Part shown: positions 1-64,000 of the stretch, piece after piece
Position numbering within the stretch: position 1 is the stretch's first letter
Layout of the letters: every line of letters begins with the position of its first letter
Assembly: GCF_038087665.1 (NCBI RefSeq)
Contig: NZ_CP149925.1
Location: 1,922,870-1,986,869 of the forward strand
Origin: Gallaecimonas sp. GXIMD4217
Lineage (GTDB): Bacteria; Pseudomonadota; Gammaproteobacteria; Enterobacterales; Gallaecimonadaceae
Direction: 5' to 3'
DNA: 64,000 bases
The notes under the pieces: generated by a model
The model's input: the letters and a program-made list of their open reading frames with translations, nothing else
The model's database searches: none
Told to the model about the DNA's origin: nothing
Program-made: the position numbers and the translations under genes

Positions 1-80
1 ACCTCCAGGCAGAGGATCTCCTGCTGGCATTCCCGGCCAAGGGCGGCAAAGCTTGCCAGCAGCAACAACAACCATCTCAA
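1..80 (-). CDS. Start of a secreted small protein (partial, runs off window)
   Basis: Reading leftwards from a TTG codon at 80-78, the frame is open to the window edge and encodes a typical signal-peptide start (MRWLLLLLASFAALG, then EC). The TTG overlaps the stop of the upstream gene (TTGA), suggesting translational coupling. Only 26 codons are visible, so the mature protein cannot be named. An ATG at 75-73 opens another frame that lacks a signal-peptide look, which is why TTG is preferred. Confidence 0.4.
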   Translation of the reverse strand, partial: MRWLLLLLASFAALGRECQQEILCLE

Positions 81-541
81 TCCACATTCTCCAAGGCCAC
101 CAGGTAGTCACCGGCGAAGATCAGCCGCCCGGGCCAGTTTTCCTCGTCCAGGACGCGCTGCCAGATCTCGTAAGGCGGCGCCGCAAAGCGCTCGGCCCGG
201 TATCGTTCCTTACCCGTCAGGGAAAGCACCTGCGCCTTGGTCATGCACAGGGCCAGGCTTTGCCTGAGCAGGCTGCGCCGGATGGCCTTGACCTCGGTTT
301 CCGACAGCCCCAGGCAACGGCTGCCGGCCGGCCAGGCCCGCTTCCCCTGCTGCTCTTGGGCCGGCCCCGCCGCCGGTGCCGGCAGCCGGTCGAGATCCGG
401 GCCGTCCTTGTAACGCACCGACACCTTGCGGCCCTGGCTACAGGGCCTGTCGGTCAGCACCACGGCGCCGTCCTTCTCACAGTGATAAACGGCCGCCAAC
501 GTCGGCAGGCCAGCCGCACACAGCAAAAGCAAAGCACGCAT
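77..541 (-). CDS. Secreted DUF4124-like hypothetical protein
   Basis: A 154-residue protein with an N-terminal signal peptide (MRALLLLCAAGLPTLA). It is followed by VYHCEKDGAVVLTDRPC, a short aromatic/Cys segment that resembles the start of DUF4124 domains, which carry a Y-x-G-x-x-x-F/Y-T-D-x-P-C pattern. The rest is basic and Ala/Gln-rich with two further Cys residues. It is probably exported to the periplasm, where the cysteines could form disulfides. The function is unknown. Its 3' end overlaps the putative next secreted gene by 4 bases. It lies downstream of glpK on the same strand but is unlikely to be metabolically related. Confidence 0.6.
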   Translation of the reverse strand: MRALLLLCAAGLPTLAAVYHCEKDGAVVLTDRPCSQGRKVSVRYKDGPDLDRLPAPAAGPAQEQQGKRAWPAGSRCLGLSETEVKAIRRSLLRQSLALCMTKAQVLSLTGKERYRAERFAAPPYEIWQRVLDEENWPGRLIFAGDYLVALENVD

Positions 542-596
542 TCCCTTGCCTCCTTGTCATCCCGACTATCCAAAGATAGCCGAGGGAGGCCGGAAG

Positions 597-2081
597 TCAG
601 GCGTTGGTGCGCACCCTGGCCACGGCGTCCAGCCAGCCCCGGTAGTCCCCGTCGCGCCGCTCGGGGGCCAATTGGCACTGGAAACGGGCATCCTCCTGCC
701 ACAGAGTGGCCAACTCCGCCAGGGAGTCGAACAGCCCCGCCTGCAGGCCGGCCAGGTAGGCCACGCCCAGGGCCGTGGTCTCGTTGATCTGGGCCCTGGC
801 CACATCTACCCCCAGGGTGTCGGCCAGCAGCTGGCAGAAATGGTCGTTGGCCACCATGCCGCCGTCCACCCGCAGGCCACGCAGCTCGTTGTGCCCTTCC
901 CTGGTCATGGCCTCCATCAGATCCCGGCTCTGGAAGCACACCGACTGCAAGGTGGCGGCGACGATCTCGTTGATGCCGGTGTCCCGGGTCAGGCCGAAGA
1001 TGGCGCCCCTGGCGTCCGGATCCCAGTAGGGCGCGCCCAGGCCGGTGAAGGCCGGCACCATGTAGACATTGTGCTCGCCGGCGCCCCTGGCCAGGGCCTC
1101 GGTCTCGCTGGCGTGGCCGAACAGCCCGAGGCCGTCCCTGAGCCACTGCACGGCGGCGCCGGCCACGAAGATGGCGCCTTCCAGGGCATAGGTCACCCGG
1201 CCGTTCAGGCGGTAGCCGACCGTGGTCAGCAGCCGGTGCCGGGAGCGCACCGGGGTGGTGCCGGTGTTCATCACCATGAAGCAGCCGGTGCCGTAGGTGC
1301 TCTTGACCATGCCGGGCTCGAAACAGGCCTGGCCCACCAGGGCCGCCTGCTGGTCGCCGGCCACGGCGCAGATGGGGATGGCCGCGCCAAGCAGCGCCGG
1401 ATCCGTTGCGCCGAAGTCGGCGGCGCAGTCCAGCACCTCGGGCAGCAGCGACTTGGGCACGCCATAGAGGGCCAGCAGCTCTTCGTCCCAGCACTGCCCA
1501 TGGATATTGAACAGGCCGGTCCGGGAGGCGTTGGTGGCGTCCGTGGCGTGGACGCGGCCGCCGGTCAGCTGCCACAGCAGCCAGCTGTCGACGGTGCCGA
1601 AGGCCAGCTCGCCCCGTTCGGCCCTGTCCCTGGCCCCCGGCACCTGGTCCAGGATCCAGGCCACCTTGGTGGCGGAGAAGTAAGGGTCCAGCAGCAGGCC
1701 GGTCTTGTCGGTGACCAGGGCCTCATGGCCCTGGGCCTTGAGTTCGGCGCAGCGCTCGGCGGTGCGCCTGTCCTGCCAGACGATGGCCGGATAGAGGGGC
1801 TCGCCCGTGGCCCTGTCCCAGATCAGGGTGGTTTCCCGCTGGTTGGTGATGCCGATGGCGAGGATGTCCCCGGCGTCGAGACGGGCCTTCTTGAGGGCTT
1901 CACGGCAGACCTGCAGGGTGCTCTGCCAGAGGTCGGTCGGACTGTGCTCCACCCAGCCGTCCCTGGGGTAGTGCTGGGCGAACGCCTGCTGGGCCTGCCA
2001 GACCGGTACGCCGCGGCCGTCGAAGATGATGGCCCTGGAGCTGGTGGTGCCCTGGTCTATGGCCAGAATGTGCTTTTGCAT
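597..2081 (-). CDS. glpK: Glycerol kinase
   Basis: A 494-residue FGGY-family kinase, the normal length for GlpK. It phosphorylates glycerol with ATP to sn-glycerol-3-phosphate in the cytosol, trapping glycerol taken up by facilitated diffusion. The N-terminal phosphate-binding motif [10 protein letters not shown] is intact. The glycerol-binding segments GITNQRETT and WQDRR are present, as are [16 protein letters not shown] and the C-terminal [10 protein letters not shown] adenosine motif. The ATG start is preceded by an A/T-rich leader. No glpF or glpD neighbour is present, so the gene appears to be on its own. The upstream gene on the plus strand is divergent with about 140 bp between them, which should hold the promoter. 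Confidence 0.96.
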
Positions 2082-2221
2082 AATGTTGATTTTGATAACG
2101 TTTTGTTAGGCATTCTAGTGAACTTGGTGGTTTCGCTCCAGTTGTGGTCGAAGCGGGTGAAGTCCCAGGAATTTTGTGGTTTACTCGGGGTTCCTCTGCC
2201 AATGAAGTTGTATTGCTACGG

Positions 2222-2749
2222 ATGAGCCCCGCCTCCCAGAATCAAGGTGATTCGCCCTGGCTGCTGCGCATGCTGCTGGTGCCCTTCGTCTTGTTTGCCC
2301 TGATCGCCGTCCTGATGGGGGGCAAGCTGTTCCTGTCGCTCCAGGACAGGCTGACCTGGCTGGGGCAGGCGGAAACGGTGCGTGGCGTGGTGCGCCAGCA
2401 CCTGGTCAAGCAGCTGCCGAGGCGCTTCGGCATGCAGGAAAAGCGGCAGCTGGCCATCTATTACCACGACAACAACGGCCATTGGCACGAGTTCATCTCC
2501 CGTACCGATCTCACCGAGTACAAGCCCTTTGGCCAGCCCCCGGACGTGGGCCAGCGGCTGTGGCTCTACTACCTGCCCAAGGAGCCGGAAAAGGCCCGCC
2601 TGGCCGACTTCAACGCCTTCTGGCTGCCGGTGGTGCTGGAGCTGGTGTTCTTCCTGCTCTCCGCCCTGCTCGGCTTCGGCCCCCTGCTCTACCTCTGGCT
2701 CAAGCGCTACGAGGCGCCCAAGACGCTGCCGGCCTCCCAGGGCCACTAA
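2222..2749 (+). CDS. DUF3592-like two-TM membrane protein
   Basis: A 175-residue protein starting at ATG 2222; an upstream in-frame ATG at 2144 would add 26 residues of non-membrane sequence and is less likely. It has transmembrane segments at about residues 14-36 and 135-158. Between them is a soluble domain with a Gln/Arg-rich start and an alternating hydrophobic pattern (QLAIYYHDNNGHWHEF, LWLYYLPKEPEKA). This pattern resembles DUF3592 proteins, whose function is unknown. It is convergent with the AraC gene, overlapping it by 4 bases. Confidence 0.65.
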   Translation: MSPASQNQGDSPWLLRMLLVPFVLFALIAVLMGGKLFLSLQDRLTWLGQAETVRGVVRQHLVKQLPRRFGMQEKRQLAIYYHDNNGHWHEFISRTDLTEYKPFGQPPDVGQRLWLYYLPKEPEKARLADFNAFWLPVVLELVFFLLSALLGFGPLLYLWLKRYEAPKTLPASQGH

Positions 2750-3549
2750 TTACCATAACGACGTTTGAGATGGGCCAGGTACTGGCCCGGCGTCAGGCCC
2801 AGCACCGCCTTGAAATCCCTGATGAAATGGGCCTGATCCCAATAGCCGGCCTGGTAGGCGGTATCCGCCAGGCCATGCTCGCCCCGGCTCCTGAGCAGCC
2901 GCCTGGCCCCCTTGACCCGCTGCAGGCGGCTGTACTGCTTGGGAGACAGCCCCAGCTGGGCCTTGAACTGCCGCTCCAGGCGGCGCCGTCCGGCGCCCAG
3001 CTGCTCGGCCAGGGTCGAGATGGACAGTTGCCCCCGAGCCGATTGGATAAGCGCCAGGGCCTGGCCAATCGAGCCGCCATCGGCCTCCATCAGGCATTGG
3101 GCCAGTGCCGCTTCCAGCAGCGCCACCTGGGCGTCGAAGGCCTGGCCGCTCATACGCTCGCCAAGCTCGCTTAAGGCCAGGGGACAGTGCCATTGCCCGG
3201 GCGTCAGGGTCATGCCGGCCAGCGCATCCAGGGGCCCGAGGAAGGGCCAGGCCCGCCCGGGCAAAAAACGCACCGACAGCAGATCGAAGCGGCCGACCGG
3301 CGCCAGCTCCTGGGTACGCAGGGCCGGCCCGCTGACAATGCCAGGCGATGCCAGCACGGCACCGTCGATAAGGATGGGATCGCCGAAATTGAACAGCAGG
3401 CCGCAGCCCCCTTCGGGATGGAGCGGCTGGCCAGTGTCGGCCGAGCCCTGCAGCCGACAGTAGCGCTCCACCCAGCCGGCCAGGGCCGGGCCGGGAAGAC
3501 GTTCCTGGTAGCCGGGCAGCAGTTGCTGCCAGTGGCGGTGGCGGGTCAT
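2746..3549 (-). CDS. AraC-family transcriptional regulator
   Basis: A 267-residue protein. The C-terminal third (about residues 170-262) is an AraC/XylS DNA-binding domain with two helix-turn-helix units: ISTLAEQLGAGRRRLERQF, then LADTAYQAGYWDQAHFIRDF followed by GLTPGQY. The N-terminal part resembles the DUF6597-type effector domain often found in such regulators. It is transcribed divergently from the AhpD-like gene with 91 bp between start codons, so that gene is its most likely target. The intergenic region contains two CTGTCGC direct repeats (about 3558-3572) that could be part of an operator; this is inference. Confidence 0.88.
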   Translation of the reverse strand: MTRHRHWQQLLPGYQERLPGPALAGWVERYCRLQGSADTGQPLHPEGGCGLLFNFGDPILIDGAVLASPGIVSGPALRTQELAPVGRFDLLSVRFLPGRAWPFLGPLDALAGMTLTPGQWHCPLALSELGERMSGQAFDAQVALLEAALAQCLMEADGGSIGQALALIQSARGQLSISTLAEQLGAGRRRLERQFKAQLGLSPKQYSRLQRVKGARRLLRSRGEHGLADTAYQAGYWDQAHFIRDFKAVLGLTPGQYLAHLKRRYGN

Positions 3550-3640
3550 GGATATCCTGTCGCTGGCTGTCGCAAATCTACAATACCGGCAAAGGGGCCG
3601 CGCCTAAAGTGATGACCGTAGATCAACAGGGAGCATCACC

Positions 3641-4096
3641 ATGAGACTCAACCACTACCGAAGCGCCCCCGGCGCCATCCAGGCCATGGTCGGCCTCGAA
3701 AACTACCTGGCCAAGCAGCTCGGCGACGAGCTGGACAAGGGCCTTTTGGAGCTGATCAAGCTGCGGGTATCCCAACTCAACGGCTGCGCCTACTGCATCG
3801 ACATGCACGCCCGGCTGGCCAGGGAATACGGCGAGAGCGAGCAGCGCCTGCACCTCTTGTGCGCCTGGCACGAGACCGCGTTGTTCACGGCCAGGGAGAA
3901 GGCCGCCCTGGCCTGGGCCGAGGCCAACACCAGGCTTATCGAGGGGCCTGTGGACGACGAGCTCTACCAGGAGGTCAGCCGTCATTTCGGCGACAAGGCC
4001 CTGGTGGACTTGACCCTGGCCGTGGCCGCCATCAACGCCTGGAACCGCTTCGGGGTGTCCTTCCTGCCCGAGCTGGGCAGCCCGCCCGGGCCCTGA
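3641..4096 (+). CDS. AhpD-like carboxymuconolactone decarboxylase-family peroxidase
   Basis: A 151-residue protein of the AhpD/CMD fold. The redox pair Cys49-Ala-Tyr-Cys52 is followed by a His at residue 56 (NGCAYCIDMH), the hallmark of alkylhydroperoxidase-like members. The family reduces organic peroxides or acts as a disulfide reductase in the cytosol. The length suits a single-domain member. An AGGGAG ribosome-binding site lies before the ATG. The divergent AraC regulator probably controls it. The gene ends just before a bidirectional terminator shared with the convergent peptidase gene. Confidence 0.88.
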   Translation: MRLNHYRSAPGAIQAMVGLENYLAKQLGDELDKGLLELIKLRVSQLNGCAYCIDMHARLAREYGESEQRLHLLCAWHETALFTAREKAALAWAEANTRLIEGPVDDELYQEVSRHFGDKALVDLTLAVAAINAWNRFGVSFLPELGSPPGP

Positions 4097-4110
4097 TCAC
4101 AGGCAAAAAG

Positions 4111-4133
4111 AAAGGGCGCCGCTGGCGCCCTTT
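4111..4133. terminator. Bidirectional terminator between AhpD-like and S9 peptidase genes
   Basis: A perfect hairpin, AAAGGGCGCC / GCT / GGCGCCCTTT, sits between two convergent stop codons. A and T runs on either side allow it to act in both directions. Confidence 0.75.
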
Positions 4134-4136
4134 GGG

Positions 4137-6164
4137 TTACTTGGCCTTGTTGCCGGTGTACTTGTCCATCCAGCTCAGCACTTCGTCGTACCAGACCACC
4201 AGGTTGTCCTTGCTCAGGATCCAGTGGTTCTCGTCCGGGAACATCACCAGGCGGGAGTCCACGCCCTGGCGCTGCAGGGCGGTGAAGGTCCCCAGGCCCT
4301 GGGCGTAGGGCACGCGGAAGTCCTTCTCGCCGTGGATCACCAGCATGGGGGTGCGCCAGTTGGTGACATGGGCGGCCGGGTTCCAGCGCTCGTACATGGC
4401 CTTGTTGTTGTAGGGAGTACCGTCCATTTCGTGCTCGGGGAACCACAGTTCCTCGGTCGTGTAATACATGGAGGGCATGTCGAACAGGCCGGCATGGTTG
4501 ACCAGGCACTTGAACTTATCCGGCCAGTTGCCGGCGATCCAGTTGGTCATGTAGCCGCCGTAGGAGCCGCCCAGGGCACAGGCGTTGTCGGCGTCGATCC
4601 AGCTTTGCTGCTCGGCGATGAAGGCCAGGCCCTTTTGCAGATCTTCCAGCGGCTTGCCGCCCCAGTCCTTGGCGATGGAGTCGGTGAAGCCCTGGCCGTA
4701 GCCGGTGGAGCCGTGGAAGTCGATCATCACGGTGGCGTAGCCGTGGGCGGCCCACAGCTGGGCGTTCCAGCGGCCGTGCCAGCGGTTGGAGAAGCTGCCC
4801 TGGGGGCCGCCGTGGATCAGGAAGGCCACGGGATACTGCTTGCCTTCCTCGAAGCCCACCGGCTTGATCCAGTAGCCGTGCACCGTCTCGTCGTTCCAGC
4901 CCGGGAAGCTGAACTGGGCGTACTCGCCCATCTCGACGCCGGCCAGCTTGTCCTTGTTGACCTGGGTCAGGGCCTTGAGGCCGAAACCGTCCTTGGCGAC
5001 GGTGTAGAGGTCATTGGGCTGGTGCAGGCTGTTCTTGGCGAACACCACCTGGCCGGCGCCCTCGGAGACCATGGACACGCTGCCCTCGCGGTGCAGCACC
5101 GTCATGTCGCCGAAATCGACGTTGAAGGCGAACAGGCCCACCTGGCCGGTGTCCTGAGCGGTGACCAGCAGGGTGCGCGAATCCGAGGCGAACTGGATGG
5201 AGCCGGCGCTGCGGTCCCACTGGGGAGCCAGCTCGCGGCTCTCGTTGCTCCGCAGATCCTTGAGCATGATGCGGAAACGGTCGGCCTCGTAGCCGGGCTT
5301 GCTCATGGCCAGCCAGGCCATGTAGCGGCCGTCGGGGCTGAACACCGGCTGGCTGTCCCAGGCCACGTTGTCTTCGGTCAGGTTGGCGGTCTTGCCGCTG
5401 GCCAGATCCACTTCCCAGAGGTCGAAGTTGGTGATCCAGCTGTGGTCGCGGCCCGGGGCCTTGGCGGAATAGACCAGCTTGCTGCCGTCGGCGTTGAAGC
5501 TGACTTCCTCCATGCCGGAGAAGGGCTTGGCGGGGCTGTCGGTGTCCAGGCCGGCCATCAGATCGGTGAAGTCACCGACCTTGCCGTCCTTGACCTCGGC
5601 CAGGAACAGGTGGTGGCGAAGGTGGTCGCCCCAGCTGTCCCAGTGGCGGACCATCAGCTGGTCATAGGCCTTCTCGGTGGATTTCTTCTCGGCGCGCTTG
5701 GCCAGGGTCTTCTCGGTGCAGGCGATGACGTCGCTGCTGCACTGGGGATCCACGGCCAGCTGCACCACCAGCTTGTCGCCCTTGGGGGCCAGCTTGTAGC
5801 CCAGCACGTCCAGGGGCAGGTCGGTGACGGCCATGGCCTCGCCGCCGGTCAGCGCCAGCTTGTAGAGTTCGGAGCCATTACCGCGGTCGGCCAGGAAGTA
5901 GATGGCCTTGCCGTCGGCGGCAAAGGTCACGTCGTGCTCGGTGCCCTTGGCTGCGGTCAGCTGCTTGGTCTTGCCTGTGGTCAGATCCTGCAGGTACAGA
6001 TCGGACTCGCCGCCCTGCTTGACGCCGTACACCACCTGGGTGCCGGCGGCATTGATGACGGCGCTGTGCACCTTGTTGAGGTTGTTAACGTCTTCTATGG
6101 TCAATGGCTTGGCCATGGCCAGGGGCGTTGCCACCATGGCGGCCAGAGGTAGCAGTTTTTTCAT
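4137..6164 (-). CDS. Periplasmic S9-family prolyl oligopeptidase (acylaminoacyl-peptidase type)
   Basis: A 675-residue serine peptidase with a cleavable signal peptide (MKKLLPLAAMVATPLAMA). Residues of roughly 25-400 form a WD40/PD40-like beta-propeller, with repeated SPDGRY-type motifs. The C-terminal alpha/beta-hydrolase domain carries the catalytic Ser534 in GGSYGGY, Asp615 in HGEKDFRVP and His647 in DENHW. Such enzymes cut short peptides or remove N-terminal dipeptides or acyl-amino acids in the periplasm, supporting peptide nutrition. The gene is followed by a bidirectional terminator. It is preceded at 6182-6213 by the terminator of the fumarase gene, so it is transcribed on its own. 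Confidence 0.92.
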   Translation of the reverse strand: MKKLLPLAAMVATPLAMAKPLTIEDVNNLNKVHSAVINAAGTQVVYGVKQGGESDLYLQDLTTGKTKQLTAAKGTEHDVTFAADGKAIYFLADRGNGSELYKLALTGGEAMAVTDLPLDVLGYKLAPKGDKLVVQLAVDPQCSSDVIACTEKTLAKRAEKKSTEKAYDQLMVRHWDSWGDHLRHHLFLAEVKDGKVGDFTDLMAGLDTDSPAKPFSGMEEVSFNADGSKLVYSAKAPGRDHSWITNFDLWEVDLASGKTANLTEDNVAWDSQPVFSPDGRYMAWLAMSKPGYEADRFRIMLKDLRSNESRELAPQWDRSAGSIQFASDSRTLLVTAQDTGQVGLFAFNVDFGDMTVLHREGSVSMVSEGAGQVVFAKNSLHQPNDLYTVAKDGFGLKALTQVNKDKLAGVEMGEYAQFSFPGWNDETVHGYWIKPVGFEEGKQYPVAFLIHGGPQGSFSNRWHGRWNAQLWAAHGYATVMIDFHGSTGYGQGFTDSIAKDWGGKPLEDLQKGLAFIAEQQSWIDADNACALGGSYGGYMTNWIAGNWPDKFKCLVNHAGLFDMPSMYYTTEELWFPEHEMDGTPYNNKAMYERWNPAAHVTNWRTPMLVIHGEKDFRVPYAQGLGTFTALQRQGVDSRLVMFPDENHWILSKDNLVVWYDEVLSWMDKYTGNKAK

Positions 6165-6181
6165 TGTTCTCTCCCTCGATC

Positions 6182-6213
6182 AAAAAAAGGGCAGCGCCTG
6201 GTCGGCGCCGCCC
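6182..6213 (-). terminator. Rho-independent terminator after fumarase gene
   Basis: On the minus strand a GC hairpin (arms 6204-6213 and 6189-6198, one mismatch, 5-base loop) is followed by seven T residues. It lies just after the fumarase stop codon and before the S9 peptidase start. Confidence 0.8.
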
Positions 6214-6220
6214 TCGAACC

Positions 6221-7735
6221 TTAACCCGCGTCCTGGATGCGGATCTTCCACTCGGCTGGGCCCATTTCATGGGCGTTGCGGCCCTCGCTGTCCACGGCCA
6301 CGGTCACCGGCATGTCTTCCACCTCGAATTCGTAGATGGCTTCCATGCCCAGGTCGGCAAAGGCCACCACTTCGGCCTTCTTGATGGCCTTAGCCACCAG
6401 ATAGGCGGCGCCGCCCACGGCCATCAGATAGACGGCCTTGTGGTTCTTGATGCTTTCCACGGCGGCCGGGCCGCGCTCGGCCTTGCCGATCATGCCGATG
6501 AGGCCGGTCTGCTCCAGCATCATGTCGGTGAACTTGTCCATGCGGGTGGAGGTGGTGGGGCCGGCCGGACCCACCACTTCGTCGCCCACGGCGTCGACGG
6601 GGCCCACGTAGTAGATGAAGCGGTCCTTGAAGTCCACCGGCAGTTGCTCGCCGTTTTGCAGCATGGTCTGGATGCGCTTGTGGGCGGCGTCGCGGCCGGT
6701 GAGGATCTTGCCGGACAGCAGCACGGTCTCGCCGGTCTGCCACTGGGCGATATCGTCACGGGTGACGGTGTCCAGGTTGACCCGGCGCACGTTCTCACCC
6801 ACTTCCCAGGTGACTTCCGGCCAGTCTTCCAGCTTCGGCGGGGTCAGTTCGGCCGGGCCTGTGCCGTCCAGGTGGAAGTGCACGTGGCGGGTGGCGGCGC
6901 AGTTGGGGATCATCACCACCGGCTTGGAGGCGGCGTGGGTGGGGGCGGACTTGATCTTCACGTCCAGCACGGTGGTGAGGCCGCCCAGGCCCTGGGCGCC
7001 GATGCCCAGCTGGTTGGCCTTGTCGAACAGCTCCAGGCGCAGCTTCTCTTCTGTGGTCTCGGCGCCACGTTCCTTCAGCTCGTGGATGTCCACCGGATCC
7101 ATCAGGGATTCCTTGGCCAGCACCGCCGCCTTCTCGGCGGTACCGCCGATGCCGAGGCCGATCATGCCCGGCGGGCACCAGCCGGCGCCCATGGTGGGCA
7201 GGGTCTTGAGCACCCACTCGACGATGTCGTCGGAGGGGTTGAGCATGGCCATCTTGGACTTGTTCTCGGAGCCGCCGCCCTTGGCGGCGATCATCACTTC
7301 CACCTGATCGCCGGGCACCATGTCGATGTGCACCACGGCCGGGGCGTTGTCCTTGGTGTTCTTACGCGCACCGGCCGGATCGGCGACGATGCTGGCGCGC
7401 AGGGGGTTGTCCGGGTTGGTGTAGGCGCGCCTGGTGCCTTCGTCCACCATATCCTGGACCGTCATGTCGCTGTCCCACTGCACCTTCATGCCTATCTTGA
7501 CGAAACAGGTGACGATGCCGGTGTCCTGGCAGATGGGCCTGTGGCCTTCCGCCGCCATTCGCGAGTTGATCAGGATCTGGGCAATGGCATCCTTGGCGGC
7601 CTTGCTCTGCTCACGCTCGTAGGCCTCATTCATGGCGTTGACGAAGTCGAGCGGATGATAGTAGGAGATGTACTGCAGGGCACTTTCGATGCTGTCAATA
7701 AAGTCGTCTTTGCGAATGACGGTCATGATGCTCAC
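6221..7735 (-). CDS. fumA: Class I fumarate hydratase (iron-sulfur fumarase)
   Basis: A 504-residue single-chain class I fumarase that interconverts fumarate and malate in the TCA cycle. It combines an alpha-like N-terminal domain (about residues 1-290) and a beta-like C-terminal swivelling domain, as in FumA/FumB. Likely [4Fe-4S] ligands are Cys69 (RPICQDTG), the Cys in GWCPPG and the Cys in PNCAATRH. The C-terminal GPAGPTTSTRMD motif is intact. Whether it corresponds to FumA or FumB cannot be decided. The start could also be the Met four codons downstream. It is divergent from pabB across an 82-bp promoter region. Confidence 0.94.
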   Translation of the reverse strand: MSIMTVIRKDDFIDSIESALQYISYYHPLDFVNAMNEAYEREQSKAAKDAIAQILINSRMAAEGHRPICQDTGIVTCFVKIGMKVQWDSDMTVQDMVDEGTRRAYTNPDNPLRASIVADPAGARKNTKDNAPAVVHIDMVPGDQVEVMIAAKGGGSENKSKMAMLNPSDDIVEWVLKTLPTMGAGWCPPGMIGLGIGGTAEKAAVLAKESLMDPVDIHELKERGAETTEEKLRLELFDKANQLGIGAQGLGGLTTVLDVKIKSAPTHAASKPVVMIPNCAATRHVHFHLDGTGPAELTPPKLEDWPEVTWEVGENVRRVNLDTVTRDDIAQWQTGETVLLSGKILTGRDAAHKRIQTMLQNGEQLPVDFKDRFIYYVGPVDAVGDEVVGPAGPTTSTRMDKFTDMMLEQTGLIGMIGKAERGPAAVESIKNHKAVYLMAVGGAAYLVAKAIKKAEVVAFADLGMEAIYEFEVEDMPVTVAVDSEGRNAHEMGPAEWKIRIQDAG

Positions 7736-7767
7736 CTTGACGGGCCCCCTTTTGGGGCGGATGTCGT

Positions 7768-7773
7768 TATAAT
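7768..7773 (+). promoter_or_regulatory. Candidate -10 element for pabB
   Basis: A perfect TATAAT lies 45 bp upstream of the pabB ATG in the 82-bp fum-pabB divergent region. No convincing -35 box is found 16-18 bp upstream, so the call rests on the -10 match and its position. Confidence 0.4.
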
Positions 7774-7817
7774 GTGGCGCCTATGATACAAAGCGTTGCG
7801 ATTGGATACCAATTTCC

Positions 7818-9158
7818 GTGGAATTGACACGCCTGCCCCTGCCCTACCTGGACAGAGACGCCTTGGTGGCCCGTTTTGCGCCCCTGGCGCATCAAAGCTG
7901 GGCCATATTGCTGGACTCGGCCTCCGAGTCCCATCCGGACAGCCGCTACAGCCTGCTGAGCGCCGAACCCAGGTGGACCCTGGAAAGCCGCGGCAGCGAG
8001 GTGCGCATCCAGGGCGACTGCCGGGTACAGGCTGGCGGCCCCCTGGAGACCCTCAAGGCCATGATGGCCGCCTGGCCCCAGATCGAGAGCGAGCTGCCCT
8101 TCGCCACCGGCGCCCTTGGCCTCTTGGGCTATGACCTCGGCCGGCAGATCGAGCGGCTGCCGGCCCTGGCCAAGGACGACATCCCCCTGCCGGAGCTGGC
8201 GCTGGGTTTCTACGACTGGGCCCTGATCAGCGACCACCAGCAACAGCAAAGCTGGCTTATCGCCCTGGCGGCACCGGAAGAGCGCCTGGCCTGGCTGGAT
8301 GCCCAGTGCCCAGGCGAAACGGCGCCCTTTGCACTGACCGGCGACTGGCAGGCCAATATGACCAGGGCCGAATACGGTGCCAGGTTCGACCGGGTCCAGG
8401 CCTACCTGAAAAGCGGCGACTGCTACCAGATCAACCTGGCCCAGCGCTTCAGCGCCCCCTATGAGGGCGACGAATGGCAGGCCTACCTCAAGCTCAGGAC
8501 CGCCAACCAGGCCCCCTTCTCCGCCTTCCTGCGCCTGGATGAGGGCGCCGTGCTCAGCATCTCCCCGGAGCGCTTCCTGCGCCTCAAGGACGGCCAGGTG
8601 CAGACCAAGCCCATCAAGGGCACATTGCCACGCCTGGCCGACCCGGCCGAGGACCGGGCCCAGGCCGAGCGCCTGGCCGCCTCCCCCAAGGACAGGGCCG
8701 AGAACGTGATGATCGTCGATCTGCTGCGCAACGACCTGGGCCGGGTGGCCAGGCCCGGCTCGGTGCGGGTGCCGGAGCTGTTTGCCGTGGAGTCCTTCCC
8801 GGCCGTGCACCACCTGGTGTCCACCGTCACCTCGGAGCTGGCCGAGGGCCAGACGGCGGTGGATCTGCTGGCCGCCGCCTTCCCGGGCGGCTCCATCACC
8901 GGCGCCCCCAAGGTCCGAGCCATGGAAATCATCGAGGAGCTGGAGCCCCACAGGCGCAGCGCCTATTGCGGCTCCATCGCCTACCTCAGCGCCAACGGCG
9001 CCATGGACAGCTCCATCGCCATCCGCACCCTGGTCGCCTCCCGGGGGCTGCTGCACTGCTGGGCCGGCGGCGGCCTGGTGGCGGACTCCCAGGTGGACGC
9101 CGAATACCAGGAGACCTTCGACAAGGTCGCCAAGATATTGCCGGCGCTCAGTTCATGA
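7818..9158 (+). CDS. pabB: Aminodeoxychorismate synthase component I
   Basis: A 446-residue chorismate-utilising enzyme. With the PabA glutaminase it makes 4-amino-4-deoxychorismate for folate synthesis. The C-terminal chorismate-binding domain holds GDCYQINLAQRF, the PabB-specific KPIKGT motif with its catalytic Lys, ENVMIVDLLRNDLGR, and PGGSITGAPK. It lacks the LLES feedback site seen in the trpE of this window. The stop codon overlaps the start of nudL (ATGA), indicating an operon. The order pabB-nudL-sdaA is the same as in E. coli. Confidence 0.95.
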   Translation: MELTRLPLPYLDRDALVARFAPLAHQSWAILLDSASESHPDSRYSLLSAEPRWTLESRGSEVRIQGDCRVQAGGPLETLKAMMAAWPQIESELPFATGALGLLGYDLGRQIERLPALAKDDIPLPELALGFYDWALISDHQQQQSWLIALAAPEERLAWLDAQCPGETAPFALTGDWQANMTRAEYGARFDRVQAYLKSGDCYQINLAQRFSAPYEGDEWQAYLKLRTANQAPFSAFLRLDEGAVLSISPERFLRLKDGQVQTKPIKGTLPRLADPAEDRAQAERLAASPKDRAENVMIVDLLRNDLGRVARPGSVRVPELFAVESFPAVHHLVSTVTSELAEGQTAVDLLAAAFPGGSITGAPKVRAMEIIEELEPHRRSAYCGSIAYLSANGAMDSSIAIRTLVASRGLLHCWAGGGLVADSQVDAEYQETFDKVAKILPALSS

Positions 9159-9721
9159 GCCGCAGCCGCTTCGCCCGGGATTTCCTGTTACGGCCCCTGG
9201 AGGAGCGGCACCTGGGGGTGCCCGAGCTGCAATCCCCCAAGCCGGCGGCGGTGCTGCTGGCGATCATGGACAAGCCCGAGCCCAACCTGCTGCTGACCCG
9301 CCGCACCCTGACCCTGCGCCACCACGGCGGCCAGGTGGCCCTGCCCGGCGGCCGGGTGGACGACTCCGACCCCAGCCATGAACACGCCGCCCTGCGCGAG
9401 GCCTGGGAGGAAGTGGGCCTGCTGCCCGAGCAGGTCCAGGTGCTGGGCCGGCTCAACCCCTACGACACAGTGTCGCGCTTTCGCATCACCCCGGTGGTGG
9501 GCCTGGCCCCGGAGGACTTCCCCTGGCTGCTGAGCGTGGACGAGGTGGACGCCGTATTCGAGATGCCGCTGAAAAAGGTGCTGGACTTGAACCGCTACCG
9601 CACCCTCGACATCCAGCGCCACGGCCAGCACCACCGGCTGTTCTGCCTGCCCTACCGGGAGCACCTGATCTGGGGCGCCACCGCCGCCATCCTCTACGAT
9701 CTCGCCCTGCACCTCCGATGA
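9155..9721 (+). CDS. nudL: Nudix CoA pyrophosphatase
   Basis: A 188-residue Nudix hydrolase, predicted to cleave coenzyme A or its derivatives to phosphopantetheine and 3',5'-ADP. The Nudix box runs from GGRVDDSD through REAWEEVG, with the conserved REUxEExG glutamates that bind Mg. The upstream LTLRHHGGQVALPGG matches the NudL/YeaB signature. The ATG start at 9155 overlaps the pabB stop by 4 bases, so translation is probably coupled. Its position between pabB and sdaA supports the assignment. Confidence 0.92.
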   Translation: MSRSRFARDFLLRPLEERHLGVPELQSPKPAAVLLAIMDKPEPNLLLTRRTLTLRHHGGQVALPGGRVDDSDPSHEHAALREAWEEVGLLPEQVQVLGRLNPYDTVSRFRITPVVGLAPEDFPWLLSVDEVDAVFEMPLKKVLDLNRYRTLDIQRHGQHHRLFCLPYREHLIWGATAAILYDLALHLR

Positions 9722-9801
9722 GCCAGCCCCTGGGGCGCTGGTAAGATGGATTCATTGGCAAATCGCCTTGTCAAAATCACAGGCAAAGCGCAAACTGAGC
9801 G

Positions 9802-9825
9802 GCCGTTTTGCGTAGCCGTTTTGCG
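9802..9825 (+). repeat. Two GCCGTTTTGCG direct repeats upstream of sdaA
   Basis: The 11-base word GCCGTTTTGCG occurs at 9802-9812 and 9815-9825, immediately upstream of the sdaA ribosome-binding site (CCGGAGG). The 13-base period suggests either a regulator site or a small tandem duplication. I do not recognise it as a known operator. Confidence 0.5.
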
Positions 9826-9845
9826 CCCCGGAGGCATCACTTTCC

Positions 9846-11228
<1,383 letters not shown>

Positions 11229-11243
11229 TACGCACCAAGACCG

Positions 11244-11270
11244 AAAAAGGCGCCTTGGGGCGCCTTTTTT
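11244..11270 (+). terminator. Rho-independent terminator of sdaA
   Basis: GGCGCC / TTGG / GGCGCC hairpin flanked by A5 and followed by T6, 16 bases after the sdaA stop. Confidence 0.85.
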
Positions 11271-11274
11271 ATGC

Positions 11275-11306
11275 CAAAAACAAAGCGGGCGCCCCTTGGG
11301 CGCCCG
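11275..11306 (-). terminator. Probable terminator of the pntAB transcript
   Basis: A perfect 9-bp stem, CGGGCGCCC / CTT / GGGCGCCCG (11286-11306). On the minus strand it is followed by CTTTGTTTTTGG. It would stop transcription coming from pntB after about 170 bases of 3' UTR. Confidence 0.6.
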
Positions 11307-11472
11307 AAGGTCGACATCCGATATCTGTTCTCATGCTTGCAACTGTCGGCCCATGGCCGTCCATGAAAGAGGAGCCTCTCAAGGTACCACCTCTTACCTG
11401 GAGGTTAGCCGAACGGGCCGAGCTTCACGGCGACGATGCTCAGGATTGAGATGCCCGTCAATATTTTGACAC
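11307..11472 (-). other. Unassigned 166-bp region downstream of pntB
   Basis: No normal gene is present. On the minus strand a short hydrophobic frame ending at 11405 (ISILSIVAVKLGPFG then stop) is followed by several short inverted repeats, such as GAGAGG...CCTCTT and GGTACC. There is no ATG for the frame, only a TTG. It could be a 3' UTR, a small RNA or a tiny membrane peptide. None can be confirmed. Confidence 0.3.
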
Positions 11473-12849
11473 CTAGAGTGCCTTGAGAATGGCCTCCAGG
11501 CTGGCCTTGGCGTCGCCGAACAGCATGGCGGCGTTGTCCCGGTAGAAGAGCGGGTTGGCCACCCCGGCATAACCGGTATTCATGGAGCGCTTGAACACCA
11601 CCACCTCCCTGGCCTGCCAGACCTTCAGCACCGGCATGCCGGCGATGGGGCTGGCCGGATCTTCGCTGGCCGCCGGGTTGACGGTGTCGTTGGCGCCGAT
11701 CACCAGCACCAGATCGGTGTCCGGGAAGTCGTCGTTGATCTCGTCCATCTCCAGCACGATGTCGTAGGGCACCCTGGCCTCGGCCAGCAGCACGTTCATG
11801 TGCCCCGGCATCCTTCCCGCCACAGGATGGATGCCGAAACGCACCCTGATGCCCAGCTCCTTGAGGTGCTGGCAAAGCTCCGCCACCGGGTACTGGGCCT
11901 GGGCCACGGCCAGGCCGTAGCCGGGGGTGATGATCACCGACTTGGCCGCCTTGAGCCGCTCGGCCACCTCCTCGGCCGTCCAGGCCACCGCCTCGCCCTG
12001 GGCCTCGTCGCCGCCGGCCGGTCCGGCGTCGGTGCCGAAACCGCCGGCGATCACCGAAATGAAGGAGCGGTTCATGGCCTTGCACATGATGTAGGAGAGG
12101 ATGGCACCGCTGGAGCCCACCAGGGCGCCGGTGATGATCAAGAGATCGTTGCCCAGCATGAAGCCGGCAGCGGCGGCGGCCCAGCCGGAATAGGAGTTGA
12201 GCATGGAGATCACCACCGGCATGTCGGCACCGCCGATGCTGGCCACCAGGTGCCAGCCGAACACCAGGGCGATGAGGGTCATCAGCACCAGCGGGAAACC
12301 GAGGCCGTCGGCACTGACGAAATCCACCAGCAGGAAGGCGCTGACCACCAGGGCGGCCAGGTTGAGCTTGTGGCGGTGCGGCAGCATCAAGGGCCTGGAT
12401 GAGAGCAGGCCCCTGAGCTTGCCGAAGGCCACCAGGGAGCCGGTGAAGGTGACGGCGCCGATGAACACCCCCAGGAAGATCTCGGTGAGGTGGATGGCCA
12501 CCAGCTCGGCCGGCATCTCCGCGTGGGCCAGGAAGGCGTTGTAGCCCACCAGCACCGCTGCCAGGCCCACGAAGCTGTGCAGCATGGCCACCAGCTCCGG
12601 CATCTGGGTCATCTGCACCTTGACCGCCAGGCGCAGGCCGATGGCGCCGCCGATGGCCATGGCCACCAGGATCCAGCCCAGGTTGCCTGCCTCGGGGTGC
12701 ATCAGGGTGGCCACCAGGGCCAGCACCATGCCGGCGATGCCGTAGTTGTTGCCGGCCTTGGCGCTCTCCTGCTTAGAAAGTCCCGCCAGGCTGGCGATGA
12801 AGCACAGTGCCGCCACCAGGTAGGCGGCGGAAATCAGCGGATGGCTCAT
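11473..12849 (-). CDS. pntB: NAD(P) transhydrogenase subunit beta
   Basis: A 458-residue membrane subunit of the proton-translocating transhydrogenase, which moves hydride between NADH and NADP using the proton gradient. Residues of about 1-270 contain multiple transmembrane helices. The C-terminal domain III binds NADP(H), with [17 protein letters not shown] and [23 protein letters not shown] (split across two motifs). The start is the ATG at 12849, which overlaps the pntA stop (TGATG). Longer upstream frames would lie inside pntA and are rejected. Confidence 0.95.
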
Positions 12850-14375
12850 CACTGGTCCCTCCTGAACATTTTCAGCATGCGCCGGGTCACCAGGAAGCCG
12901 CCGGCCAGGTTGATGCTGGCGATGAGCACGGCGATGAAGGCCAGCACCCCGACCAGGCCCCCCTGCCCTATCTGCAGCAGGGCGCCCACTATGATGATGC
13001 CGGAAATGGCATTGGTGACCGACATCAGCGGCGTGTGCAGGGCGTGGGTGACGTTCCAGATCACGTAGTAGCCCAGCACGCAGGCCAGCACGAAGACGGT
13101 GAAGTGGCCCAGGAAGGCGGCCGGCGCCACCGAGGCCACCCAGGCGAAGGCCAGCAGGCCGGCCCCGTACCAGAGCGCCTTCCTGCGCGGCGATACCGGC
13201 TCGGGCGCCTTTATCTCGGCCGGCGCCGGCTGGGGCTTGGGCTTTGGCGGCGCCTTGGACACGGCGATGGGCGGCGGCGGATAGAGCAGCTCGCCGTCCT
13301 TCAGCACCGCCATGTGCCGCAGCACCTCGTCGTCCAGATCCAGGGCTATCTGGCCGTCCCCGGCCGGGCACAAGAGCCTCAGCAGGTTGACCAGGTTGGC
13401 GCCGTAGAGACTGGAGGCCTGGCCCGGCAGCCGGCTGGGCAGATCCGTGTAACCGAGGATGATGACGCCGTTGTCGCTCTTGACCCGCCGGCCCGGCTTG
13501 GTCAGCTCGCAGTTGCCACCATTGGGGGCGGCCAGGTCGACGATCACCGAGCCCGGCTTCATGGCCTTGACCATGTCGCGGCTGATAAGCCTGGGCGCCG
13601 GCTTGCCGGGGATCAGCGCCGTGGTGATGATCACATCCACCTCGGCGGCCTGCTCGGCCAGCAGCGCCATCTCGGCATCGATGTAGGCCTGGCTCATCTC
13701 TTTTGCATAGCCGTCGGCGCCGCCCCCTTCCTCCGCCACCGCCAGCTCCAGGAATTCGGCGCCCAGGGACTGCACCTGCTCCCTGACCTCGGGCCTGGTG
13801 TCGAAGGCACGTACCACGGCGCCCAAGGAGCCGGCCGCGCCCAGGGCGGCCAGGCCGGCCACGCCGGCGCCTATCACCAGCACCTTGGCCGGCGCCACCT
13901 TGCCGGCGGCGGTGATCTGGCCGCTGAAGAAACGGCCGAAGGCGCTGGCCGCTTCCACCACGGCCCGGTAGCCGGCGATGTTGGCCATGGCCGACAGCGC
14001 GTCCAGGTTCTGGGCCCGGGAGATCCGCGGCACCATATCCATGGCCAGCACCGTCACGCCGCGGGCCTTGAGCCTGTCCACCAACTCCGGCTGCTGGGCC
14101 GGCCAGATGAAGCTCACCAGCAGGGTGGAGGCCCTGAGGCGCTTGACCTCGTCGCCGCTTGGGGCATTGACCTTGAGGAGGATGTCGGCCTGCCAGGGAT
14201 CGCCAATCTTGGCGCCGCTGGCCTCATAACTGCCGTCGTCGAAGCTGGCCGCCTTGCCGGCGCCGGCTTCGATGATCACGTCAAAGCCGAGTTCGATAAG
14301 GGCGGCGGCGCTCTTGGGCGTGGCCGCTACCCTGGCCTCGCCGCTCAGGGACTCTTTGGGAATGCCGATCTGCAT
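12849..14375 (-). CDS. pntA: NAD(P) transhydrogenase subunit alpha
   Basis: A 508-residue alpha subunit. It begins MQIGIPKES, typical of the alanine-dehydrogenase-like NAD-binding domain I, with [20 protein letters not shown] as the dinucleotide-binding glycine loop. A linker rich in Pro/Lys (about residues 370-395) leads to four C-terminal transmembrane helices (about 400-500). It forms a complex with PntB in the inner membrane. pntA and pntB form an operon with overlapping stop and start. The C-terminal TM part is fused as in E. coli, rather than split into PntAA/PntAB. Confidence 0.96.
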
Positions 14376-14434
14376 GCCGTATCCTTTGCCGTTGGGGCTC
14401 CGCGATACTGCCTGCGACTGCGAGCCGGGTTGTG

Positions 14435-15457
<1,023 letters not shown>

Positions 15458-15565
15458 CTATAGCTGTTTTCCAAATCACCCCACCCCGGCGCTATACTAT
15501 GCTACGCGCCTCAATTCCGATAAGATTTCGAGAGTCTGCGTGCGCGCAATTAGGATAATAAAACT

Positions 15566-16339
15566 ATGACGCCATACATCGTCCTGGCCGTGATTGCGGC
15601 ACTGCTGATCATCATCGTGGTGATCAATGTGGTCCAGCAGCAAAAACAAAAGCAGGAAGCCGAACGCCGTCAGGAGCTGGCCCGCCAGAAGGCCATCATC
15701 GACGAAACCGAAGAGCTGCTGCCCGTGGCCGGCAGCCTGCCCATCTCCAGCGCCCTGGTGGCCATGCTCTATGCCAGGCTGATCGACGCCCTCAAGTTGG
15801 CCTGCGAACTGTCCGGCGACAAGAAGCTGCAGGGCCGCATCAGTGATGCCGAGAGCCAGTATCAGAAGGCCAAGGCCAGCAACAAGGCCAGCGACGACAA
15901 CATCCAGCTGCCCGACAACGAGAAGGCGATGGTGACCCTGATCCAGGCCACCAAGAAGCTCAGCGCCGTGCTCAAGACCGAGTTCAACCGCGGCAAGGTG
16001 GATGCGGACAGCTACCGCCACGAGGCCGCCTTCCTGGACAGGCTGCGCCTGAAGATCAACATGGAAGGCCTGATCTCCCGTGGCGTTTCCGCCAAGATCA
16101 TCAAGCAGTTCGGTACCGCCCGCCAGTTCCTCGGCAAGGCCAAGCAGCTGGCCATGCCCCATGCCGGCCACGACGCCTACCTGGCCGCCAAGCTCCAGGA
16201 GGTGCAGCAGCACCTGGACGAGATCGCCGCCACCAAGGGCGCCAACCTGGTGCCCCAGCAGCAGATCCAGCCGGAACAAGGGGAAGAAAAGCCCAAGGAC
16301 GAGCTGGACCAGCTGTTCGCGCCCAAGCGCAAGTGGTAA
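15566..16339 (+). CDS. Membrane-anchored coiled-coil protein of unknown function
   Basis: A 257-residue protein. It has one N-terminal transmembrane segment (about residues 4-24, IVLAVIAALLIIIVVINVV), then a charged Gln/Lys-rich helix (QQQKQKQEAERRQELARQK) and a mostly helical domain. It ends with DELDQLFAPKRKW. I do not recognise a named domain. The topology suggests a single-pass inner membrane protein with a cytosolic helical body. It sits between cysB and topA, divergent from cysB and convergent with topA. A terminator follows it. Confidence 0.75.
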   Translation: MTPYIVLAVIAALLIIIVVINVVQQQKQKQEAERRQELARQKAIIDETEELLPVAGSLPISSALVAMLYARLIDALKLACELSGDKKLQGRISDAESQYQKAKASNKASDDNIQLPDNEKAMVTLIQATKKLSAVLKTEFNRGKVDADSYRHEAAFLDRLRLKINMEGLISRGVSAKIIKQFGTARQFLGKAKQLAMPHAGHDAYLAAKLQEVQQHLDEIAATKGANLVPQQQIQPEQGEEKPKDELDQLFAPKRKW

Positions 16340-16356
16340 TGACCGGGCAAGAAAGA

Positions 16357-16380
16357 GGCGGGCTCATGCCCGCCTTTTTT
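16357..16380 (+). terminator. Rho-independent terminator of the coiled-coil gene
   Basis: GGCGGGC / TCAT / GCCCGCC hairpin followed by T6. Confidence 0.85.
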
Positions 16381-16388
16381 GTGGCCGT

Positions 16389-16416
16389 AAAAAAGCCCGC
16401 CATCGGCGGGCTTTTT
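16389..16416 (-). terminator. Terminator of topA (bidirectional)
   Basis: GCCCGCC / ATC / GGCGGGC hairpin flanked by A5 and T5. It lies just past the topA stop and is the second of two back-to-back hairpins between the convergent genes. Confidence 0.8.
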
Positions 16417-16424
16417 CATGGGCC

Positions 16425-18983
16425 TCATTTGCCCTTCTTGGCTTCCCAGCGACCGTCCTTGTAGAAGGCGGCCCAGCCGGTGGCCTTGCCGTCTTCCCGC
16501 TCGGAGGCCACGTACTGCTCCTTGGTCTTGCGGGAGAACTTCAGCACCGTCGGGTTGCCGTCGGGGTCGGCCACCGGGGCCTCGGTCAGGTAGGTGAACT
16601 TGGGCGAGATCCTGTCCTTGAAGCGCACCAGTTCGGCAATCTTCGGTGCCCGGGTCTCCCTGGATTTGGGGAAGGTGCTGGCGGCCAGGAACAGGCCGGC
16701 GGCACCGTCGCGGAGCACGAAATGGGCGTCGGATTTTTCGCAGGGCAGCTCCGGCAGCGGTACCGGATCTTCCTTGGGCGGCGCCACCTCGCCGTTCTTG
16801 AGGATCTTGCGGGTGTTCTTGCAGTCGGCGTTGGTGCAGCCGAAGTACTTGCCGAAACGGCCGTTTTTCAGCTCCATGTCGCTGCCGCACTTGTCGCATT
16901 CGATGACCGGGCCCTCGTAGCCCTTGAGCTTGAACTCGCCGGTTTCCAGCAGGTAGCCGTCGCAGTCCGGGTTGTTACCGCACACGTGCAGCTTGCGCTT
17001 GGCGTCCACCAGGTAGGCGTCCATGGCGGTGCCGCACTTGTCGCAGCGCTTCTTGGCCATCAGGGCTTCGGTTTCGGCCTCGTCGTCGTCGGCCTTGATG
17101 ACGTCGTCGCCCGGGGTCAGGTTGATGGTGGTCTTGCAGCGCTCCTTGGGCGGCAGGCTGTAGCCGGAGCAGCCCAGGAAGACGCCGGTGCTGGCGGTGC
17201 GGATGCCCATCTTGCGGCCGCAGCTGGGGCAGTCGATGTCGGTGAGCACCACCTCGTTGGGGCGCATGCCGCCCTCTTCCGGCTTGGCCTCGGCCTTGTC
17301 CAGGCGCTGCTTGAAGTCGGCGTAGAAGCCGTCCAGCACCTGGTGCCATTCACGGCTGCCCTGGGCGATGTCGTCCAGCTCCCCTTCCATCTGGGCGGTG
17401 AAGTCGTAGCTGAGCAGGTTGGTAAAGTTCTCCACCAGGCGGTCGTTGACGATCTCGCCCATCTTCTCGGCGAAGAAGCGGCGGTTGTCCACCTTGACAT
17501 AACCACGGTCCTGGATGGTGGAGATGATGCTGGCGTAGGTGGAGGGGCGGCCGATGCCGCGTTTTTCCAGCTCCTTGACCAGGCTGGCCTCGGTGAAGCG
17601 GGCCGGCGGCTTAGTGAAGTGCTGTTTGGGATCGAGCTGCTTGAGGCTGAGCGCCTCGCCCTCGTTGACCGCCGGCAGCTGGGCGTCGTCGTCCTTGCGC
17701 TTCATGGGGGTCAGCACCCGGGTCCAACCGTCGAAGCGCTGCACCCGGCCCTTGGCCTTGAGCTGGTAGTCGCCGGCGGTGGCGGTGAGCTGGGTGACGT
17801 CGTAACGGGCGTTGGTCATCTGGCAGGCCACGAACTGGCGCCAGATCAGCTCGTAGAGGCGCACCGCGTCCCTTTCCATGCTGCTCAGCTCCTCGGAGCG
17901 CACGTTCACGTCCGAGGGGCGGATGGCTTCGTGGGCTTCCTGGGCGTTGGCCTTGGCGCCGTAGAAGAGCGGCTTCTCGGGCAGGTAGGCATCGCCGAAC
18001 TGGTCGCCGATATAGCCCCGTACCGCGTCCACAGCTTCCTTGGAGAGGTTGGTGGAGTCGGTACGCATGTAGGTGATGTAGCCGGCCTCATAGAGGCGCT
18101 GGGCCATCATCATGGTCTTCTTGACCCCGAAGCCCAGGCGGGTGCTGGCCGCCTGCTGCAAGGTGGAAGTGATGAAGGGCGCCGAGGGCCGGGACTGGCT
18201 GGGCTTCTGCTCGATATCGGTGATGCGGTAGGCGGCGCCCTTGAGGGCGTCCACGGCGGCCATGGCCTGGGTCTCGTTGACCGGCTTGAAGGCCTTGCCC
18301 TGGTGATGGGTCACCATCATCCGCAGTTGGCCCTGGTCGGCGGCCAGAACGGCATGGATGTCCCAGTACTCTTCCGGCACGAAGGCGCGGATCTCGCGCT
18401 CGCGCTCCACCACCAGGCGCACGGCCACGGACTGGACCCGGCCGGCGGACAGGCCGCGGGCGATCTTCTTCCACAGCAGCGGCGACACCATGTAGCCCAC
18501 CACCCGGTCCAGGAAGCGCCTGGCCTGCTGGGCGTTGACCATGTCCACGTTGACGTCGCCCGGCTGCTCGAAGGCCTGCTGGATGGCGTTCTTGGTGATC
18601 TCGTTGAACACCACCCGGCGGTAGCGCTCGGGCTCGCCGCCGATCAGCTCCTGCAGGTGCCAGGCGATGGCCTCCCCTTCCCTATCCAAATCCGTTGCCA
18701 GATAGACATGGTCGGCCTTTTCGGCCAGGGCCTTGAGCTCGTTGACCACCTTTTCCTTGCCCGGCAGCACCTCGTAGTGGGCCTGCCAGTGGTTATCCGG
18801 ATCCACGCCCATGCGGGCCACCAGGGCATTGCTGGCGGTGGCCTTCTTGCCGCGACCGCTGCCGCTGGTGGGGAGATCGCGAATATGGCCGATGGAGGAT
18901 TTCACCACGAAATCCTTGCCCAGGTATTTGTTGATGGTCTTGGCCTTGGCAGGCGACTCCACGATAACCAGTGATTTACCCAT
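16425..18983 (-). CDS. topA: DNA topoisomerase I
   Basis: An 852-residue type IA topoisomerase that relaxes negative supercoils. The TOPRIM domain begins [15 protein letters not shown], with the acidic triad region [13 protein letters not shown]. The catalytic tyrosine is in the [11 protein letters not shown] motif near residue 320. The C-terminal part has several four-cysteine zinc ribbons (for example CPSCGRK, CDKCG, CTNADC) followed by basic topoisomerase C-terminal repeats. The length and domain order match E. coli TopA (865 residues). Its position near cysB is conserved. Confidence 0.97.
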
Positions 18984-19038
18984 ATGTCTCTTTATCTTTG
19001 TGCGTGCGGCGCCGGATTTTGGCGCCCATATATAGAGG

Positions 19039-19058
19039 TTTGCATCCGTCGATGCAAG
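19039..19058. promoter_or_regulatory. Inverted repeat in topA-astB intergenic region
   Basis: TTGCATC (19040-19046) and GATGCAA (19051-19057) form a perfect 7-bp inverted repeat with a 4-base spacer, in the 238-bp divergent region between topA and astB. It could be an operator for either gene. I do not recognise the binding protein. Confidence 0.35.
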
Positions 19059-19156
19059 GCAAGCTACTCTCAGCCTATACCCTGTGCAGGCTTTTTTTAA
19101 TTAATTCCACTCATCGGACATTTGCAAGGGCAATGCCCCGAAAGGCCCGGAAAAGG

Positions 19157-19162
19157 TATAAT
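19157..19162 (+). promoter_or_regulatory. Candidate -10 element for astB
   Basis: A perfect TATAAT lies 60 bp upstream of the astB ATG. The matching -35 position is poor (TGCCCC), which would fit an activator-dependent promoter. Confidence 0.35.
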
Positions 19163-19221
19163 GGCGACACCGGTATCTCGCGCCAGCCCCTTATCGGTGC
19201 TGACTTACAAGGACACCAGCT

Positions 19222-20565
19222 ATGAAACATTACGAAGTTAACTTTGACGGCCTCGTTGGCCCCACGCATAACTATGCAGGCCTCTCTTTCGGCAATGTGG
19301 CCTCCCTTTCCAATGCCAAGGAAGCATCCAGCCCCAAGCAGGCTGCCAAGCAAGGACTTCAAAAGGCGAAGGCGCTTCACGACCTGGGCATGAAGCAGGG
19401 TTTCCTGGCCCCCCAGGAGCGTCCTGATGTGGCCACCCTGCGCCGCCTGGGCTTCACCGGCACCGACGCCCAGGTACTGGCCAAGGCCGCCAAGGAGGCC
19501 CCGGCCATACTGCGCGCCTGCTGCTCCGCTTCCAGCATGTGGACGGCCAATGCCGCCACCGTTTCCCCGTCCGGTGACACCAGCGATGGCCGCGTGCATT
19601 TCACCCCGGCCAACCTGACCAACAAGTTCCACCGCAGCCTGGAGCCGGCGGTCACCGGCCGCATCCTCAAGGCCATCTTCGCCGACGAGCGCCACTTCAA
19701 GCACCACAAGCACCTGCCGGACAACGACCACTTCGGTGACGAAGGCGCCGCCAACCACACCCGCCTGTGCAGCGAATACGGCGCCGCCGGTGTGGAGCTG
19801 TTCGCCTACGGCCGCACCGCCTTCGATCCCAGCCGTCCGGCCCCGACCAAGTTCCCGGCCCGCCAGACCCTGGAAGCGTCCCAGACCATCGCCCGCCTGC
19901 ACGGCCTGGACGACGACACCGTGGTCTACATGCAGCAGAACCCGGCCGTGATCGACGCCGGCGTCTTCCACAACGACGTGATCTCCGTAGGCAACCAGAA
20001 CGTGCTCTTCTACCATGAGGACGCCTTCCTGGACACCGAGGCCAAGTTCGACGAGATCCGCCGCAAGTTCGGCGACGACAAGCCGCTGTACTTCATCAAG
20101 GTGCCGCGGGACAGGGTCAGCGTCCAAGACGCGGTCAGGACCTACCTGTTCAACACCCAGATCCTGACCCTGCCCCAGGGCCACATGGCCATCATCGCCC
20201 CCACCGAGTGCCAGGAGAACGACGCCGTGCGTACCTTCCTGGAGGAGCTGGTGGAGCAGGACACCCCCATCAAGGAAGTGAAGTTCTTCGACGTGAAGCA
20301 GTCCATGCGCAACGGCGGCGGCCCGGCCTGCCTGCGCCTGCGGGTGGCCATGAACGACGCCGAGCTGGCGGCGGTCAACCCCCACGCCATGCTGGACGAC
20401 GCCATGTTCGCCCGCCTCAACCAGTGGGTGGACAAGCACTACCGCGACGAGCTGCGTGAAGAGGATCTGGCCGATCCCCAGCTGCTCATCGAAAGCCGCG
20501 AGGCCCTGGACGAACTGACCCAGATCATGAACCTGGGCAGCGTCTATCCCTTCCAGCGCGACTAA
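19222..20565 (+). CDS. astB: N-succinylarginine dihydrolase
   Basis: A 447-residue enzyme of the arginine succinyltransferase (AST) pathway. It hydrolyses N2-succinylarginine to succinylornithine, CO2 and ammonia. The family residues are visible: Glu in [10 protein letters not shown], His in [10 protein letters not shown] and the catalytic Cys in [10 protein letters not shown]. The N-terminal [17 protein letters not shown] is diagnostic. The start has an AAGGAC ribosome-binding site. Unusually, astC, astA and astD are not adjacent; here the gene stands alone between topA and a symporter. Confidence 0.95.
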
Positions 20566-20583
20566 GGTCGATTAGCGTGAGAA

Positions 20584-20612
20584 AAAGCCCGGCAGCGTCC
20601 GGGCTTTGTTTT
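20584..20612 (+). terminator. Rho-independent terminator of astB
   Basis: AGCCCGG / CAGCGT / CCGGGCT hairpin flanked by A and T runs, about 20 bases after the astB stop. Confidence 0.8.
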
Positions 20613-20715
20613 ATCCATCAGCGGCCTGGCGGCGCCGACAAGGCCCCTGTGATTGGCTCCGACAAGCTGCTAGATTATGCCGCAATAATGAAATTACATT
20701 ACTGAAGGATTGGCC

Positions 20716-22023
20716 ATGAAAAATGCTGCCAATAAGCTCAGCCTGACCAGCCGGATCATCATCGGCATGGCGCTGGGCTTTCTTGTGGGAACCCTGCTGA
20801 AGATCTTTTTTCCCGAAAATGCCTTTGTGGCGACCTACCTGACCGGTGGAATTTTCCACGTTGGCGGTCAAATTTTCATCGCTTCGCTGAAAATGCTGGT
20901 CGTACCACTGGTCTTTGTGTCCCTGGTCTGCGGCACCTGTTCACTGTCCGATACCAGCCGACTGGGGCGCCTGGGTGGCAAGACCATTGCCCTCTACCTG
21001 GTCACCACCGCCATCGCCATTTCCCTGGCCATGGGCTTCGCCTTGCTGATCCAGCCCGGCAGCGGCCTGGAGCTGGACACCAACACCACTTTCGATGCCA
21101 AGCAGGCGCCGCCCCTGTCCGAGGTATTCACCAACCTGGTGCCTTCCAACCCCATCCAGGCCATGGCCTCGGGCAACATGCTGCAGATCATCGTCTTCGC
21201 CCTGCTGTTCGGCCTGTCCATGGCCCTGGCCGGCAAGGCCGGTGAGCGCCTGGCCAAGGTGTTCGAGGATCTCAACGTGGTGGTGATGAAGCTGGTCACC
21301 ATACTGATGAACCTGGCCCCCTACGGCGTCTTCTTCCTGATGGCCAAGCTGTTCTCCACCATGGGCTTCGAGACCATCGCCTCCCTGGTCAAGTACTTCA
21401 TGCTGGTGCTGTTCGTGCTGCTGCTGCACGCCTTCATGACCTACCCGCTGCTGCTGAAGCTGCTGACCCGCTTGAGCCCCATCACCTTCCTCAAGAAGAT
21501 GCGCGACGCCGTACTGTTCGCCTTTTCCACCGCCTCCAGCAACGCCACCATCCCGGTGACCATGGAGACCGTGACCCAGAAGCTGGGGGTGCGTAACTCC
21601 ACCGCCTCCTTCACCGTACCGCTCGGCGCCACCATCAACATGGACGGCACCGCCATCATGCAGGGCGTGGCTACGGTGTTTATCGCCCAGGTCTACGGCG
21701 TCGACCTCAGTTTCGCCGACTTCCTGCTGGTGATCCTCACCGCCACCCTGGCCTCCATCGGCACCGCCGGCGTGCCCGGCGTGGGCCTGATCATGCTGGC
21801 CATGGTGCTGCAGCAGGTGAACCTGCCCGTGGAGGGCATCGGCCTCATCATCGGTGTCGACCGCCTGCTGGACATGACCCGCACCGCCGTCAACGTCACC
21901 GGCGATTCCATGGTGTCGGTGGCCGTGGCCAAGTCCGAGGGTGACCTGGACGAGACCATCTTCAACGACCCCAATGCCGCCAAGGGCGCCGAGGAAGTAC
22001 ACTTCCACCGCCTCAAGGGCTGA
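20716..22023 (+). CDS. Dicarboxylate/amino acid:cation symporter (DAACS family)
   Basis: A 435-residue polytopic inner-membrane symporter of the GltP/DctA family, which imports glutamate, aspartate, C4-dicarboxylates or neutral amino acids with Na+ or H+. Family marks are the serine-rich hairpin FAFSTASSNATIPVTM, the TM7 segment PLGATINMDGTAI, and the TM8 segment DRLLDMTRTAVNVTGD that binds the substrate carboxylate. An ATG at 20716 with a GAAGGAT ribosome-binding site is chosen over a TTG six bases upstream. The exact substrate cannot be told from sequence alone. It is monocistronic, with its own terminator. Confidence 0.9.
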   Translation: MKNAANKLSLTSRIIIGMALGFLVGTLLKIFFPENAFVATYLTGGIFHVGGQIFIASLKMLVVPLVFVSLVCGTCSLSDTSRLGRLGGKTIALYLVTTAIAISLAMGFALLIQPGSGLELDTNTTFDAKQAPPLSEVFTNLVPSNPIQAMASGNMLQIIVFALLFGLSMALAGKAGERLAKVFEDLNVVVMKLVTILMNLAPYGVFFLMAKLFSTMGFETIASLVKYFMLVLFVLLLHAFMTYPLLLKLLTRLSPITFLKKMRDAVLFAFSTASSNATIPVTMETVTQKLGVRNSTASFTVPLGATINMDGTAIMQGVATVFIAQVYGVDLSFADFLLVILTATLASIGTAGVPGVGLIMLAMVLQQVNLPVEGIGLIIGVDRLLDMTRTAVNVTGDSMVSVAVAKSEGDLDETIFNDPNAAKGAEEVHFHRLKG

Positions 22024-22031
22024 CCGCCATG

Positions 22032-22059
22032 AAAAAAGGGGCCGGAGGGCCCCTTTTTT
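22032..22059. terminator. Bidirectional terminator between symporter and sohB
   Basis: GGGGCC / GGAG / GGCCCC hairpin flanked by A6 and T6, located between convergent stop codons. Confidence 0.85.
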
Positions 22060-22074
22060 GTGTCTGCGACAAGG

Positions 22075-23040
22075 CTAGAGTCCGAGCCGGCTCATCAGCC
22101 CCCGGGCGGCCAGGTGCAGCTTCTCGCCCAGCTTGCGTTTGAGCTGGTACTTGACGCCAATGATGCGGTGGCTGTCGAGCTTGTCCACCAGGTAGGAATC
22201 GGAGGTGGCAATGGCGTCCACCAGGCCCTTCTCGCAGGCCTCCTGGCCCAGCCAGATCTCGCCCGTGCCCACCTCATCCATGTCCAGCCGGGGGCGGAAA
22301 TGGTTGACGTGGCGCTTGAAGTGGCCATGGATGCTCTGCAGATCGGCCTTGAACTTGTCTCGACCCTCGTCGGTATTCTCGCCCAGCACCGTCAGGGTGC
22401 GCTTGTACTTGCCCGCCGTGTGCTGTTCGAAGTCGATATCGTGCTTTTTCAATAGCTTATGGACGTTCGGCAGGCCGGCCACCACGCCGATGCTGCCCAG
22501 GATGGCAAAGGGGGCCGCCAGGATGCGATCGGCCACGCAGGCCATCATGTAGCCGCCGGAGGCCGCCACCTTGTCCACGGCGGCGGTCAGGGGGATACCG
22601 GCAGTGCGGATCCGGGCCAGCTGGGAGGCGGCCAGGCCGTAGCCGTGCACCACGCCGCCGGCGGACTCCAGGCGCACCAACACCTCGTCCCGCTCGGTGG
22701 CCACGGCCAGCACGGCGGTGATCTCGTCCCTCAGGGAATCCACCTCGTGGGCGTCCATGGAGCCATGGAAATCCAACACGAACAGGGTCGGCCTGTCCTC
22801 GTCCTTTTTGGCCTTTTCCGCCTTGGCCCTGGCCTTGCGGGCCTTCTTGTCCAGCAGCACTCCTTCCATCTTGTGCTGCCAGCCCTTGAGGCGGCCGCCC
22901 AGATCGGTGATCTCCAGTTCGCCCTTGTGGCGGGACTTGCGACTGCCCATGGCGGCGCCCAACACCAGAATGACGGCAACGGCGATGACAAAGGTCATGG
23001 CCTTGGCCAGAAAGAGCCCGTACTCGTACAGAAAATCCAA
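22075..23040 (-). CDS. sohB: Inner-membrane S49 peptidase SohB
   Basis: A 321-residue signal-peptide-peptidase-like protease. The N-terminal membrane anchor is at about residues 8-30 (LFLAKAMTFVIAVAVILVLGAA, split by the start choice). A charged Lys/Ala linker (KARKARAKAEKAKKDED) follows, then the S49 domain, with catalytic Ser in DKVAASGGYMMACVAD and a Lys expected further on. The TTG at 23040 is chosen because it follows GGGAGTG and aligns with the E. coli start (LSEYGLFLAK-like). An upstream ATG at 23082 would add 14 residues. The yciK/topA neighbourhood agrees with E. coli. Confidence 0.9.
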   Translation of the reverse strand: MDFLYEYGLFLAKAMTFVIAVAVILVLGAAMGSRKSRHKGELEITDLGGRLKGWQHKMEGVLLDKKARKARAKAEKAKKDEDRPTLFVLDFHGSMDAHEVDSLRDEITAVLAVATERDEVLVRLESAGGVVHGYGLAASQLARIRTAGIPLTAAVDKVAASGGYMMACVADRILAAPFAILGSIGVVAGLPNVHKLLKKHDIDFEQHTAGKYKRTLTVLGENTDEGRDKFKADLQSIHGHFKRHVNHFRPRLDMDEVGTGEIWLGQEACEKGLVDAIATSDSYLVDKLDSHRIIGVKYQLKRKLGEKLHLAARGLMSRLGL

Positions 23041-23080
23041 GTTTTTCACTCCCTTATGTGGCGTCCCAAGAGTGTAAAAC

Positions 23081-23109
23081 AAAAAGCCCGGCTTTCGCCG
23101 GGCTTTTTT
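23081..23109 (-). terminator. Rho-independent terminator of the lipase gene
   Basis: GCCCGGC / TTTC / GCCGGGC hairpin. On the minus strand it is followed by T5GT4, just downstream of the lipase stop at 23127 and upstream of sohB. Confidence 0.8.
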
Positions 23110-23126
23110 ATCGCTGCCTGAACGCC

Positions 23127-25487
23127 TTACTGAGCGTCCGCCAGCAGGCTGGGGTCGGTCACCACTATGGCCTTGGCTTCGCTGCCGATAAAGCTGGCCG
23201 CCTCGGTCTGCATTTCCGTGGTCGCCGCCGGGTTGGCCTCCGGGCTCAGCAAGGAGCCGTGGCTGGCGCCCAGGATACGGGCCACACCGCTGACCGGGGT
23301 CACGCCATCCGGGGTGGCCACGGAGCCGGTGAGGCCATCCAGGCCCAGCACCTTCAGCAGCGGCTCGGTGCCAACCAGCGGCAGGCCGGCCACGGCATTG
23401 GGCACCACCTGGTCGCCCACCACTTCCTGGAACAGGATGGGGGTGCCCTGGGCGGCAACGGTGCCGGCGGCATTGATGGAATCGGCGCTGTCCACGACGG
23501 TCTGGGCGGCAAAGTTGAACTGGGCGGCAAAGCCTTCGTAGACGGCATCCACCAGCTGATCATAGCCGGCATCGCCGGGCGCAAGGCCAGCCGTGTTGAC
23601 CTCGGCCAAGGCTTCCTGGAAGGAGGCGGACTGGGTCAGGCCGGCCTTGACCACGGGACCAAAGGACGGCGAGTGGATCAGGATGCCGGCGGTACTGCCG
23701 CCACCGACCGACAACGCCGCCTGCTTGAAGGCGAAGGGGTTGTTGGCCAGCACTTCACCTGTCATGGGGTTGATGGTCGGCAGGTTGCCGGCGGCCAGGG
23801 CCGGGGTGCCGGCGATGGAGCCCAGGGAGATGGACAGGTAGGAGACCTTGCTGGGGTCGAAGGTACCGGCCATGGCGTTCAGGGCATAGCGCAGCGACAA
23901 CAGATCGGTGCTGGACTGGCGCAGGTTGTCGCGGGCCGTGGCCAGGCTGGCCAGGTTCATGTAGATGGTGACGTCGGACACCGCCGGAGCATTGGGGCCG
24001 GCGCTGGATGCAGACAGGTCGATGGCGTCGTCGCCGTTGAAGTCGATGCCGCGGCTGCCGTGCAGCGGGAAGTCGATGGCGATCATGGCCACGCCCTGGG
24101 ACGCCAGGGCCCCGGCGATGGCCAGGCCGGTTTCCTTGTAGCTGGTGATGCCGTGGGCAAACACCGCCACAGGCCAGCCGGCCGCGGGCTTGGGCCCGAC
24201 CAGGCTCTCGTCGGGCAGGGTCACCAGCACCTCGACATTGTTGATGCTCTGCACCGCCGGCAGCGGGTTGAACTTGGTCAGGTGGCGTTCGGGATCGACG
24301 GCATTCTCACCGATGTTGAAGCTCTTGCCCACCAGCAGGCTGGGGTCGGCCAGGGCCGCCTGGGGATCCACGCCCTGGGCCACGGCCTGCTCGACAAAGC
24401 TTTCCTGGCTCAGGGTGCCGGCCTGCAGGGCCAGCAGCACGGCGGCCGGGCTATCGCCGGCGGCCTGCCAGCGGGAGAACAGCTTGGGGCAGCCGGCCAG
24501 TACGTCGGCCGGGTTACAGTCGCCACTGACCACGTCGGCAGCGGTGGGCTTTTGCAGGAAGTACGGCAGGGTCACGGCGCCACCATGGACCTTGGCCAGG
24601 CTGGCGCTGGCATGGCCGGGATGCTCTGGCGGCAAGCCCAGCATCTGGGCCGCGGTCATACCGGTATCCACCAGCGGGCTCAGGGTGGGGTTGGCGCCCA
24701 TGATGGCCAGCTTGGTGGTGGCCAGGATATCGAGGGTGCTCTGGGTGGTGAAGGCGCCGGAGTAGGTGACGCTCTCGGCATCGACACCGGCGGCGGCCAG
24801 TACCGCTTCGAAGGAGTTGATCAGGCCCTGGAGCTGCTTCTGCTGGTCGGTGCCCAGGGGGGCGGTGGCCAGATCCTGCTTGAGCAGCTTGTAGGTGGTG
24901 GAGCCTTCCACGGCGCGGCCTTCGCTGTCCTGGATCAGGCTGGTGGTGGCCACCAGGTAGGAGGTCTTGGCCTTGAGGGGCTTGAGCGGCACCACGGCGA
25001 TGCTGTCGCCACTGGCCTGGGTCACATAGTCCTCACCATAGCTCAGGGCGGCCACCGGCTTGCAGCCGACGCCGGTGGGCAGCTCGGCGCAGTCGGCGTC
25101 ATCGGCACCGCCCAGCACCACTTCCAGCAGTACCACGGCACCGGGCTGGGCCACGGAGGCAGCATCCAGGGTCACGCCGTCATCCAGCTCGATGTCGATG
25201 GTAAAGGGCGTGGAGGTGGACCAGCCGTCCAGGCCGGACAGGGCCACGAAGGGATCGCTGAAATCGGCGGGGTTCTCAACCGGAATGTTCAGAGTACCGT
25301 CAGTGGTATCCAGGAAAAGCAGATCGTTGGGTACGGGCACGACGCTGTTGCCCGGATCATAGGCCACGAAGCTGGTGGCGATGACCGGCTCGGCGTTGGC
25401 CTGCTGCTCTTTGTAGTCGTCAGAGCCGCCGCACGCCGCCAATCCCAGGGCGCCGGCAACGGCCAGGCTGATAAGTTTCTTGTTCAT
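23127..25487 (-). CDS. VolA/Pla-1/cef-family surface lipase (lipoprotein)
   Basis: A 786-residue lipoprotein. The signal peptide ends in the lipobox LAAC (followed by GGSDD), so the Cys is lipidated and the protein exported. The remainder matches the Pla-1/cef extracellular lipase family, typified by Vibrio VolA, a surface lysophospholipase that frees fatty acids from host lysophosphatidylcholine. A likely nucleophile is in YLSISLGSIAG and an oxyanion region in VFAHGITSYKE. The C-terminal HGSLLSPEANPAATTEMQTEA contains the probable catalytic His. The ATG at 25487 follows a GGGGAGA ribosome-binding site. A predicted FadR operator lies at the promoter. Confidence 0.88.
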   Translation of the reverse strand: MNKKLISLAVAGALGLAACGGSDDYKEQQANAEPVIATSFVAYDPGNSVVPVPNDLLFLDTTDGTLNIPVENPADFSDPFVALSGLDGWSTSTPFTIDIELDDGVTLDAASVAQPGAVVLLEVVLGGADDADCAELPTGVGCKPVAALSYGEDYVTQASGDSIAVVPLKPLKAKTSYLVATTSLIQDSEGRAVEGSTTYKLLKQDLATAPLGTDQQKQLQGLINSFEAVLAAAGVDAESVTYSGAFTTQSTLDILATTKLAIMGANPTLSPLVDTGMTAAQMLGLPPEHPGHASASLAKVHGGAVTLPYFLQKPTAADVVSGDCNPADVLAGCPKLFSRWQAAGDSPAAVLLALQAGTLSQESFVEQAVAQGVDPQAALADPSLLVGKSFNIGENAVDPERHLTKFNPLPAVQSINNVEVLVTLPDESLVGPKPAAGWPVAVFAHGITSYKETGLAIAGALASQGVAMIAIDFPLHGSRGIDFNGDDAIDLSASSAGPNAPAVSDVTIYMNLASLATARDNLRQSSTDLLSLRYALNAMAGTFDPSKVSYLSISLGSIAGTPALAAGNLPTINPMTGEVLANNPFAFKQAALSVGGGSTAGILIHSPSFGPVVKAGLTQSASFQEALAEVNTAGLAPGDAGYDQLVDAVYEGFAAQFNFAAQTVVDSADSINAAGTVAAQGTPILFQEVVGDQVVPNAVAGLPLVGTEPLLKVLGLDGLTGSVATPDGVTPVSGVARILGASHGSLLSPEANPAATTEMQTEAASFIGSEAKAIVVTDPSLLADAQ

Positions 25488-25548
25488 GATTCTCCCCAAA
25501 AAAATGGCATTTTTGTTTTTACTTCACCATTGGGCTCCTAACTTATCT

Positions 25549-25565
25549 CACTGGTCCGACTTTCG
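25549..25565. promoter_or_regulatory. Predicted FadR operator at the lipase promoter
   Basis: The plus strand carries the ten-base core CTGGTCCGAC at 25551-25560. This is a perfect match to the centre of the gammaproteobacterial FadR consensus (AnCTGGTCCGACnTnTT); the flanks match partly. It sits directly beside a minus-strand TATAAA at 25578-25573, so it would overlap the transcription start of the lipase gene and act as a repressor site relieved by acyl-CoA. Confidence 0.6.
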
Positions 25566-25572
25566 CTACATT

Positions 25573-25578
25573 TTTATA
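25573..25578 (-). promoter_or_regulatory. Candidate -10 element of the lipase gene
   Basis: TATAAA on the minus strand, about 90 bp upstream of the lipase ATG and immediately upstream of the FadR-like box. Confidence 0.4.
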
Positions 25579-25685
25579 ACTTGTCGCCAATAACGGCCAT
25601 AAAATCAGCGATTTTGCCATCCATGCAGGGCAAGGCTCACTAAGGTAGAATGGCGCCAATACTTGCTCAGCATTCAGGAACCGAG

Positions 25686-26429
25686 ATGCTCGACTATCAA
25701 GCCACCACCGATCTGTTGAAAGACCGTGTCATCCTGGTCACCGGCGCCGGCGATGGCATCGGTCGCGAGGCCGCCCGCCACTATGCCCGCCACGGCGCCA
25801 CCGTGATCCTGCTGGGCCGCACCACGGAGAAACTGGAAGCGGTCTACGACGAGATTGAGGCCGCAGGCCACCCGCAGCCGGCCATCATCCCCCTGGACAT
25901 GAAGGGCGCCACCGCCCAGAACTACCGGGACATGGCCGCCACCATAGAGAACCAGTTCGGCCGCCTGGACGGCGCCCTGATGAACGCCGGCCAGCTGGGC
26001 GTGCTGGGTCCCTTCGAGCATATCGACGACGACACCTGGAACAACGTCATGCAGGTCAACGTCAACGCCACCTTCATGATGACCCGAGCCCTGCTGCCGC
26101 TGCTGAAACAGGCCGAGGACGGCCGCCTCATCTTCACCTCGTCCGGTGTCGGCAAGCAGGGCCGCGCCTACTGGGGCGCCTACGCGGTGTCCAAGTTCGC
26201 CACCGAAGGCATGATGCAGACCATCGCCGACGAGGTGGAAAAGGGCCCGCTCAGGGTCAACTGCATCAACCCAGGAGCCACCCGCACCAAGATGCGTGCC
26301 AAGGCCTACCCCGGCGAGGACGTGGAAAAGCTGAAGACCCCGGCCGAGCTGATGCCCCTGTATCTGTACCTGATGGGGCCGGACTCCAGGGATGTGAACG
26401 GCCAGAGCATAGACGCCCAGCCCAAGTGA
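25686..26429 (+). CDS. yciK: Short-chain dehydrogenase/reductase YciK
   Basis: A 247-residue SDR oxidoreductase with the NAD(P)-binding TGAGDGIGRE loop, the NAG motif (LMNAGQLG) and a catalytic Ser...Tyr-x-x-x-Lys set (FTSSGVG, then YAVSK). The length and the rluB-yciK-sohB neighbourhood fit E. coli YciK, whose substrate is not established. The ATG at 25686 is preferred over an upstream in-frame ATG at 25650 because AGGAACC precedes it and the N-terminus (MLDYQ) aligns with the family. It is divergent from the lipase and ends in a strong bidirectional terminator. Confidence 0.9.
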   Translation: MLDYQATTDLLKDRVILVTGAGDGIGREAARHYARHGATVILLGRTTEKLEAVYDEIEAAGHPQPAIIPLDMKGATAQNYRDMAATIENQFGRLDGALMNAGQLGVLGPFEHIDDDTWNNVMQVNVNATFMMTRALLPLLKQAEDGRLIFTSSGVGKQGRAYWGAYAVSKFATEGMMQTIADEVEKGPLRVNCINPGATRTKMRAKAYPGEDVEKLKTPAELMPLYLYLMGPDSRDVNGQSIDAQPK

Positions 26430-26430
26430 C

Positions 26431-26459
26431 AAAAAACCGGCCAACTGGCCGGTTTTTTT
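26431..26459. terminator. Bidirectional terminator between yciK and glutaredoxin-like gene
   Basis: ACCGGCC / AACT / GGCCGGT hairpin flanked by A and T runs. Its 3' edge overlaps the stop codon of the convergent glutaredoxin-like gene. Confidence 0.85.
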
Positions 26460-26793
26460 ATCGCTGCACCGCCTGTAGGACCGCCTTGGGCCTGTAACCC
26501 CTGATGACGGTACGGCCGTCCACCACCACCATGGGAACGCCCGTGCCGCCCAGGGCCAGGAATTCTTGCTGGTACCGGGCCGAGGTCTCGATATCCTTTT
26601 CCCGGTAGGGAATGCCCCGCGCCTTGAACAGGGCCCTCATGCGCTTGCAGTAGCCGCACCAGGCGGTGCTGTAGAGCACCACCCCGGCCTGCTCGACCGA
26701 AGGCGGATTGAACCAGCGCTCGACGGCGTCGCGATTTTGATAAAGGCCGCCCACCAGGGCCACCACCAGCAATAACAGCGTACTTCTCGACAT
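26458..26793 (-). CDS. Membrane-anchored glutaredoxin-family protein
   Basis: A 111-residue protein with an N-terminal hydrophobic segment (about residues 4-18) that could be a signal anchor. A glutaredoxin-like thioredoxin fold follows. The active site is Cys46-Gly-Tyr-Cys49 in STAWCGYCKRM, and the conserved cis-Pro is in GGTGVPMVVVDG. The predicted role is thiol-disulfide exchange at the periplasmic face of the inner membrane. Its stop codon lies inside the terminator hairpin. It is located 22 bp downstream of rluB and probably co-transcribed with it. Confidence 0.85.
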   Translation of the reverse strand: MSRSTLLLLVVALVGGLYQNRDAVERWFNPPSVEQAGVVLYSTAWCGYCKRMRALFKARGIPYREKDIETSARYQQEFLALGGTGVPMVVVDGRTVIRGYRPKAVLQAVQR

Positions 26794-26815
26794 GGTGGCG
26801 CCCTCTTCTGCTGCC

Positions 26816-27670
26816 TTAGTCGTCCTTCTTACCCTGGCGACGCACTCTGTCCTTGCGTACGGCGCGGCGGATACGGGCCGCCTTGGTGTGCATGCGCTGG
26901 CTTGTCTTGGCGGGCAGCTTGGTCCTGTCCTCGGGCCTCAGGCCCACCGAGCTGCGCAGGTAGTTGACCATGGGCAGCTCCAGCTCTTCCCAGCCGCCCT
27001 GGGGCAGGCGCTTGTTGAGCTGGATGTCGCCGTAGCGGACCCGGATCAGCCGGGACACCTGCAGCTCCTGGGACTCCCAGAGCCGGCGCACCTCCCGGTT
27101 GCGGCCCTCGGTGAGGGTAACGTTGAACCACTGGTTCATGCCCTCGCCGCCCATGGCCTTGATCTTCTTGAACTTGGCCGGGCCGTCTTCCAGCTGCACG
27201 CCGCTGCGCAGTTTCTGCAGCTTGGCCTCGGTCACCTCGCCGAACACCCGCACTGCGTACTCCCGCTCCACCTCGTGGCTGGGGTGCATCAGGCGATTGG
27301 CCAGCTCGCCGTCTGTGGTGAACAGCAGCAGGCCGGAGGTGTTCACGTCCAGGCGGCCCACGGCGACCCAGCGGCCTTCCTGCAGGCGTGGCAGGCGGTC
27401 GAACACGGTGGGACGGCCCTCGGTATCGCGGCGGGTGCACAGCTCCCCTTCCGGCTTGTTGTACATCAGTACCCGGCAGATCACGTCCTCTTCGGCACTG
27501 ATGGTGATGAGACGACCGTCGATGCGGATCTGCGCCGTGGGACCGACCCGGTCGCCCAGCTTGGCCACCTGGCCGTCGACACTTACCCGCCCTGCAGCGA
27601 TCACTGTCTCCATCTCACGACGGGAACCCTGGCCGGCACGGGCCAGGACCTTCTGCAATTTCTCAGTCAT
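26816..27670 (-). CDS. rluB: 23S rRNA pseudouridine(2605) synthase
   Basis: A 284-residue RsuA-family pseudouridine synthase. The N-terminal S4 RNA-binding domain is at about residues 3-60 ([18 protein letters not shown]), and the catalytic Asp lies in [15 protein letters not shown] basic C-terminal tail ([19 protein letters not shown]) is typical of RluB and distinguishes it from RluE/RluF. It should isomerise U2605 of 23S rRNA. The ATG overlaps the scpB stop by 4 bases. The scpA-scpB-rluB order is widespread. Confidence 0.94.
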
Positions 27671-28248
27671 TGTGTTTCCTCGGCCGCTGCCTGTGGCAGG
27701 GGCGCTTTGTCTTCAACGTCGGCAAATGCCTTCAATTCGGGCAATTCTTCCAGGCTCTTCAGGCTTAAATCGTCCAGAAACTGCCTGGTGGTGGCATAGA
27801 GGGCGGGCCGGCCCGGCACCTCCTTGGTGCCCACCACCTTGATCCAGCCCCGCTCCTCCAGGGTGCGGATGATCTGGGTGCTCACCGAGACCCCGCGCAC
27901 GTCCTCTATCTCGCCCCTGGTGATGGGCTGGCGATAGGCGATCAGCGCCAGGGTCTCCATGGTGGCCCTGGAATAGCGCGGCGCCTTCTCCACCCAAAGG
28001 TAGGACAGCCAGGGGCTGAGGGCATCGTCGGCCTGGAAGCGGTAACCGCTGGCCACCTCCACCAGGCGGATGCCGCGGGGAGCGTAATCCAGCTCCAGGG
28101 TCTTGAGGGCCTTGCCCAGCTTCTGGGCACTGATCTTGAATTCGCTGAGCACCGAGTTCAGCAGCTCGGCCTTGCTCAGGGGCCGGCGCGCCACGAACAG
28201 GGCGGCTTCCACCAGGTTCTTCAGCTGTTCGTCGGTGATCTTACGCAT
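27667..28248 (-). CDS. scpB: Chromosome segregation/condensation protein B
   Basis: A 193-residue winged-helix protein that binds the ScpA kleisin and the SMC/MukB-like ATPase complex. It starts [20 protein letters not shown], as ScpB proteins do. Its motifs [22 protein letters not shown] and [11 protein letters not shown] (each part of the tandem winged helices) are intact. The start at 28248 with a GGGG-rich Shine-Dalgarno is used; the longer upstream frame lies in the scpA tail. It overlaps scpA by 8 bases and rluB by 4, so the three are translationally coupled. Confidence 0.93.
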
Positions 28249-29173
28249 CCCCTTCCCTTTCTGCTTGGTCTGCTCCGTCGGCCCGCGTTCTCTTCTCCAC
28301 CCTGGGTGATAACGGCGGTTCGCCACCATCGGCATCCATTGAGTCGATACCGGCCCCGTCGGCCCGCGCTCTCTTCTCCACCCTGATGGTGGCAAAGGGC
28401 TCGGTCTGAATGAGGCGGATGGCCGCCAGCTTGGTCAGCTCCAGCATGGCCACGAAGGTGACCACCACCCCGGCCCGGCCTTCCTCCACGGTGAACAGGG
28501 CCGCGAAGGGCAACCGCCCTTCCCTTTCCAGGCGTTCCAGTATGGCCGCCATGCGCGCCCGGGTGGAGAGCTTTTCCCGCTCTATTTCATGTTCCTTGAA
28601 CATGGAGGCCCGCTTGAGCACGCCGGCAAAGGCCAGCATCAGCTCCTCGGCGCTGACCTCGGGGGCGATCAGTATGGGCCTGCAGCTCGCTCCCGGCTCG
28701 GCGCTGGCTTCGAAGGTGTCCCTGTCCATGCGCGGCAGGGCCTCCACGTCCTGGGCCGCCTGCTTGATCACCTCGTATTCCTGGAGGCGGCGGATCAGCT
28801 CGGCGCGCGGATCCTCCTCGTCCTCCTCGGCGCTTTCGCGCCTTGGCAGCAGCAGCCTGGACTTGATCTCCGCCAGCACCGCGGCCATCACCAGGTACTC
28901 GGCGGCCAGCTCCAGCTTCAGCTCGCGCATCACTTCCACGTACTCCATGTACTGGGCGGTGATGGCGGCCACAGGCAGATCCAGGATATCGACCTTTTCC
29001 CGGCGAATGAGGTACAGCAGCAGATCCAGCGGACCCTCGAAGGTTTCCAGGAACACTTCCAGGGCCTCCGGCGGGATATAGAGATCCTCCGGCTTGTCCA
29101 GGTACGGCTGGCCGTGGATAAAGGCCAGCGGCAAGGGCTGCTGGACGGGCTGGGTAGGCTGATCCTGGCTCAT
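28241..29173 (-). CDS. scpA: Segregation and condensation protein A (kleisin)
   Basis: A 310-residue kleisin that bridges SMC heads. The N-terminal SMC-binding part (FEGPLDLLLYLIRREKVDI, within the first 80 residues) and the C-terminal winged helix (VVTFVAMLELTKLAAIRL) are clear. The last about 45 residues form an unusual charged extension. In it RVEKR-A/T-RADGA occurs twice, 27 residues apart, encoded by a near-perfect 28-base repeat (28277-28304 and 28358-28385). Typical ScpA ends soon after the winged helix, so this tail is extra. Confidence 0.93.
   Translation of the reverse strand: MSQDQPTQPVQQPLPLAFIHGQPYLDKPEDLYIPPEALEVFLETFEGPLDLLLYLIRREKVDILDLPVAAITAQYMEYVEVMRELKLELAAEYLVMAAVLAEIKSRLLLPRRESAEEDEEDPRAELIRRLQEYEVIKQAAQDVEALPRMDRDTFEASAEPGASCRPILIAPEVSAEELMLAFAGVLKRASMFKEHEIEREKLSTRARMAAILERLEREGRLPFAALFTVEEGRAGVVVTFVAMLELTKLAAIRLIQTEPFATIRVEKRARADGAGIDSMDADGGEPPLSPRVEKRTRADGADQAEREGDA
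28277..28385 (-). repeat. 28-base direct repeat inside the scpA 3' end
   Basis: Copies at 28277-28304 and 28358-28385 differ at one base and are 81 bases apart (27 codons, in frame). They encode the RVEKRxRADGA motif in the ScpA tail. Confidence 0.8.
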
Positions 29174-29206
29174 CTCGGGCGGCGCATTATAGGGGCTTGG
29201 CCCGGC

Positions 29207-29830
29207 TTACTCAAAGGGGCTGGGATCACCGGCGCCGCGGCGCAGCACGGTGATCTCATCGTCTTCACTGAGGTCCACCACAGTGGTGGGCTGCTCGCCC
29301 ATGACGCCGCCGTGAATGATGAGGTCCACCTGGTGCTCCAGGGCCCAGCGGAACTCCTCCGGATCCGACTCGGCCAGGTCGTTGCCGGGCAGGATCAGCG
29401 ACGAGGACATCAGCGGCTCGCCAAGGGCCTCCAGTAGATCCTGGGCGATCCTGTTGTCGGGTACCCGCAGGCCTATGGTCTTGCGCTTGTCGTTCAGCAG
29501 CCGGCGCGGCACTTCCTTGGTGCCCTTGAGCACGAAGGTATAGGCGCCCGGGGTGTTGTTGCGGATGAGGCGAAAGGCCTGGTTGTCGACCCTGGCGTAG
29601 GTGGCCAGCTCGGAGAGGTCGCGCACCATCATGGTGAAGTTGTGGTCAGAGCCCAGATCCCGCACCCGGCACAGCTTCTCCAGGGCGGATTTGTCGCCGA
29701 TCAGGCAGCCGATGGCATAACCGGAATCGGTGGGGTACACCACCACGCCCCCGTTCTTGATGATGTCCACGGCCTGGTTGATCAACCTGGCCTGGGGGTT
29801 CTCCGGGTGTACGTAAAAAAACTGACTCAT
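29207..29830 (-). CDS. yciO: YciO, Sua5/YrdC-family protein
   Basis: A 207-residue member of the YrdC/Sua5 RNA-binding fold, related to threonylcarbamoyl-AMP synthases. The substrate-pocket motifs GGVVVYPTDSGYAIGC and PGAYTFVLKGTKEVPRR are present. The length and start (MSQFFYVHPENP) match E. coli YciO rather than TsaC. The Met at 29830 is used because the GAGGATG ribosome-binding site is spaced properly for it and overlaps the alternative ATG at 29836. It lies 9 bases downstream of trpH and belongs to the same transcript. Confidence 0.92.
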   Translation of the reverse strand: MSQFFYVHPENPQARLINQAVDIIKNGGVVVYPTDSGYAIGCLIGDKSALEKLCRVRDLGSDHNFTMMVRDLSELATYARVDNQAFRLIRNNTPGAYTFVLKGTKEVPRRLLNDKRKTIGLRVPDNRIAQDLLEALGEPLMSSSLILPGNDLAESDPEEFRWALEHQVDLIIHGGVMGEQPTTVVDLSEDDEITVLRRGAGDPSPFE

Positions 29831-29839
29831 GGTCATCCT

Positions 29840-30661
29840 CTATTCCCACACCGGCAGCGCACCTGCCGGCAAGTATAGGTTGCGCCCCAGCTCCGCAAAG
29901 GGGCTGGGAAAATGAAAGTCGGAGCCCTGGGAGGCCTTGAGATGGTGCTCGGCGGCCAAGTCGGCCAGGAAGCGGCGCTCGTTCTGGGGCTGCTGGCACT
30001 GGGCCACCTCCATGGCGTCGCCGCCGGCCTCGGCGAATTCGGCCACCAGCTTGCGCAGCCACTTGCCGCTGAGCTGGTAGCGGCCCGGATGGGCCAGCAC
30101 CGCCTTGCCGCCGGCCCGATGGATGACGGCAATGGCCTCGGCCAGTGGCACCCAGTTGGGGGGCACATAGCCGGTGTTGCCCCGGCTCAGGTATTTCTTG
30201 AACACGGCGCCCACGGTGCTGGCCTTGCCCAGCTCCACCAGGTACTGGGCGAAGTGGGCCCGGGTGATGGCGGCGGTGCCTGCGTGGCGGCGGGCCCCGG
30301 CCAGGGCGTCGGGTATTTTGGCTTTCTCCAGACGGCGGCCTATCTCCACCGCCCGCTCCTCGCGGCGCTGCTTCTGCTGCGCCAGCAGGGCCATCAGGGC
30401 CTGGCAGTCTTCGTCCACCCACAGGCCCACCACATGGACCTCCTTGGCGCCCCACTGGCAGGAGATCTCCACCCCGGGCACCAGCTCCAGGGGCAGCTCG
30501 TTGTCATGGATATGGGCACGGGCCACCGCCAGGGCGTCCGTGGTGTCGTGGTCGGTGATGGCCAGGCGGCTGACCCGCCGCTCGATGGCCCTGTCGATCA
30601 GGGCCTGGGGGGTCAATTTGCCGTCGGAAAAGACGGTATGGCTGTGTAAATCGGTGATCAT
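29840..30661 (-). CDS. rnm: PHP-domain 5'-3' exonuclease TrpH/RNase AM
   Basis: A 273-residue PHP phosphoesterase. Metal-binding motifs: DLHSHTVFSDG near the N-terminus, DHDTTDALA, GVEISCQW and the C-terminal SDFHFP. The E. coli homologue (YciV/TrpH/RNase AM) removes 5'-3' nucleotides and 3',5'-bisphosphate ends, including during maturation of rRNA 5' ends. The ATG at 30661 (MITDLHSH) is chosen; an upstream extension would run into the trp leader. It is divergent from the trp operon, as in E. coli. Confidence 0.93.
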   Translation of the reverse strand: MITDLHSHTVFSDGKLTPQALIDRAIERRVSRLAITDHDTTDALAVARAHIHDNELPLELVPGVEISCQWGAKEVHVVGLWVDEDCQALMALLAQQKQRREERAVEIGRRLEKAKIPDALAGARRHAGTAAITRAHFAQYLVELGKASTVGAVFKKYLSRGNTGYVPPNWVPLAEAIAVIHRAGGKAVLAHPGRYQLSGKWLRKLVAEFAEAGGDAMEVAQCQQPQNERRFLADLAAEHHLKASQGSDFHFPSPFAELGRNLYLPAGALPVWE

Positions 30662-30709
30662 GGGACGATTGTACCCCGACAAGGCAGGCACACAAGGTAA
30701 AAGAAGGCG

Positions 30710-30738
30710 TTGACAGGGCCCGGGCCGGCAGATAGGGT
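30710..30738 (+). promoter_or_regulatory. Predicted promoter of the trp operon
   Basis: TTGACA (30710-30715), a 17-base spacer and TAGGGT (30733-30738). The -35 box is a perfect consensus. The expected start, near 30745, coincides with the ATG of the first leader peptide, so either the first leader is translated with almost no 5' UTR or another promoter exists upstream. No TrpR-like CTAG palindrome is visible. Confidence 0.5.
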
Positions 30739-30745
30739 TTAGGGC

Positions 30746-30796
30746 ATGAAAGCGAATATCTTCACTCTGAACAACTGGTGGTGGCACAACCCATAA
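30746..30796 (+). CDS. trpL: trp operon leader peptide 1 (WWW)
   Basis: A 16-residue peptide, MKANIFTLNNWWWHNP, with three consecutive Trp codons near its end, followed by an attenuator hairpin. Ribosome stalling at these codons during tryptophan shortage would free downstream RNA to form an antiterminator. Its AGGG ribosome-binding site (30734-30737) requires transcription from upstream of the predicted start. It is the first of two leader peptides in series before the DAHP synthase gene. Confidence 0.85.
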   Translation: MKANIFTLNNWWWHNP

Positions 30797-30871
30797 CGGG
30801 CTGTGCATTTTGTCGTATTCGTATTTCGACCAAATTCCACAAGCCCGCTGCACGCGGGCTTGTTTCGTTTT
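30785..30871 (+). promoter_or_regulatory. trp attenuator 1
   Basis: Segment 1 GCACAACCC (30785-30793) can pair with segment 2 GGGCTGTGC (30799-30807 region, one mismatch). Segment 2 can instead pair with segment 3 CACAAGCCC (30838-30846, one bulge). Segments 3 and 4 form the terminator CAAGCCCGC / TGCAC / GCGGGCTTG (30840-30862), followed by TTTCGTTTT. This is the standard three-way choice of a transcription attenuator. Confidence 0.8.
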
Positions 30872-30885
30872 AGGGACCAAGAAAA

Positions 30886-30948
30886 ATGACCAACTTCAAG
30901 CAACTCAACATCTGGTGGTGGTGGCACTCCTGGCGTCAGGCGGGCTAG
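30886..30948 (+). CDS. trpL: trp operon leader peptide 2 (WWWW)
   Basis: A 20-residue peptide, MTNFKQLNIWWWWHSWRQAG, with four consecutive Trp codons plus a fifth three residues later. It is preceded by an AGGGACC-type ribosome-binding site and followed by a second intrinsic terminator. It starts only 15 bases after the T-run of the first attenuator, so it is translated only from transcripts that pass the first terminator (unless it has its own promoter, for which I see no evidence). Confidence 0.88.
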   Translation: MTNFKQLNIWWWWHSWRQAG

Positions 30949-31015
30949 TCGCACCTGTGTGTTCCCTAACGAACATCCCAAGGCCCGCCGACAAGGCGGG
31001 CCTTTTTTATTTTTA
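30939..31015 (+). promoter_or_regulatory. trp attenuator 2
   Basis: The terminator is GGCCCGCC / GACAA / GGCGGGCC (30982-31002), followed by T6ATTTTT. An alternative antiterminator pairs GGCGGGC at 30939-30945, which overlaps the 3' end of leader 2, with GCCCGCC at 30983-30989. Stalling on the Trp codons at 30913-30924 would leave the 30939 segment free to pair, so starvation favours read-through. Confidence 0.82.
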
Positions 31016-31032
31016 AATTCGAGGAATGAATC

Positions 31033-32046
31033 ATGATTGTCGTACTGAAACCTGCTGCCAGCGAACAAGACGCCAAGGCCATCCTGGCCCGTATCGAGAG
31101 CAAGGGCCTGCAGCCCTTGTACATGCCCGGCGTGGAGCGCATCGTGCTGGGCGCCATCGGCGACGAGCGAGTGCTGGCCCAGCTGAACCTGGAGGCCGAC
31201 CCCCTGGTGGAGGAGGTCAAGCCCATCCTGTCCAAGTACAAGCTGGTGTCCCGGGAGCTGCACCCCCACGACACCCGCGTCAAGCTGGGCGACAACCATG
31301 TCGGCGGCGAGTGCTTCGCGGTGATCGCCGGGCCTTGCGCCGTCGAATCCCGCGAGCAGCTGCTGGCGGTGGCCGAACTGGTCCAGAAGCACGGCGCCAT
31401 CGCCCTGCGCGGCGGCGCCTTCAAGCCCCGCACCAGCCCCTACGCCTTCCAGGGCCTGGGTGAGGAAGGTCTGAAGCTGCTTAAGGAAGCCAACCAGCTG
31501 CTGGGCCTGCCCACCGTCTCCGAGGTGGTCACCGCCGAGGAGGCCGAGCTGGTGGCCCAGTACGTGGACTGCCTGCAGATAGGCGCCCGCAACATGCAGA
31601 ACTACCGGCTGCTGGAGGCCGTGGGCAAGGCCGGCAAGCCGGTGATGCTGAAACGAGGCCTGAGCGCCACCATCGAAGAGTTCCTGCTGGCCGCCGAGTA
31701 CATCTTAAGCAACGGCAACCCCAATGTGATCCTCTGCGAGCGCGGCATCCGCACCTTCGAGACCGCCACCCGCAACACCCTGGATCTCAACGCCGTGGCA
31801 CTGCTGAAGCAGAAGACCCATCTGCCGGTGATGGTGGACCCCAGCCATGGCACCGGCGTACGCGAGCTGGTCATCCCCCTGTCCCGGGCCGCCGCCGCGG
31901 TGGGCGCCGACGGCATCATCGTCGAGAGCCACCTCAATCCCAAGGCCGCCCTGTCCGATGGCCACCAGGCCCTGACCGGCCCCATGTTCGCGCAGCTGAT
32001 GGCGGAGCTGAAGCCCTTCGTGGCCGCCGCCGGGAGGACACTGTGA
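31033..32046 (+). CDS. aroF: 3-deoxy-7-phosphoheptulonate (DAHP) synthase, type I-beta
   Basis: A 337-residue DAHP synthase, the first enzyme of the shikimate pathway (PEP plus erythrose-4-phosphate). Residues of about 1-75 form the ferredoxin-like regulatory domain seen in Thermotoga and other type I-beta enzymes. The TIM-barrel follows, with [34 protein letters not shown] and DPSHGTG metal/substrate motifs. It is the first gene of the trp operon, overlapping trpE by 4 bases. It is therefore under Trp attenuation and probably dedicated to tryptophan supply. The E. coli AroF/G/H enzymes are type I-alpha, a different subfamily, so the symbol is provisional. Confidence 0.92.
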
Positions 32047-33557
32047 GCCATCAGTTCCTGAGGCTGAAGAGCCACTACCAGGCCGATCCCCTGGCCTGCT
32101 ACCAGCACCTGAGCGGCGGCAAGCCCGGCAGCCTGCTGCTGGAGTCCGCCGAGCCCAGCGCCGGCAACGCCAAGCAGAGCCTGGCGGTGCTGGACGCGGC
32201 CCTGGAGATCCGCGCCCTGGGCCAGCAGATCAGGGTGACCAGCCTGAGCGCCAACGGCGCCGCCCTGCTGCCGGCGCTGGCCGGGGCCCTGGGCGCCGAG
32301 GTGAACGGTGATTCGTTCACGGTGACGGTGCCCAGGCCGGATCCGGAGCTGGACGAGGATCAGCGTCTCAAGGCCCCCTCGGTGCTGTCGGTGGTGCGCG
32401 AGCTGCTGGCGCTGCTGCCCCAGGATCCGGAGCTGCCCTTCGCCTCCCTGGTGGCGGGCCTGTTCGGCTTCGATCTCATCGCCTCCTTCGAGGCGCTGCC
32501 CGAGGTGGGCGGCAACGAGCAGGTGCCGGATCTCTGCCTGTACCTGGCCGAGACCCTGCTCCATGTCGACCATCAGCGCCAGAGCGCCAGCCTGCAGGCC
32601 CTGTGCCTGGACGGCGCCGACAGCGCCAGCTACTTCGAGCTGTCCCGGCGCCTGGCCCGTTACCACCGGCAGCTGGAGCAGGTGCCGGCGCTGGAGGCCA
32701 TCCCGGCCGCCGGTAAGCCCGAGGCCACAGAAGTGCTGCCCGGCGACGCCGACTTCGAAGCCCAGGTGGCCCGGCTCAAGGAGCACATCCTGGCCGGCGA
32801 CTGCTTCCAGGTGGTGCCGAGCCGCCGCTTCCTGGCGCCCTGCCCCGAGCCCCTCAAGGCCTACCGGGCGCTCAGGGCCCAGAACCCCAGCCCCTACATG
32901 TTCTACCTGGCCCATAAGGACTTCACCCTGTTCGGCGCCTCCCCGGAAAGCGCCCTGACCGTGGACAGCCAGAGCCGCCAGCTCAGCCTCTATCCCATCG
33001 CCGGCACCCGCCCCCGCGGCATGGATGCCGATGCCGACGCCCGCATCGAGCTGGAGCTGCGCCTGGACGAGAAGGAACAGGCCGAGCACCTGATGCTGGT
33101 GGACCTGGCCCGCAACGACGTGGCCCGGGTCGCCGAGCCCGGCAGCCGCGCCCTGGCCGAACTCTTGAAGGTGGACCGCTACGCCCGGGTCATGCACCTG
33201 GTGTCCAGGGTCACCGGCACCCTGCGCTCGGATCTGGACGCCCTGCACGCCTACCAGGCGGCCATGAACATGGGCACCCTCACCGGCGCCCCCAAGGTAC
33301 GCGCCAGCGAGCTGATCCGCCAGGTCGAGGGCCGCCGCCGCGGCGCCTACGGCGGCGCCATCGGCTACCTGACCGCCCGCGGCGACATGGACAGCGCCAT
33401 CGTCATCCGCTCCGCCCAGGTGGTGGACGGCACCGCCTGTGTCCAGGCCGGCGCCGGCGTGGTCTATGATTCGGTGCCGCGCCTGGAGGCCGAGGAAACC
33501 CGCCACAAGGCGTCCGCCGTGCTGGCCGCCATCGCCGCCACCCAGGAGGCCCGATGA
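32043..33557 (+). CDS. trpE: Anthranilate synthase component I
   Basis: A 504-residue chorismate-to-anthranilate synthase subunit. The tryptophan feedback site LLLES lies near residue 38. The chorismate domain has [21 protein letters not shown] (with the Ala-Gly-Thr that differs from the PabB Lys motif), [15 protein letters not shown], and [11 protein letters not shown]. It works with TrpG, encoded next. Its ATG lies within the aroF-like stop overlap and its stop overlaps trpG. Confidence 0.96.
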
Positions 33558-34135
33558 ACATCATCATGCTCGACAACCAGGACTCCTTTACCTACAACCT
33601 GGTCGACGACTGCCGCCAGCTCGGCGCCAGGGTGCGCACCTTCCGCAACACCGTGCCCGCCCGGGTGGTGCTGGACGCCCTGGCCCAGGCCGAGCGGCCG
33701 CTGCTGCTGCTGAGCCCGGGCCCCGGCGCCCCGGATCAGGCCGGCTGCCTGATGCAGGTGCTGGCCGAGAGCCTGGGCCGCTACCCCGTGCTTGGCGTCT
33801 GCCTGGGCCACCAGGCCCTGGTGCAGCACTGCGGCGGCAGCCTCAGGCGCTCGCCTGTGCCCCGCCACGGCAAGGCCTTCCGGCTGGACATCGCCGACCA
33901 TGCCCTGTTCACCGGCATGGAAAGCGCGCCCCTGGTGGGCCGCTACCACTCCCTGGTGGCGGACGTGGTGCCGGACCAGCTCGAGGTGCTGGCCCGTAGC
34001 GAGGAGCAGGTGATGGCGGTGAGCCACCGCCGGCACCCGGCCATCGGCCTGCAGTTCCACCCCGAATCCCTGCTGACCCGTGACGGCCGCCGCCTGCTGG
34101 CCAATGCCTTCGACCTGTTGGGAGCCCGACCATGA
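33554..34135 (+). CDS. trpG: Anthranilate synthase glutaminase component II
   Basis: A 193-residue class I glutamine amidotransferase that supplies ammonia to TrpE. The nucleophile Cys is in GVCLGHQAL, with His/Glu in GLQFHPES. The SPGPGAP oxyanion motif is present. It is a stand-alone gene here, not fused to trpD as in E. coli. It overlaps trpE and trpD by 4 bases each. It could also serve PabB, since no pabA is seen in the window. Confidence 0.94.
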   Translation: MNIIMLDNQDSFTYNLVDDCRQLGARVRTFRNTVPARVVLDALAQAERPLLLLSPGPGAPDQAGCLMQVLAESLGRYPVLGVCLGHQALVQHCGGSLRRSPVPRHGKAFRLDIADHALFTGMESAPLVGRYHSLVADVVPDQLEVLARSEEQVMAVSHRRHPAIGLQFHPESLLTRDGRRLLANAFDLLGARP

Positions 34136-35133
34136 ACCTCGATCATTTCCTCACCGCCGCCCCCCTCAGCCAGGATCAGGCCCGGGCCCTGTTCACCCAG
34201 GTGGTGCAGGGCGAGCTGGAGCCGGTGCAGCTGGCCGCCGTCCTCACCGCCATGAAGGTCCGCGGCGAAACCGCCGACGAAGTCAGCGGCGCCGCCCTGG
34301 CCCTCTTGGACGCCGCCCTGCCTTTCCCAACCCCGGACTACCGGGTGCTGGACTGCTGCGGCACCGGCGGCGACGGCGCCAACACCCTCAACATCTCCAC
34401 CAGCGCCGCCTTCGTGGCCGCCGCCGCCGGCGTCAAGGTGGTCAAGCACGGCAACCGCGCCGTCAGCAGCCAGAGCGGCTCCACCGACGTGCTCGGCGCC
34501 CTGGGGCTGCCGGTGGAAGTGGCCCCGGAACTGGCCCGCCGGGCCCTGGACGAGCTCAACCTGTGCTTCCTGGCCGCCCCCCAGTACCACCCCGGCATCC
34601 GCCACGCCATGGCGGTGCGCAAGAGTCTCAAGACCCGCACCCTGTTCAACCTGGTCGGTCCCCTGGTCAACCCGGCCCGGCCCGGCCGCCAGCTGATGGG
34701 CGTCTACCACGAGAGCCTGCTGCCGCTGGTGGCCGACACCCTGATGCAGCTCGGCCGCGACCGGGCCCTGGTGGTGCACGGCAGCGGCCTGGACGAACTG
34801 GCCCTGCACGGCCCCACCCGCATCATCGAGATCAAGGACGGCAAGCAGATCGAGCATGAGCTGACCCCGCAGCGCCTCGGCCTGGAGGAGCAGGCCTTGG
34901 CCGCCATCCGCGGCGGCGACGCCAACCACAACGCCTGCCGCCTGAAGAACCTGCTGGAAGGCCGCGAATACGGCGCCTATGTGGACGCCGTGGCCCTGAA
35001 CGCCGCCGCCCTCTTGTACCTGGACGAAAAGGCCGCCACCCTGGTCGAGGGCCTGGCCGCCGCCCGCGAGGTGATCGACAGCGGCAAGGCCGGCCAACTA
35101 CTCAAGGCACTCAAGGAGCTGCTCCATGGCTGA
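34132..35133 (+). CDS. trpD: Anthranilate phosphoribosyltransferase
   Basis: A 333-residue enzyme that joins anthranilate and PRPP to give phosphoribosylanthranilate. The PRPP/Mg motifs CCGTGGDGANTLNIST and KHGNRAVSSQSGSTDVLGALG (each well conserved) and the RTLFNLVGPLVNPA segment are visible. The length is that of stand-alone TrpD. It overlaps trpCF by 8 bases. Confidence 0.96.
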   Translation: MNLDHFLTAAPLSQDQARALFTQVVQGELEPVQLAAVLTAMKVRGETADEVSGAALALLDAALPFPTPDYRVLDCCGTGGDGANTLNISTSAAFVAAAAGVKVVKHGNRAVSSQSGSTDVLGALGLPVEVAPELARRALDELNLCFLAAPQYHPGIRHAMAVRKSLKTRTLFNLVGPLVNPARPGRQLMGVYHESLLPLVADTLMQLGRDRALVVHGSGLDELALHGPTRIIEIKDGKQIEHELTPQRLGLEEQALAAIRGGDANHNACRLKNLLEGREYGAYVDAVALNAAALLYLDEKAATLVEGLAAAREVIDSGKAGQLLKALKELLHG

Positions 35134-36475
35134 GACCATCCTCAACCGCATCGTCGCCCGAAAGCGCGCCGACCTGCCGGCCCTGAAAGCGCACTACCCC
35201 CGGGCCCTGGCCGGCACCGGCCTGGAAGCCTCCGGGCGCAGCCTGTATGACGCCATCAAGCAAGGCCCGGGCTTCATCCTGGAGTGCAAGAAGGCCAGCC
35301 CCTCCAAGGGCCTCATTCGCGACGACTTCGACCTGGACGCCATCGCCACCGTCTACGGCCGCCACGCCAGCGCCATCTCGGTGCTCACCGACCAGCCCTT
35401 CTTCCAGGGCAGGCCCGAGTACCTGGCCAAGGTGGCGTCCCGGGTCACACAGCCGGTGCTGATGAAGGACTTCGTCATCGACCCCTTCCAGGTGCGCCTG
35501 GGCCGATTCTTAGGCGCCGACGCCGTGCTGCTGATGCTGTCGGTGCTGGACGACGACCAGTACCTGCTACTGGCCGCCGAGGCCGCCAAGTACCAGATGG
35601 ACGTGCTCACCGAGGTGGCCAACGAAGCGGAGCTGGACCGGGCCCTGGCGCTCGGCGCCGCCATCATCGGCATCAACAACCGCAACCTGCACGACCTCAG
35701 CATCGACCTGGCCCGCACCGAGCAACTGGCGGCGCGGATCCCTGACGCCACCCTGGTGATCAGCGAGTCCGGCATCAAGAACCATGGCGACGTCAAGCGC
35801 CTGCGCCCCCATGCCGACGGCTTTTTGGTCGGCTCCGAGCTGATGAAGGACGACGATCTGGACGGCGCCTGCCGGGCGCTGATCCACGGCGAACACAAGG
35901 TCTGCGGCCTGACCCGTCCCCAGGACGCCCTGGCCGCCTACCGGGCCGGGGCCCTGTTCGGGGGCCTGATCTTCGCGCCCAGGAGCCCGCGCTGCCTGAG
36001 CGTCGACGAGGCCGAAGCGGTGATGGCGGCGGCGCCGCTGCGCTACGTGGGGGTGTTCGTCAACGAGGCCGTAGAGCAGGTGGCCGCCATCGCCAAGGAG
36101 CTGGACCTCTACGCCGTGCAGCTGCATGGCGACGAGGACGAGACCTATATCGCCCAGCTTCGCCAGTTGACCTGGGCACAGCTCTGGAGGGCCTGCACCG
36201 TCGATGCCATGCCAACGCTTGCCGTGGACCGGCTGGTGGTGGACTCCAAACATGACGGCCAGTTCGGCGGCACCGGCACCGCCTTCGACTGGTCCAAACT
36301 GGATGGCAGGGCGCAGCCAGTGCCGGTGATGCTGGCCGGCGGCATCGGCCCGGACAACTGCGAAAGCGCGCTGAAGGTACCGGGCATCACCGGCCTGGAC
36401 CTGAATTCAAAGCTGGAAAGCGCCCCTGGCCTGAAATGCCGGGACAAGATCAACGCCGTATTTGACAAGGTTTAA
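35126..36475 (+). CDS. trpC: Bifunctional indole-3-glycerol phosphate synthase / phosphoribosylanthranilate isomerase
   Basis: A 449-residue fusion, the same arrangement as E. coli TrpC(F). Residues of about 1-255 are the IGP synthase TIM barrel ([49 protein letters not shown]). Residues of about 256-449 are the PRA isomerase barrel ([33 protein letters not shown]). The two domains catalyse consecutive steps. The gene ends 4 bases before trpB. Confidence 0.96.
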
Positions 36476-36479
36476 CAAG

Positions 36480-37658
36480 ATGAGCCAGTTTTCCCCTTAT
36501 TTCGACGACTTCGGCGGCTGCTTCGTCCCGGAGATCCTGGTGCCGGCCCTGGAGCAGCTCACCGCGCATTTCGAGGCGGCGCTGGTTGACGACGGCTTCC
36601 AGCAGGAACTGTCCGGCCTGCTGCGCCACTACGCCGGCCGCCCCACGCCGCTGTTCGAGGCCGAGCGCTTTTCCCCCAACCCCAGGGTGCGGATCTTCTT
36701 AAAACGCGAGGATCTGCTCCACGGCGGGGCCCACAAGACCAACCAGGTGCTGGCCCAGGGCCTGCTCACCAAGCGCATGGGCAAGACCGAGATCATCGCC
36801 GAGACCGGTGCCGGCCAGCACGGCGTGGCCACCGCCATGGTGGCGGCCCTGCTGGGGCTCAAGGCCCGCATCTACATGGGCGCCAAGGACTGCGCCCGCC
36901 AGCAGCCCAACGTCTACCGCATGAAGCTGATGGGCGCCGAGGTGATCCCGGTAGAAAGCGGCTCCGGCACCCTCAAGGACGCCGTCAACGAGGCCCTGCG
37001 CGACTGGGCCGCCAACTACGACAGCGCCCACTACCTGCTGGGCACCGCCGCCGGCCCCCACCCCTTCCCGCACATGGTGCGCGAGTTCCAGCGCATCATA
37101 GGCCGGGAGGCCAAGGCGCAGATGCTGGAATTGGCCGGACGCCTGCCGGATCTGGCCATCGCCTGCGTCGGCGGCGGCTCCAACGCCATCGGCCTGTTCG
37201 CCGACTTCATCGACGAACCGAGCGTGGCCCTGATGGGCGTGGAGCCGGCCGGCCGCGGCCTGGACACAGGCGAACACGGTGCCCCCATCCACCTGGCCCG
37301 CACCGGCATACTGCACGGCATGAAGAGCTACCTGATGCAGGACGAGGTGGGCCAGATCCTGGAAAGCCACTCCATTTCCGCCGGCCTGGACTACCCGGCC
37401 GTGGGCCCCCAGCATGCCCAGCTGGCCGCCAGCGGCCGCGCCCAATACGTGGCCGTGACCGACGACGAGGCGGTGGCCGCCTTTGGCCGCCTGGCCCGCA
37501 CCGAAGGGATCATCCCGGCCCTGGAGTCCAGCCACGCCCTGGCCCAGGCCCTGAAGGTGGCCGAAGCCGCCACCGACGACATGCTGCTGCTGGTCAACCT
37601 GTCCGGCCGCGGCGACAAGGATCTCAACACCATGATGGCCCTGGAGGATGCCCAATGA
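36480..37658 (+). CDS. trpB: Tryptophan synthase beta chain
   Basis: A 392-residue PLP enzyme condensing indole and serine to tryptophan. The Schiff-base Lys lies in [11 protein letters not shown], the catalytic Glu in [12 protein letters not shown] and the phosphate-binding loop in GGGSNAIG. The ATG at 36480 is used because the N-terminus [18 protein letters not shown] matches the family; an in-frame ATG at 36462 lies in the trpC tail. It overlaps trpA by 4 bases. Confidence 0.97.
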
Positions 37659-38467
37659 GCCGTTACAGCCCCCTGTTCGACCGCCTGGCCGCCGACAAGC
37701 ACGGCGCCTTCGTGCCCTTCTTGATGCTGGGCGATCCGGACCTGGCGTCCTCCTTCGAGCTTATCTGCGAGATGGTGGAAGCCGGCGCCGATGCCCTGGA
37801 GCTGGGGATCCCCTTCTCGGATCCGGTGGCCGACGGCCCCACCATACAGGAGGCCGCCATCCGCGCCCTGGCCGCCGGCACCACCCCGGCCAAGGCCTTG
37901 GGACTGGTCGCCCGGGTGCGCGAACGTTACCCCGAGCTGCCCATGGGCCTGCTGGTGTACGCCAACCTGGTCCACGCCGCCGGCCTGGACGCCTTCTACG
38001 GCCGCTGCGCCGAGGCCGGGGTGGATTCTGTGCTGGTGGCGGATGTGCCGCTCCGGGAGGCGGCACCCTTTATCGAAGCCGCCAGGGCCAACGCCGTGGC
38101 ACCGGTGCTGATCGCCCCGCCCAATGCCTCGGACGATACCCTCAGGCAGGTGGCAAAGCAGAGCCAGGGCTATGTCTACCTGGTATCCCGGGCCGGAGTC
38201 ACCGGCACCGAATCCAGGGCCGGCAGCAGCCTCTCGCCCCTGGTGCAGAAGCTCAAGGATTACGGCGCCCCGCCGGTGCTGCTGGGCTTTGGCATCGCCA
38301 GCCCCGCCGACGTGCAGGCGGCCCTGGCCCAGGGCGTGGACGGCGCCATATCCGGCTCCGCCGCCGTCAAGGCCTCGACCCGCGGCCCCAAGGCCCTCGG
38401 CCGCTTCGTGGCCGGCATGAAGGCCGCCAGCCGCGGCGAATTCGTGGACAGCTTCCCGGGGCAATAA
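37655..38467 (+). CDS. trpA: Tryptophan synthase alpha chain
   Basis: A 270-residue TIM-barrel subunit that splits indole-3-glycerol phosphate and channels indole to TrpB. Catalytic Glu in [16 protein letters not shown] and Asp in VLVADVP are conserved, as are [12 protein letters not shown] and LLGFGIASP. It is the last gene of the seven-gene trp operon and is followed by a strong terminator. Confidence 0.97.
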
Positions 38468-38485
38468 TAAAGGCATGGTTTAACG

Positions 38486-38513
38486 TAAAAAGCCGCCCAA
38501 TGGGCGGCTTTTT
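38486..38513. terminator. Terminator of the trp operon (bidirectional)
   Basis: AAAAAGCCGCCC / AAT / GGGCGGC followed by T6, 18 bases after the trpA stop. The A-run makes it usable for the convergent S41 protease gene too. Confidence 0.88.
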
Positions 38514-38551
38514 TCCTTTTCAGGGGGCGCACTGCCTCGCTGACCCCGGCG

Positions 38552-39565
38552 CTACTCGCCGCTTCTCAGCTCGGCCAACTTGGCGTCGATCTCCTTGAGC
38601 TGGTAGCCGTCTTTCAGACTGGGCCTGATGGCTTCCAGGGCCAGCAGGTAGGCCCTGTCCAGGGCCTGTTCGCTGCTGGCGGCGACATGGGGCTTGACGC
38701 CGACGCCTTCCCAGTTGCTCTTGGTGATGGGATTCACCGCCATGGCGTTGGGAATGCCGGCCCGAAAGCCCGCCACCAGGGGGTAATAACGCCAGGGGTT
38801 GGCGCCGCCCCGGGTGGTTTCACCGACCAGGGTGGCCCGCTTGAGCTGCTTGAAGTTGTAGGCAAATTCCTCGGCTGCGGAGAAGGTTTCGGCACTGGTC
38901 AGCACGTAGAGGGGCAGCCCCCTGGCAAAGGGCGATTGCACATCGTCCAGGGTCCAGAATTCGGTGGTGCTGCCACTCTCGCGGGAATAGAAGCTGTTGA
39001 GGTGGGTCTTCGTATCCAGGAAGTAGCTGCTGAGCAGCTGCACCATCTCGGCGCTACCGCCGCCGTTGCGGCGCAGGTCGATGATCATCGCATCGACCTT
39101 GCCCAGGAAACCCATCAGGTGTTCGACCGTCTTCCTGGCCTCATCATCCAGGTTGTCGAAGCCCCAGAACGCCAGGTAGCCGACGTTGCCATCGAGGATC
39201 TCCACCTTGTTGAAGCCGAAATTCTTGCGGTCCAGCTTGCTGAACCAGTCTTCCCTTTCCACCCGCTGGGCCTGTGGCTTGCTGCGATCCTGCCACTGCA
39301 CCCCGAAGTGCTTGTCGTGCCTTTGCAGTTCGTCGGTCAGCAGCCTGGCCAGCGCCCTGGGCTCGGTTATCGCCTTGAAGCGCTCCGTCTTGGCCAGCGC
39401 CTGCAGGGTGGCGTCGATGCGGTCGATATGGCCCACCTGCACGTAATGGTCGCGAATGTGCTCACGCAGCGAATCCAGCACCTTGGCCTTTTCCGAAGCC
39501 GTCATGGCGCCGGCGAAGGCGGCGGCGGGCAGCAGAAGGCCGAGCGCCAGCAAAGTCCGTTTCAT
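38552..39565 (-). CDS. Secreted S41-family (tail-specific/IRBP-like) peptidase
   Basis: A 337-residue protein with a signal peptide (MKRTLLALGLLLPAAAFA). An N-terminal helical region of the S41_N type is followed by the S41 protease domain. That domain contains VGYLAFWGFDN, MIIDLRRNGGG and VLTSAETFSAAEEFAYNF, where the Ser in the last motif is the probable nucleophile. No PDZ domain is evident. It resembles the interphotoreceptor-retinoid-binding-protein type of S41 hydrolase found in the periplasm of many marine bacteria. The substrate is unknown. The ATG at 39565 follows a GGAGAC ribosome-binding site. Confidence 0.88.
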   Translation of the reverse strand: MKRTLLALGLLLPAAAFAGAMTASEKAKVLDSLREHIRDHYVQVGHIDRIDATLQALAKTERFKAITEPRALARLLTDELQRHDKHFGVQWQDRSKPQAQRVEREDWFSKLDRKNFGFNKVEILDGNVGYLAFWGFDNLDDEARKTVEHLMGFLGKVDAMIIDLRRNGGGSAEMVQLLSSYFLDTKTHLNSFYSRESGSTTEFWTLDDVQSPFARGLPLYVLTSAETFSAAEEFAYNFKQLKRATLVGETTRGGANPWRYYPLVAGFRAGIPNAMAVNPITKSNWEGVGVKPHVAASSEQALDRAYLLALEAIRPSLKDGYQLKEIDAKLAELRSGE

Positions 39566-39688
39566 GGTGTTGTCTCCTTTGGGAGGTGTTTTGGGGTCGG
39601 ATACCCATGGCACTGGATTAGCTGACAACGTATTGATCTGCAAGGTTCAATGAGACAATCATCGGCACCATCGTGGCAATGCCACACA

Positions 39689-39714
39689 CAAAAAAGGCCA
39701 CCCGGCAGGTGGCC
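39689..39714 (-). terminator. Terminator of the MerR-regulated oxidoreductase
   Basis: GGCCACC / CGGCA / GGTGGCC hairpin, with a T-rich run on the minus strand directly after it. Confidence 0.75.
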
Positions 39715-39721
39715 CATGGGT

Positions 39722-40297
39722 TCAGCGGCACTCCGCCGCCAACGCCCTGACTTCCTGCAGCCAGCCCGCTCGTTGTGTCTCGTCGGCCAGCAGCACCGAG
39801 CCGAACAGGCTGACTTTGGCGGCACCGACGCCACAAAACTGCAGGGTAAAGCGGTCCAGCTGCTCGATAACCGGCCTGGCCTGGTCCTCGGTGTAATCCG
39901 CCGGCGTGTCCATGGTCAGCACGATCCGCGCCGTCTTGCCCTTGAGCAGTTGCCTGGGTTCGAGCTCGCCCTCTTCGTACTTGAAGGTGACGTTGGGCAG
40001 GAAGGTGCGCTCGAAGATGCCCTTGAGCTTGGCCGGCAGACCGCCCCACCAGACCGGCGCCATGATCACCAGGTGGTCGGCCCAGGCCAGTGCCTCCTGG
40101 AAGCTCGCCAGACAGGGCTCCAGCGCCTGGATGGCGTCGTAACCACTGTCCAGGCTGGGATTGAAGGCCATCTCGGCCAGGTTGAAGCGGCGGATGTTGG
40201 CATGGGCTTCGGCGCCCGCCTGGTACTGGTCACACAGGCGCTGAACGAAGCTTTGGGGTTTGGGATTGCCGCTGAGCAACAAGACATTTTTCATCAT
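39722..40297 (-). CDS. NAD(P)H-dependent flavodoxin-fold oxidoreductase
   Basis: A 191-residue protein of the quinone reductase/MdaB-KefF fold. The N-terminal FMN phosphate loop is LLLSGNPKPQSF. The isoalloxazine-contacting motif WADHLVIMAPVWWGGLPAKLKGIFERTF is characteristic (spread over residues 75-105). It probably reduces quinones or other electrophiles by two-electron transfer in the cytosol. It lies directly downstream of a MerR-type gene and has a MerR-type promoter in front, so it is likely induced by an electrophile or oxidant. The ATG pair at 40297/40294 leaves one residue of uncertainty. Confidence 0.88.
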   Translation of the reverse strand: MMKNVLLLSGNPKPQSFVQRLCDQYQAGAEAHANIRRFNLAEMAFNPSLDSGYDAIQALEPCLASFQEALAWADHLVIMAPVWWGGLPAKLKGIFERTFLPNVTFKYEEGELEPRQLLKGKTARIVLTMDTPADYTEDQARPVIEQLDRFTLQFCGVGAAKVSLFGSVLLADETQRAGWLQEVRALAAECR

Positions 40298-40326
40298 GAT
40301 TCCTCTGTTGTTTGGGAGCCATGACG

Positions 40327-40358
40327 AGTCTAGGGTCTCCCCTAAGGGGGAGAGTCAA
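40327..40358 (-). promoter_or_regulatory. MerR-type promoter/operator for the oxidoreductase
   Basis: On the minus strand TTGACT (40358-40353) and TAGACT (40332-40327) are separated by 20 bp, longer than normal. The spacer contains the dyad CTCCCC-4-GGGGAG (40337-40352). An over-long spacer holding a palindrome is the hallmark of MerR-family activator sites, where the protein twists DNA to realign the boxes. The -35 box overlaps the stop codon of the regulator gene. Confidence 0.75.
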
Positions 40359-40708
40359 GCCCCTTGGGGGCAGGTAGCAATGGAGGCCACGCAGGCGTCG
40401 AGCCGCTCGATATTGCCGACAATGCGCTGGAGCTCGGCTTCCATGTCCCGCTTCAGGTCCTTGAGGAAATGGTTGACCCTTTGCCAGTCCACTTCACCGT
40501 TATGGTAGCGGATGGCCCCCTTGATCCTGGCCAGCGACACGCCCAGCGCCTTGGCCTCGACAATCAGCCGCAGCACTTCGACATGGGCGTCGGTGTAGAC
40601 GCGGTAGCGGCCGAGCCGCTCGGGGGCGCGGATGAGTCCCTTCTCTTCATAAAACCGGATCGCCTTCACGGACAGCCCGGTCTTCTTGGCTACTTCTCCG
40701 ATATACAT
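40355..40708 (-). CDS. MerR-family transcriptional regulator
   Basis: A 117-residue regulator with the N-terminal MerR winged HTH (MYIGEVAKKTGLSVKAIRFYEEKGLI) and a dimerisation helix. A short C-terminal segment holds two Cys (RLDACVASIATCPQ) about 7 residues apart, which may sense metal, thiol-reactive or redox signals. It is smaller than SoxR and lacks its four-cysteine cluster. It probably activates the adjacent flavodoxin-fold oxidoreductase through the long-spacer promoter just downstream. Confidence 0.88.
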   Translation of the reverse strand: MYIGEVAKKTGLSVKAIRFYEEKGLIRAPERLGRYRVYTDAHVEVLRLIVEAKALGVSLARIKGAIRYHNGEVDWQRVNHFLKDLKRDMEAELQRIVGNIERLDACVASIATCPQGA

Positions 40709-40736
40709 GGCCTAAGGTTCCACTACGGCAAGGCCT

Positions 40737-41078
40737 TTAGAATGCACTCTTCCACTGCTCGGTGTCGATAAACGAGCGCTCTTCGACGACCTTGTCACCC
40801 CGGAACCTGAACAGCACCGTCAGCTGGGACGCCGGGATCTTGTTGGATTTCCACTCCATGATGGAAACGACCTCGCTTTCCCCTTCCAGCTGGCGCAGCC
40901 CGGTGATCTCAAAGCCCGGCGGCAGCAGTGCGCCAATACCGTCCAGCGCCGCCCGGAACGCCTGCCGCCCTTCCAGCACGTCGGTCTGCCCGGGCATCAC
41001 GAACTTCATATCGTCCACATAATCGGCCACCAAGGCGTCGAAATCCCCGGCCCCGATAGCCTCCCAGGGCCTGATCAT
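40737..41078 (-). CDS. SnoaL/NTF2-like protein, 5'-truncated by an insertion sequence
   Basis: A 113-residue frame matching the NTF2-like/SnoaL fold (EAIGAGDFDALVADYVDD, then GRQAFRAALDGIG and ending FIDTEQWKSAF). The first residues (MIRPW) are read from the end of the adjacent IS. The natural start is missing, and about 10-12 residues of the usual N-terminus appear lost. It may still be translated from the IS-provided ATG. The original function is unknown; the fold is used by small cytosolic enzymes or binding proteins. Confidence 0.65.
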   Translation of the reverse strand: MIRPWEAIGAGDFDALVADYVDDMKFVMPGQTDVLEGRQAFRAALDGIGALLPPGFEITGLRQLEGESEVVSIMEWKSNKIPASQLTVLFRFRGDKVVEERSFIDTEQWKSAF

Positions 41079-42283
41079 ACTTTGTTAACGGCAGGGAACT
41101 ATCTCGCTTGGGCGTGATCCGATCCGCCATGTTACTCTGCCGGCTCCACTCCCATGTCCCTGTTTGACCACTTGACCCTCATCGAAGATACCCGCTCCCC
41201 CATCAACCGCCAACACAACCTCGTCGATGTCATCTTCTTGGTGATGTCTGCCATGGCCTCTGGCTGTGAAGGCTGGCTTGATATCGAAGAGTTCGGCCAT
41301 GAGCACCTGGATTGGCTCCGCCAACACCGGCCATTTGAAGCGGGGATCCCCACCCGCCATTCCATCGCCCGCATCATCAAGGCCGTGGATGCACAATGCC
41401 TCGTACTGGCCCTGTTTAGCTGGGTCAATCACTTGCGCCAAGCCAATGGCCGCCAGCTCATCGCCATTGATGGCAAGACCCTGCGCGGGGCGGTCAATCA
41501 ACAAGGTAAAGAGCAAGCGCTGCACCTGATCTCGGCCTTCGATACCGAGCAGGGTGTCACCCTGTTCCAGCAAGCCACGGCAACCAAAGGAGGAGAGTTG
41601 GTTGCGGTGCGAGAGCTGCTGACCATGCTGGATATCCGCGACGCCGTGCTGACCTTTGACGCCTTGCATTGCAACAAGGAAACACTGCACCAGATCAGCA
41701 AGCGTAAGGGCGACTACATCGTCCAGGTCAAAGGCAACCAGCCGAGCTTGCGTGAGGCCATAGAAGAGATCTTCCAGCCCTATTGGGATAGCGGTGCAGC
41801 GGGACTCCCCCAGCATGAGCAAACGGAACAAGGCCATGGCCGGCAGGAGCGGCGGACGGTGTTCCAGTTGCCGGCCACACTGTCCAAAGAGCTGGCGAAG
41901 AAGTGGCCGTCGGCGAAGTCCGTTATCGCGGTAGAGCGGGAGCGCCGCCACCGGGGGCGGACGAGCATCGACACCCATTACTACCTGAGTTCATTGGATA
42001 TCGACCCAGCGTTTGTGTCAGACGGGATCCGCCAGCACTGGCATATCGAGAACCAGCAGCATTGGGTGCTGGATGTGACCTTCAGGGAAGACTGCAGCCG
42101 GATAGGCGACCGGGAGAATGCCAAGAAGATGGCGTTGCTACGACGGATCGTGCTGAACCTGCTCCAGCAGCACCCACTGCAGGTCAGCAAGCCGAGCAAG
42201 CGGCGGAAGGCGGCCTGGAACGGGAAGTTCAGGTCAGAACTGTTCTTTGGTTAATGGATTTAACAAAGCATAATCCGGCCCTG
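41065..42283 (+). mobile_element. ISAs1-family insertion sequence
   Basis: A 1219-bp element bounded by imperfect terminal inverted repeats that both begin CAGGGCC and share CTTTGTTAA (left 41065-41089, right 42259-42283, about 21 of 25 matching). It contains one full transposase gene. The 10 bases flanking each end do not match (GATAGCCTCC against GGCCCTGAGG), so no target-site duplication is visible. The exact outer base is inferred from TIR symmetry. The left junction truncates an NTF2-like gene and the right junction truncates an integron-cassette gene. Confidence 0.85.
41154..42254 (+). CDS. ISAs1-family DDE transposase
   Basis: A 366-residue transposase, full length for the family. The N-terminal DUF4372-like helical start (LIEDTRSPINRQHNLVDV) and the DDE segments are recognisable: AIDGKTLRGA for the first Asp, LTFDALHCNK for the second, and WHIENQQHWVLDVTFREDCSR for the Glu region. 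No frameshift or internal stop is seen, so the element may still be active. Confidence 0.93.
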   Translation: MSLFDHLTLIEDTRSPINRQHNLVDVIFLVMSAMASGCEGWLDIEEFGHEHLDWLRQHRPFEAGIPTRHSIARIIKAVDAQCLVLALFSWVNHLRQANGRQLIAIDGKTLRGAVNQQGKEQALHLISAFDTEQGVTLFQQATATKGGELVAVRELLTMLDIRDAVLTFDALHCNKETLHQISKRKGDYIVQVKGNQPSLREAIEEIFQPYWDSGAAGLPQHEQTEQGHGRQERRTVFQLPATLSKELAKKWPSAKSVIAVERERRHRGRTSIDTHYYLSSLDIDPAFVSDGIRQHWHIENQQHWVLDVTFREDCSRIGDRENAKKMALLRRIVLNLLQQHPLQVSKPSKRRKAAWNGKFRSELFFG

Positions 42284-42440
42284 GGCCCTGAGGTGGAAAG
42301 GAGCCTTCTGCTTCTCGCTCACGGATCAAATTCCGCCAATACACTAGCTTATCTCCTTCCATGTAATACTCCGCGAGGTTTCTCATAGCGGCATAACATT
42401 GCTCAGTTGTTGGCCATTCCATGACAATCCCTATATTCAT
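42284..42440 (-). pseudogene. Cassette gene A, 3'-truncated by the IS
   Basis: The ATG at 42440 directly abuts the GGGCGTTATG end of an attC site, the usual position for a cassette gene. The frame gives about 52 native residues (MNIGIVMEWPTTEQCYAAM at the start) before running into the IS, where it ends after about 16 further residues. The cassette's own attC would lie beyond the IS and is missing. The protein is not recognised. Confidence 0.6.
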
Positions 42441-42507
42441 AACGCCCGCAGCACGAGCAAAATTGGAGCGCAGCGAAAATTTTGTCCTGGTGCCTGCGCT
42501 TGTTAGT
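42438..42507 (-). other. attC site 1 (downstream of cassette gene B)
   Basis: On the minus strand it begins CTAACAAGCGC and ends GCGGGCGTTATG, the canonical attC outer boxes. The inner arms can fold back (CAAAATT with AATTTTG, and CAGGCAC with GTGCTG), giving the expected imperfect hairpin of about 70 bases. The stop codon of cassette gene B (42503-42505) lies inside the CTAAC box. Confidence 0.82.
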
Positions 42508-43192
42508 TTTTCTTGAATACTTCGCCAACATAGCTCTTAAAACCGTCCGGCAACCCATTATGGAAGAATGCAAAATAGCATTTGCAATTTCCCTGTGATA
42601 TATCGTCTTCACTGCATGTACATGCCTTAAAGGCCTCAATCTTTTTCTCGCCGTGATGAATTACTGTTTTTTCGTCGTAAGGGAGAAAGGCTGCAATCCT
42701 AAACTCATCTTCATGTTGGTATCGAGAGTGTTTGGTAAATACTGCCTCATTAGCAGGTAAGGAAGAAGCTCCTGCATTATCTGTATAATAGGTAACGTTT
42801 TTAGCGATGACCTCACCGCCGAACTTTTCTTCAAATAAAAACTTCATAAAGTTGATCAAGTACTCAACGTTAAATTCAATGCATACATCTGCATTAAATT
42901 TCTCAAAAAGCTCTTCATCGTTCTTTTTATTGCTTAGACAAATACATAGGCAATGTCTTGTAGGAAGCCTGAATTTTATATTTGAGGCAAAATCTTCAGG
43001 AGGAAAATCGAATCCAGCAATATTTAACTTTATTGAATCCGGTGAAAATTCAAACTTCTTAAAAGCCTCATCATCTCGCATATTATCGTTTTCGAGGCGA
43101 GAATAATGTCGAATATCGCAAAATCGAATACTGGCGTTTCCTTCAACTAATCCTTTCAGAACATCCCATTTTCCATATAGGTATTTGTACAT
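42503..43192 (-). CDS. Cassette gene B: DUF2971-like hypothetical protein
   Basis: A 229-residue protein starting at ATG 43192 behind a GGAGGA ribosome-binding site. It starts MYKYLYGKWDVLKGLVEG, followed by IRFCDIRHYSRLEND, and has HEDEFRIA late in the chain. This layout (Tyr-Lys-Tyr start, Arg-Phe strand, Asn/Asp-rich loop and Glu-x-Arg near the end) resembles DUF2971 proteins of unknown function. Many Lys and Phe residues and an AT-rich codon choice set it apart from neighbouring genes, indicating recent transfer. It is a complete integron cassette with attC 1. Confidence 0.75.
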   Translation of the reverse strand: MYKYLYGKWDVLKGLVEGNASIRFCDIRHYSRLENDNMRDDEAFKKFEFSPDSIKLNIAGFDFPPEDFASNIKFRLPTRHCLCICLSNKKNDEELFEKFNADVCIEFNVEYLINFMKFLFEEKFGGEVIAKNVTYYTDNAGASSLPANEAVFTKHSRYQHEDEFRIAAFLPYDEKTVIHHGEKKIEAFKACTCSEDDISQGNCKCYFAFFHNGLPDGFKSYVGEVFKKN

Positions 43193-43206
43193 GGCTCCTC
43201 CGAAAA

Positions 43207-43272
43207 CCAACGCCTAAATCAGCGGCCCGAAAAGCCGCAGGCTTTGTGGGTCCGCTGCATTTTCTTGTTAGT
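43207..43272 (-). other. attC site 2 (downstream of cassette gene C)
   Basis: The minus strand runs from CTAACAAG to GGCGTTGG over about 66 bases. Arms AGCGGACC / GGGCCGCT and AAAGCC-TGC-GGCTTT build a near-perfect hairpin with extrahelical bases, the classic attC fold. The stop codon of gene C (43268-43270) lies in its TAAC box. Confidence 0.88.
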
Positions 43273-44353
43273 TGATCACAACTCGATCTACAATCCAATT
43301 TGTGTATTTCTTTTTTGTAAACCTAATTGGCATGCCGATCTGTATCGGATTTCTAGCCATGTCTTCGATTGTTTCTCTCCGATCTTTATCGAGGCCTTCA
43401 ACCCAATCTTTAGAAAAGTATGTATTCTCTATATAACTGAATATAATCTCAACTAGCGCGCTTGGTAGGTCTTGCCTTTCAATTTTCACTAGAGATTGAA
43501 TAAATTGCTTACATTTAGTGAATTGCTTAGGCCACGAGAAAACAATCACATAACCTGTACTCGTCGTTAGAGTGTTTACGGATATGTTTTCTATAAATTT
43601 GACACCTGGCGCTACTGACTGGAGCCTCACCCCATCAACAGTAAAATCTGGAGTAAATGCACCTCCTACAACAATATCAAGGTCCCCACTAAAGTATATT
43701 GAGGCACTTTCGAATTCATCGTAGTTATGTTTATTGTGATGATTGACATACAGATCAAGAGTAGTCTTAAAATCATCCATACCTTTCGTGAAGCCTTGAT
43801 TCATGGTTTCTAATCTTTGTTGCAGTTCAAACTGCTCCTGAACAGACATTCCTCGATCAAGATTTTCCTTCATAAAGGGCATCCCTTTATGAACACTGAC
43901 TTTCTTGAAGTATTCAAGCGCATAAGCTCGATACCCCGCTAAGAAACATTGAAATTTTGACCCTATAAATTCCTGATCTTCGATGGGACTGAACATAGCT
44001 TTATCATGCAGACCGCAAAAACCTTTAAAGGTTGAAGCTTTTTGCCAACCGATTTTAGACAGCTCGTTGTCTCCACTACCATTTATACCGAAGGTGTATA
44101 CATGATTGGTGCTATCTACAATATGCTTAAGTGGACCACTTTTTTGAATAGAATGTGCATCGATTATTTTCTTACTGCATAGACCTTTTCCTGCGTCCGG
44201 GTGCAAGCATTCTTTGTGCATAGTTTTGGCTCGAAGTTCTGATAACATCCTGCCAACGGGGTGAGCGGTTTCATCTGATCTAAGATAATGACATTTCTTA
44301 TACTTCTTTCCGGAGTTACACCAGCAAGGGTCATTCCTACCTATTTTACTCAT
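43268..44353 (-). CDS. Cassette gene C: SEC-C zinc-motif / HNH-like protein
   Basis: A 361-residue protein starting at ATG 44353 after AAGGAGAG. It begins with a SEC-C metal-binding motif (IGRNDPCWCNSGKKYKKCH). Next comes a Cys/His cluster, KECLHPDAGKGLCSKKIIDAHSIQKS, with spacing like HNH-type zinc fingers (C-x2-H...C...AHSIQ; positions about 47-72). The remaining 280 residues are helical and unrecognised. A nucleic-acid-binding or nuclease role is plausible, and proteins of this layout occur among mobile defence genes. That is inference. The codon use is AT-rich, unlike the host genes. Confidence 0.78.
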   Translation of the reverse strand: MSKIGRNDPCWCNSGKKYKKCHYLRSDETAHPVGRMLSELRAKTMHKECLHPDAGKGLCSKKIIDAHSIQKSGPLKHIVDSTNHVYTFGINGSGDNELSKIGWQKASTFKGFCGLHDKAMFSPIEDQEFIGSKFQCFLAGYRAYALEYFKKVSVHKGMPFMKENLDRGMSVQEQFELQQRLETMNQGFTKGMDDFKTTLDLYVNHHNKHNYDEFESASIYFSGDLDIVVGGAFTPDFTVDGVRLQSVAPGVKFIENISVNTLTTSTGYVIVFSWPKQFTKCKQFIQSLVKIERQDLPSALVEIIFSYIENTYFSKDWVEGLDKDRRETIEDMARNPIQIGMPIRFTKKKYTNWIVDRVVIN

Positions 44354-44367
44354 ATCTCTCCTTGGCA

Positions 44368-44447
44368 ACTAACGCGGTATATATGGCCCTTACAAGGTAA
44401 GAAAGCTTGCAAGCTGGCCTAAAGCTCATATGTATCAGCAAGTTAGC
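44368..44447 (-). other. attC site 3 (upstream edge of the cluster)
   Basis: The minus strand starts GCTAACTTGC and ends GCGTTAG, about 80 bases. The arms GATACATATGAGC and GGCCATATATACC pair imperfectly, and CTTGCAAG forms a central self-complementary element. It marks the junction in front of cassette gene C. The cassette to which it belonged is not recognisable in the 137 bases before the next gene. Confidence 0.7.
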
Positions 44448-44584
44448 ACGATAACCTTGCATGGTCGATTTTTAATCGGCATGACCTCAACTTGGCCTGG
44501 AGCGCCCATTGAGAGTGCGAGCAAAGGCCGAGGGAAGAGGCAAGGAGCATTGCGCTTTGCGCTGGCAGACAGGATCGAGGATCG

Positions 44585-45667
44585 TCAGAAAACCAGTACC
44601 GCCGCACCGTATTGGCGCCGGCCGAAGCGGGCCATGGTGGCGAAGGCCGCTTTGGGCACCGGCACCCCGGCCACCTCGTTCAGGGCCTGGCCGGGATCCT
44701 GGTCAGGGTCGTGCAGGTACACGAAGCGCTCATCCATGGCCACCACCAGCACCCAGTGCGGCGCCTTGAGGCGGCTGAACTGATAGGAGGAGATCAGCAC
44801 CAGGGCCAGGCCGCCACCGGCCAGGTGCCGCGCCAGTCCTTCCGGCTCCAGTCGCTGGGCGATCACCGGGATATGGGCCTTATGCAGGGCCGCCAAGAAG
44901 TCCTGGTACACCAGGGCCAGCACCTCCTTTTTGGCGGCGCTGCGTACCCCGTCGATAAAGGGCACCTCGTGGTCCGACACGCACAGGCTCACCGCCAGGC
45001 CACGCCTGTGGGCGGCCAGGGCCAGGCCTTCGCCGCTGCAGCCGCCGTGGCCCGAGGTCATGAAGATGGTGGTGGCCTCGCGCCAGATGGCCAGTTCGTC
45101 GGACAGGGTCGGCTTGTGGCGTTTCTTCAGCGCCGACAGCGCCATCAGCAGGCAGGCCGGGCCGCAGCTGAACTCGGTCTGCTGGGGGTAGAACGGCACC
45201 TTGAGGTGGCCCTTGGGCAGCCGGCCCTTGAGGCGCTTTTCCATGCGCAGGCCGTCGCCGCCGTCCTGGTAGTAGGCCACCAGGGCCTTGAGGGGGCGAA
45301 AGCCGGCCTTTTGATAAAGATCTATCGCGGCCTGGTTGCTGTTGGCCACCTCCAGGCGCAGCGCCGCCACCCCTTCGGCCAGGCAGCGCGCCTCCAGTTT
45401 GGCCAGCAACCTGCGGGCCAGGCCACGGCCCCGGGCCTCGGGCGCCACCGCCAGGGAATAGAGCCGGGCCAGGGAGGCGCCACTCTTGAACAGCAGCACG
45501 GCGCTGGCCAGCAGCTGGCCGCGCTCGGCAATGAGCCATACCTCGCCGTGGGCCTCCCTGATCAGGTGCCGCCATTGGCGGCGCTCGATGCGATCGCTGG
45601 TGAAGCAGCGCCTTTCCAGGGCGTCCAGGGCGGGGATGTCGTCGGAGGTGGCAAGGCGCAGGACCAT
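44585..45667 (-). CDS. GNAT acetyltransferase fused to a C39-like cysteine peptidase
   Basis: A 360-residue two-domain protein. Residues of about 1-150 are a RimI-like GNAT domain, with the acetyl-CoA loop VAPEARGRGLARRLL and a terminal YQKAGFRPL. Residues of about 155-360 are a papain-like C39 peptidase, with QTEFSCGPACLL around the nucleophile, HWVLVVA with the His and the DPDQDPG acidic loop. The partner gene, divergently placed 150 bp away, encodes a RimK-like ATP-grasp ligase. This combination has been predicted in the literature on amidoligases to modify and trim peptides. No substrate is known. Confidence 0.88.
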   Translation of the reverse strand: MVLRLATSDDIPALDALERRCFTSDRIERRQWRHLIREAHGEVWLIAERGQLLASAVLLFKSGASLARLYSLAVAPEARGRGLARRLLAKLEARCLAEGVAALRLEVANSNQAAIDLYQKAGFRPLKALVAYYQDGGDGLRMEKRLKGRLPKGHLKVPFYPQQTEFSCGPACLLMALSALKKRHKPTLSDELAIWREATTIFMTSGHGGCSGEGLALAAHRRGLAVSLCVSDHEVPFIDGVRSAAKKEVLALVYQDFLAALHKAHIPVIAQRLEPEGLARHLAGGGLALVLISSYQFSRLKAPHWVLVVAMDERFVYLHDPDQDPGQALNEVAGVPVPKAAFATMARFGRRQYGAAVLVF

Positions 45668-45816
45668 GGTCTTTCCCGTGTGTGGCTATGGGCACACTCT
45701 AGGATCGGCACCGGCCAAAACACAGCGAACTTTTCTGCTCCCAACGACAAGAATTTCTTGCTGGCCTAACGTCCGCCAAAGGCGCACCTTAGCGGCGAAA
45801 TTCCAAGGAAGCTGCC

Positions 45817-47241
45817 ATGACCCGCCTGACCATACTGCTGAGCCGCCTCAAAGACTGGGGCAAGCTCTACCCCAGTGACGATCTCATGACCACCCGCCAG
45901 TACCTGGCCAAGGGCGCGGCCCTCGGCGACAAGGTGCAGGTGCTCAACCTCACTGGCAACTACCGCTACCAGGGCGAAGGCTACTACGGCTCGCTGCTGG
46001 CCGAGGCCAGGGGCCACCGGGTGCTGCCGTCCGTGGCCACCCTCAACGATCTGGCCCGGCGCGATCTCTACCAGCAGGCGCTGGTCGGCCTGTCCGGCCC
46101 GGCCACCGACGACAACGACAGGCGCGAATTCAAGGTACTGTTCGGCCGCACCCTGGCGCCGGAGCTGGCCGAGCTGGGCCGGCAGCTGTTCGACCGTTTC
46201 CCGGCGCCGATCCTGTCGGTCACCCTGGCCGGCAGCCAGGTGCAGCGCATCAAGGCCAGCGGCCTCAAGGGGCTGACAGATGCCGAGGAGACCCTGTTCG
46301 CCCAGGCCCTGGACGGCTTTTCCTCCAAGATCTGGCGCATCAAGAAGCCCAGGCGCCGCTACCGCTTCGATCTGGCCATGCTGGTGGACCCCAGCGAACA
46401 GCTGCCACCCTCCAACGCCGGGGCCCTGAAGCGCTTCATTCGCGCCGGCCGCACCCTGGGGGTGCGGGTGCAGCCAATCCGCCACCAGCACCTGGCCAGG
46501 CTGGCGGAGTTCGATGGCCTGTTCATCCGCGAGACCACCAGCATCCACGGCCCCAGTTTCCGTTTCGCGCGCCGGGCCGAGCAGCTGGGCCTGGCGGTGA
46601 TGGACGATCCCCAGTCGATCCTGCGCTGCACCAACAAGATCTACCTGGCCGAACGCCTGGCCCAGGCCGGCATCGCCACCCCCAAGACCCTGGTGGTGGC
46701 CAGGGGCGACCGCGACGGCCTGAACCAGGCCATGGATGAACTGGGCTTCCCGCTGGTGCTCAAGATCCCGGACGGCTCCTTCTCCCGGGGCGTGGTCAAG
46801 GCCAGCACCCCGGCGGAGGTGGAGCAGCACGCCCAGGCCTTCTTCAAGCTAAGCGCGCTTGTCCTGCTGCAGCAGTACTGCTACACGGAGTTCGACTGGC
46901 GGGTGGGGGTGCTGGACCGCCAGCCCCTGTTCGCCTGCCAATACCACATGAGCCGGGGCCACTGGCAGATCTACCATCACCAGGGCGGCCGTACCCGCTC
47001 TGGCGGCTTCGAGACCCTGGCGGTGGCGGCGGCGCCCAGGGCGGTGGTGGACACGGCGGTGAAGGCCGCCAACCTGATGGGCGACGGCCTGTACGGGGTG
47101 GATCTCAAGGTGGTGGACGGCAGGCCGCTGGTCATAGAGGTGAACGACAACCCCAACATCGACGCCGGCATCGAAGACAGGGTGCTGGGCGAGCAGCTCT
47201 ACCTGAGGCTGATGCAGGCATTCATTCGCCGCATGAGCTAG
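45817..47241 (+). CDS. RimK-like ATP-grasp ligase with RLAN domain
   Basis: A 474-residue enzyme. The N-terminal about 180 residues match the RLAN domain (RimK-like ATP-grasp N-terminal), and the C-terminal about 280 form an ATP-grasp fold. ATP-binding and metal motifs are visible: NKIYLAERLAQAGIATPKT, LVLKIPDGSFSRGVVK, LLQQYCYTEFDWRVGVL, and VIEVNDNPNIDAG. It is predicted to form amide bonds between amino acids and a peptide or protein. It is divergent from the GNAT-C39 gene, with which it probably acts. Confidence 0.9.
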   Translation: MTRLTILLSRLKDWGKLYPSDDLMTTRQYLAKGAALGDKVQVLNLTGNYRYQGEGYYGSLLAEARGHRVLPSVATLNDLARRDLYQQALVGLSGPATDDNDRREFKVLFGRTLAPELAELGRQLFDRFPAPILSVTLAGSQVQRIKASGLKGLTDAEETLFAQALDGFSSKIWRIKKPRRRYRFDLAMLVDPSEQLPPSNAGALKRFIRAGRTLGVRVQPIRHQHLARLAEFDGLFIRETTSIHGPSFRFARRAEQLGLAVMDDPQSILRCTNKIYLAERLAQAGIATPKTLVVARGDRDGLNQAMDELGFPLVLKIPDGSFSRGVVKASTPAEVEQHAQAFFKLSALVLLQQYCYTEFDWRVGVLDRQPLFACQYHMSRGHWQIYHHQGGRTRSGGFETLAVAAAPRAVVDTAVKAANLMGDGLYGVDLKVVDGRPLVIEVNDNPNIDAGIEDRVLGEQLYLRLMQAFIRRMS

Positions 47242-47324
47242 CGCGCACCGGCTGTAACGGCCGGTGACATACCAAGCTCGCGCAAGATCACGTAAACTGA
47301 CAGGCCATCGAAGAGGAGTAACTG

Positions 47325-47867
47325 ATGGCCCTGCTGGAATACCTTCCCCTTATCGCCTTTTTCATCGCCTACAAGCTGGCCGACATCTACGTGGCCACCG
47401 CCGTACTCATGGGCTGCTCGGCCCTGACCCTGGTGGTCACCAGGATCATGGGCAAACCCATCAGCAAGCAGCAGTGGTGGCTGTTCGGGGCCATCATGGC
47501 CTTCGGCGCCATGACCCTGGCGTTTCGCTCCGATCTGTTCCTGAAATGGAAGTTCACCCTGGTCTACAGCGCCTTTGCCATCGCCATGGCCGCCAGCGAG
47601 CTGATGGGCAAGAACCTGATCAAGAAGGCCATGGGCGAGATGATCCCGGCCCCCGAGGCGCTCTGGCGGCGCCTGGCCTTTGCCTGGAGCGGCTTCTTCG
47701 CCACCCTGGCCGGCGTCAACCTGCTGGTGGCCTACAATTTCAGCCAGCAGACCTGGGTCAACTTCAAGGTGTTCTGGACCATGGGGCTGACCTTCGGCGC
47801 CGTAGTGCTGACGGTGCTGAGCCTCTACAAGTACCTGCCCGCCGACGAGGAGCAGGACAAGCAATGA
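47325..47867 (+). CDS. yciB: Septation protein A / YciB inner-membrane protein
   Basis: A 180-residue polytopic protein with about five transmembrane helices, starting MALLEYLPLIAFFIAYKL. The signature NFKVFWTMGLTF and the C-terminal KYLPADEEQ are typical of YciB/IspZ, which in E. coli contributes to envelope integrity and interacts with division proteins. A GAGGAG ribosome-binding site precedes the ATG. It is followed by a terminator shared with the convergent VOC gene. Confidence 0.93.
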   Translation: MALLEYLPLIAFFIAYKLADIYVATAVLMGCSALTLVVTRIMGKPISKQQWWLFGAIMAFGAMTLAFRSDLFLKWKFTLVYSAFAIAMAASELMGKNLIKKAMGEMIPAPEALWRRLAFAWSGFFATLAGVNLLVAYNFSQQTWVNFKVFWTMGLTFGAVVLTVLSLYKYLPADEEQDKQ

Positions 47868-47894
47868 AAAAGGTGGCCTCGGCCACCTTTTTTG
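47867..47894. terminator. Bidirectional terminator between yciB and VOC gene
   Basis: AAAAAGGTGG / CCTCGG / CCACCTTTTTT hairpin between convergent genes. Confidence 0.82.
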
Positions 47895-47912
47895 TTTCGG
47901 TCACATCGCTGT

Positions 47913-48296
47913 TCATTCCGCATGCTGGTAGGGCTGCCACAGCTCCACCTTGTTGCCTTCCGGATCCAGGAACCAGCCGAACAGGCCGCAGGGATCGTCC
48001 ACCGGGCCGTCCAGCACGGTACCGCCGCCCTCCGCCACCTGGGCCAGGGCGGCCTTGATGTCGTCGACCACCAGGTTGACCATGAACTGCTGGTCGGAAG
48101 GTGCAAAATAGTCGGTGTCTGACTTGAACAGCCCCCATACCGTGTAGCCGCCCTTGGGGTAATTTGCGGTCTTGAATTCGGCACCGCAGAACTGCTCGTT
48201 GACGGGCATCCCCAGCCACTTCTGGTACCAGGCCGCCAGCCCGTCCCTGTCCAGGCAACGAAAAAATACGCCGCCAACCCCCATCACCTTGGCCAT
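47913..48296 (-). CDS. VOC (glyoxalase/bleomycin-resistance fold) protein
   Basis: A 127-residue single-domain VOC protein with two beta-alpha-beta-beta-beta modules. It starts MAKVMGVGGVFFRCLDRDGLAAWYQKWLG, the usual first module, and ends FGWFLDPEGNKVELWQP, where the Glu of EGNKVELW is a typical metal ligand. The His expected in the first strand is replaced (VFFR), so a glyoxalase I role is unlikely. Substrates of such small VOC proteins range from antibiotics to small metabolites. Confidence 0.88.
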   Translation of the reverse strand: MAKVMGVGGVFFRCLDRDGLAAWYQKWLGMPVNEQFCGAEFKTANYPKGGYTVWGLFKSDTDYFAPSDQQFMVNLVVDDIKAALAQVAEGGGTVLDGPVDDPCGLFGWFLDPEGNKVELWQPYQHAE

Positions 48297-48425
48297 AAAG
48301 CATCCTTTTGTTTACCGGTTTTCGCCCCTCAGTCTAGCCGCTCGGCAACGCCTTGGTGCGATTCCTGGTTTTCAATTGCCAAACCACTGGATAGGCTAGG
48401 GAAACCAGCAGCAAGGAAAGCCTTC

Positions 48426-49226
48426 ATGTCTGAACTCTTTGCACGGGCGGCATTGCTCAGCCGCCGGGCCCTGGCCAGCGGCCACCTGCAACCCCAGGCC
48501 ACCGAGGTCACCCTGGTCCACCAGGACGGCCTGGATTTCGTGCTGCGCACCGCCAAGAGGCCGCCCGCCAAGCCGGACAACCTGGACGGCAAGCCCAAGG
48601 GCGATCCCTTCGGGCCGCCGGAGCCCGAGCTGACCCTGGGGCCGGCCGGATCCGAGCACCTGTGGCTGCTCAACAAGTTCAACGTGCTCGACATCCACCT
48701 GCTGCTCATTACCCGCGACTTCCAGCCCCAGGACGCCGAGCTGACCCTGGCCGACTTCGCCGCCTTCTGGCCCCAGGTGCAGCAGACCGATGGCCTGGGC
48801 TTCTACAACGGCGGCCGCGACGCCGGCGCCAGCCAGCCCCACCGCCATTTCCAGTTGGTACCAAGGGCCATGGCCCCGGAACTCACCGCCCTGCCCCTGG
48901 ATTTCAGCCACCCTGAGCACAGGGCCAGGCTGGCCTTTCGCCACCATTACCGGCACCTGCACGGCGATGAAACACCCGAACAGCTCTTCGCCGCCTGGCA
49001 ACAGGCCAGGGACGCCCTGGGCCTGGAAAGGGAAAGCCCCTTCAACCTGCTGCTGCTGCGCCAGGGCCTGATGGTGATCCCCAGGAAACAAAAGGGCCTG
49101 GCCGGCCTGGAGGTGAATGCCCTTGGCTTCGCGGGCTCCTTCTTCGCCCACGATCAGGCCCAGAAGGCGCAGCTACTGGCCACCGGCTTCCTGCCGCTGC
49201 TGCACGGGGTGGCCCTGGGGGCCTAG
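48426..49226 (+). CDS. ATP adenylyltransferase (Ap4A phosphorylase)
   Basis: A 266-residue protein of the HIT superfamily. The catalytic motif is in ASQPHRHFQLVPR (H-x-H-x-Q), preceded by NKFNVLDIHLLLITRDF. The N-terminal part has GPAGSEHLWLLNK and GDPFGPPEPEL, as in bacterial and yeast Apa1/2-like phosphorylases, which split diadenosine tetraphosphate with phosphate to ATP and ADP. A proline-rich linker occurs at residues 45-60. It would help control alarmone dinucleotides in the cytosol. Confidence 0.9.
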   Translation: MSELFARAALLSRRALASGHLQPQATEVTLVHQDGLDFVLRTAKRPPAKPDNLDGKPKGDPFGPPEPELTLGPAGSEHLWLLNKFNVLDIHLLLITRDFQPQDAELTLADFAAFWPQVQQTDGLGFYNGGRDAGASQPHRHFQLVPRAMAPELTALPLDFSHPEHRARLAFRHHYRHLHGDETPEQLFAAWQQARDALGLERESPFNLLLLRQGLMVIPRKQKGLAGLEVNALGFAGSFFAHDQAQKAQLLATGFLPLLHGVALGA

Positions 49227-49279
49227 CCGGCCCCTCGTGCTATCATTGCGCACCAAAACAACAACGTCAGAGGAAGACC

Positions 49280-50101
49280 ATGAGTACCGCCAAGCAACAC
49301 CCGCTACTGTCCCTGGCCGCCAACCTGATGGTGATCGCCGGTTTTATCGGCGCCTTTATGCCCGAACTGTTGCTGCAGTTCCTTGGCGAAGGGGTCCAGC
49401 CCTTGCTGGTACTGGCCTGGCCGCTCTTTATCGGCGGCATCGCCTTAGGGGTCTGGGCCGTCATGCTCAGGCGCCAACGGCGCCGGGAGCTGCTGAATGA
49501 TTCCCGCCGGCCGGCCCGGCACGAAGCAGTGGCCGAGCGCCTGGACCAGGAGCTGGACTGGACCCCCCTGGTACGTGGCGGTGCCAACTTCCAGACCAAG
49601 AAGCTGGTGGCCCTTGCCAACGGCAACCTGCAGGTCAAGGCCAGCTGGAAGATGGTGCTGTTTGGCGCCCTGTTCATGGCCATGGGCGGCGGCATCGGCG
49701 GCTTTATCGCCTACCAGATGCACCTTTCCGGCGAAGGTGCCGCCCTGCTGTTCCCGCTGGGCTTGGGGCTGGTGTTCGTGGCCGTGGGTGGCGGCATCAT
49801 CTACTTCGCCAGCCGCAAGGCCGTTTTCGACAGGCGACGCCGCCTCTACTACAAGGGCGACGCCAACAGGCCCAAGGAATCGGCCCGCTTCGACGACATC
49901 AAGGCGCTGCAGATCCTGGCCGAGCGCTGCACCAGCACCGATTCCGACGGCCACCGCAGCAGCTACACCAGCTACGAGCTGAACCTGGTGCTGCCCGAAG
50001 GCAGGCGCCTCAACGTCATGGACCATGGCAACCTGGAACGCCTCCATGAAGACGCCCGGCGCCTGGCGGAGCTGCTCAAGGTACCGGTAGTATCCCGATA
50101 A
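49280..50101 (+). CDS. Membrane protein of unknown function (four TM segments)
   Basis: A 273-residue protein. Two TM segments lie near the N-terminus (about residues 10-30 and 40-60), followed by a charged loop ([14 protein letters not shown]). A second pair occurs at about residues 115-170 ([42 protein letters not shown] in separate helices). The C-terminal about 90 residues are soluble, with a pleckstrin-like look ([22 protein letters not shown]). I recognise no named family with certainty. It is 53 bp downstream of the Ap4A phosphorylase gene and 25 bp upstream of yciI. Confidence 0.7.
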
Positions 50102-50126
50102 AGAATTTATAAAACAGGAACTTATC

Positions 50127-50426
50127 ATGTGGTATATGATCGTCTCCCAGGACGTTGACAACAGCCTGCCGCTGCGTGCCCGGGCCCGCCCCGCCCACCT
50201 GGCCCGCCTGGAGGCGCTCCAGAACCAGGGCCGGCTACTGCTGGCAGGTCCCCTGCCGGCCATCGACAGCGAGAACCCCGGCGACGCCGGCTTCACCGGC
50301 TCCCTGGTGGTGGCGGAGTTCCCGTCCCTGGAAGAGGCCCAGGCCTGGGCCGATGCCGACCCCTATGTGGCGGCCGGCGTCTATGAAAGCGTGCTGGTCA
50401 AGCCCTTCAAGAAGGTGCTGCCCTGA
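50127..50426 (+). CDS. yciI: YciI family protein
   Basis: A 99-residue ferredoxin-like-fold protein closely matching E. coli YciI, with [34 protein letters not shown] and [13 protein letters not shown]. The His-Asp pair suggested for catalysis is preserved (AHLARL, DADPY). Its reaction is unknown; related domains act as dehydrochlorinases or decarboxylases. A GGAAC ribosome-binding site precedes the ATG, and a bidirectional terminator follows. Confidence 0.93.
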
Positions 50427-50449
50427 GCCCTCCCTGAAACCCAGACATG

Positions 50450-50476
50450 AAAAAAGCGGCCCTCGGGCCGCTTTTT
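50450..50476. terminator. Bidirectional terminator between yciI and dehydrogenase gene
   Basis: AAAAAGCGGCC / CTCG / GGCCGCTTTTT hairpin between convergent genes. Confidence 0.85.
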
Positions 50477-50491
50477 CTTTGCTGCAACGCC

Positions 50492-51364
50492 TTACTTGTC
50501 GAAGGCTTCCAGGCGCGCCATCAGGCTGGAGGTGTCCCAGCGGCTGCCGCCCAGGGCCTGCACCTCGCCGTAGAACTGATCCACCAGGGCGGTCAGGGGC
50601 AGGCGGCTGCCGTTGCGGCCCGCCTCACTGAGGGCGATACCCAGATCCTTGCGCATCCAGTCCACCGCAAAGCCGAACTCGTATTCACCGGCGGCCATGG
50701 TCAGGGCCCGGTTTTCCATCTGCCAGCTCTGGGCGGCACCCTTGGAGATGGTCTCGACCACCTTCTCCACGTCCAGGCCCGCCTTCTTGGCGAAATGGAC
50801 CCCTTCGGCCAGGCCCTGCACCACGCCGGCGATGCAGATCTGGTTGACCATCTTGCACAGCTGACCGGCACCGGCCGGGCCGATCAGGGTCTGCTGGCGG
50901 GCGTAGTGGGCCATCACCGGCTCGGCGCTGGCGAAGTGTTCGGCCTCGCCGCCGGCCATGATGGTCAGCACGCCGTTTTCGGCGCCGGCCTGGCCGCCGG
51001 ACACGGGCGCGTCCAGAAAGCCCAGGCCCCGCTCGGCCAGCCTGGCGGCCAGCTCCCGGGCCAGATCGGCGCTGGCGGTGGTGTGGTCGATGAGCACGGC
51101 GCCGGCGGCCATGCCGTGCACGGCCCCTTCCTCGCCCAGCACCACCTGGCGCACGTCGTCGTCGTTACCCACGCACACGAACACCAGCTCTGCGCCCTGG
51201 GCGGCCAGGGCCGGGGTGGCGGCAAAGCGGCCGCCGTACTGGCGGGCCCAGGTCTCGGCCTTGTTGGCCGTCCTGTTGTAGACGCACACATCCAGACCTG
51301 CCTGCTGCAGGTGACCGGCCATGGGGTAGCCCATGACTCCCAAACCGATAAAGGCCACTTTCAT
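50492..51364 (-). CDS. 3-hydroxyisobutyrate dehydrogenase-family (beta-hydroxyacid) oxidoreductase
   Basis: A 290-residue NAD(P)-dependent dehydrogenase. The Rossmann loop is MKVAFIGLGVMGYPMAGHL and the substrate-binding signature is FLDAPVSGGQAGAENG. The catalytic Lys is in GAGQLCKMVNQI. The substrate could be 3-hydroxyisobutyrate, tartronate semialdehyde or another beta-hydroxyacid. The true start is the ATG at 51364, which overlaps the stop of the FGGY kinase gene by 4 bases; longer frames upstream are in the kinase gene. Confidence 0.9.
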   Translation of the reverse strand: MKVAFIGLGVMGYPMAGHLQQAGLDVCVYNRTANKAETWARQYGGRFAATPALAAQGAELVFVCVGNDDDVRQVVLGEEGAVHGMAAGAVLIDHTTASADLARELAARLAERGLGFLDAPVSGGQAGAENGVLTIMAGGEAEHFASAEPVMAHYARQQTLIGPAGAGQLCKMVNQICIAGVVQGLAEGVHFAKKAGLDVEKVVETISKGAAQSWQMENRALTMAAGEYEFGFAVDWMRKDLGIALSEAGRNGSRLPLTALVDQFYGEVQALGGSRWDTSSLMARLEAFDK

Positions 51365-52926
51365 CGCGGGGGCTCCTTTTCCAAGAGACGCCGAAGGCGC
51401 TGGTAGAGGGGTTTGAGCCGGCCATAGGCCGGCCTGTAGACGGATTTGTAGAGCTGCTGGTAGTGCCTGGCGTGCTCGGGATGGGGCCAGAACACCTTGT
51501 CGTTGCGGCACATCTTGGCGCTGGCCTGGGCGAAGCTGGTGTAGGCGCCCACGCCCACGGCGGCTGCCATGGCCGCACCCAGGCCGGAGGTTTCGAAGGT
51601 GTGGGGCCGCTCGGCGGGCAGGTTGAGCACGTCGGCGGCGATCTGCATCACCACGTCGGACTGGGCGCCGCCACCGGAGATCAGCAGCCGGCTGATGGGC
51701 CTGCCGGAGGCCTTTTCGATGCGTTCCTTGCCCTGCCTGAGGGCGAAGCAGATCCCCTCGATGACGGCCCGGTACAGGTGGGCGCGGCCGTGCTGCTCCC
51801 GAAAGCCCAGCACCGCGCCCCTGGCCTCGGGCCCGGGGTAGATGATGCCAGGCGCCCAGTGCGGCTCCACCACCAGGCCCTCGCAGCCCGGCGGCACCTG
51901 CTCGATAAGCTCGCAGACCACCTGCTCGGGGGCAACGCCACGGCGCTCGGCCTCGGCCACTTCCGCCTGGCCGAACTCGCGGAGCAGCCAGCTCAGCAGC
52001 CAGAAGCCCCGGGACAGCTGCATCTCCACGCAGTAATGGCCCGGCACCACGGCCGGATAGGGGGGCAGGAAGCGCACCGCCTCCATGTAGAAGGGGGTGG
52101 TGACCGAAACAGTGGCGGTGGTGCCCAGGCTGACACAGGCCACCTCCAGCTCGTGGGCACCGCTGCCCAGTACCTCGCACTGCTTGTCACCACCGGCGGC
52201 GATCAGCGGCAGGCCCTCGGGCAGGCCGGTCGCCAGGGCGGCGGCCGGGCTCAGCTCGCCCAGCAGCTCGCCGGCCCTGACCAGCTCCGGCAGCTGCTCA
52301 CGCTTCACGGCCAGGGCCCACCACTTCCAGTCCCAGCGGGCGGCCCACTGCTGGTGGCGATAGGAAAACGGCAGGTAGCCCACCTGGCCGGCCACGGCAT
52401 CGCGGAAACGGCCGGTGAGCTTCAGGGTCAGCCAGGCCGACAGCAGCCCCTTGTGGCGGCTGTTCTCGTCCACCTCGGGCTGGTTGGCCTGGACCCAGTT
52501 GGCCTCGGCCTCGCCGCGAAAATACTGGACGGTGCCGAGCTGGCCGGCCAGACGCAGCGGCCAGCGCCAGTACCAGGGCAAGGGGGCCAGGCGCTCCTGG
52601 CGGCGGCTGTCCGGCCAGACCATGGCCGGGCGCAGCGGCCGGCCAACCTCGTCCAGGTGCACGAAGGTGCCCCTCTGGGTGGTCAGGCTGGCCGCCAGCA
52701 GCTGGCCCTCCTCGAGGGGGTGCTCGGCCAGCAGCCGCTTGCTGGCCCGGCACAGGGCCTGCCAGAACAGTTCGGGATCCTGCTCGGCCCAGCCCGGCCT
52801 GGGGCTGGCATAGGGGGGCGCCAGCTTTTCCTGGGCCTTGGCCACCAGGTTGCCCTGCAGATCGAACAGCAGGGCCCGTACCGATTGGGTACCGTTATCC
52901 AGTGCCAGAAGGTAACGTCTTGTCAT
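51361..52926 (-). CDS. FGGY-family carbohydrate kinase
   Basis: A 521-residue sugar or polyol kinase with the phosphate-1 motif ALDNGTQSVRA. The adenosine motif is LLISGGGAQSDVVMQ, and SLGTTATVS sits in the second domain. The protein is longer than glycerol kinase and lacks its substrate residues, so it is not a second GlpK. It is translationally coupled with the beta-hydroxyacid dehydrogenase gene, forming a two-gene catabolic operon whose substrate is unknown. No transporter gene is adjacent. Confidence 0.9.
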   Translation of the reverse strand: MTRRYLLALDNGTQSVRALLFDLQGNLVAKAQEKLAPPYASPRPGWAEQDPELFWQALCRASKRLLAEHPLEEGQLLAASLTTQRGTFVHLDEVGRPLRPAMVWPDSRRQERLAPLPWYWRWPLRLAGQLGTVQYFRGEAEANWVQANQPEVDENSRHKGLLSAWLTLKLTGRFRDAVAGQVGYLPFSYRHQQWAARWDWKWWALAVKREQLPELVRAGELLGELSPAAALATGLPEGLPLIAAGGDKQCEVLGSGAHELEVACVSLGTTATVSVTTPFYMEAVRFLPPYPAVVPGHYCVEMQLSRGFWLLSWLLREFGQAEVAEAERRGVAPEQVVCELIEQVPPGCEGLVVEPHWAPGIIYPGPEARGAVLGFREQHGRAHLYRAVIEGICFALRQGKERIEKASGRPISRLLISGGGAQSDVVMQIAADVLNLPAERPHTFETSGLGAAMAAAVGVGAYTSFAQASAKMCRNDKVFWPHPEHARHYQQLYKSVYRPAYGRLKPLYQRLRRLLEKEPPR

Positions 52927-53165
52927 CCCTGGAGTTTACGGCAGAAAAAAGTGCCGACATTCTACCAGAACCCCAAGGCCGGTGCGGCCGAGATGGCCTC
53001 TTTATGGCATTCCCTTGCGCATCAAGGCTGTAAAGTCGTGGTTGCGCCTGCCGCTAACCCTGGCCTGGCGGCATCCGCACCGCCGGGCTGTTCCCCTGAT
53101 GGCTGGGTTTGTTGCCAACCCGAAAATGCGCTACAAATAGGCCCCAGTCATGGCAGGAGCAGCCC

Positions 53166-54161
53166 ATGAAAGTGGCGGTGTTTTCCTCAAAACCTTATGA
53201 CCAGAAGAGCCTGGAGCAGGCCAACAGCCCGGACAGCGGCCTGAGCTTCCATTATTTCGATGCCAGGCTGGCGCCGGACACGGCGGCCCTGGCCCAGGGC
53301 TTCGACGCCGTGGTGCCCTTCGTCAACGACAAGCTCGACGCCCAGGTCCTGCAACGGCTCAAGGACGGCGGGGTGCGCTTTATCGCCCTGCGCTGCGCCG
53401 GCTACAACAACGTGGATCTGGACGCGGCCGGCCGTTTGGGGCTGATTGTGACCCGGGTGCCCGCCTACTCCCCCGAGGCCGTGGCCGAGCACGCCGTGGC
53501 CCTGATGCTGGCCCTGGGCCGGCGCCTGCACAAGGCCTACAACAGGGTCCGGGAGGACAACTTCAGCCTGGACGGCCTGCTGGGCTTCAACCTGCACGGC
53601 AAGGCGGTGGGCATCGTCGGCACCGGCGCCATCGGCCTGGCCCTGGCCCGCATCCTCAAGGGCTTCGGCTGCCAACTGCTGGCCAGCGACCCCTACCCCA
53701 GCGAAGCGGCCAGGGCACTGGGGGTGAGCTACCTGCCCCTGGACGAGCTGCTGGCCAGGGCCGATATCATCAGCCTGCACTGCCCCCTGACCCCGGACAG
53801 CCACCACCTCATCAACGCCGCGGCCCTGGCGCGGATGAAGGACGGCGTCATGCTGATCAACACCAGTCGCGGCGCCCTGGTGGACACCCACGCCATCATC
53901 AATGCCCTCAAGAAAGGCAAGCTGGGCTACCTGGGCCTGGACGTGTACGAGCAGGAAGGGGATCTCTTCTTCGAGGATCTCTCCAACGAGATCATCCCCG
54001 ACGACTGCTTCCAGCGCCTGCTGACCTTCCCCAATGTGATCATCACCGGCCACCAGGGCTATTTCACCCGCGAGGCCCTGGGCCAGATAGCCCAAACCAC
54101 CCTCGACAACCTCAGCACCCTGGCCGCCGGCAAACGTAACGGAAACGAACTGACCCCATGA
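53166..54161 (+). CDS. ldhA: D-lactate dehydrogenase (fermentative)
   Basis: A 331-residue D-2-hydroxyacid dehydrogenase that reduces pyruvate to D-lactate with NADH. It starts [20 protein letters not shown], as LdhA does. Key motifs: the Rossmann [16 protein letters not shown], the Arg in [13 protein letters not shown], Glu in [11 protein letters not shown] and catalytic His in ITGHQGYFT. An upstream in-frame ATG at 53109 is ignored because CAGGAG sits just before 53166. The stop overlaps the cdd start (ATGA), an unusual pairing of fermentation and pyrimidine salvage. Confidence 0.95.
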
Positions 54162-55063
54162 TCGACTTCAAGCAACTCGACGGCCAGCGCCTGCAAGCGG
54201 CCCTGGCCGGCTTCCCCGACGCCCTGCAAAGCGAACTTGGTGCCTGGCTGGACCAGCCCGGCTTCGACGCCACAGTCGCACCGGATCGCTTCCAATACTG
54301 GCAGCAGCAGGCCGGCCTGGACGCCGACGCCCTGATGCTGGCGCTGCTGCCCCTGGCCAGCTGCCTGGCCCTGCCCGGCGTTTCCCACTTCTATGTGGGC
54401 GCCGTGCTGCTGGGCCGCTCCGGCCGCCTCTATTTCGGCGCCAACCTGGAATTCCCGGCCCTGGCCCTGGCCCAGACGGTTCACGCCGAGCAGAGCGCCA
54501 TCACCAACGCCTGGCTGCACGGGGAAACCGGCCTGGACACCCTGGCGGTGAACTACAGCCCCTGCGGCCACTGCCGCCAGTTCATGAACGAGCTGGTGGC
54601 GGCCCAGGAACTGCGCATCCTGCTGCCGGGCCGGGGCGCCCTGACCCTGGCCGATTACCTGCCGGACGCCTTCGGCCCGGCCGATCTGGACATCGACAGC
54701 CGGCTGCTGGCCGACCAGGCCAGGCCCCTGGGCACCCTGAGCAGTGATCCCCTGCACCTGGCCGCCACCGAGGCCGCCGGCCTCAGCCATGCCCCCTACT
54801 CCGGCACCCTGGCCGGGGTGGCCCTGGGCCTTAGTGACGGCGCCCTGCTCTGTGGCCGCTACGCCGAGAACGCCGCCTTCAACCCCTCGCTGCCGCCGCT
54901 GCAAAGCGCGCTGATCGCCGCCCGCCTGCAGAGAAGGGATCTGGGCCAGGCCAGCCGGCTGGTGCTGGCGGAGAAGGCCAGCGGCCTGGCCTCGCAGCTG
55001 GCGACCACAAAAGCCCTGGCCAAGGTGCTGGGGCTGCCCAGGGTCGAGCATCTGACCTTGTAG
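54158..55063 (+). CDS. cdd: Cytidine deaminase
   Basis: A 301-residue two-domain (enterobacterial-type) cytidine deaminase, converting cytidine and deoxycytidine to uridine forms. Zn ligands and catalytic Glu lie in TVHAEQSAI and SPCGHCRQF. The substrate loop FGANLEF matches the family. The second domain lacks the zinc set, as usual. The C-terminus reads [17 protein letters not shown] before a TAG stop. The end of this coding sequence is the seed of a tandem 87-bp repeat that extends for about 190 bases beyond the stop. Confidence 0.95.
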
Positions 55064-55251
55064 AACCAGAGTCGCCAGGGCTGGCACCAGCCTCGAAAGG
55101 CCCTGGCCAGATCTTTAAATCTGCCCCGGGTCGAACACCTGGCCTTGTAAAACCAGGGTCGCCAGGGCTGGCGCTAGCCTCGAAAGGCCCTGGCCAGATC
55201 TTTAAATCTGCCCCGGGTCGAGCATCTGGCCTTGTAAAACCAGGGTCGCCA
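55041..55251 (+). repeat. 87-bp tandem repeat derived from the cdd 3' end
   Basis: Units start at 55041, 55128 and 55215 (the third is partial), exactly 87 bases (29 codons) apart. Each unit begins with codons for R-V-E-H-L-(T/A)-L followed by a stop, so the cdd C-terminal heptapeptide is present three times in frame. Between the first and second stops the frame stays open for 28 codons and reads RKALARSLNLPRVEHLAL, which mimics the genuine cdd end. Each full unit also contains an 8-bp GCCAGGGC / GCCCTGGC hairpin. Confidence 0.9.
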
Positions 55252-55256
55252 TAACG

Positions 55257-55279
55257 GAAAAAGGGGCCTGGGGCCCCTT
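55257..55279 (-). terminator. Terminator of the SPFH-RHH operon
   Basis: AAGGGGCC / TGG / GGCCCCTT hairpin, with a T-run on the minus strand. It lies immediately after the stop of the 59-residue gene. Confidence 0.75.
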
Positions 55280-55280
55280 C

Positions 55281-55460
55281 CTATTCCTCCTCTATGACCC
55301 TGGGCTCGGGCGGCTTGAGCCGCCCGGCCTGGTAGAGGGCCTGCCTGAGCACATATTCTATCTGGCCGTTGACCGAGCGCAGCTCGTCGTCGGCCCAGCC
55401 CTGCAGGGCCTTGAGCACCTGCTCGTCGATGCGCAGCGGATAGGCCTTCTTTTTTGCCAT
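55281..55460 (-). CDS. Small Arc/ribbon-helix-helix-like protein (59 aa)
   Basis: A 59-residue protein, [19 protein letters not shown] at its start, then [22 protein letters not shown] short basic beta-strand followed by two helices with an S-V-N-x-Q-I core is the Arc-type ribbon-helix-helix pattern, so DNA binding is possible. The start codon overlaps the stop of the SPFH gene (TGATG), so the two are translationally coupled. Small partners of this kind occur next to SPFH genes in other proteobacteria; the role is unknown. Confidence 0.75.
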
Positions 55461-56317
55461 CAGTACAGGCTGCCGGCGTTCACCACGGGCTGGGCCTGAG
55501 TCTCACCACAGAGCACCACCAGCAGGTTGGAGACCATGGCCGCCCGGCGTTCCTCGTCCAGCTCGACGATGTCCTTTTCCGACAGCTTGCCAAGGGCCAT
55601 TTCCACCATGGACACGGCGCCTTCCACCACCTGGGTGCGGGCGGCCACCACGGCGGCGGCCTGCTGGCGCCTGAGCATGGCCGAGGCTATTTCCGGCGCA
55701 TAGGCCAGGTGGCTGATGCGCGCCTCTATGACCTCGACCCCGGCCTTGTCCAGGCGATCCTGGATCTGGCCCTTGAGCTCCTCGCTGATCTCGGGAGTAT
55801 GGCCGCGCAGCGACAGCTTGCCGTCCTCGTACTGGTCGTAGGGATGGATGGAGGCCAGGTTGCGCAGCGCCGCCTCGGACTGGATGGACACGAAGCCCTC
55901 GAAGTCGTCCACCTCGAACACCGCCTCGGCGGTGTCCACCACCCGCCACACCACCACGGCGGCGATCTCGATGGGATTGCCGGCCTCGTCGTTGACCTTG
56001 AGCTGGTCGCTCTCGAAGTTGCGGATCCTGAGCGATACCCGCTGCTTGCTGTACAGGGGGTTGGCCCAGCGCAGGCCGGGCGCCACCACTGTACCGGTGT
56101 AGGCGCCGAACAGCTGCAGCACCTTGGCCTCGTTGGGGGCCACCATGAAGAAGCCGGCCAGGCACACCAGCTCCACCACCAGGGCAATGACCAGCAGGAT
56201 CTTCAGGGCCACCGGGGCCAGGTTTACGATGCCGATAACGGTCAGGATGATCAGCAGCGGCAGCACCACCAGCATCAGGTAACCGGAGGGCACGGCGCGA
56301 CGACGTTCCGTGATCAT
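55460..56317 (-). CDS. SPFH/Band 7 (stomatin-like) membrane protein
   Basis: A 285-residue protein with two hydrophobic segments near the N-terminus (about residues 12-35 and 38-58). A Band 7/SPFH domain follows ([18 protein letters not shown], then [20 protein letters not shown]). After it comes a helical tail with [16 protein letters not shown]-like heptads ([19 protein letters not shown] in this protein). Such proteins form large oligomeric scaffolds on membranes. It lacks a C-terminal NfeD-like domain. It is co-translated with the 59-residue downstream gene. Confidence 0.88.
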
Positions 56318-56441
56318 GGGATTCTCCTTTAAAGTGATATCATTTTAATATCTACCTGATCGTTTATTGGCCGTCAAGGCACTTGCGGCGGCACCGCGCC
56401 CTTGGCATCCTTGGCGCACTTTTGATGAGACCAGGTGTGCC

Positions 56442-57497
56442 ATGTCCCTGCCCTTCGTGATCCGTGCCGGTAAAAAAGCCAAGGCCAAACTGCTCAAGGA
56501 CGGCTTCCACCAGGACCAGTTCGGCGCCATGCTGGGCGCCTCCGGTGGTCCCAAGTGGTTCATCCTGGCCGGCCTGGACCGCTATCTGGCCGGGGAGTTC
56601 TGGCCGGGCCGGGACAGGCCCCTGCAACTGCTGGGCTCCAGCGCCGGCGGCTGGCGCATGGCCGCCCATGCCTGCGCCGAGCCGGTGGCGGCCATAGCGC
56701 GTTTTCGCGATCACTACCACCGGCTGACTTACGCCGAGGACGCCAGCGCCGCCGATGTCACCGCCTCCAGCAAGGCCATGATCGATACCCTGCTGGGCAA
56801 GGGCGGCAGCGGACAGATCCTGGCCAACCCGATCATGAAGCTGCACCTGATCACCGCCGGTTGCCGCGGCCCCCTGGCCAGCGACAGCAGGGGCCTGCAG
56901 CTGCCGGGCCTGGGCCTGGCGGCCCTGGCCAACCTGGTTCACCGCCGCAGCCTGGGCGCCTTCTTCTCAAGGGGGGTCTTTCATGTGGATGACAGGCCGC
57001 ACTGGCTGGAAACGGGCGATCTGCCCACCGAATACCTGAGGCTGACCGAGACCAGCCTGCCCCTGGCCCTGGAGGCCACCGGCGCCATTCCGCTGGTGCT
57101 ACAAGGGGTGCGCGGCATCCCCGGCTCCCGGCATAGGGTGCATAGGGACGGCGGCATCATCGACTACCACTTCGACATGCAACTCAGGCCGGACGGCCTG
57201 GTGCTCTATCCCCACTTCTACAGCCACCCGATCCCGGGCTGGTTCGACAAGGGCCTGACATGGCGCAAGCCCAAGGCCGCCCACTACGACAACGTGGTGA
57301 TACTGGCGCCCCATCCCGAGCTGGTGGCCGGCCTGCCCGGGGGCAAGCTCAGTGACAGGACGGATTTCGCTCGCCTGACCGACGCCGAGCGCATCGCCTG
57401 CTGGCAGCAGGTCATGGACGCCGGCGAGCGGATGGCCGAGGCCTTCGCCAACAGCCTCAGGAGCGGGAGCTGGACCCGGGCGCTGGCAGACTATTGA
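56442..57497 (+). CDS. Patatin-like phospholipase family protein
   Basis: A 351-residue patatin-fold lipase. The nucleophile is in LLGSSAGGWRM (G-x-S-x-G) and the catalytic Asp in VHRDGGIIDYHF (the DG(G) dyad motif). A glycine-rich oxyanion segment, MLGASGGPKW, precedes them. It is predicted to hydrolyse lipid acyl esters in the cytosol, since there is no signal peptide. The ATG at 56442 is chosen; the frame extends 25 residues upstream without features. Its 3' end overlaps the convergent STAS-like gene by 41 bases. Confidence 0.87.
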   Translation: MSLPFVIRAGKKAKAKLLKDGFHQDQFGAMLGASGGPKWFILAGLDRYLAGEFWPGRDRPLQLLGSSAGGWRMAAHACAEPVAAIARFRDHYHRLTYAEDASAADVTASSKAMIDTLLGKGGSGQILANPIMKLHLITAGCRGPLASDSRGLQLPGLGLAALANLVHRRSLGAFFSRGVFHVDDRPHWLETGDLPTEYLRLTETSLPLALEATGAIPLVLQGVRGIPGSRHRVHRDGGIIDYHFDMQLRPDGLVLYPHFYSHPIPGWFDKGLTWRKPKAAHYDNVVILAPHPELVAGLPGGKLSDRTDFARLTDAERIACWQQVMDAGERMAEAFANSLRSGSWTRALADY

Positions 57498-57849
57498 GCC
57501 AGAGCCAGGCCTCTTCGGTGGCCTCGGGGGCGAACAACCGCACCGGGCAGTGCATCAGGGGCGCGAACAGGGTCAGGGCCCAGTTCAGCCAGGCCGGGCC
57601 GCCCACCAGAGCCAGGCCGGCGAAGCCGTTCCAGTGGCTGAGGCCGAGCCGGGCGTCGTCCCAGAGCGCCCTGGGGCTGAAGCCCTGGAAGGTCTCGTCG
57701 ATGATCAGCATCACCAGCACATGGGGATGGTCGACCAGGGCCTTGTCGATGGCCGGCACCAGCACCCGCTGGTAGTCATCGTGGCTGATATGGTCGCTCA
57801 GGTGGAAAGCCAGGGCGTTGCCTTGGCTCCTGGGCAGGGCGGTGATCAT
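57457..57849 (-). CDS. STAS/SpoIIAA-like domain protein
   Basis: A 130-residue protein of the SpoIIAA-like (DUF3478) family. It starts MITALPRSQGNALAFHLSDHISHDDYQ, with the core VLVMLIIDETFQGFSPRALWDD, and ends in a basic tail. These proteins have a STAS-like fold, and some bind lipids (CRAL-TRIO-like). The function is unknown. It overlaps the patatin gene tail to tail and is divergent from tpiA across 65 bp. Confidence 0.85.
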   Translation of the reverse strand: MITALPRSQGNALAFHLSDHISHDDYQRVLVPAIDKALVDHPHVLVMLIIDETFQGFSPRALWDDARLGLSHWNGFAGLALVGGPAWLNWALTLFAPLMHCPVRLFAPEATEEAWLWLNSLPAPGSSSRS

Positions 57850-57914
57850 GGCGGTTCCTTGTGTGGTATCCTCTCGCCCCATAATCATAACCCCTACAAA
57901 GAACAGGAGTACGG

Positions 57915-58679
57915 ATGCGACGTCCTCTGGTAATGGGTAACTGGAAGCTGCACGGCACCAAGGCCAGTGTGGAGAAGTTACTGATCGAACTCATGGTCAC
58001 CGCCAACGAAGCTCATCAGGTCGATGTGGTGGTCTGCCCGCCGGTGATCTTCCTGGGCCAGGCCGAGCGCCTGCTGCGCTATTCCAACATCGAGCTGGGC
58101 GCCCAGAACATCGACTTCAACCGCCAGGGTGCCTTCACCGGCGAGGTGTCGCCGCAGATGCTGGAGGAGTTCGGCGTCAAGTACGTGATCGTCGGCCATT
58201 CCGAGCGCCGCAGCCTGCACCGGGAGAACGACGAGCTGGTGGCCCGCAAGTTCGAAGCGGTCAAGGATGCCGGCCTTATCCCCGTACTCTGTGTTGGCGA
58301 AACCGCCAGCGAGCGCCATAACGACGAAACCCAGGACGTGATCCGCCACCAGCTGGACGCGGTGTTCAAGCGCTGTGGCAAAAAGGCCTTCGACAACGCC
58401 GTCATCGCCTACGAGCCGGTCTGGGCCATCGGCTCCGGCCAGGCCGCCACCCCCCTGGAAGCCCAGCAGGTGCACGCCTTCATCCGCCAGCACCTGGCCA
58501 AGCAGGACTCGGCCAGCAGCGACGCCATCCGCATTCTCTACGGCGGCTCCGTCAAGGCCAGCAACGCCAGGTCCCTGTTCATGATGGACGACATAGACGG
58601 TGCCCTGGTGGGCGGCGCCTCCCTGGATGCCGGCGAGTTCAGCAGCATCTTCCACAACGCCATCGCCGATCTGGCCTGA
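57915..58679 (+). CDS. tpiA: Triosephosphate isomerase
   Basis: A 254-residue TIM-barrel enzyme that interconverts dihydroxyacetone phosphate and glyceraldehyde-3-phosphate in glycolysis. Catalytic residues are intact: Lys in MGNWKLHG, His in VIVGHSERRS and Glu in AYEPVWAIGSG. The phosphate-binding YGGSVKASN is present. An AACAGGAG ribosome-binding site precedes the ATG. A strong terminator follows. Confidence 0.97.
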   Translation: MRRPLVMGNWKLHGTKASVEKLLIELMVTANEAHQVDVVVCPPVIFLGQAERLLRYSNIELGAQNIDFNRQGAFTGEVSPQMLEEFGVKYVIVGHSERRSLHRENDELVARKFEAVKDAGLIPVLCVGETASERHNDETQDVIRHQLDAVFKRCGKKAFDNAVIAYEPVWAIGSGQAATPLEAQQVHAFIRQHLAKQDSASSDAIRILYGGSVKASNARSLFMMDDIDGALVGGASLDAGEFSSIFHNAIADLA

Positions 58680-58695
58680 CTTGGCCCTGGATCCC

Positions 58696-58722
58696 AAAGG
58701 GCGGCCTTGGCCGCCCTTTTTT
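58696..58722 (+). terminator. Rho-independent terminator of tpiA
   Basis: AAAGGGCGGCC / TT / GGCCGCCC followed by T6, about 18 bases after the tpiA stop. Confidence 0.88.
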
Positions 58723-58739
58723 ATTGCTGGATTTCAGGC

Positions 58740-58770
58740 AAAAAAAATGGGCGGCCCAAAAGAGCCGCCC
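58740..58770 (-). terminator. Minus-strand terminator without an assigned gene
   Basis: A GGGCGGC / CCAAAAGA / GCCGCCC hairpin with a seven-base T-run on the minus strand only. There is no recognisable minus-strand gene upstream of it, so it hints at a small minus-strand transcript from the 58.8-59.0 kb region. Confidence 0.6.
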
Positions 58771-58821
58771 TATGCGTCCATAAAGATCCCCAGGGATGAT
58801 CCAGGTTCACTCTATCTTGCC

Positions 58822-58939
58822 GCGGTGACGCAAGGCGCCTACCACGAGATATCTGTCTCTCCCTCTCCCTTGCCTGGCCTGCCGAGCTAACGACAAAACC
58901 GGTGCAGATATCCGTGGCGGCAAATTCCTGCGTCACCGC
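58822..58939. repeat. Long imperfect inverted repeat
   Basis: The left arm (58822-58855) and right arm (58905-58939) match as inverted copies in three blocks: GCGGTGACGCA, CCACG and GATATCTG. The blocks are separated by unmatched stretches, with a 49-base loop between the arms. The structure could be an RNA hairpin, a paired operator or the relic of a small mobile element. Confidence 0.75.
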
Positions 58940-58963
58940 AAGACCGAGGTTGCCCCCTGGCGT

Positions 58964-58988
58964 CATGACGGGCATGATATGGGCATGA
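58964..58988 (+). promoter_or_regulatory. Three phased CATGA words upstream of the regulator
   Basis: CATGA occurs at 58964, 58973 and 58984, the last two inside GGGCATGA repeats 11 bases apart. Direct repeats about one helical turn apart are typical binding sites for OmpR/ToxR-type winged-helix proteins, so autoregulation is possible. This is inference. Confidence 0.35.
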
Positions 58989-59037
58989 GATTTTTGTGAT
59001 CTTTTTATTTTTCCAACAATTTCAAAAACATAAGAAA

Positions 59038-61161
59038 GTGGAAAACATCTCGACGCTGACATCGGATAACCAGGCCAGGGCCTTCATACTGGGTGAATGG
59101 CTGGTGAGGCCGGACCTGAACCTGCTGATCCAGGGCGACCAGGAGGTCGCCCTGGAGCCCCGCGCCATGGTGTTGCTGGAGGCCCTGGCCCGCCAGGCCG
59201 GCGAGGCGGTGAGCCGGGAGGCACTGCTGGATGAAGCCTGGCCCGACATCATCGTCTCCGACAACGCGTTGAACCAGTTCATCGTCAAGCTCAGGCGTGC
59301 CCTGGGCGACGACGCCAAGAACCCTTCCTATATCGTCACCGTACCCAAGAAAGGTTACAGGTTGATTGCCAAGGTCGAGGAAGCCCGGCTCAATGCCGTG
59401 CATATCCCTTCGGCCCTGAAAAGCGAGCCCACCGCCAAGCCCAGGCGCAGGCTGCTGTGGCTGTACAGCCTGGGCGTGCTGGTACTGATGCTGCCGCTGT
59501 TGCTGCGCCTGTTCACCGAGCTGGCCTGGAACCAGGGCTTCGAGCAGCGCATTCCCCTGACCTCCCTGCCGGGCACCGAAGAAGAGGCCCGCTTCAGGCC
59601 CGGCGACAATGCCATCGTCTTCGTCAACCACAACGACCGGACCAGCGGCCTCTATTACCAGAAGATGCCGGATCAGGGTGCCAAGTCTCTGCGCGAGCCC
59701 CAGGTACTGCTGGAGTCCCCCCATCACCTGTTCCGCTCCCCGGACTGGTCACCGGACGGCAGCCGCCTCATCTACATCAGCCAGACCCGGGACCAGTGCG
59801 AGATCCACATGGCCCGCTTCCAGGAAAGCCCGCCGGCCCTGACCGAGGCCCGCAAGGTCGCCGACTGCCGCCTGGAAAACCCCCATACCATGGTGCGCTT
59901 CGGCGAAGACGAGAACACCATCCTCTACAACCACAGGGACAGCCAGGCCCAGCCCTACCGGATCTACCGCAAGCGCCTGTCCACGGGCCGCCGGCTGCAA
60001 CTGACCAACCCGGTGGAGCCCGGTGCCGGCGATATCTATTTCGTGCTGTCGGAGGATCACCTTCAGCTGGCGGTGCTGCGCGCCCGGCAATGGCCGGCCC
60101 AGGAGCTGCACTTCCTCAACCCCAAGCATGGCGACAATCTGCCCAACAGCTACATCATCCATATATCCGGTGGCCTGCACCGCTATGGCTTCTCCTGGGC
60201 CGAGGATCTTCGCCACTATTACATGATGGATGTCCCCGGCAAGCTGGAGCGGGTCGACAGCAACCTGCTGTCCCAGACCCTGGTCGAGGACGAGCCCGTC
60301 CACAGCCCGCTTTACGACAGCGGCCAGGATCAACTGCTGGTGGTCCAGGGCGATCTGGACAGGGACATCTACCGCATGGACAACCCCCTGCTGTTCCCGG
60401 ACGCCAAGCCCCAGGGCCTGCTGGTCTCGGATGCCGACGACCACTCCCCCAGCTTCGGCCAGGACGGCGAGATCTATTTCGCCTCCAGGCGCAGCGGCAA
60501 GAGCCAGTACTGGCGGCTCAGCCACGGTATCCAGCTGCAGCTGACCGACCTGGACGAGGAGATCCGCCTCAGCCAGCTGCAACTGGGCGGTGAACAGCTC
60601 ACCGCCGGCACCGAGGAGGGTATCGTCCTGCTCGGCGCCGCCGACAACCTCTGGGATCTGGAGCCGATCCTCACGGACTACAAACCCGTCAATGCCAGGC
60701 TGAGCACCGACGGCCAATACCTCTATTTTGCCTCCGAACACAGCGGCGACTGGCAGCTCTGGCGCCGCCACAGCGCCAGCGGCGAGCTGGAGCAGATCAC
60801 CGCCAGCGGTGGCTTCTGCGGCCAGACCGACGCCAAGGGCCGCTACCTCTACTTCACCCGCTTCCACCTGCCCGGCCTGTGGCGCCACGACCTCGAGACA
60901 GGTACCGAGCAGCAGGTGGAGGCCAACATCGCCTGGCAGCGCTGCGATGCCTGGCAGCTCACCGAGGGCGGCGTCTATTACCTGACCGAGGACACCGGCC
61001 AGGAGATCCAGCGTTTCGACCTCCACGCCAAGCGCATCGACCGGGTGCTGCGCCTGCCCAACGGCTACAGCGCGCAATTTTCGGTCAGCCCGGACGAAAA
61101 AAGCCTGCTTTTTACCAAGCCAAAGGCGTTCCAATCGGATCTGGTGTTATTCAGACGTTAA
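59038..61161 (+). CDS. ToxR/CadC-like membrane-bound transcriptional regulator with beta-propeller sensor
   Basis: A 707-residue protein from a GTG at 59038 (an alternative GTG at 58996 adds 14 residues). The N-terminal about 100 residues are an OmpR/ToxR winged-helix DNA-binding domain (LEPRAMVLLEALARQAGEAVSR, then YIVTVPKKGYRLIA). A single transmembrane segment follows at about residues 140-163 (LLWLYSLGVLVLMLPLLLRLF, within one helix). The periplasmic about 540 residues form TolB/WD40-like blades with SPDGSRLIYIS-type repeats. It resembles CadC-type one-component sensors, in which the outer domain detects a signal and the cytosolic domain binds DNA. The ligand is unknown. Confidence 0.85.
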   Translation: MENISTLTSDNQARAFILGEWLVRPDLNLLIQGDQEVALEPRAMVLLEALARQAGEAVSREALLDEAWPDIIVSDNALNQFIVKLRRALGDDAKNPSYIVTVPKKGYRLIAKVEEARLNAVHIPSALKSEPTAKPRRRLLWLYSLGVLVLMLPLLLRLFTELAWNQGFEQRIPLTSLPGTEEEARFRPGDNAIVFVNHNDRTSGLYYQKMPDQGAKSLREPQVLLESPHHLFRSPDWSPDGSRLIYISQTRDQCEIHMARFQESPPALTEARKVADCRLENPHTMVRFGEDENTILYNHRDSQAQPYRIYRKRLSTGRRLQLTNPVEPGAGDIYFVLSEDHLQLAVLRARQWPAQELHFLNPKHGDNLPNSYIIHISGGLHRYGFSWAEDLRHYYMMDVPGKLERVDSNLLSQTLVEDEPVHSPLYDSGQDQLLVVQGDLDRDIYRMDNPLLFPDAKPQGLLVSDADDHSPSFGQDGEIYFASRRSGKSQYWRLSHGIQLQLTDLDEEIRLSQLQLGGEQLTAGTEEGIVLLGAADNLWDLEPILTDYKPVNARLSTDGQYLYFASEHSGDWQLWRRHSASGELEQITASGGFCGQTDAKGRYLYFTRFHLPGLWRHDLETGTEQQVEANIAWQRCDAWQLTEGGVYYLTEDTGQEIQRFDLHAKRIDRVLRLPNGYSAQFSVSPDEKSLLFTKPKAFQSDLVLFRR

Positions 61162-61218
61162 AATAAGTACCGCCCCGTCGCTTTTCTTAATCCCAGCTAA
61201 ACTGTCCAGAACATTTGC

Positions 61219-61248
61219 TTGGCAGCCTGTTTTTGCTTTGCCTACAAT
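61219..61248 (+). promoter_or_regulatory. Predicted promoter of the OmpA-like gene
   Basis: TTGGCA (61219-61224), an 18-base spacer and TACAAT (61243-61248), giving a leader of about 50 bases before the ATG. Strong-looking boxes suit an abundant outer membrane protein. Confidence 0.5.
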
Positions 61249-61302
61249 TTCTCCCGAACAACACCAAGAAGTTCTTTTTTTGCCTTTGGCAAGGGAGTTA
61301 AT

Positions 61303-62361
61303 ATGAACAAAGTTAGCGCTTTTCGTTTTTCTGTGGTTGCCGCCCTGGTGACCCTGTCCCTGAATGCTCAAGCCGATGTCACCAAAGAAGATTTGGCCGG
61401 TCGCGTCTATGTCGGTGGTCACGTCAACATGATGGATCTGGACAGCGATCGCATGGCCAAATCCCACGAGATGGCTCAGGATTTCAAAACCTTTGCCCCC
61501 GGTGTTGAACTGGGTTATCGCATCAGCAATGACTGGGAAGTTCGCGGCTATTACGATTATGTTCAGGCCGATCTGAAAAACCACTCCAGCAGTGCCTATG
61601 GTGAAAGTTTCGGTGCCGATGTCATTTATAACTTCACCAACAATTTCTACGGCCTGGTCGGTATCAACCGCACCAATGTCGAGCAGATGCACGACAGCTT
61701 CGCCCGCCTGGGTGCCGGTTACCGTACCTTCTTCAACGACAACCTGGCCTTCCGTGCCGAAGTGGCCGCCCAGCAGGACGACAGCGACTTCACCGACTAT
61801 GTCGCCGGCATCGGCCTGCAGTACTTCTTCGGTGGCAAGCCCGCCCCGGCGCCGGTGAAGGCCCCCGAGCCCAAGCCCGAGCCGGTGGTCATGGACTCCG
61901 ACAACGACGGCGTACCGGACGACAAGGACGCCTGCCCCGGCACCCCGGCCCAGTACCAGGTGGATGCCCGTGGCTGCACCAAGTACGACACCGAGACCGT
62001 GACCGAGAAGCTGCTGGTCAACTTCGACAACAACTCGGCCCTGGTCAAGCCCCAATACTTCGGTGAAATACAGCGCATCGCCAAGTTCATGAAGGCCTTC
62101 CCGAAACTGGACGTGGTCATCGAAGGTCACACCTCCGCCCCCGGCAAGGCCAGCTACAACCTGACCCTGTCCGAGCGCCGCGCCCAGGCCGTGGGTGAAG
62201 TCCTGGCCAGCGAATTCGGCATCGACCGTGCCCGCATCAAGACCGTCGGCTACGGCGAGACCCGCCCAGTCATGGCCGGCAGCAGCAAGGAGGCCAATGC
62301 CGCCAACCGCCGCATCGAGGCCAAGCTGTCTGCGACCCGCAAGGTCGAAGTCACCAAGTAA
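61303..62361 (+). CDS. OmpA-family outer membrane protein
   Basis: A 352-residue protein. A signal peptide (MNKVSAFRFSVVAALVTLSLNAQA, cut after Ala) precedes an N-terminal eight-stranded beta-barrel of about 170 residues with many alternating aromatic strands. A proline-rich hinge with APAPVKAPEPKPEP follows, then a thrombospondin type 3-like acidic loop DSDNDGVPDDKDACPGTP. The C-terminal OmpA peptidoglycan-binding domain has VVIEGHTSAPGKASYN, then LSERRAQAVGEVL. It ties the outer membrane to the wall. A TAAGGGAG-type ribosome-binding site precedes the ATG. Confidence 0.92.
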   Translation: MNKVSAFRFSVVAALVTLSLNAQADVTKEDLAGRVYVGGHVNMMDLDSDRMAKSHEMAQDFKTFAPGVELGYRISNDWEVRGYYDYVQADLKNHSSSAYGESFGADVIYNFTNNFYGLVGINRTNVEQMHDSFARLGAGYRTFFNDNLAFRAEVAAQQDDSDFTDYVAGIGLQYFFGGKPAPAPVKAPEPKPEPVVMDSDNDGVPDDKDACPGTPAQYQVDARGCTKYDTETVTEKLLVNFDNNSALVKPQYFGEIQRIAKFMKAFPKLDVVIEGHTSAPGKASYNLTLSERRAQAVGEVLASEFGIDRARIKTVGYGETRPVMAGSSKEANAANRRIEAKLSATRKVEVTK

Positions 62362-62377
62362 ATTGCTTATCGATGGC

Positions 62378-62403
62378 AAGGGGGGCTATGCTCCCCTTTT
62401 TTT
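62378..62403 (+). terminator. Terminator of the OmpA-like gene
   Basis: AAGGGG / CCCCTT hairpin (loop GGCTATGCT) followed by a T-run. The next gene begins 15 bases later, so read-through is possible. Confidence 0.65.
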
Positions 62404-62417
62404 ATGGGAGAAAAGGG

Positions 62418-63035
62418 ATGCGCAAGCCCCTTCGCTGGCTGGTCCAGGGCATGCTGGTGCTGGCCCCGGTGATCCTGACCTTTTACATGCTTTGGGCCCT
62501 GTACCGCTTCCTGGAGCAGAACATCTTCACCCCTGTTGGCAACTGGCTGCTGCCCCTGCTGGGGATCTCGCCGCCACAATGGCTGATGGCGCCCCTGGGC
62601 ATGGTGTTGGCACTGCTGCTGGTGATGCTGGTGGGCATGCTCACCGGCAACTTCCTGGGCGGGCGCCTGCTGCGCCTGGTGGACGGCGCCCTGTCGCGCA
62701 TGCCGCTGGTCAAGCTGCTCTACAGCGCCATCAAGGACGTGTTGACTGCCATCTTCGGCGAGGACAGGCGCTTCAGCAATCCGGTACTGGTGACCCTGGG
62801 TGAAGGGGTGCAGCTGATCGGCTTCATGACCCGGGACAACATGGCCGAGCTGGCCCTGGACGACCACGTGGCCGTCTACCTGCCCCAGTCCTTCAACTTC
62901 GCCGGCAACCTGATCCTGGTGCCCCGCGACAAGGTCCAGCCCCTGGCCGTCAGTGCCGGCGACGTGCTGCCGCTGGTGGTGGCCGGTGGCGTGTCAAAAC
63001 AGAACGGCAACGGCTCATCGCAGAAGCCTTGCTAG
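62418..63035 (+). CDS. DUF502 inner-membrane protein
   Basis: A 205-residue protein with two transmembrane helices (about residues 7-30 and 51-74). The DUF502 signature is LVDGALSRMPLVKLLYSAIKDVLTAIFGEDRRF, followed by GLGFMTRDN-like (IGFMTRDNMAEL) and PSSFNFAGN-like (LPQSFNFAGNLILVPRD) loops. The family is of unknown function and widespread in Gram-negative bacteria. The ATG at 62418 follows GGGAGAAAAGGG. The final residues (NGSSQKPC) are low-complexity and end in Cys. Confidence 0.85.
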   Translation: MRKPLRWLVQGMLVLAPVILTFYMLWALYRFLEQNIFTPVGNWLLPLLGISPPQWLMAPLGMVLALLLVMLVGMLTGNFLGGRLLRLVDGALSRMPLVKLLYSAIKDVLTAIFGEDRRFSNPVLVTLGEGVQLIGFMTRDNMAELALDDHVAVYLPQSFNFAGNLILVPRDKVQPLAVSAGDVLPLVVAGGVSKQNGNGSSQKPC

Positions 63036-63087
63036 GAAAAGGCCAAGAGGCCATGCTGTTGCCAATCAAAACAACAGGTAACAACAG

Positions 63088-64000
63088 ATGGTCTCGAAAA
63101 AACTCCTGGTCGGCGCCGCCGTTTCCCTGGCGCTGGCCGGCTGCAGCCAGAACATCCAGGCGCCCCAGGCCCCCGTCGCCCAGCTCCAGATGCAGGGCCA
63201 ATCCCAGGCCCTGCAGGCCCTGGTCGATGAATTCATCCCCGCCCTCTGGGAACAGTACCCCACCTGGGCACTCTACGTGGGTTACTACCGGCACGCCGGT
63301 GAGCTGCCCATCCCGAATGCCGAGGGCCGCGCCAGGCAGCTGGCCTTTGCCGATACCTGGCTGAAGCGCTTCGACGCCATCGATGCCAGCCAACTGCCGG
63401 CCAGCGAGCAGATCGACCTCAAGCTGATCCAGAACCAGCTCCGGGGCATCCGCTTCGGCATCAATGAACTCAAGAGCTGGCAGTGGAACCCGGCCCAATA
63501 CAACGTGGCCGGCGTGCTGGCCAGGCTGCTGAACGAGGAATTCGCCCCCGAGGCCGAACGCCTGGGCCTGATGATCGGCCACCTGGAGCAGGTGCCGGCC
63601 TACTACGCCGCCGCCCGGGCCAGCATCCACAATCCGACCCTGGTCCACACCAGCCTGGCCATAGGCCAGAACCAGGGCGCCTTCAGCGTGCTCAACCAGG
63701 CCCTGCTGGACAGGGTCGCCGGCTCCGCCCTGAGCGCGGCCGACAAGCTACGTTTCGAGTCGGCCTACTGGCAGGCCAAGGCCGCCATCCAGAGCCATGT
63801 GCGCTGGCTGGAAGCCCTCAAGGGCCGGCTCGAAAAGGAAGGCGCCCGCTCCTTCCGCCTGGGCGAGGCCCTCTACGAGCAGAAGTTCGCCAACGACATC
63901 CAGTCCGGCCTGACCGCCAGGCAGATGTACCACAAGGCCCTGGCCGACAAGGAGCAGGTGCTTGGCGAGATGATCAAGCTCACCGACCAGCTCTGGCCCA
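63088..64000 (+). CDS. DUF885-family lipoprotein (partial, runs off window)
   Basis: The ATG at 63088 starts a frame open to the window end (304 codons visible). The signal peptide MVSKKLLVGAAVSLALAGC ends in a lipobox LAGC, so the protein is lipidated. The visible part (EFIPALWEQYPTWALYVGYYRHAGE, then LKRFDAIDASQLPASEQIDLKLI) is helical and matches the start of DUF885 proteins, which are predicted zinc-dependent peptidase-like proteins. The catalytic HExxH-like region would lie beyond the window. It is 52 bp downstream of the DUF502 gene. Confidence 0.82.
   Translation, partial: MVSKKLLVGAAVSLALAGCSQNIQAPQAPVAQLQMQGQSQALQALVDEFIPALWEQYPTWALYVGYYRHAGELPIPNAEGRARQLAFADTWLKRFDAIDASQLPASEQIDLKLIQNQLRGIRFGINELKSWQWNPAQYNVAGVLARLLNEEFAPEAERLGLMIGHLEQVPAYYAAARASIHNPTLVHTSLAIGQNQGAFSVLNQALLDRVAGSALSAADKLRFESAYWQAKAAIQSHVRWLEALKGRLEKEGARSFRLGEALYEQKFANDIQSGLTARQMYHKALADKEQVLGEMIKLTDQLWP

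Follow-up and report, generated by a model that had tools for sequence, protein, structure and literature searches.

Two predicted trp attenuators in series ahead of a Gallaecimonas tryptophan operon

Introduction

The trp leader is the textbook attenuator, and most depictions show a single unit accompanied by a repressor. In Gallaecimonas sp. GXIMD4217, two Trp-rich leader ORFs (WWW in the first, WWWW plus a further W in the second) lie within positions 30746 to 31015 of the plus strand, ahead of a DAHP synthase gene and trpEGD(CF)BA. An earlier note on this DNA, made from the sequence alone, had proposed that they belong to two complete trp attenuators placed in series ahead of one trp operon. 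Are both units real, could both respond to tryptophan supply, and what might a second attenuator in series be for? All positions refer to the window, i.e. the whole 64 kb stretch of DNA analysed, which is part of the single contig of a 3.35 Mb genome. We conclude that two transcription attenuators, both ribosome-mediated, both of the E. coli trpL type and both responsive to charged tRNA-Trp, probably follow one another in this leader RNA.

Results

Two complete leader units precede the trp operon

Both leader ORFs and both terminators could be read directly (Table 1), which bears out the proposal of two attenuators in series; the coordinates first given for them were right to within a few bases. 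In agreement, the peptides have 16 residues with WWW and 20 residues with WWWW and a fifth W, i.e. three Trp codons in leader 1 and four plus one in leader 2, or eight in total. A terminator scan of positions 30550-31060 returned exactly two stems (shuffle mean 0.3), one at 30839-30863 with 10 bp, 7 of them GC, and one at 30980-31004 with 10 bp, 8 of them GC. The leader-1 stop codon lies just ahead of unit 1 segment 2. That of leader 2 lies within unit 2 segment 2, so this segment would be covered by a terminating ribosome. Downstream, neighbouring trp frames overlap at their ends in the window ORFs.

Table 1. Features of the tandem trp leader and the operon behind it (window coordinates).
Feature	Position	Strand	Details	Basis
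Probable promoter	30710..30738	+	TTGACA-N17-TAGGGT; -35 at 30710-30715, -10 at 30733-30738	Read directly; relaxed scan
Leader peptide ORF 1	30746..30796	+	MKANIFTLNNWWWHNP*; 16 aa; Trp codons 30776-30784	Read directly
Unit 1 segment 2	30797..30805	+	CGGGCUGUG; predicted antiterminator arm	Fold
Unit 1 terminator	30839..30871	+	Segment 3 at 30839-30848, segment 4 at 30854-30863, T-rich tail	
Leader peptide ORF 2	30886..30948	+	MTNFKQLNIWWWWHSWRQAG*; 20 aa; Trp codons 30913-30924 and 30931-30933	
Unit 2 segment 2	30939..30948	+	GGCGGGCUAG; predicted antiterminator arm	Read directly; fold
Unit 2 terminator	30980..31015	+	Segment 3 at 30980-30989, segment 4 at 30995-31004, T-rich tail	
DAHP synthase gene	31033..32046	+	First structural gene	Pfam PF00793 (2.8e-80), PF18152 (1.8e-19)
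trpE, trpG, trpD, trpC-trpF fusion, trpB, trpA	32043..38467	+		Pfam families of all six enzymes

A chance origin of the tandem was rejected, because two units (a WW-containing ORF followed by a terminator) appeared in 0 of 20,000 dinucleotide shuffles of positions 30662-31032; at least one unit appeared in 9 of 20,000. No other WWW unit exists on either strand of the window, and a looser WW rule added one match on the plus strand and one on the minus strand, neither of them near the operon.

Other features were noted by eye around the locus. An ORF on the opposite strand upstream, starting near 30661, has a PHP-like N-terminus and gave no Pfam match at E 1e-10, and an ORF at 41154-42254, about 2.7 kb behind trpA, resembles an insertion-sequence transposase. 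Weak Rfam matches also occur at other places in the genus genomes.

Both units are predicted to switch with ribosome position

Nascent RNA was folded from the assumed ribosome edge (15 nt) to the end of segment 3, with the ribosome either stalled at the first Trp codon or standing at the stop codon. For the window, the predicted pairing of segment 3 was 0.79 in the stalled state and 0.03 at the stop codon in unit 1, and 0.79 and 0.08 in unit 2. The genus, here coextensive with family f1, was represented by five genomes (G000-G004, with G000 the window genome); over both of their units, the predicted values were 0.70-0.88 stalled and 0.01-0.37 at the stop codon, and the stalled-state pairing was reached by 0 to 9 of 60 mononucleotide shuffles. 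As folded here, the antiterminator is predicted to be exclusive with the terminator and dependent on ribosome position in both units of all five genomes. Together with the terminator scan, these folds agree with the earlier reading that each unit has its own terminator and a competing antiterminator.

A wider fold set comprised 52 units from 27 of the 29 tandem loci described below, with 16 single attenuators as yardsticks. Five second units were weak (L195, L239, L241, L243 and L248), their stalled pairing being reached by 31 to 60 of 60 shuffles, and 3 of the 16 yardsticks were also weak (L136, L173 and L221; 17 to 28 of 60). Judging from these predictions, some of the second units may have degenerated or adopt another fold.

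Predicted pairing energies bear on whether the units act independently. They could instead be coupled, such that the free segment 4 of an antiterminated unit 1 pairs with segment 3 of unit 2 and helps polymerase past terminator 2. In the window, the only locus for which this was calculated, the predicted duplex between these segments has -15.8 kcal/mol, compared with -17.6 kcal/mol for the cognate 2:3 pairing of unit 2. However, both terminators use a common GCCCGC/GCGGGC word, so such complementarity is to be expected even in the absence of selection. The local 2:3 partners also lie nearer to each other, and terminator 2 is itself stronger (-20.8 kcal/mol). On this balance, coupling is unlikely and the two steps may be independent.

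Unit 1 is kept in all five genus genomes

Unit 2 matches the Rfam Trp_leader family (RF00513) at 30910-31009 with 48.6 bits, above the gathering score of 41, whereas unit 1 (30773-30867) scores 26.5 bits (E 0.023), below gathering. This difference could indicate that unit 2 alone works and that unit 1 is a copy in decay, retained by chance or as 5′ untranslated sequence. However, the four congeners show the same split, with unit 2 above gathering and unit 1 below (27.1-30.9 bits), and such low unit 1 scores across congeners point to a bias of the Rfam model, not to decay in the window species. The earlier note had named close relatives as a check, and both units were indeed present in all five genus genomes. 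Leader 1 ends in WWWHNP* in every one of them; leader 2 ends in WWWWHSWRQAG* in four and in RWWWRSWLQAG* in G001. Terminator 1 also covaries: over the five genomes, 9 pairs include no broken pair and 3 that changed on both sides, in hairpins that were hand-trimmed and from which the structure was drawn, so that the slid controls lean towards structure. Since unit 1 is also predicted to switch with ribosome position as unit 2 does, we give a decaying unit 1 little credence and retain the reading in which both units work.

The first leader ORF may be leaderless

Promoter calls here are consensus matches and thus predicted starts only. The candidate ahead of leader 1 was the best of a relaxed scan and was missed by a strict scan, its -10 being weak; TTGACA-N17 is kept in the four congeners, where the -10 reads TAGTTT or TAGCTT. 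From the presumed -10 box to the leader-1 ATG, the gap is 7 nt in the window and 34-37 nt in the four congeners. A short gap between -10 and ATG at leader 1 was seen in the window (30733-30746) and at unit 1 of loci in families f4, f8, f14 and f15. Over all loci, the distance from the best -10 match to the ATG was 6-8 nt in 14 of the 29 tandem loci, window included, compared with 1 of 41 single loci, which were hand-picked for the comparison and six of which had no promoter call. In four further tandem loci (L201, L239, L247 and L249), the second-best match alone has a 6-8 nt gap. The position of the ATG in the 14 loci suggests a leaderless ORF 1, and leader 1 may be leaderless or nearly so in the window species.

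This excess of short gaps would fit leaders that sense different things, with a leaderless unit 1 reporting the state of translation initiation and unit 2 reporting Trp. However, leader 1 has at least two adjacent Trp codons in all 29 tandem loci, as the calling rule demands, and the gap is long in four of the five genus genomes. We regard different signals as improbable and the reading of Trp by both leaders as the better account.

A promoter between the leaders had been named beforehand as something that would make them independent of one another. A relaxed scan of the five genus genomes, by the same rules that find the promoter ahead of leader 1, gave no conserved candidate there. A strict scan also gave none, which says little, because it misses the presumed leader-1 promoter as well. 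These predictions disfavour a separate promoter between the leaders.

The two units appear to have split before the genus arose

With gaps treated leniently, like units were 0.74-0.93 identical across species, units 1 and 2 of one genome 0.68-0.73 identical, and units 1 and 2 from different genomes 0.66-0.73 identical (10 of 20 pairs). A unit thus resembles its counterpart in other species more than its neighbour in the same genome, which suggests that the split between units 1 and 2 predates the genus. Recent neutral duplication of a single attenuator would explain why both units have the same plan and a Trp-rich leader, but we rejected it as highly improbable: units 1 and 2 show no greater likeness within a genome than between genomes, and all five genomes keep both.

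Tandem units occur in six families of the order

Loci were gathered by several routes. A pattern search (TGGTGGTGG-N(110-140)-TGGTGGTGG) of 394 order genomes matched 82, mostly in what looked by eye like coding sequence; those read as leaders came from the genus (five), f7 g87 (two) and f14 (one). A trpE search matched 149 of 168 order genomes, and upstream DNA was taken from 100 of the 149. A second trpE search of 34 chosen genomes, mainly from f7 and f8, where tandem units had already been seen, matched 31 and added 30. The resulting table of 140 loci consists of the 100 and 30 trpE loci, two extra f3 loci, three loci from the pattern search and the five genus loci (L250, a repeat, was unused).

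Tandem units were found at 29 of the 140 trp loci, in six families, and the arrangement is thus not unique to this genome. By family, the counts were f1 5/5, f4 1/1, f7 3/26 (three g87 genomes), f8 16/20, f14 1/2 and f15 3/3, where the f7 and f8 fractions are not a fair sample of the order, because part of the table was chosen after tandem matches had been seen. We suspect that family f8 is Kangiella-like. Calls by script numbered 27, of which two in f20 were removed, and four loci were added by eye: L062 (f7 g87), L202 (f4, with a mismatch in the second terminator), L235 (f8) and L064 (f14). In the removed calls (L147 and L149), the first 'unit' appears to be the Trp-rich terminal part of a protein encoded upstream, followed by a terminator belonging to that protein's gene. 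For L233 and L242 no call was possible, as their sequences start within the first gene or just ahead of it. At class level, 185 genomes were searched with a pattern, and inspection by eye showed a tandem leader in none but G000; this is a weak negative, since a pattern of that kind caught only 8 of the 29 tandem loci within the order.

Several loci showed departures from either plan. In L064 (G041, f14 g31; about 992-1123), the second Trp-rich ORF reads through the terminator without a stop, which could reflect either a variant unit or faulty sequence in a fragmented assembly. Eight loci have an extra short W-x-W ORF behind a single unit (L137, L138, L139, L142 and L143 of f25 g35, L157 and L159 of f13, and L122 of f7; e.g. 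MKPRIQTSIPTWRWRP and MRIQVRKHNWRWRVSNRT). No second terminator was seen by eye behind it in the six of these eight that were read (L122, L137, L139, L143, L157 and L159), and the ORF is possibly a remnant or precursor of a second unit. In two loci of f8, terminator-like hairpins stand where a second or first unit would be, with a short ORF holding one Trp in L240 (G330, g107) and no recognised Trp-rich ORF in L231 (G254, g89), as if one unit were decaying. In L136 and L144 (f25 g25), an ORF of ~45 codons between the trp terminator and trpE (MKPT...FWRWQ...DIASQVIRQ(I/V)PDD) is alike in both by eye and possibly encodes a small protein.

Tandem genomes give no match to the TrpR family

The TrpR family (PF01371) matched 188 of the 394 order genomes at E 0.001, 178 of them over the curated cut-off. 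Among 14 controls, E. coli and B. subtilis matched, so the family may be wider than TrpR itself. A genome was scored as lacking TrpR when it was not in the list of PF01371 matches. By this measure, neither G000 nor G001-G004 had a match at E <= 0.001, and none of the 29 tandem genomes was among the matching genomes, whereas the other 111, as read from that list, included 37 with strong matches (E below 1e-15) and three with weak ones (G023, G103 and G105).

The association of tandem units with missing TrpR gave p 4e-5 at the level of genomes, which are related to one another. At family level, a strong match was missing from 15 of 25 families, and these included all six tandem families (one-sided p 0.028), which we take as a weak association. 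Single attenuators also occur in families without a strong match (f3, f10, f13, f16, f20, f25 and most of f7), so lack of TrpR alone does not require two units and the relation is one-way at most. The lack of a detected TrpR in all 29 tandem genomes suggests that the tandem arrangement has a purpose beyond fine tuning.

Discussion

We propose that both leaders are translated and that each unit works in the manner of the E. coli trp leader. A ribosome stalled at the Trp codons would leave segment 2 free to pair with segment 3 as the antiterminator, and a ribosome at the stop codon would block this 2:3 pairing, so that the 3:4 terminator forms. With termination at both sites and independent steps, polymerase would have to pass two checkpoints, and therefore read-through probabilities would multiply and log-sensitivities add, giving a steeper response. 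By simple arithmetic, a leak of ~10% per unit would give a basal level of about 1% and a range of about 100-fold; with 12% read-through per unit and a maximum of 80%, the basal level would be 1.4% and the range 44-fold. Expression would thus be low at the base and wide in range without TrpR, and the series pair may cover part of the work that TrpR does elsewhere.

In PMC1183508, repression of E. coli trp is put at about 70-fold and attenuation at a further 10-fold, and basal read-through is linked, in the model of Elf and Ehrenberg, to the presence or absence of repressor action alongside attenuation. Basal expression could, we suggest, also be kept low by placing a second attenuator in series. 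A series pair without detectable TrpR offers a natural test of series attenuation, in its basal level, range and sensitivity, and its units could be compared with that model (PMC1183508). If the proposal is true, it would show how a repeated RNA element may take over the job of a regulatory protein. The probable leaderless first unit in about half of the tandem loci also raises the question of how a leaderless ORF 1 keeps pace with polymerase.

A much broader version can be stated, in which serial attenuation is ancient and recurrent across the order, a leaderless first unit is coupled to the second through segment 4 of unit 1 and segment 3 of unit 2, the pair replaces TrpR as the main control of the pathway, and the Trp-rich ORF that stands behind the lone terminator in f25, in f13 and in one genome of f7 is the remnant of a second unit. 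As a whole, we think this doubtful, and the comparisons below refer to the narrower proposal of two attenuators in series.

With the E. coli trp leader (RF00513), the present units share a Trp-rich leader ORF, alternative pairings and an intrinsic terminator ahead of trp genes. Unlike E. coli, which according to PMC1183508 has one unit and TrpR, this locus has two units and no detectable TrpR. The trpL-trpE(G) leader of Sinorhizobium meliloti is alike in pairing attenuation with no repression and in its leaderless transcript, as unit 1 may be and as the first units of the other short-gap loci recall: the trpL transcript starts right at its ATG, and no repression acts on the operon (PMC7298713). 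It differs in having, as described in the same paper, a single attenuator.

In the mgtCBR leader of Salmonella, a single leader RNA likewise has two leader ORFs and their attenuators one behind the other; these act independently and answer to different signals, ATP and proline (PMC3641672), whereas here Trp codons stand in both leaders. That paper contrasts mgtCBR with a leader whose two sites are expected to be intrinsic terminators. On the contrast drawn there (PMC3641672), our locus differs from mgtCBR, having hairpins like intrinsic terminators in both units. Two different signals, as in mgtCBR, are not what the sequence of our locus holds, a Trp cluster being present in each leader.

Closest by DAHP synthase, at 73-77% identity, were ten Ferrimonas-like loci (L066-L074 and L105; nine titled Ferrimonas, and L068 titled Marinobacter nauticus), the best matches among named records, in a search with upstream DNA read for 13 of its 54 loci. 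They have a WWW leader ahead of DAHP synthase, as here, but one leader and terminator in 10 of 10 over the 500 nt upstream that were read, compared with two in our locus. Tandem T-box leaders of Gram-positive trp operons place two like sensors of uncharged tRNA in series. T-boxes bind the tRNA directly, whereas a ribosome-mediated attenuator senses through the translating ribosome. The two arrangements are alike in having two like sensors in series ahead of trp genes, and the sensor here would be the translating ribosome.

The earlier note knew of no described example of this arrangement, and our search likewise found no report of tandem ribosome-mediated trp attenuators in open PMC full text, subscription journals being outside its scope. 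To our knowledge, comparative surveys of proteobacterial attenuation exist in such journals and could hold a tandem trp case. By anatomy, each unit appears to belong with the known trp leader attenuators, and it is their pairing in tandem that seems to be new.
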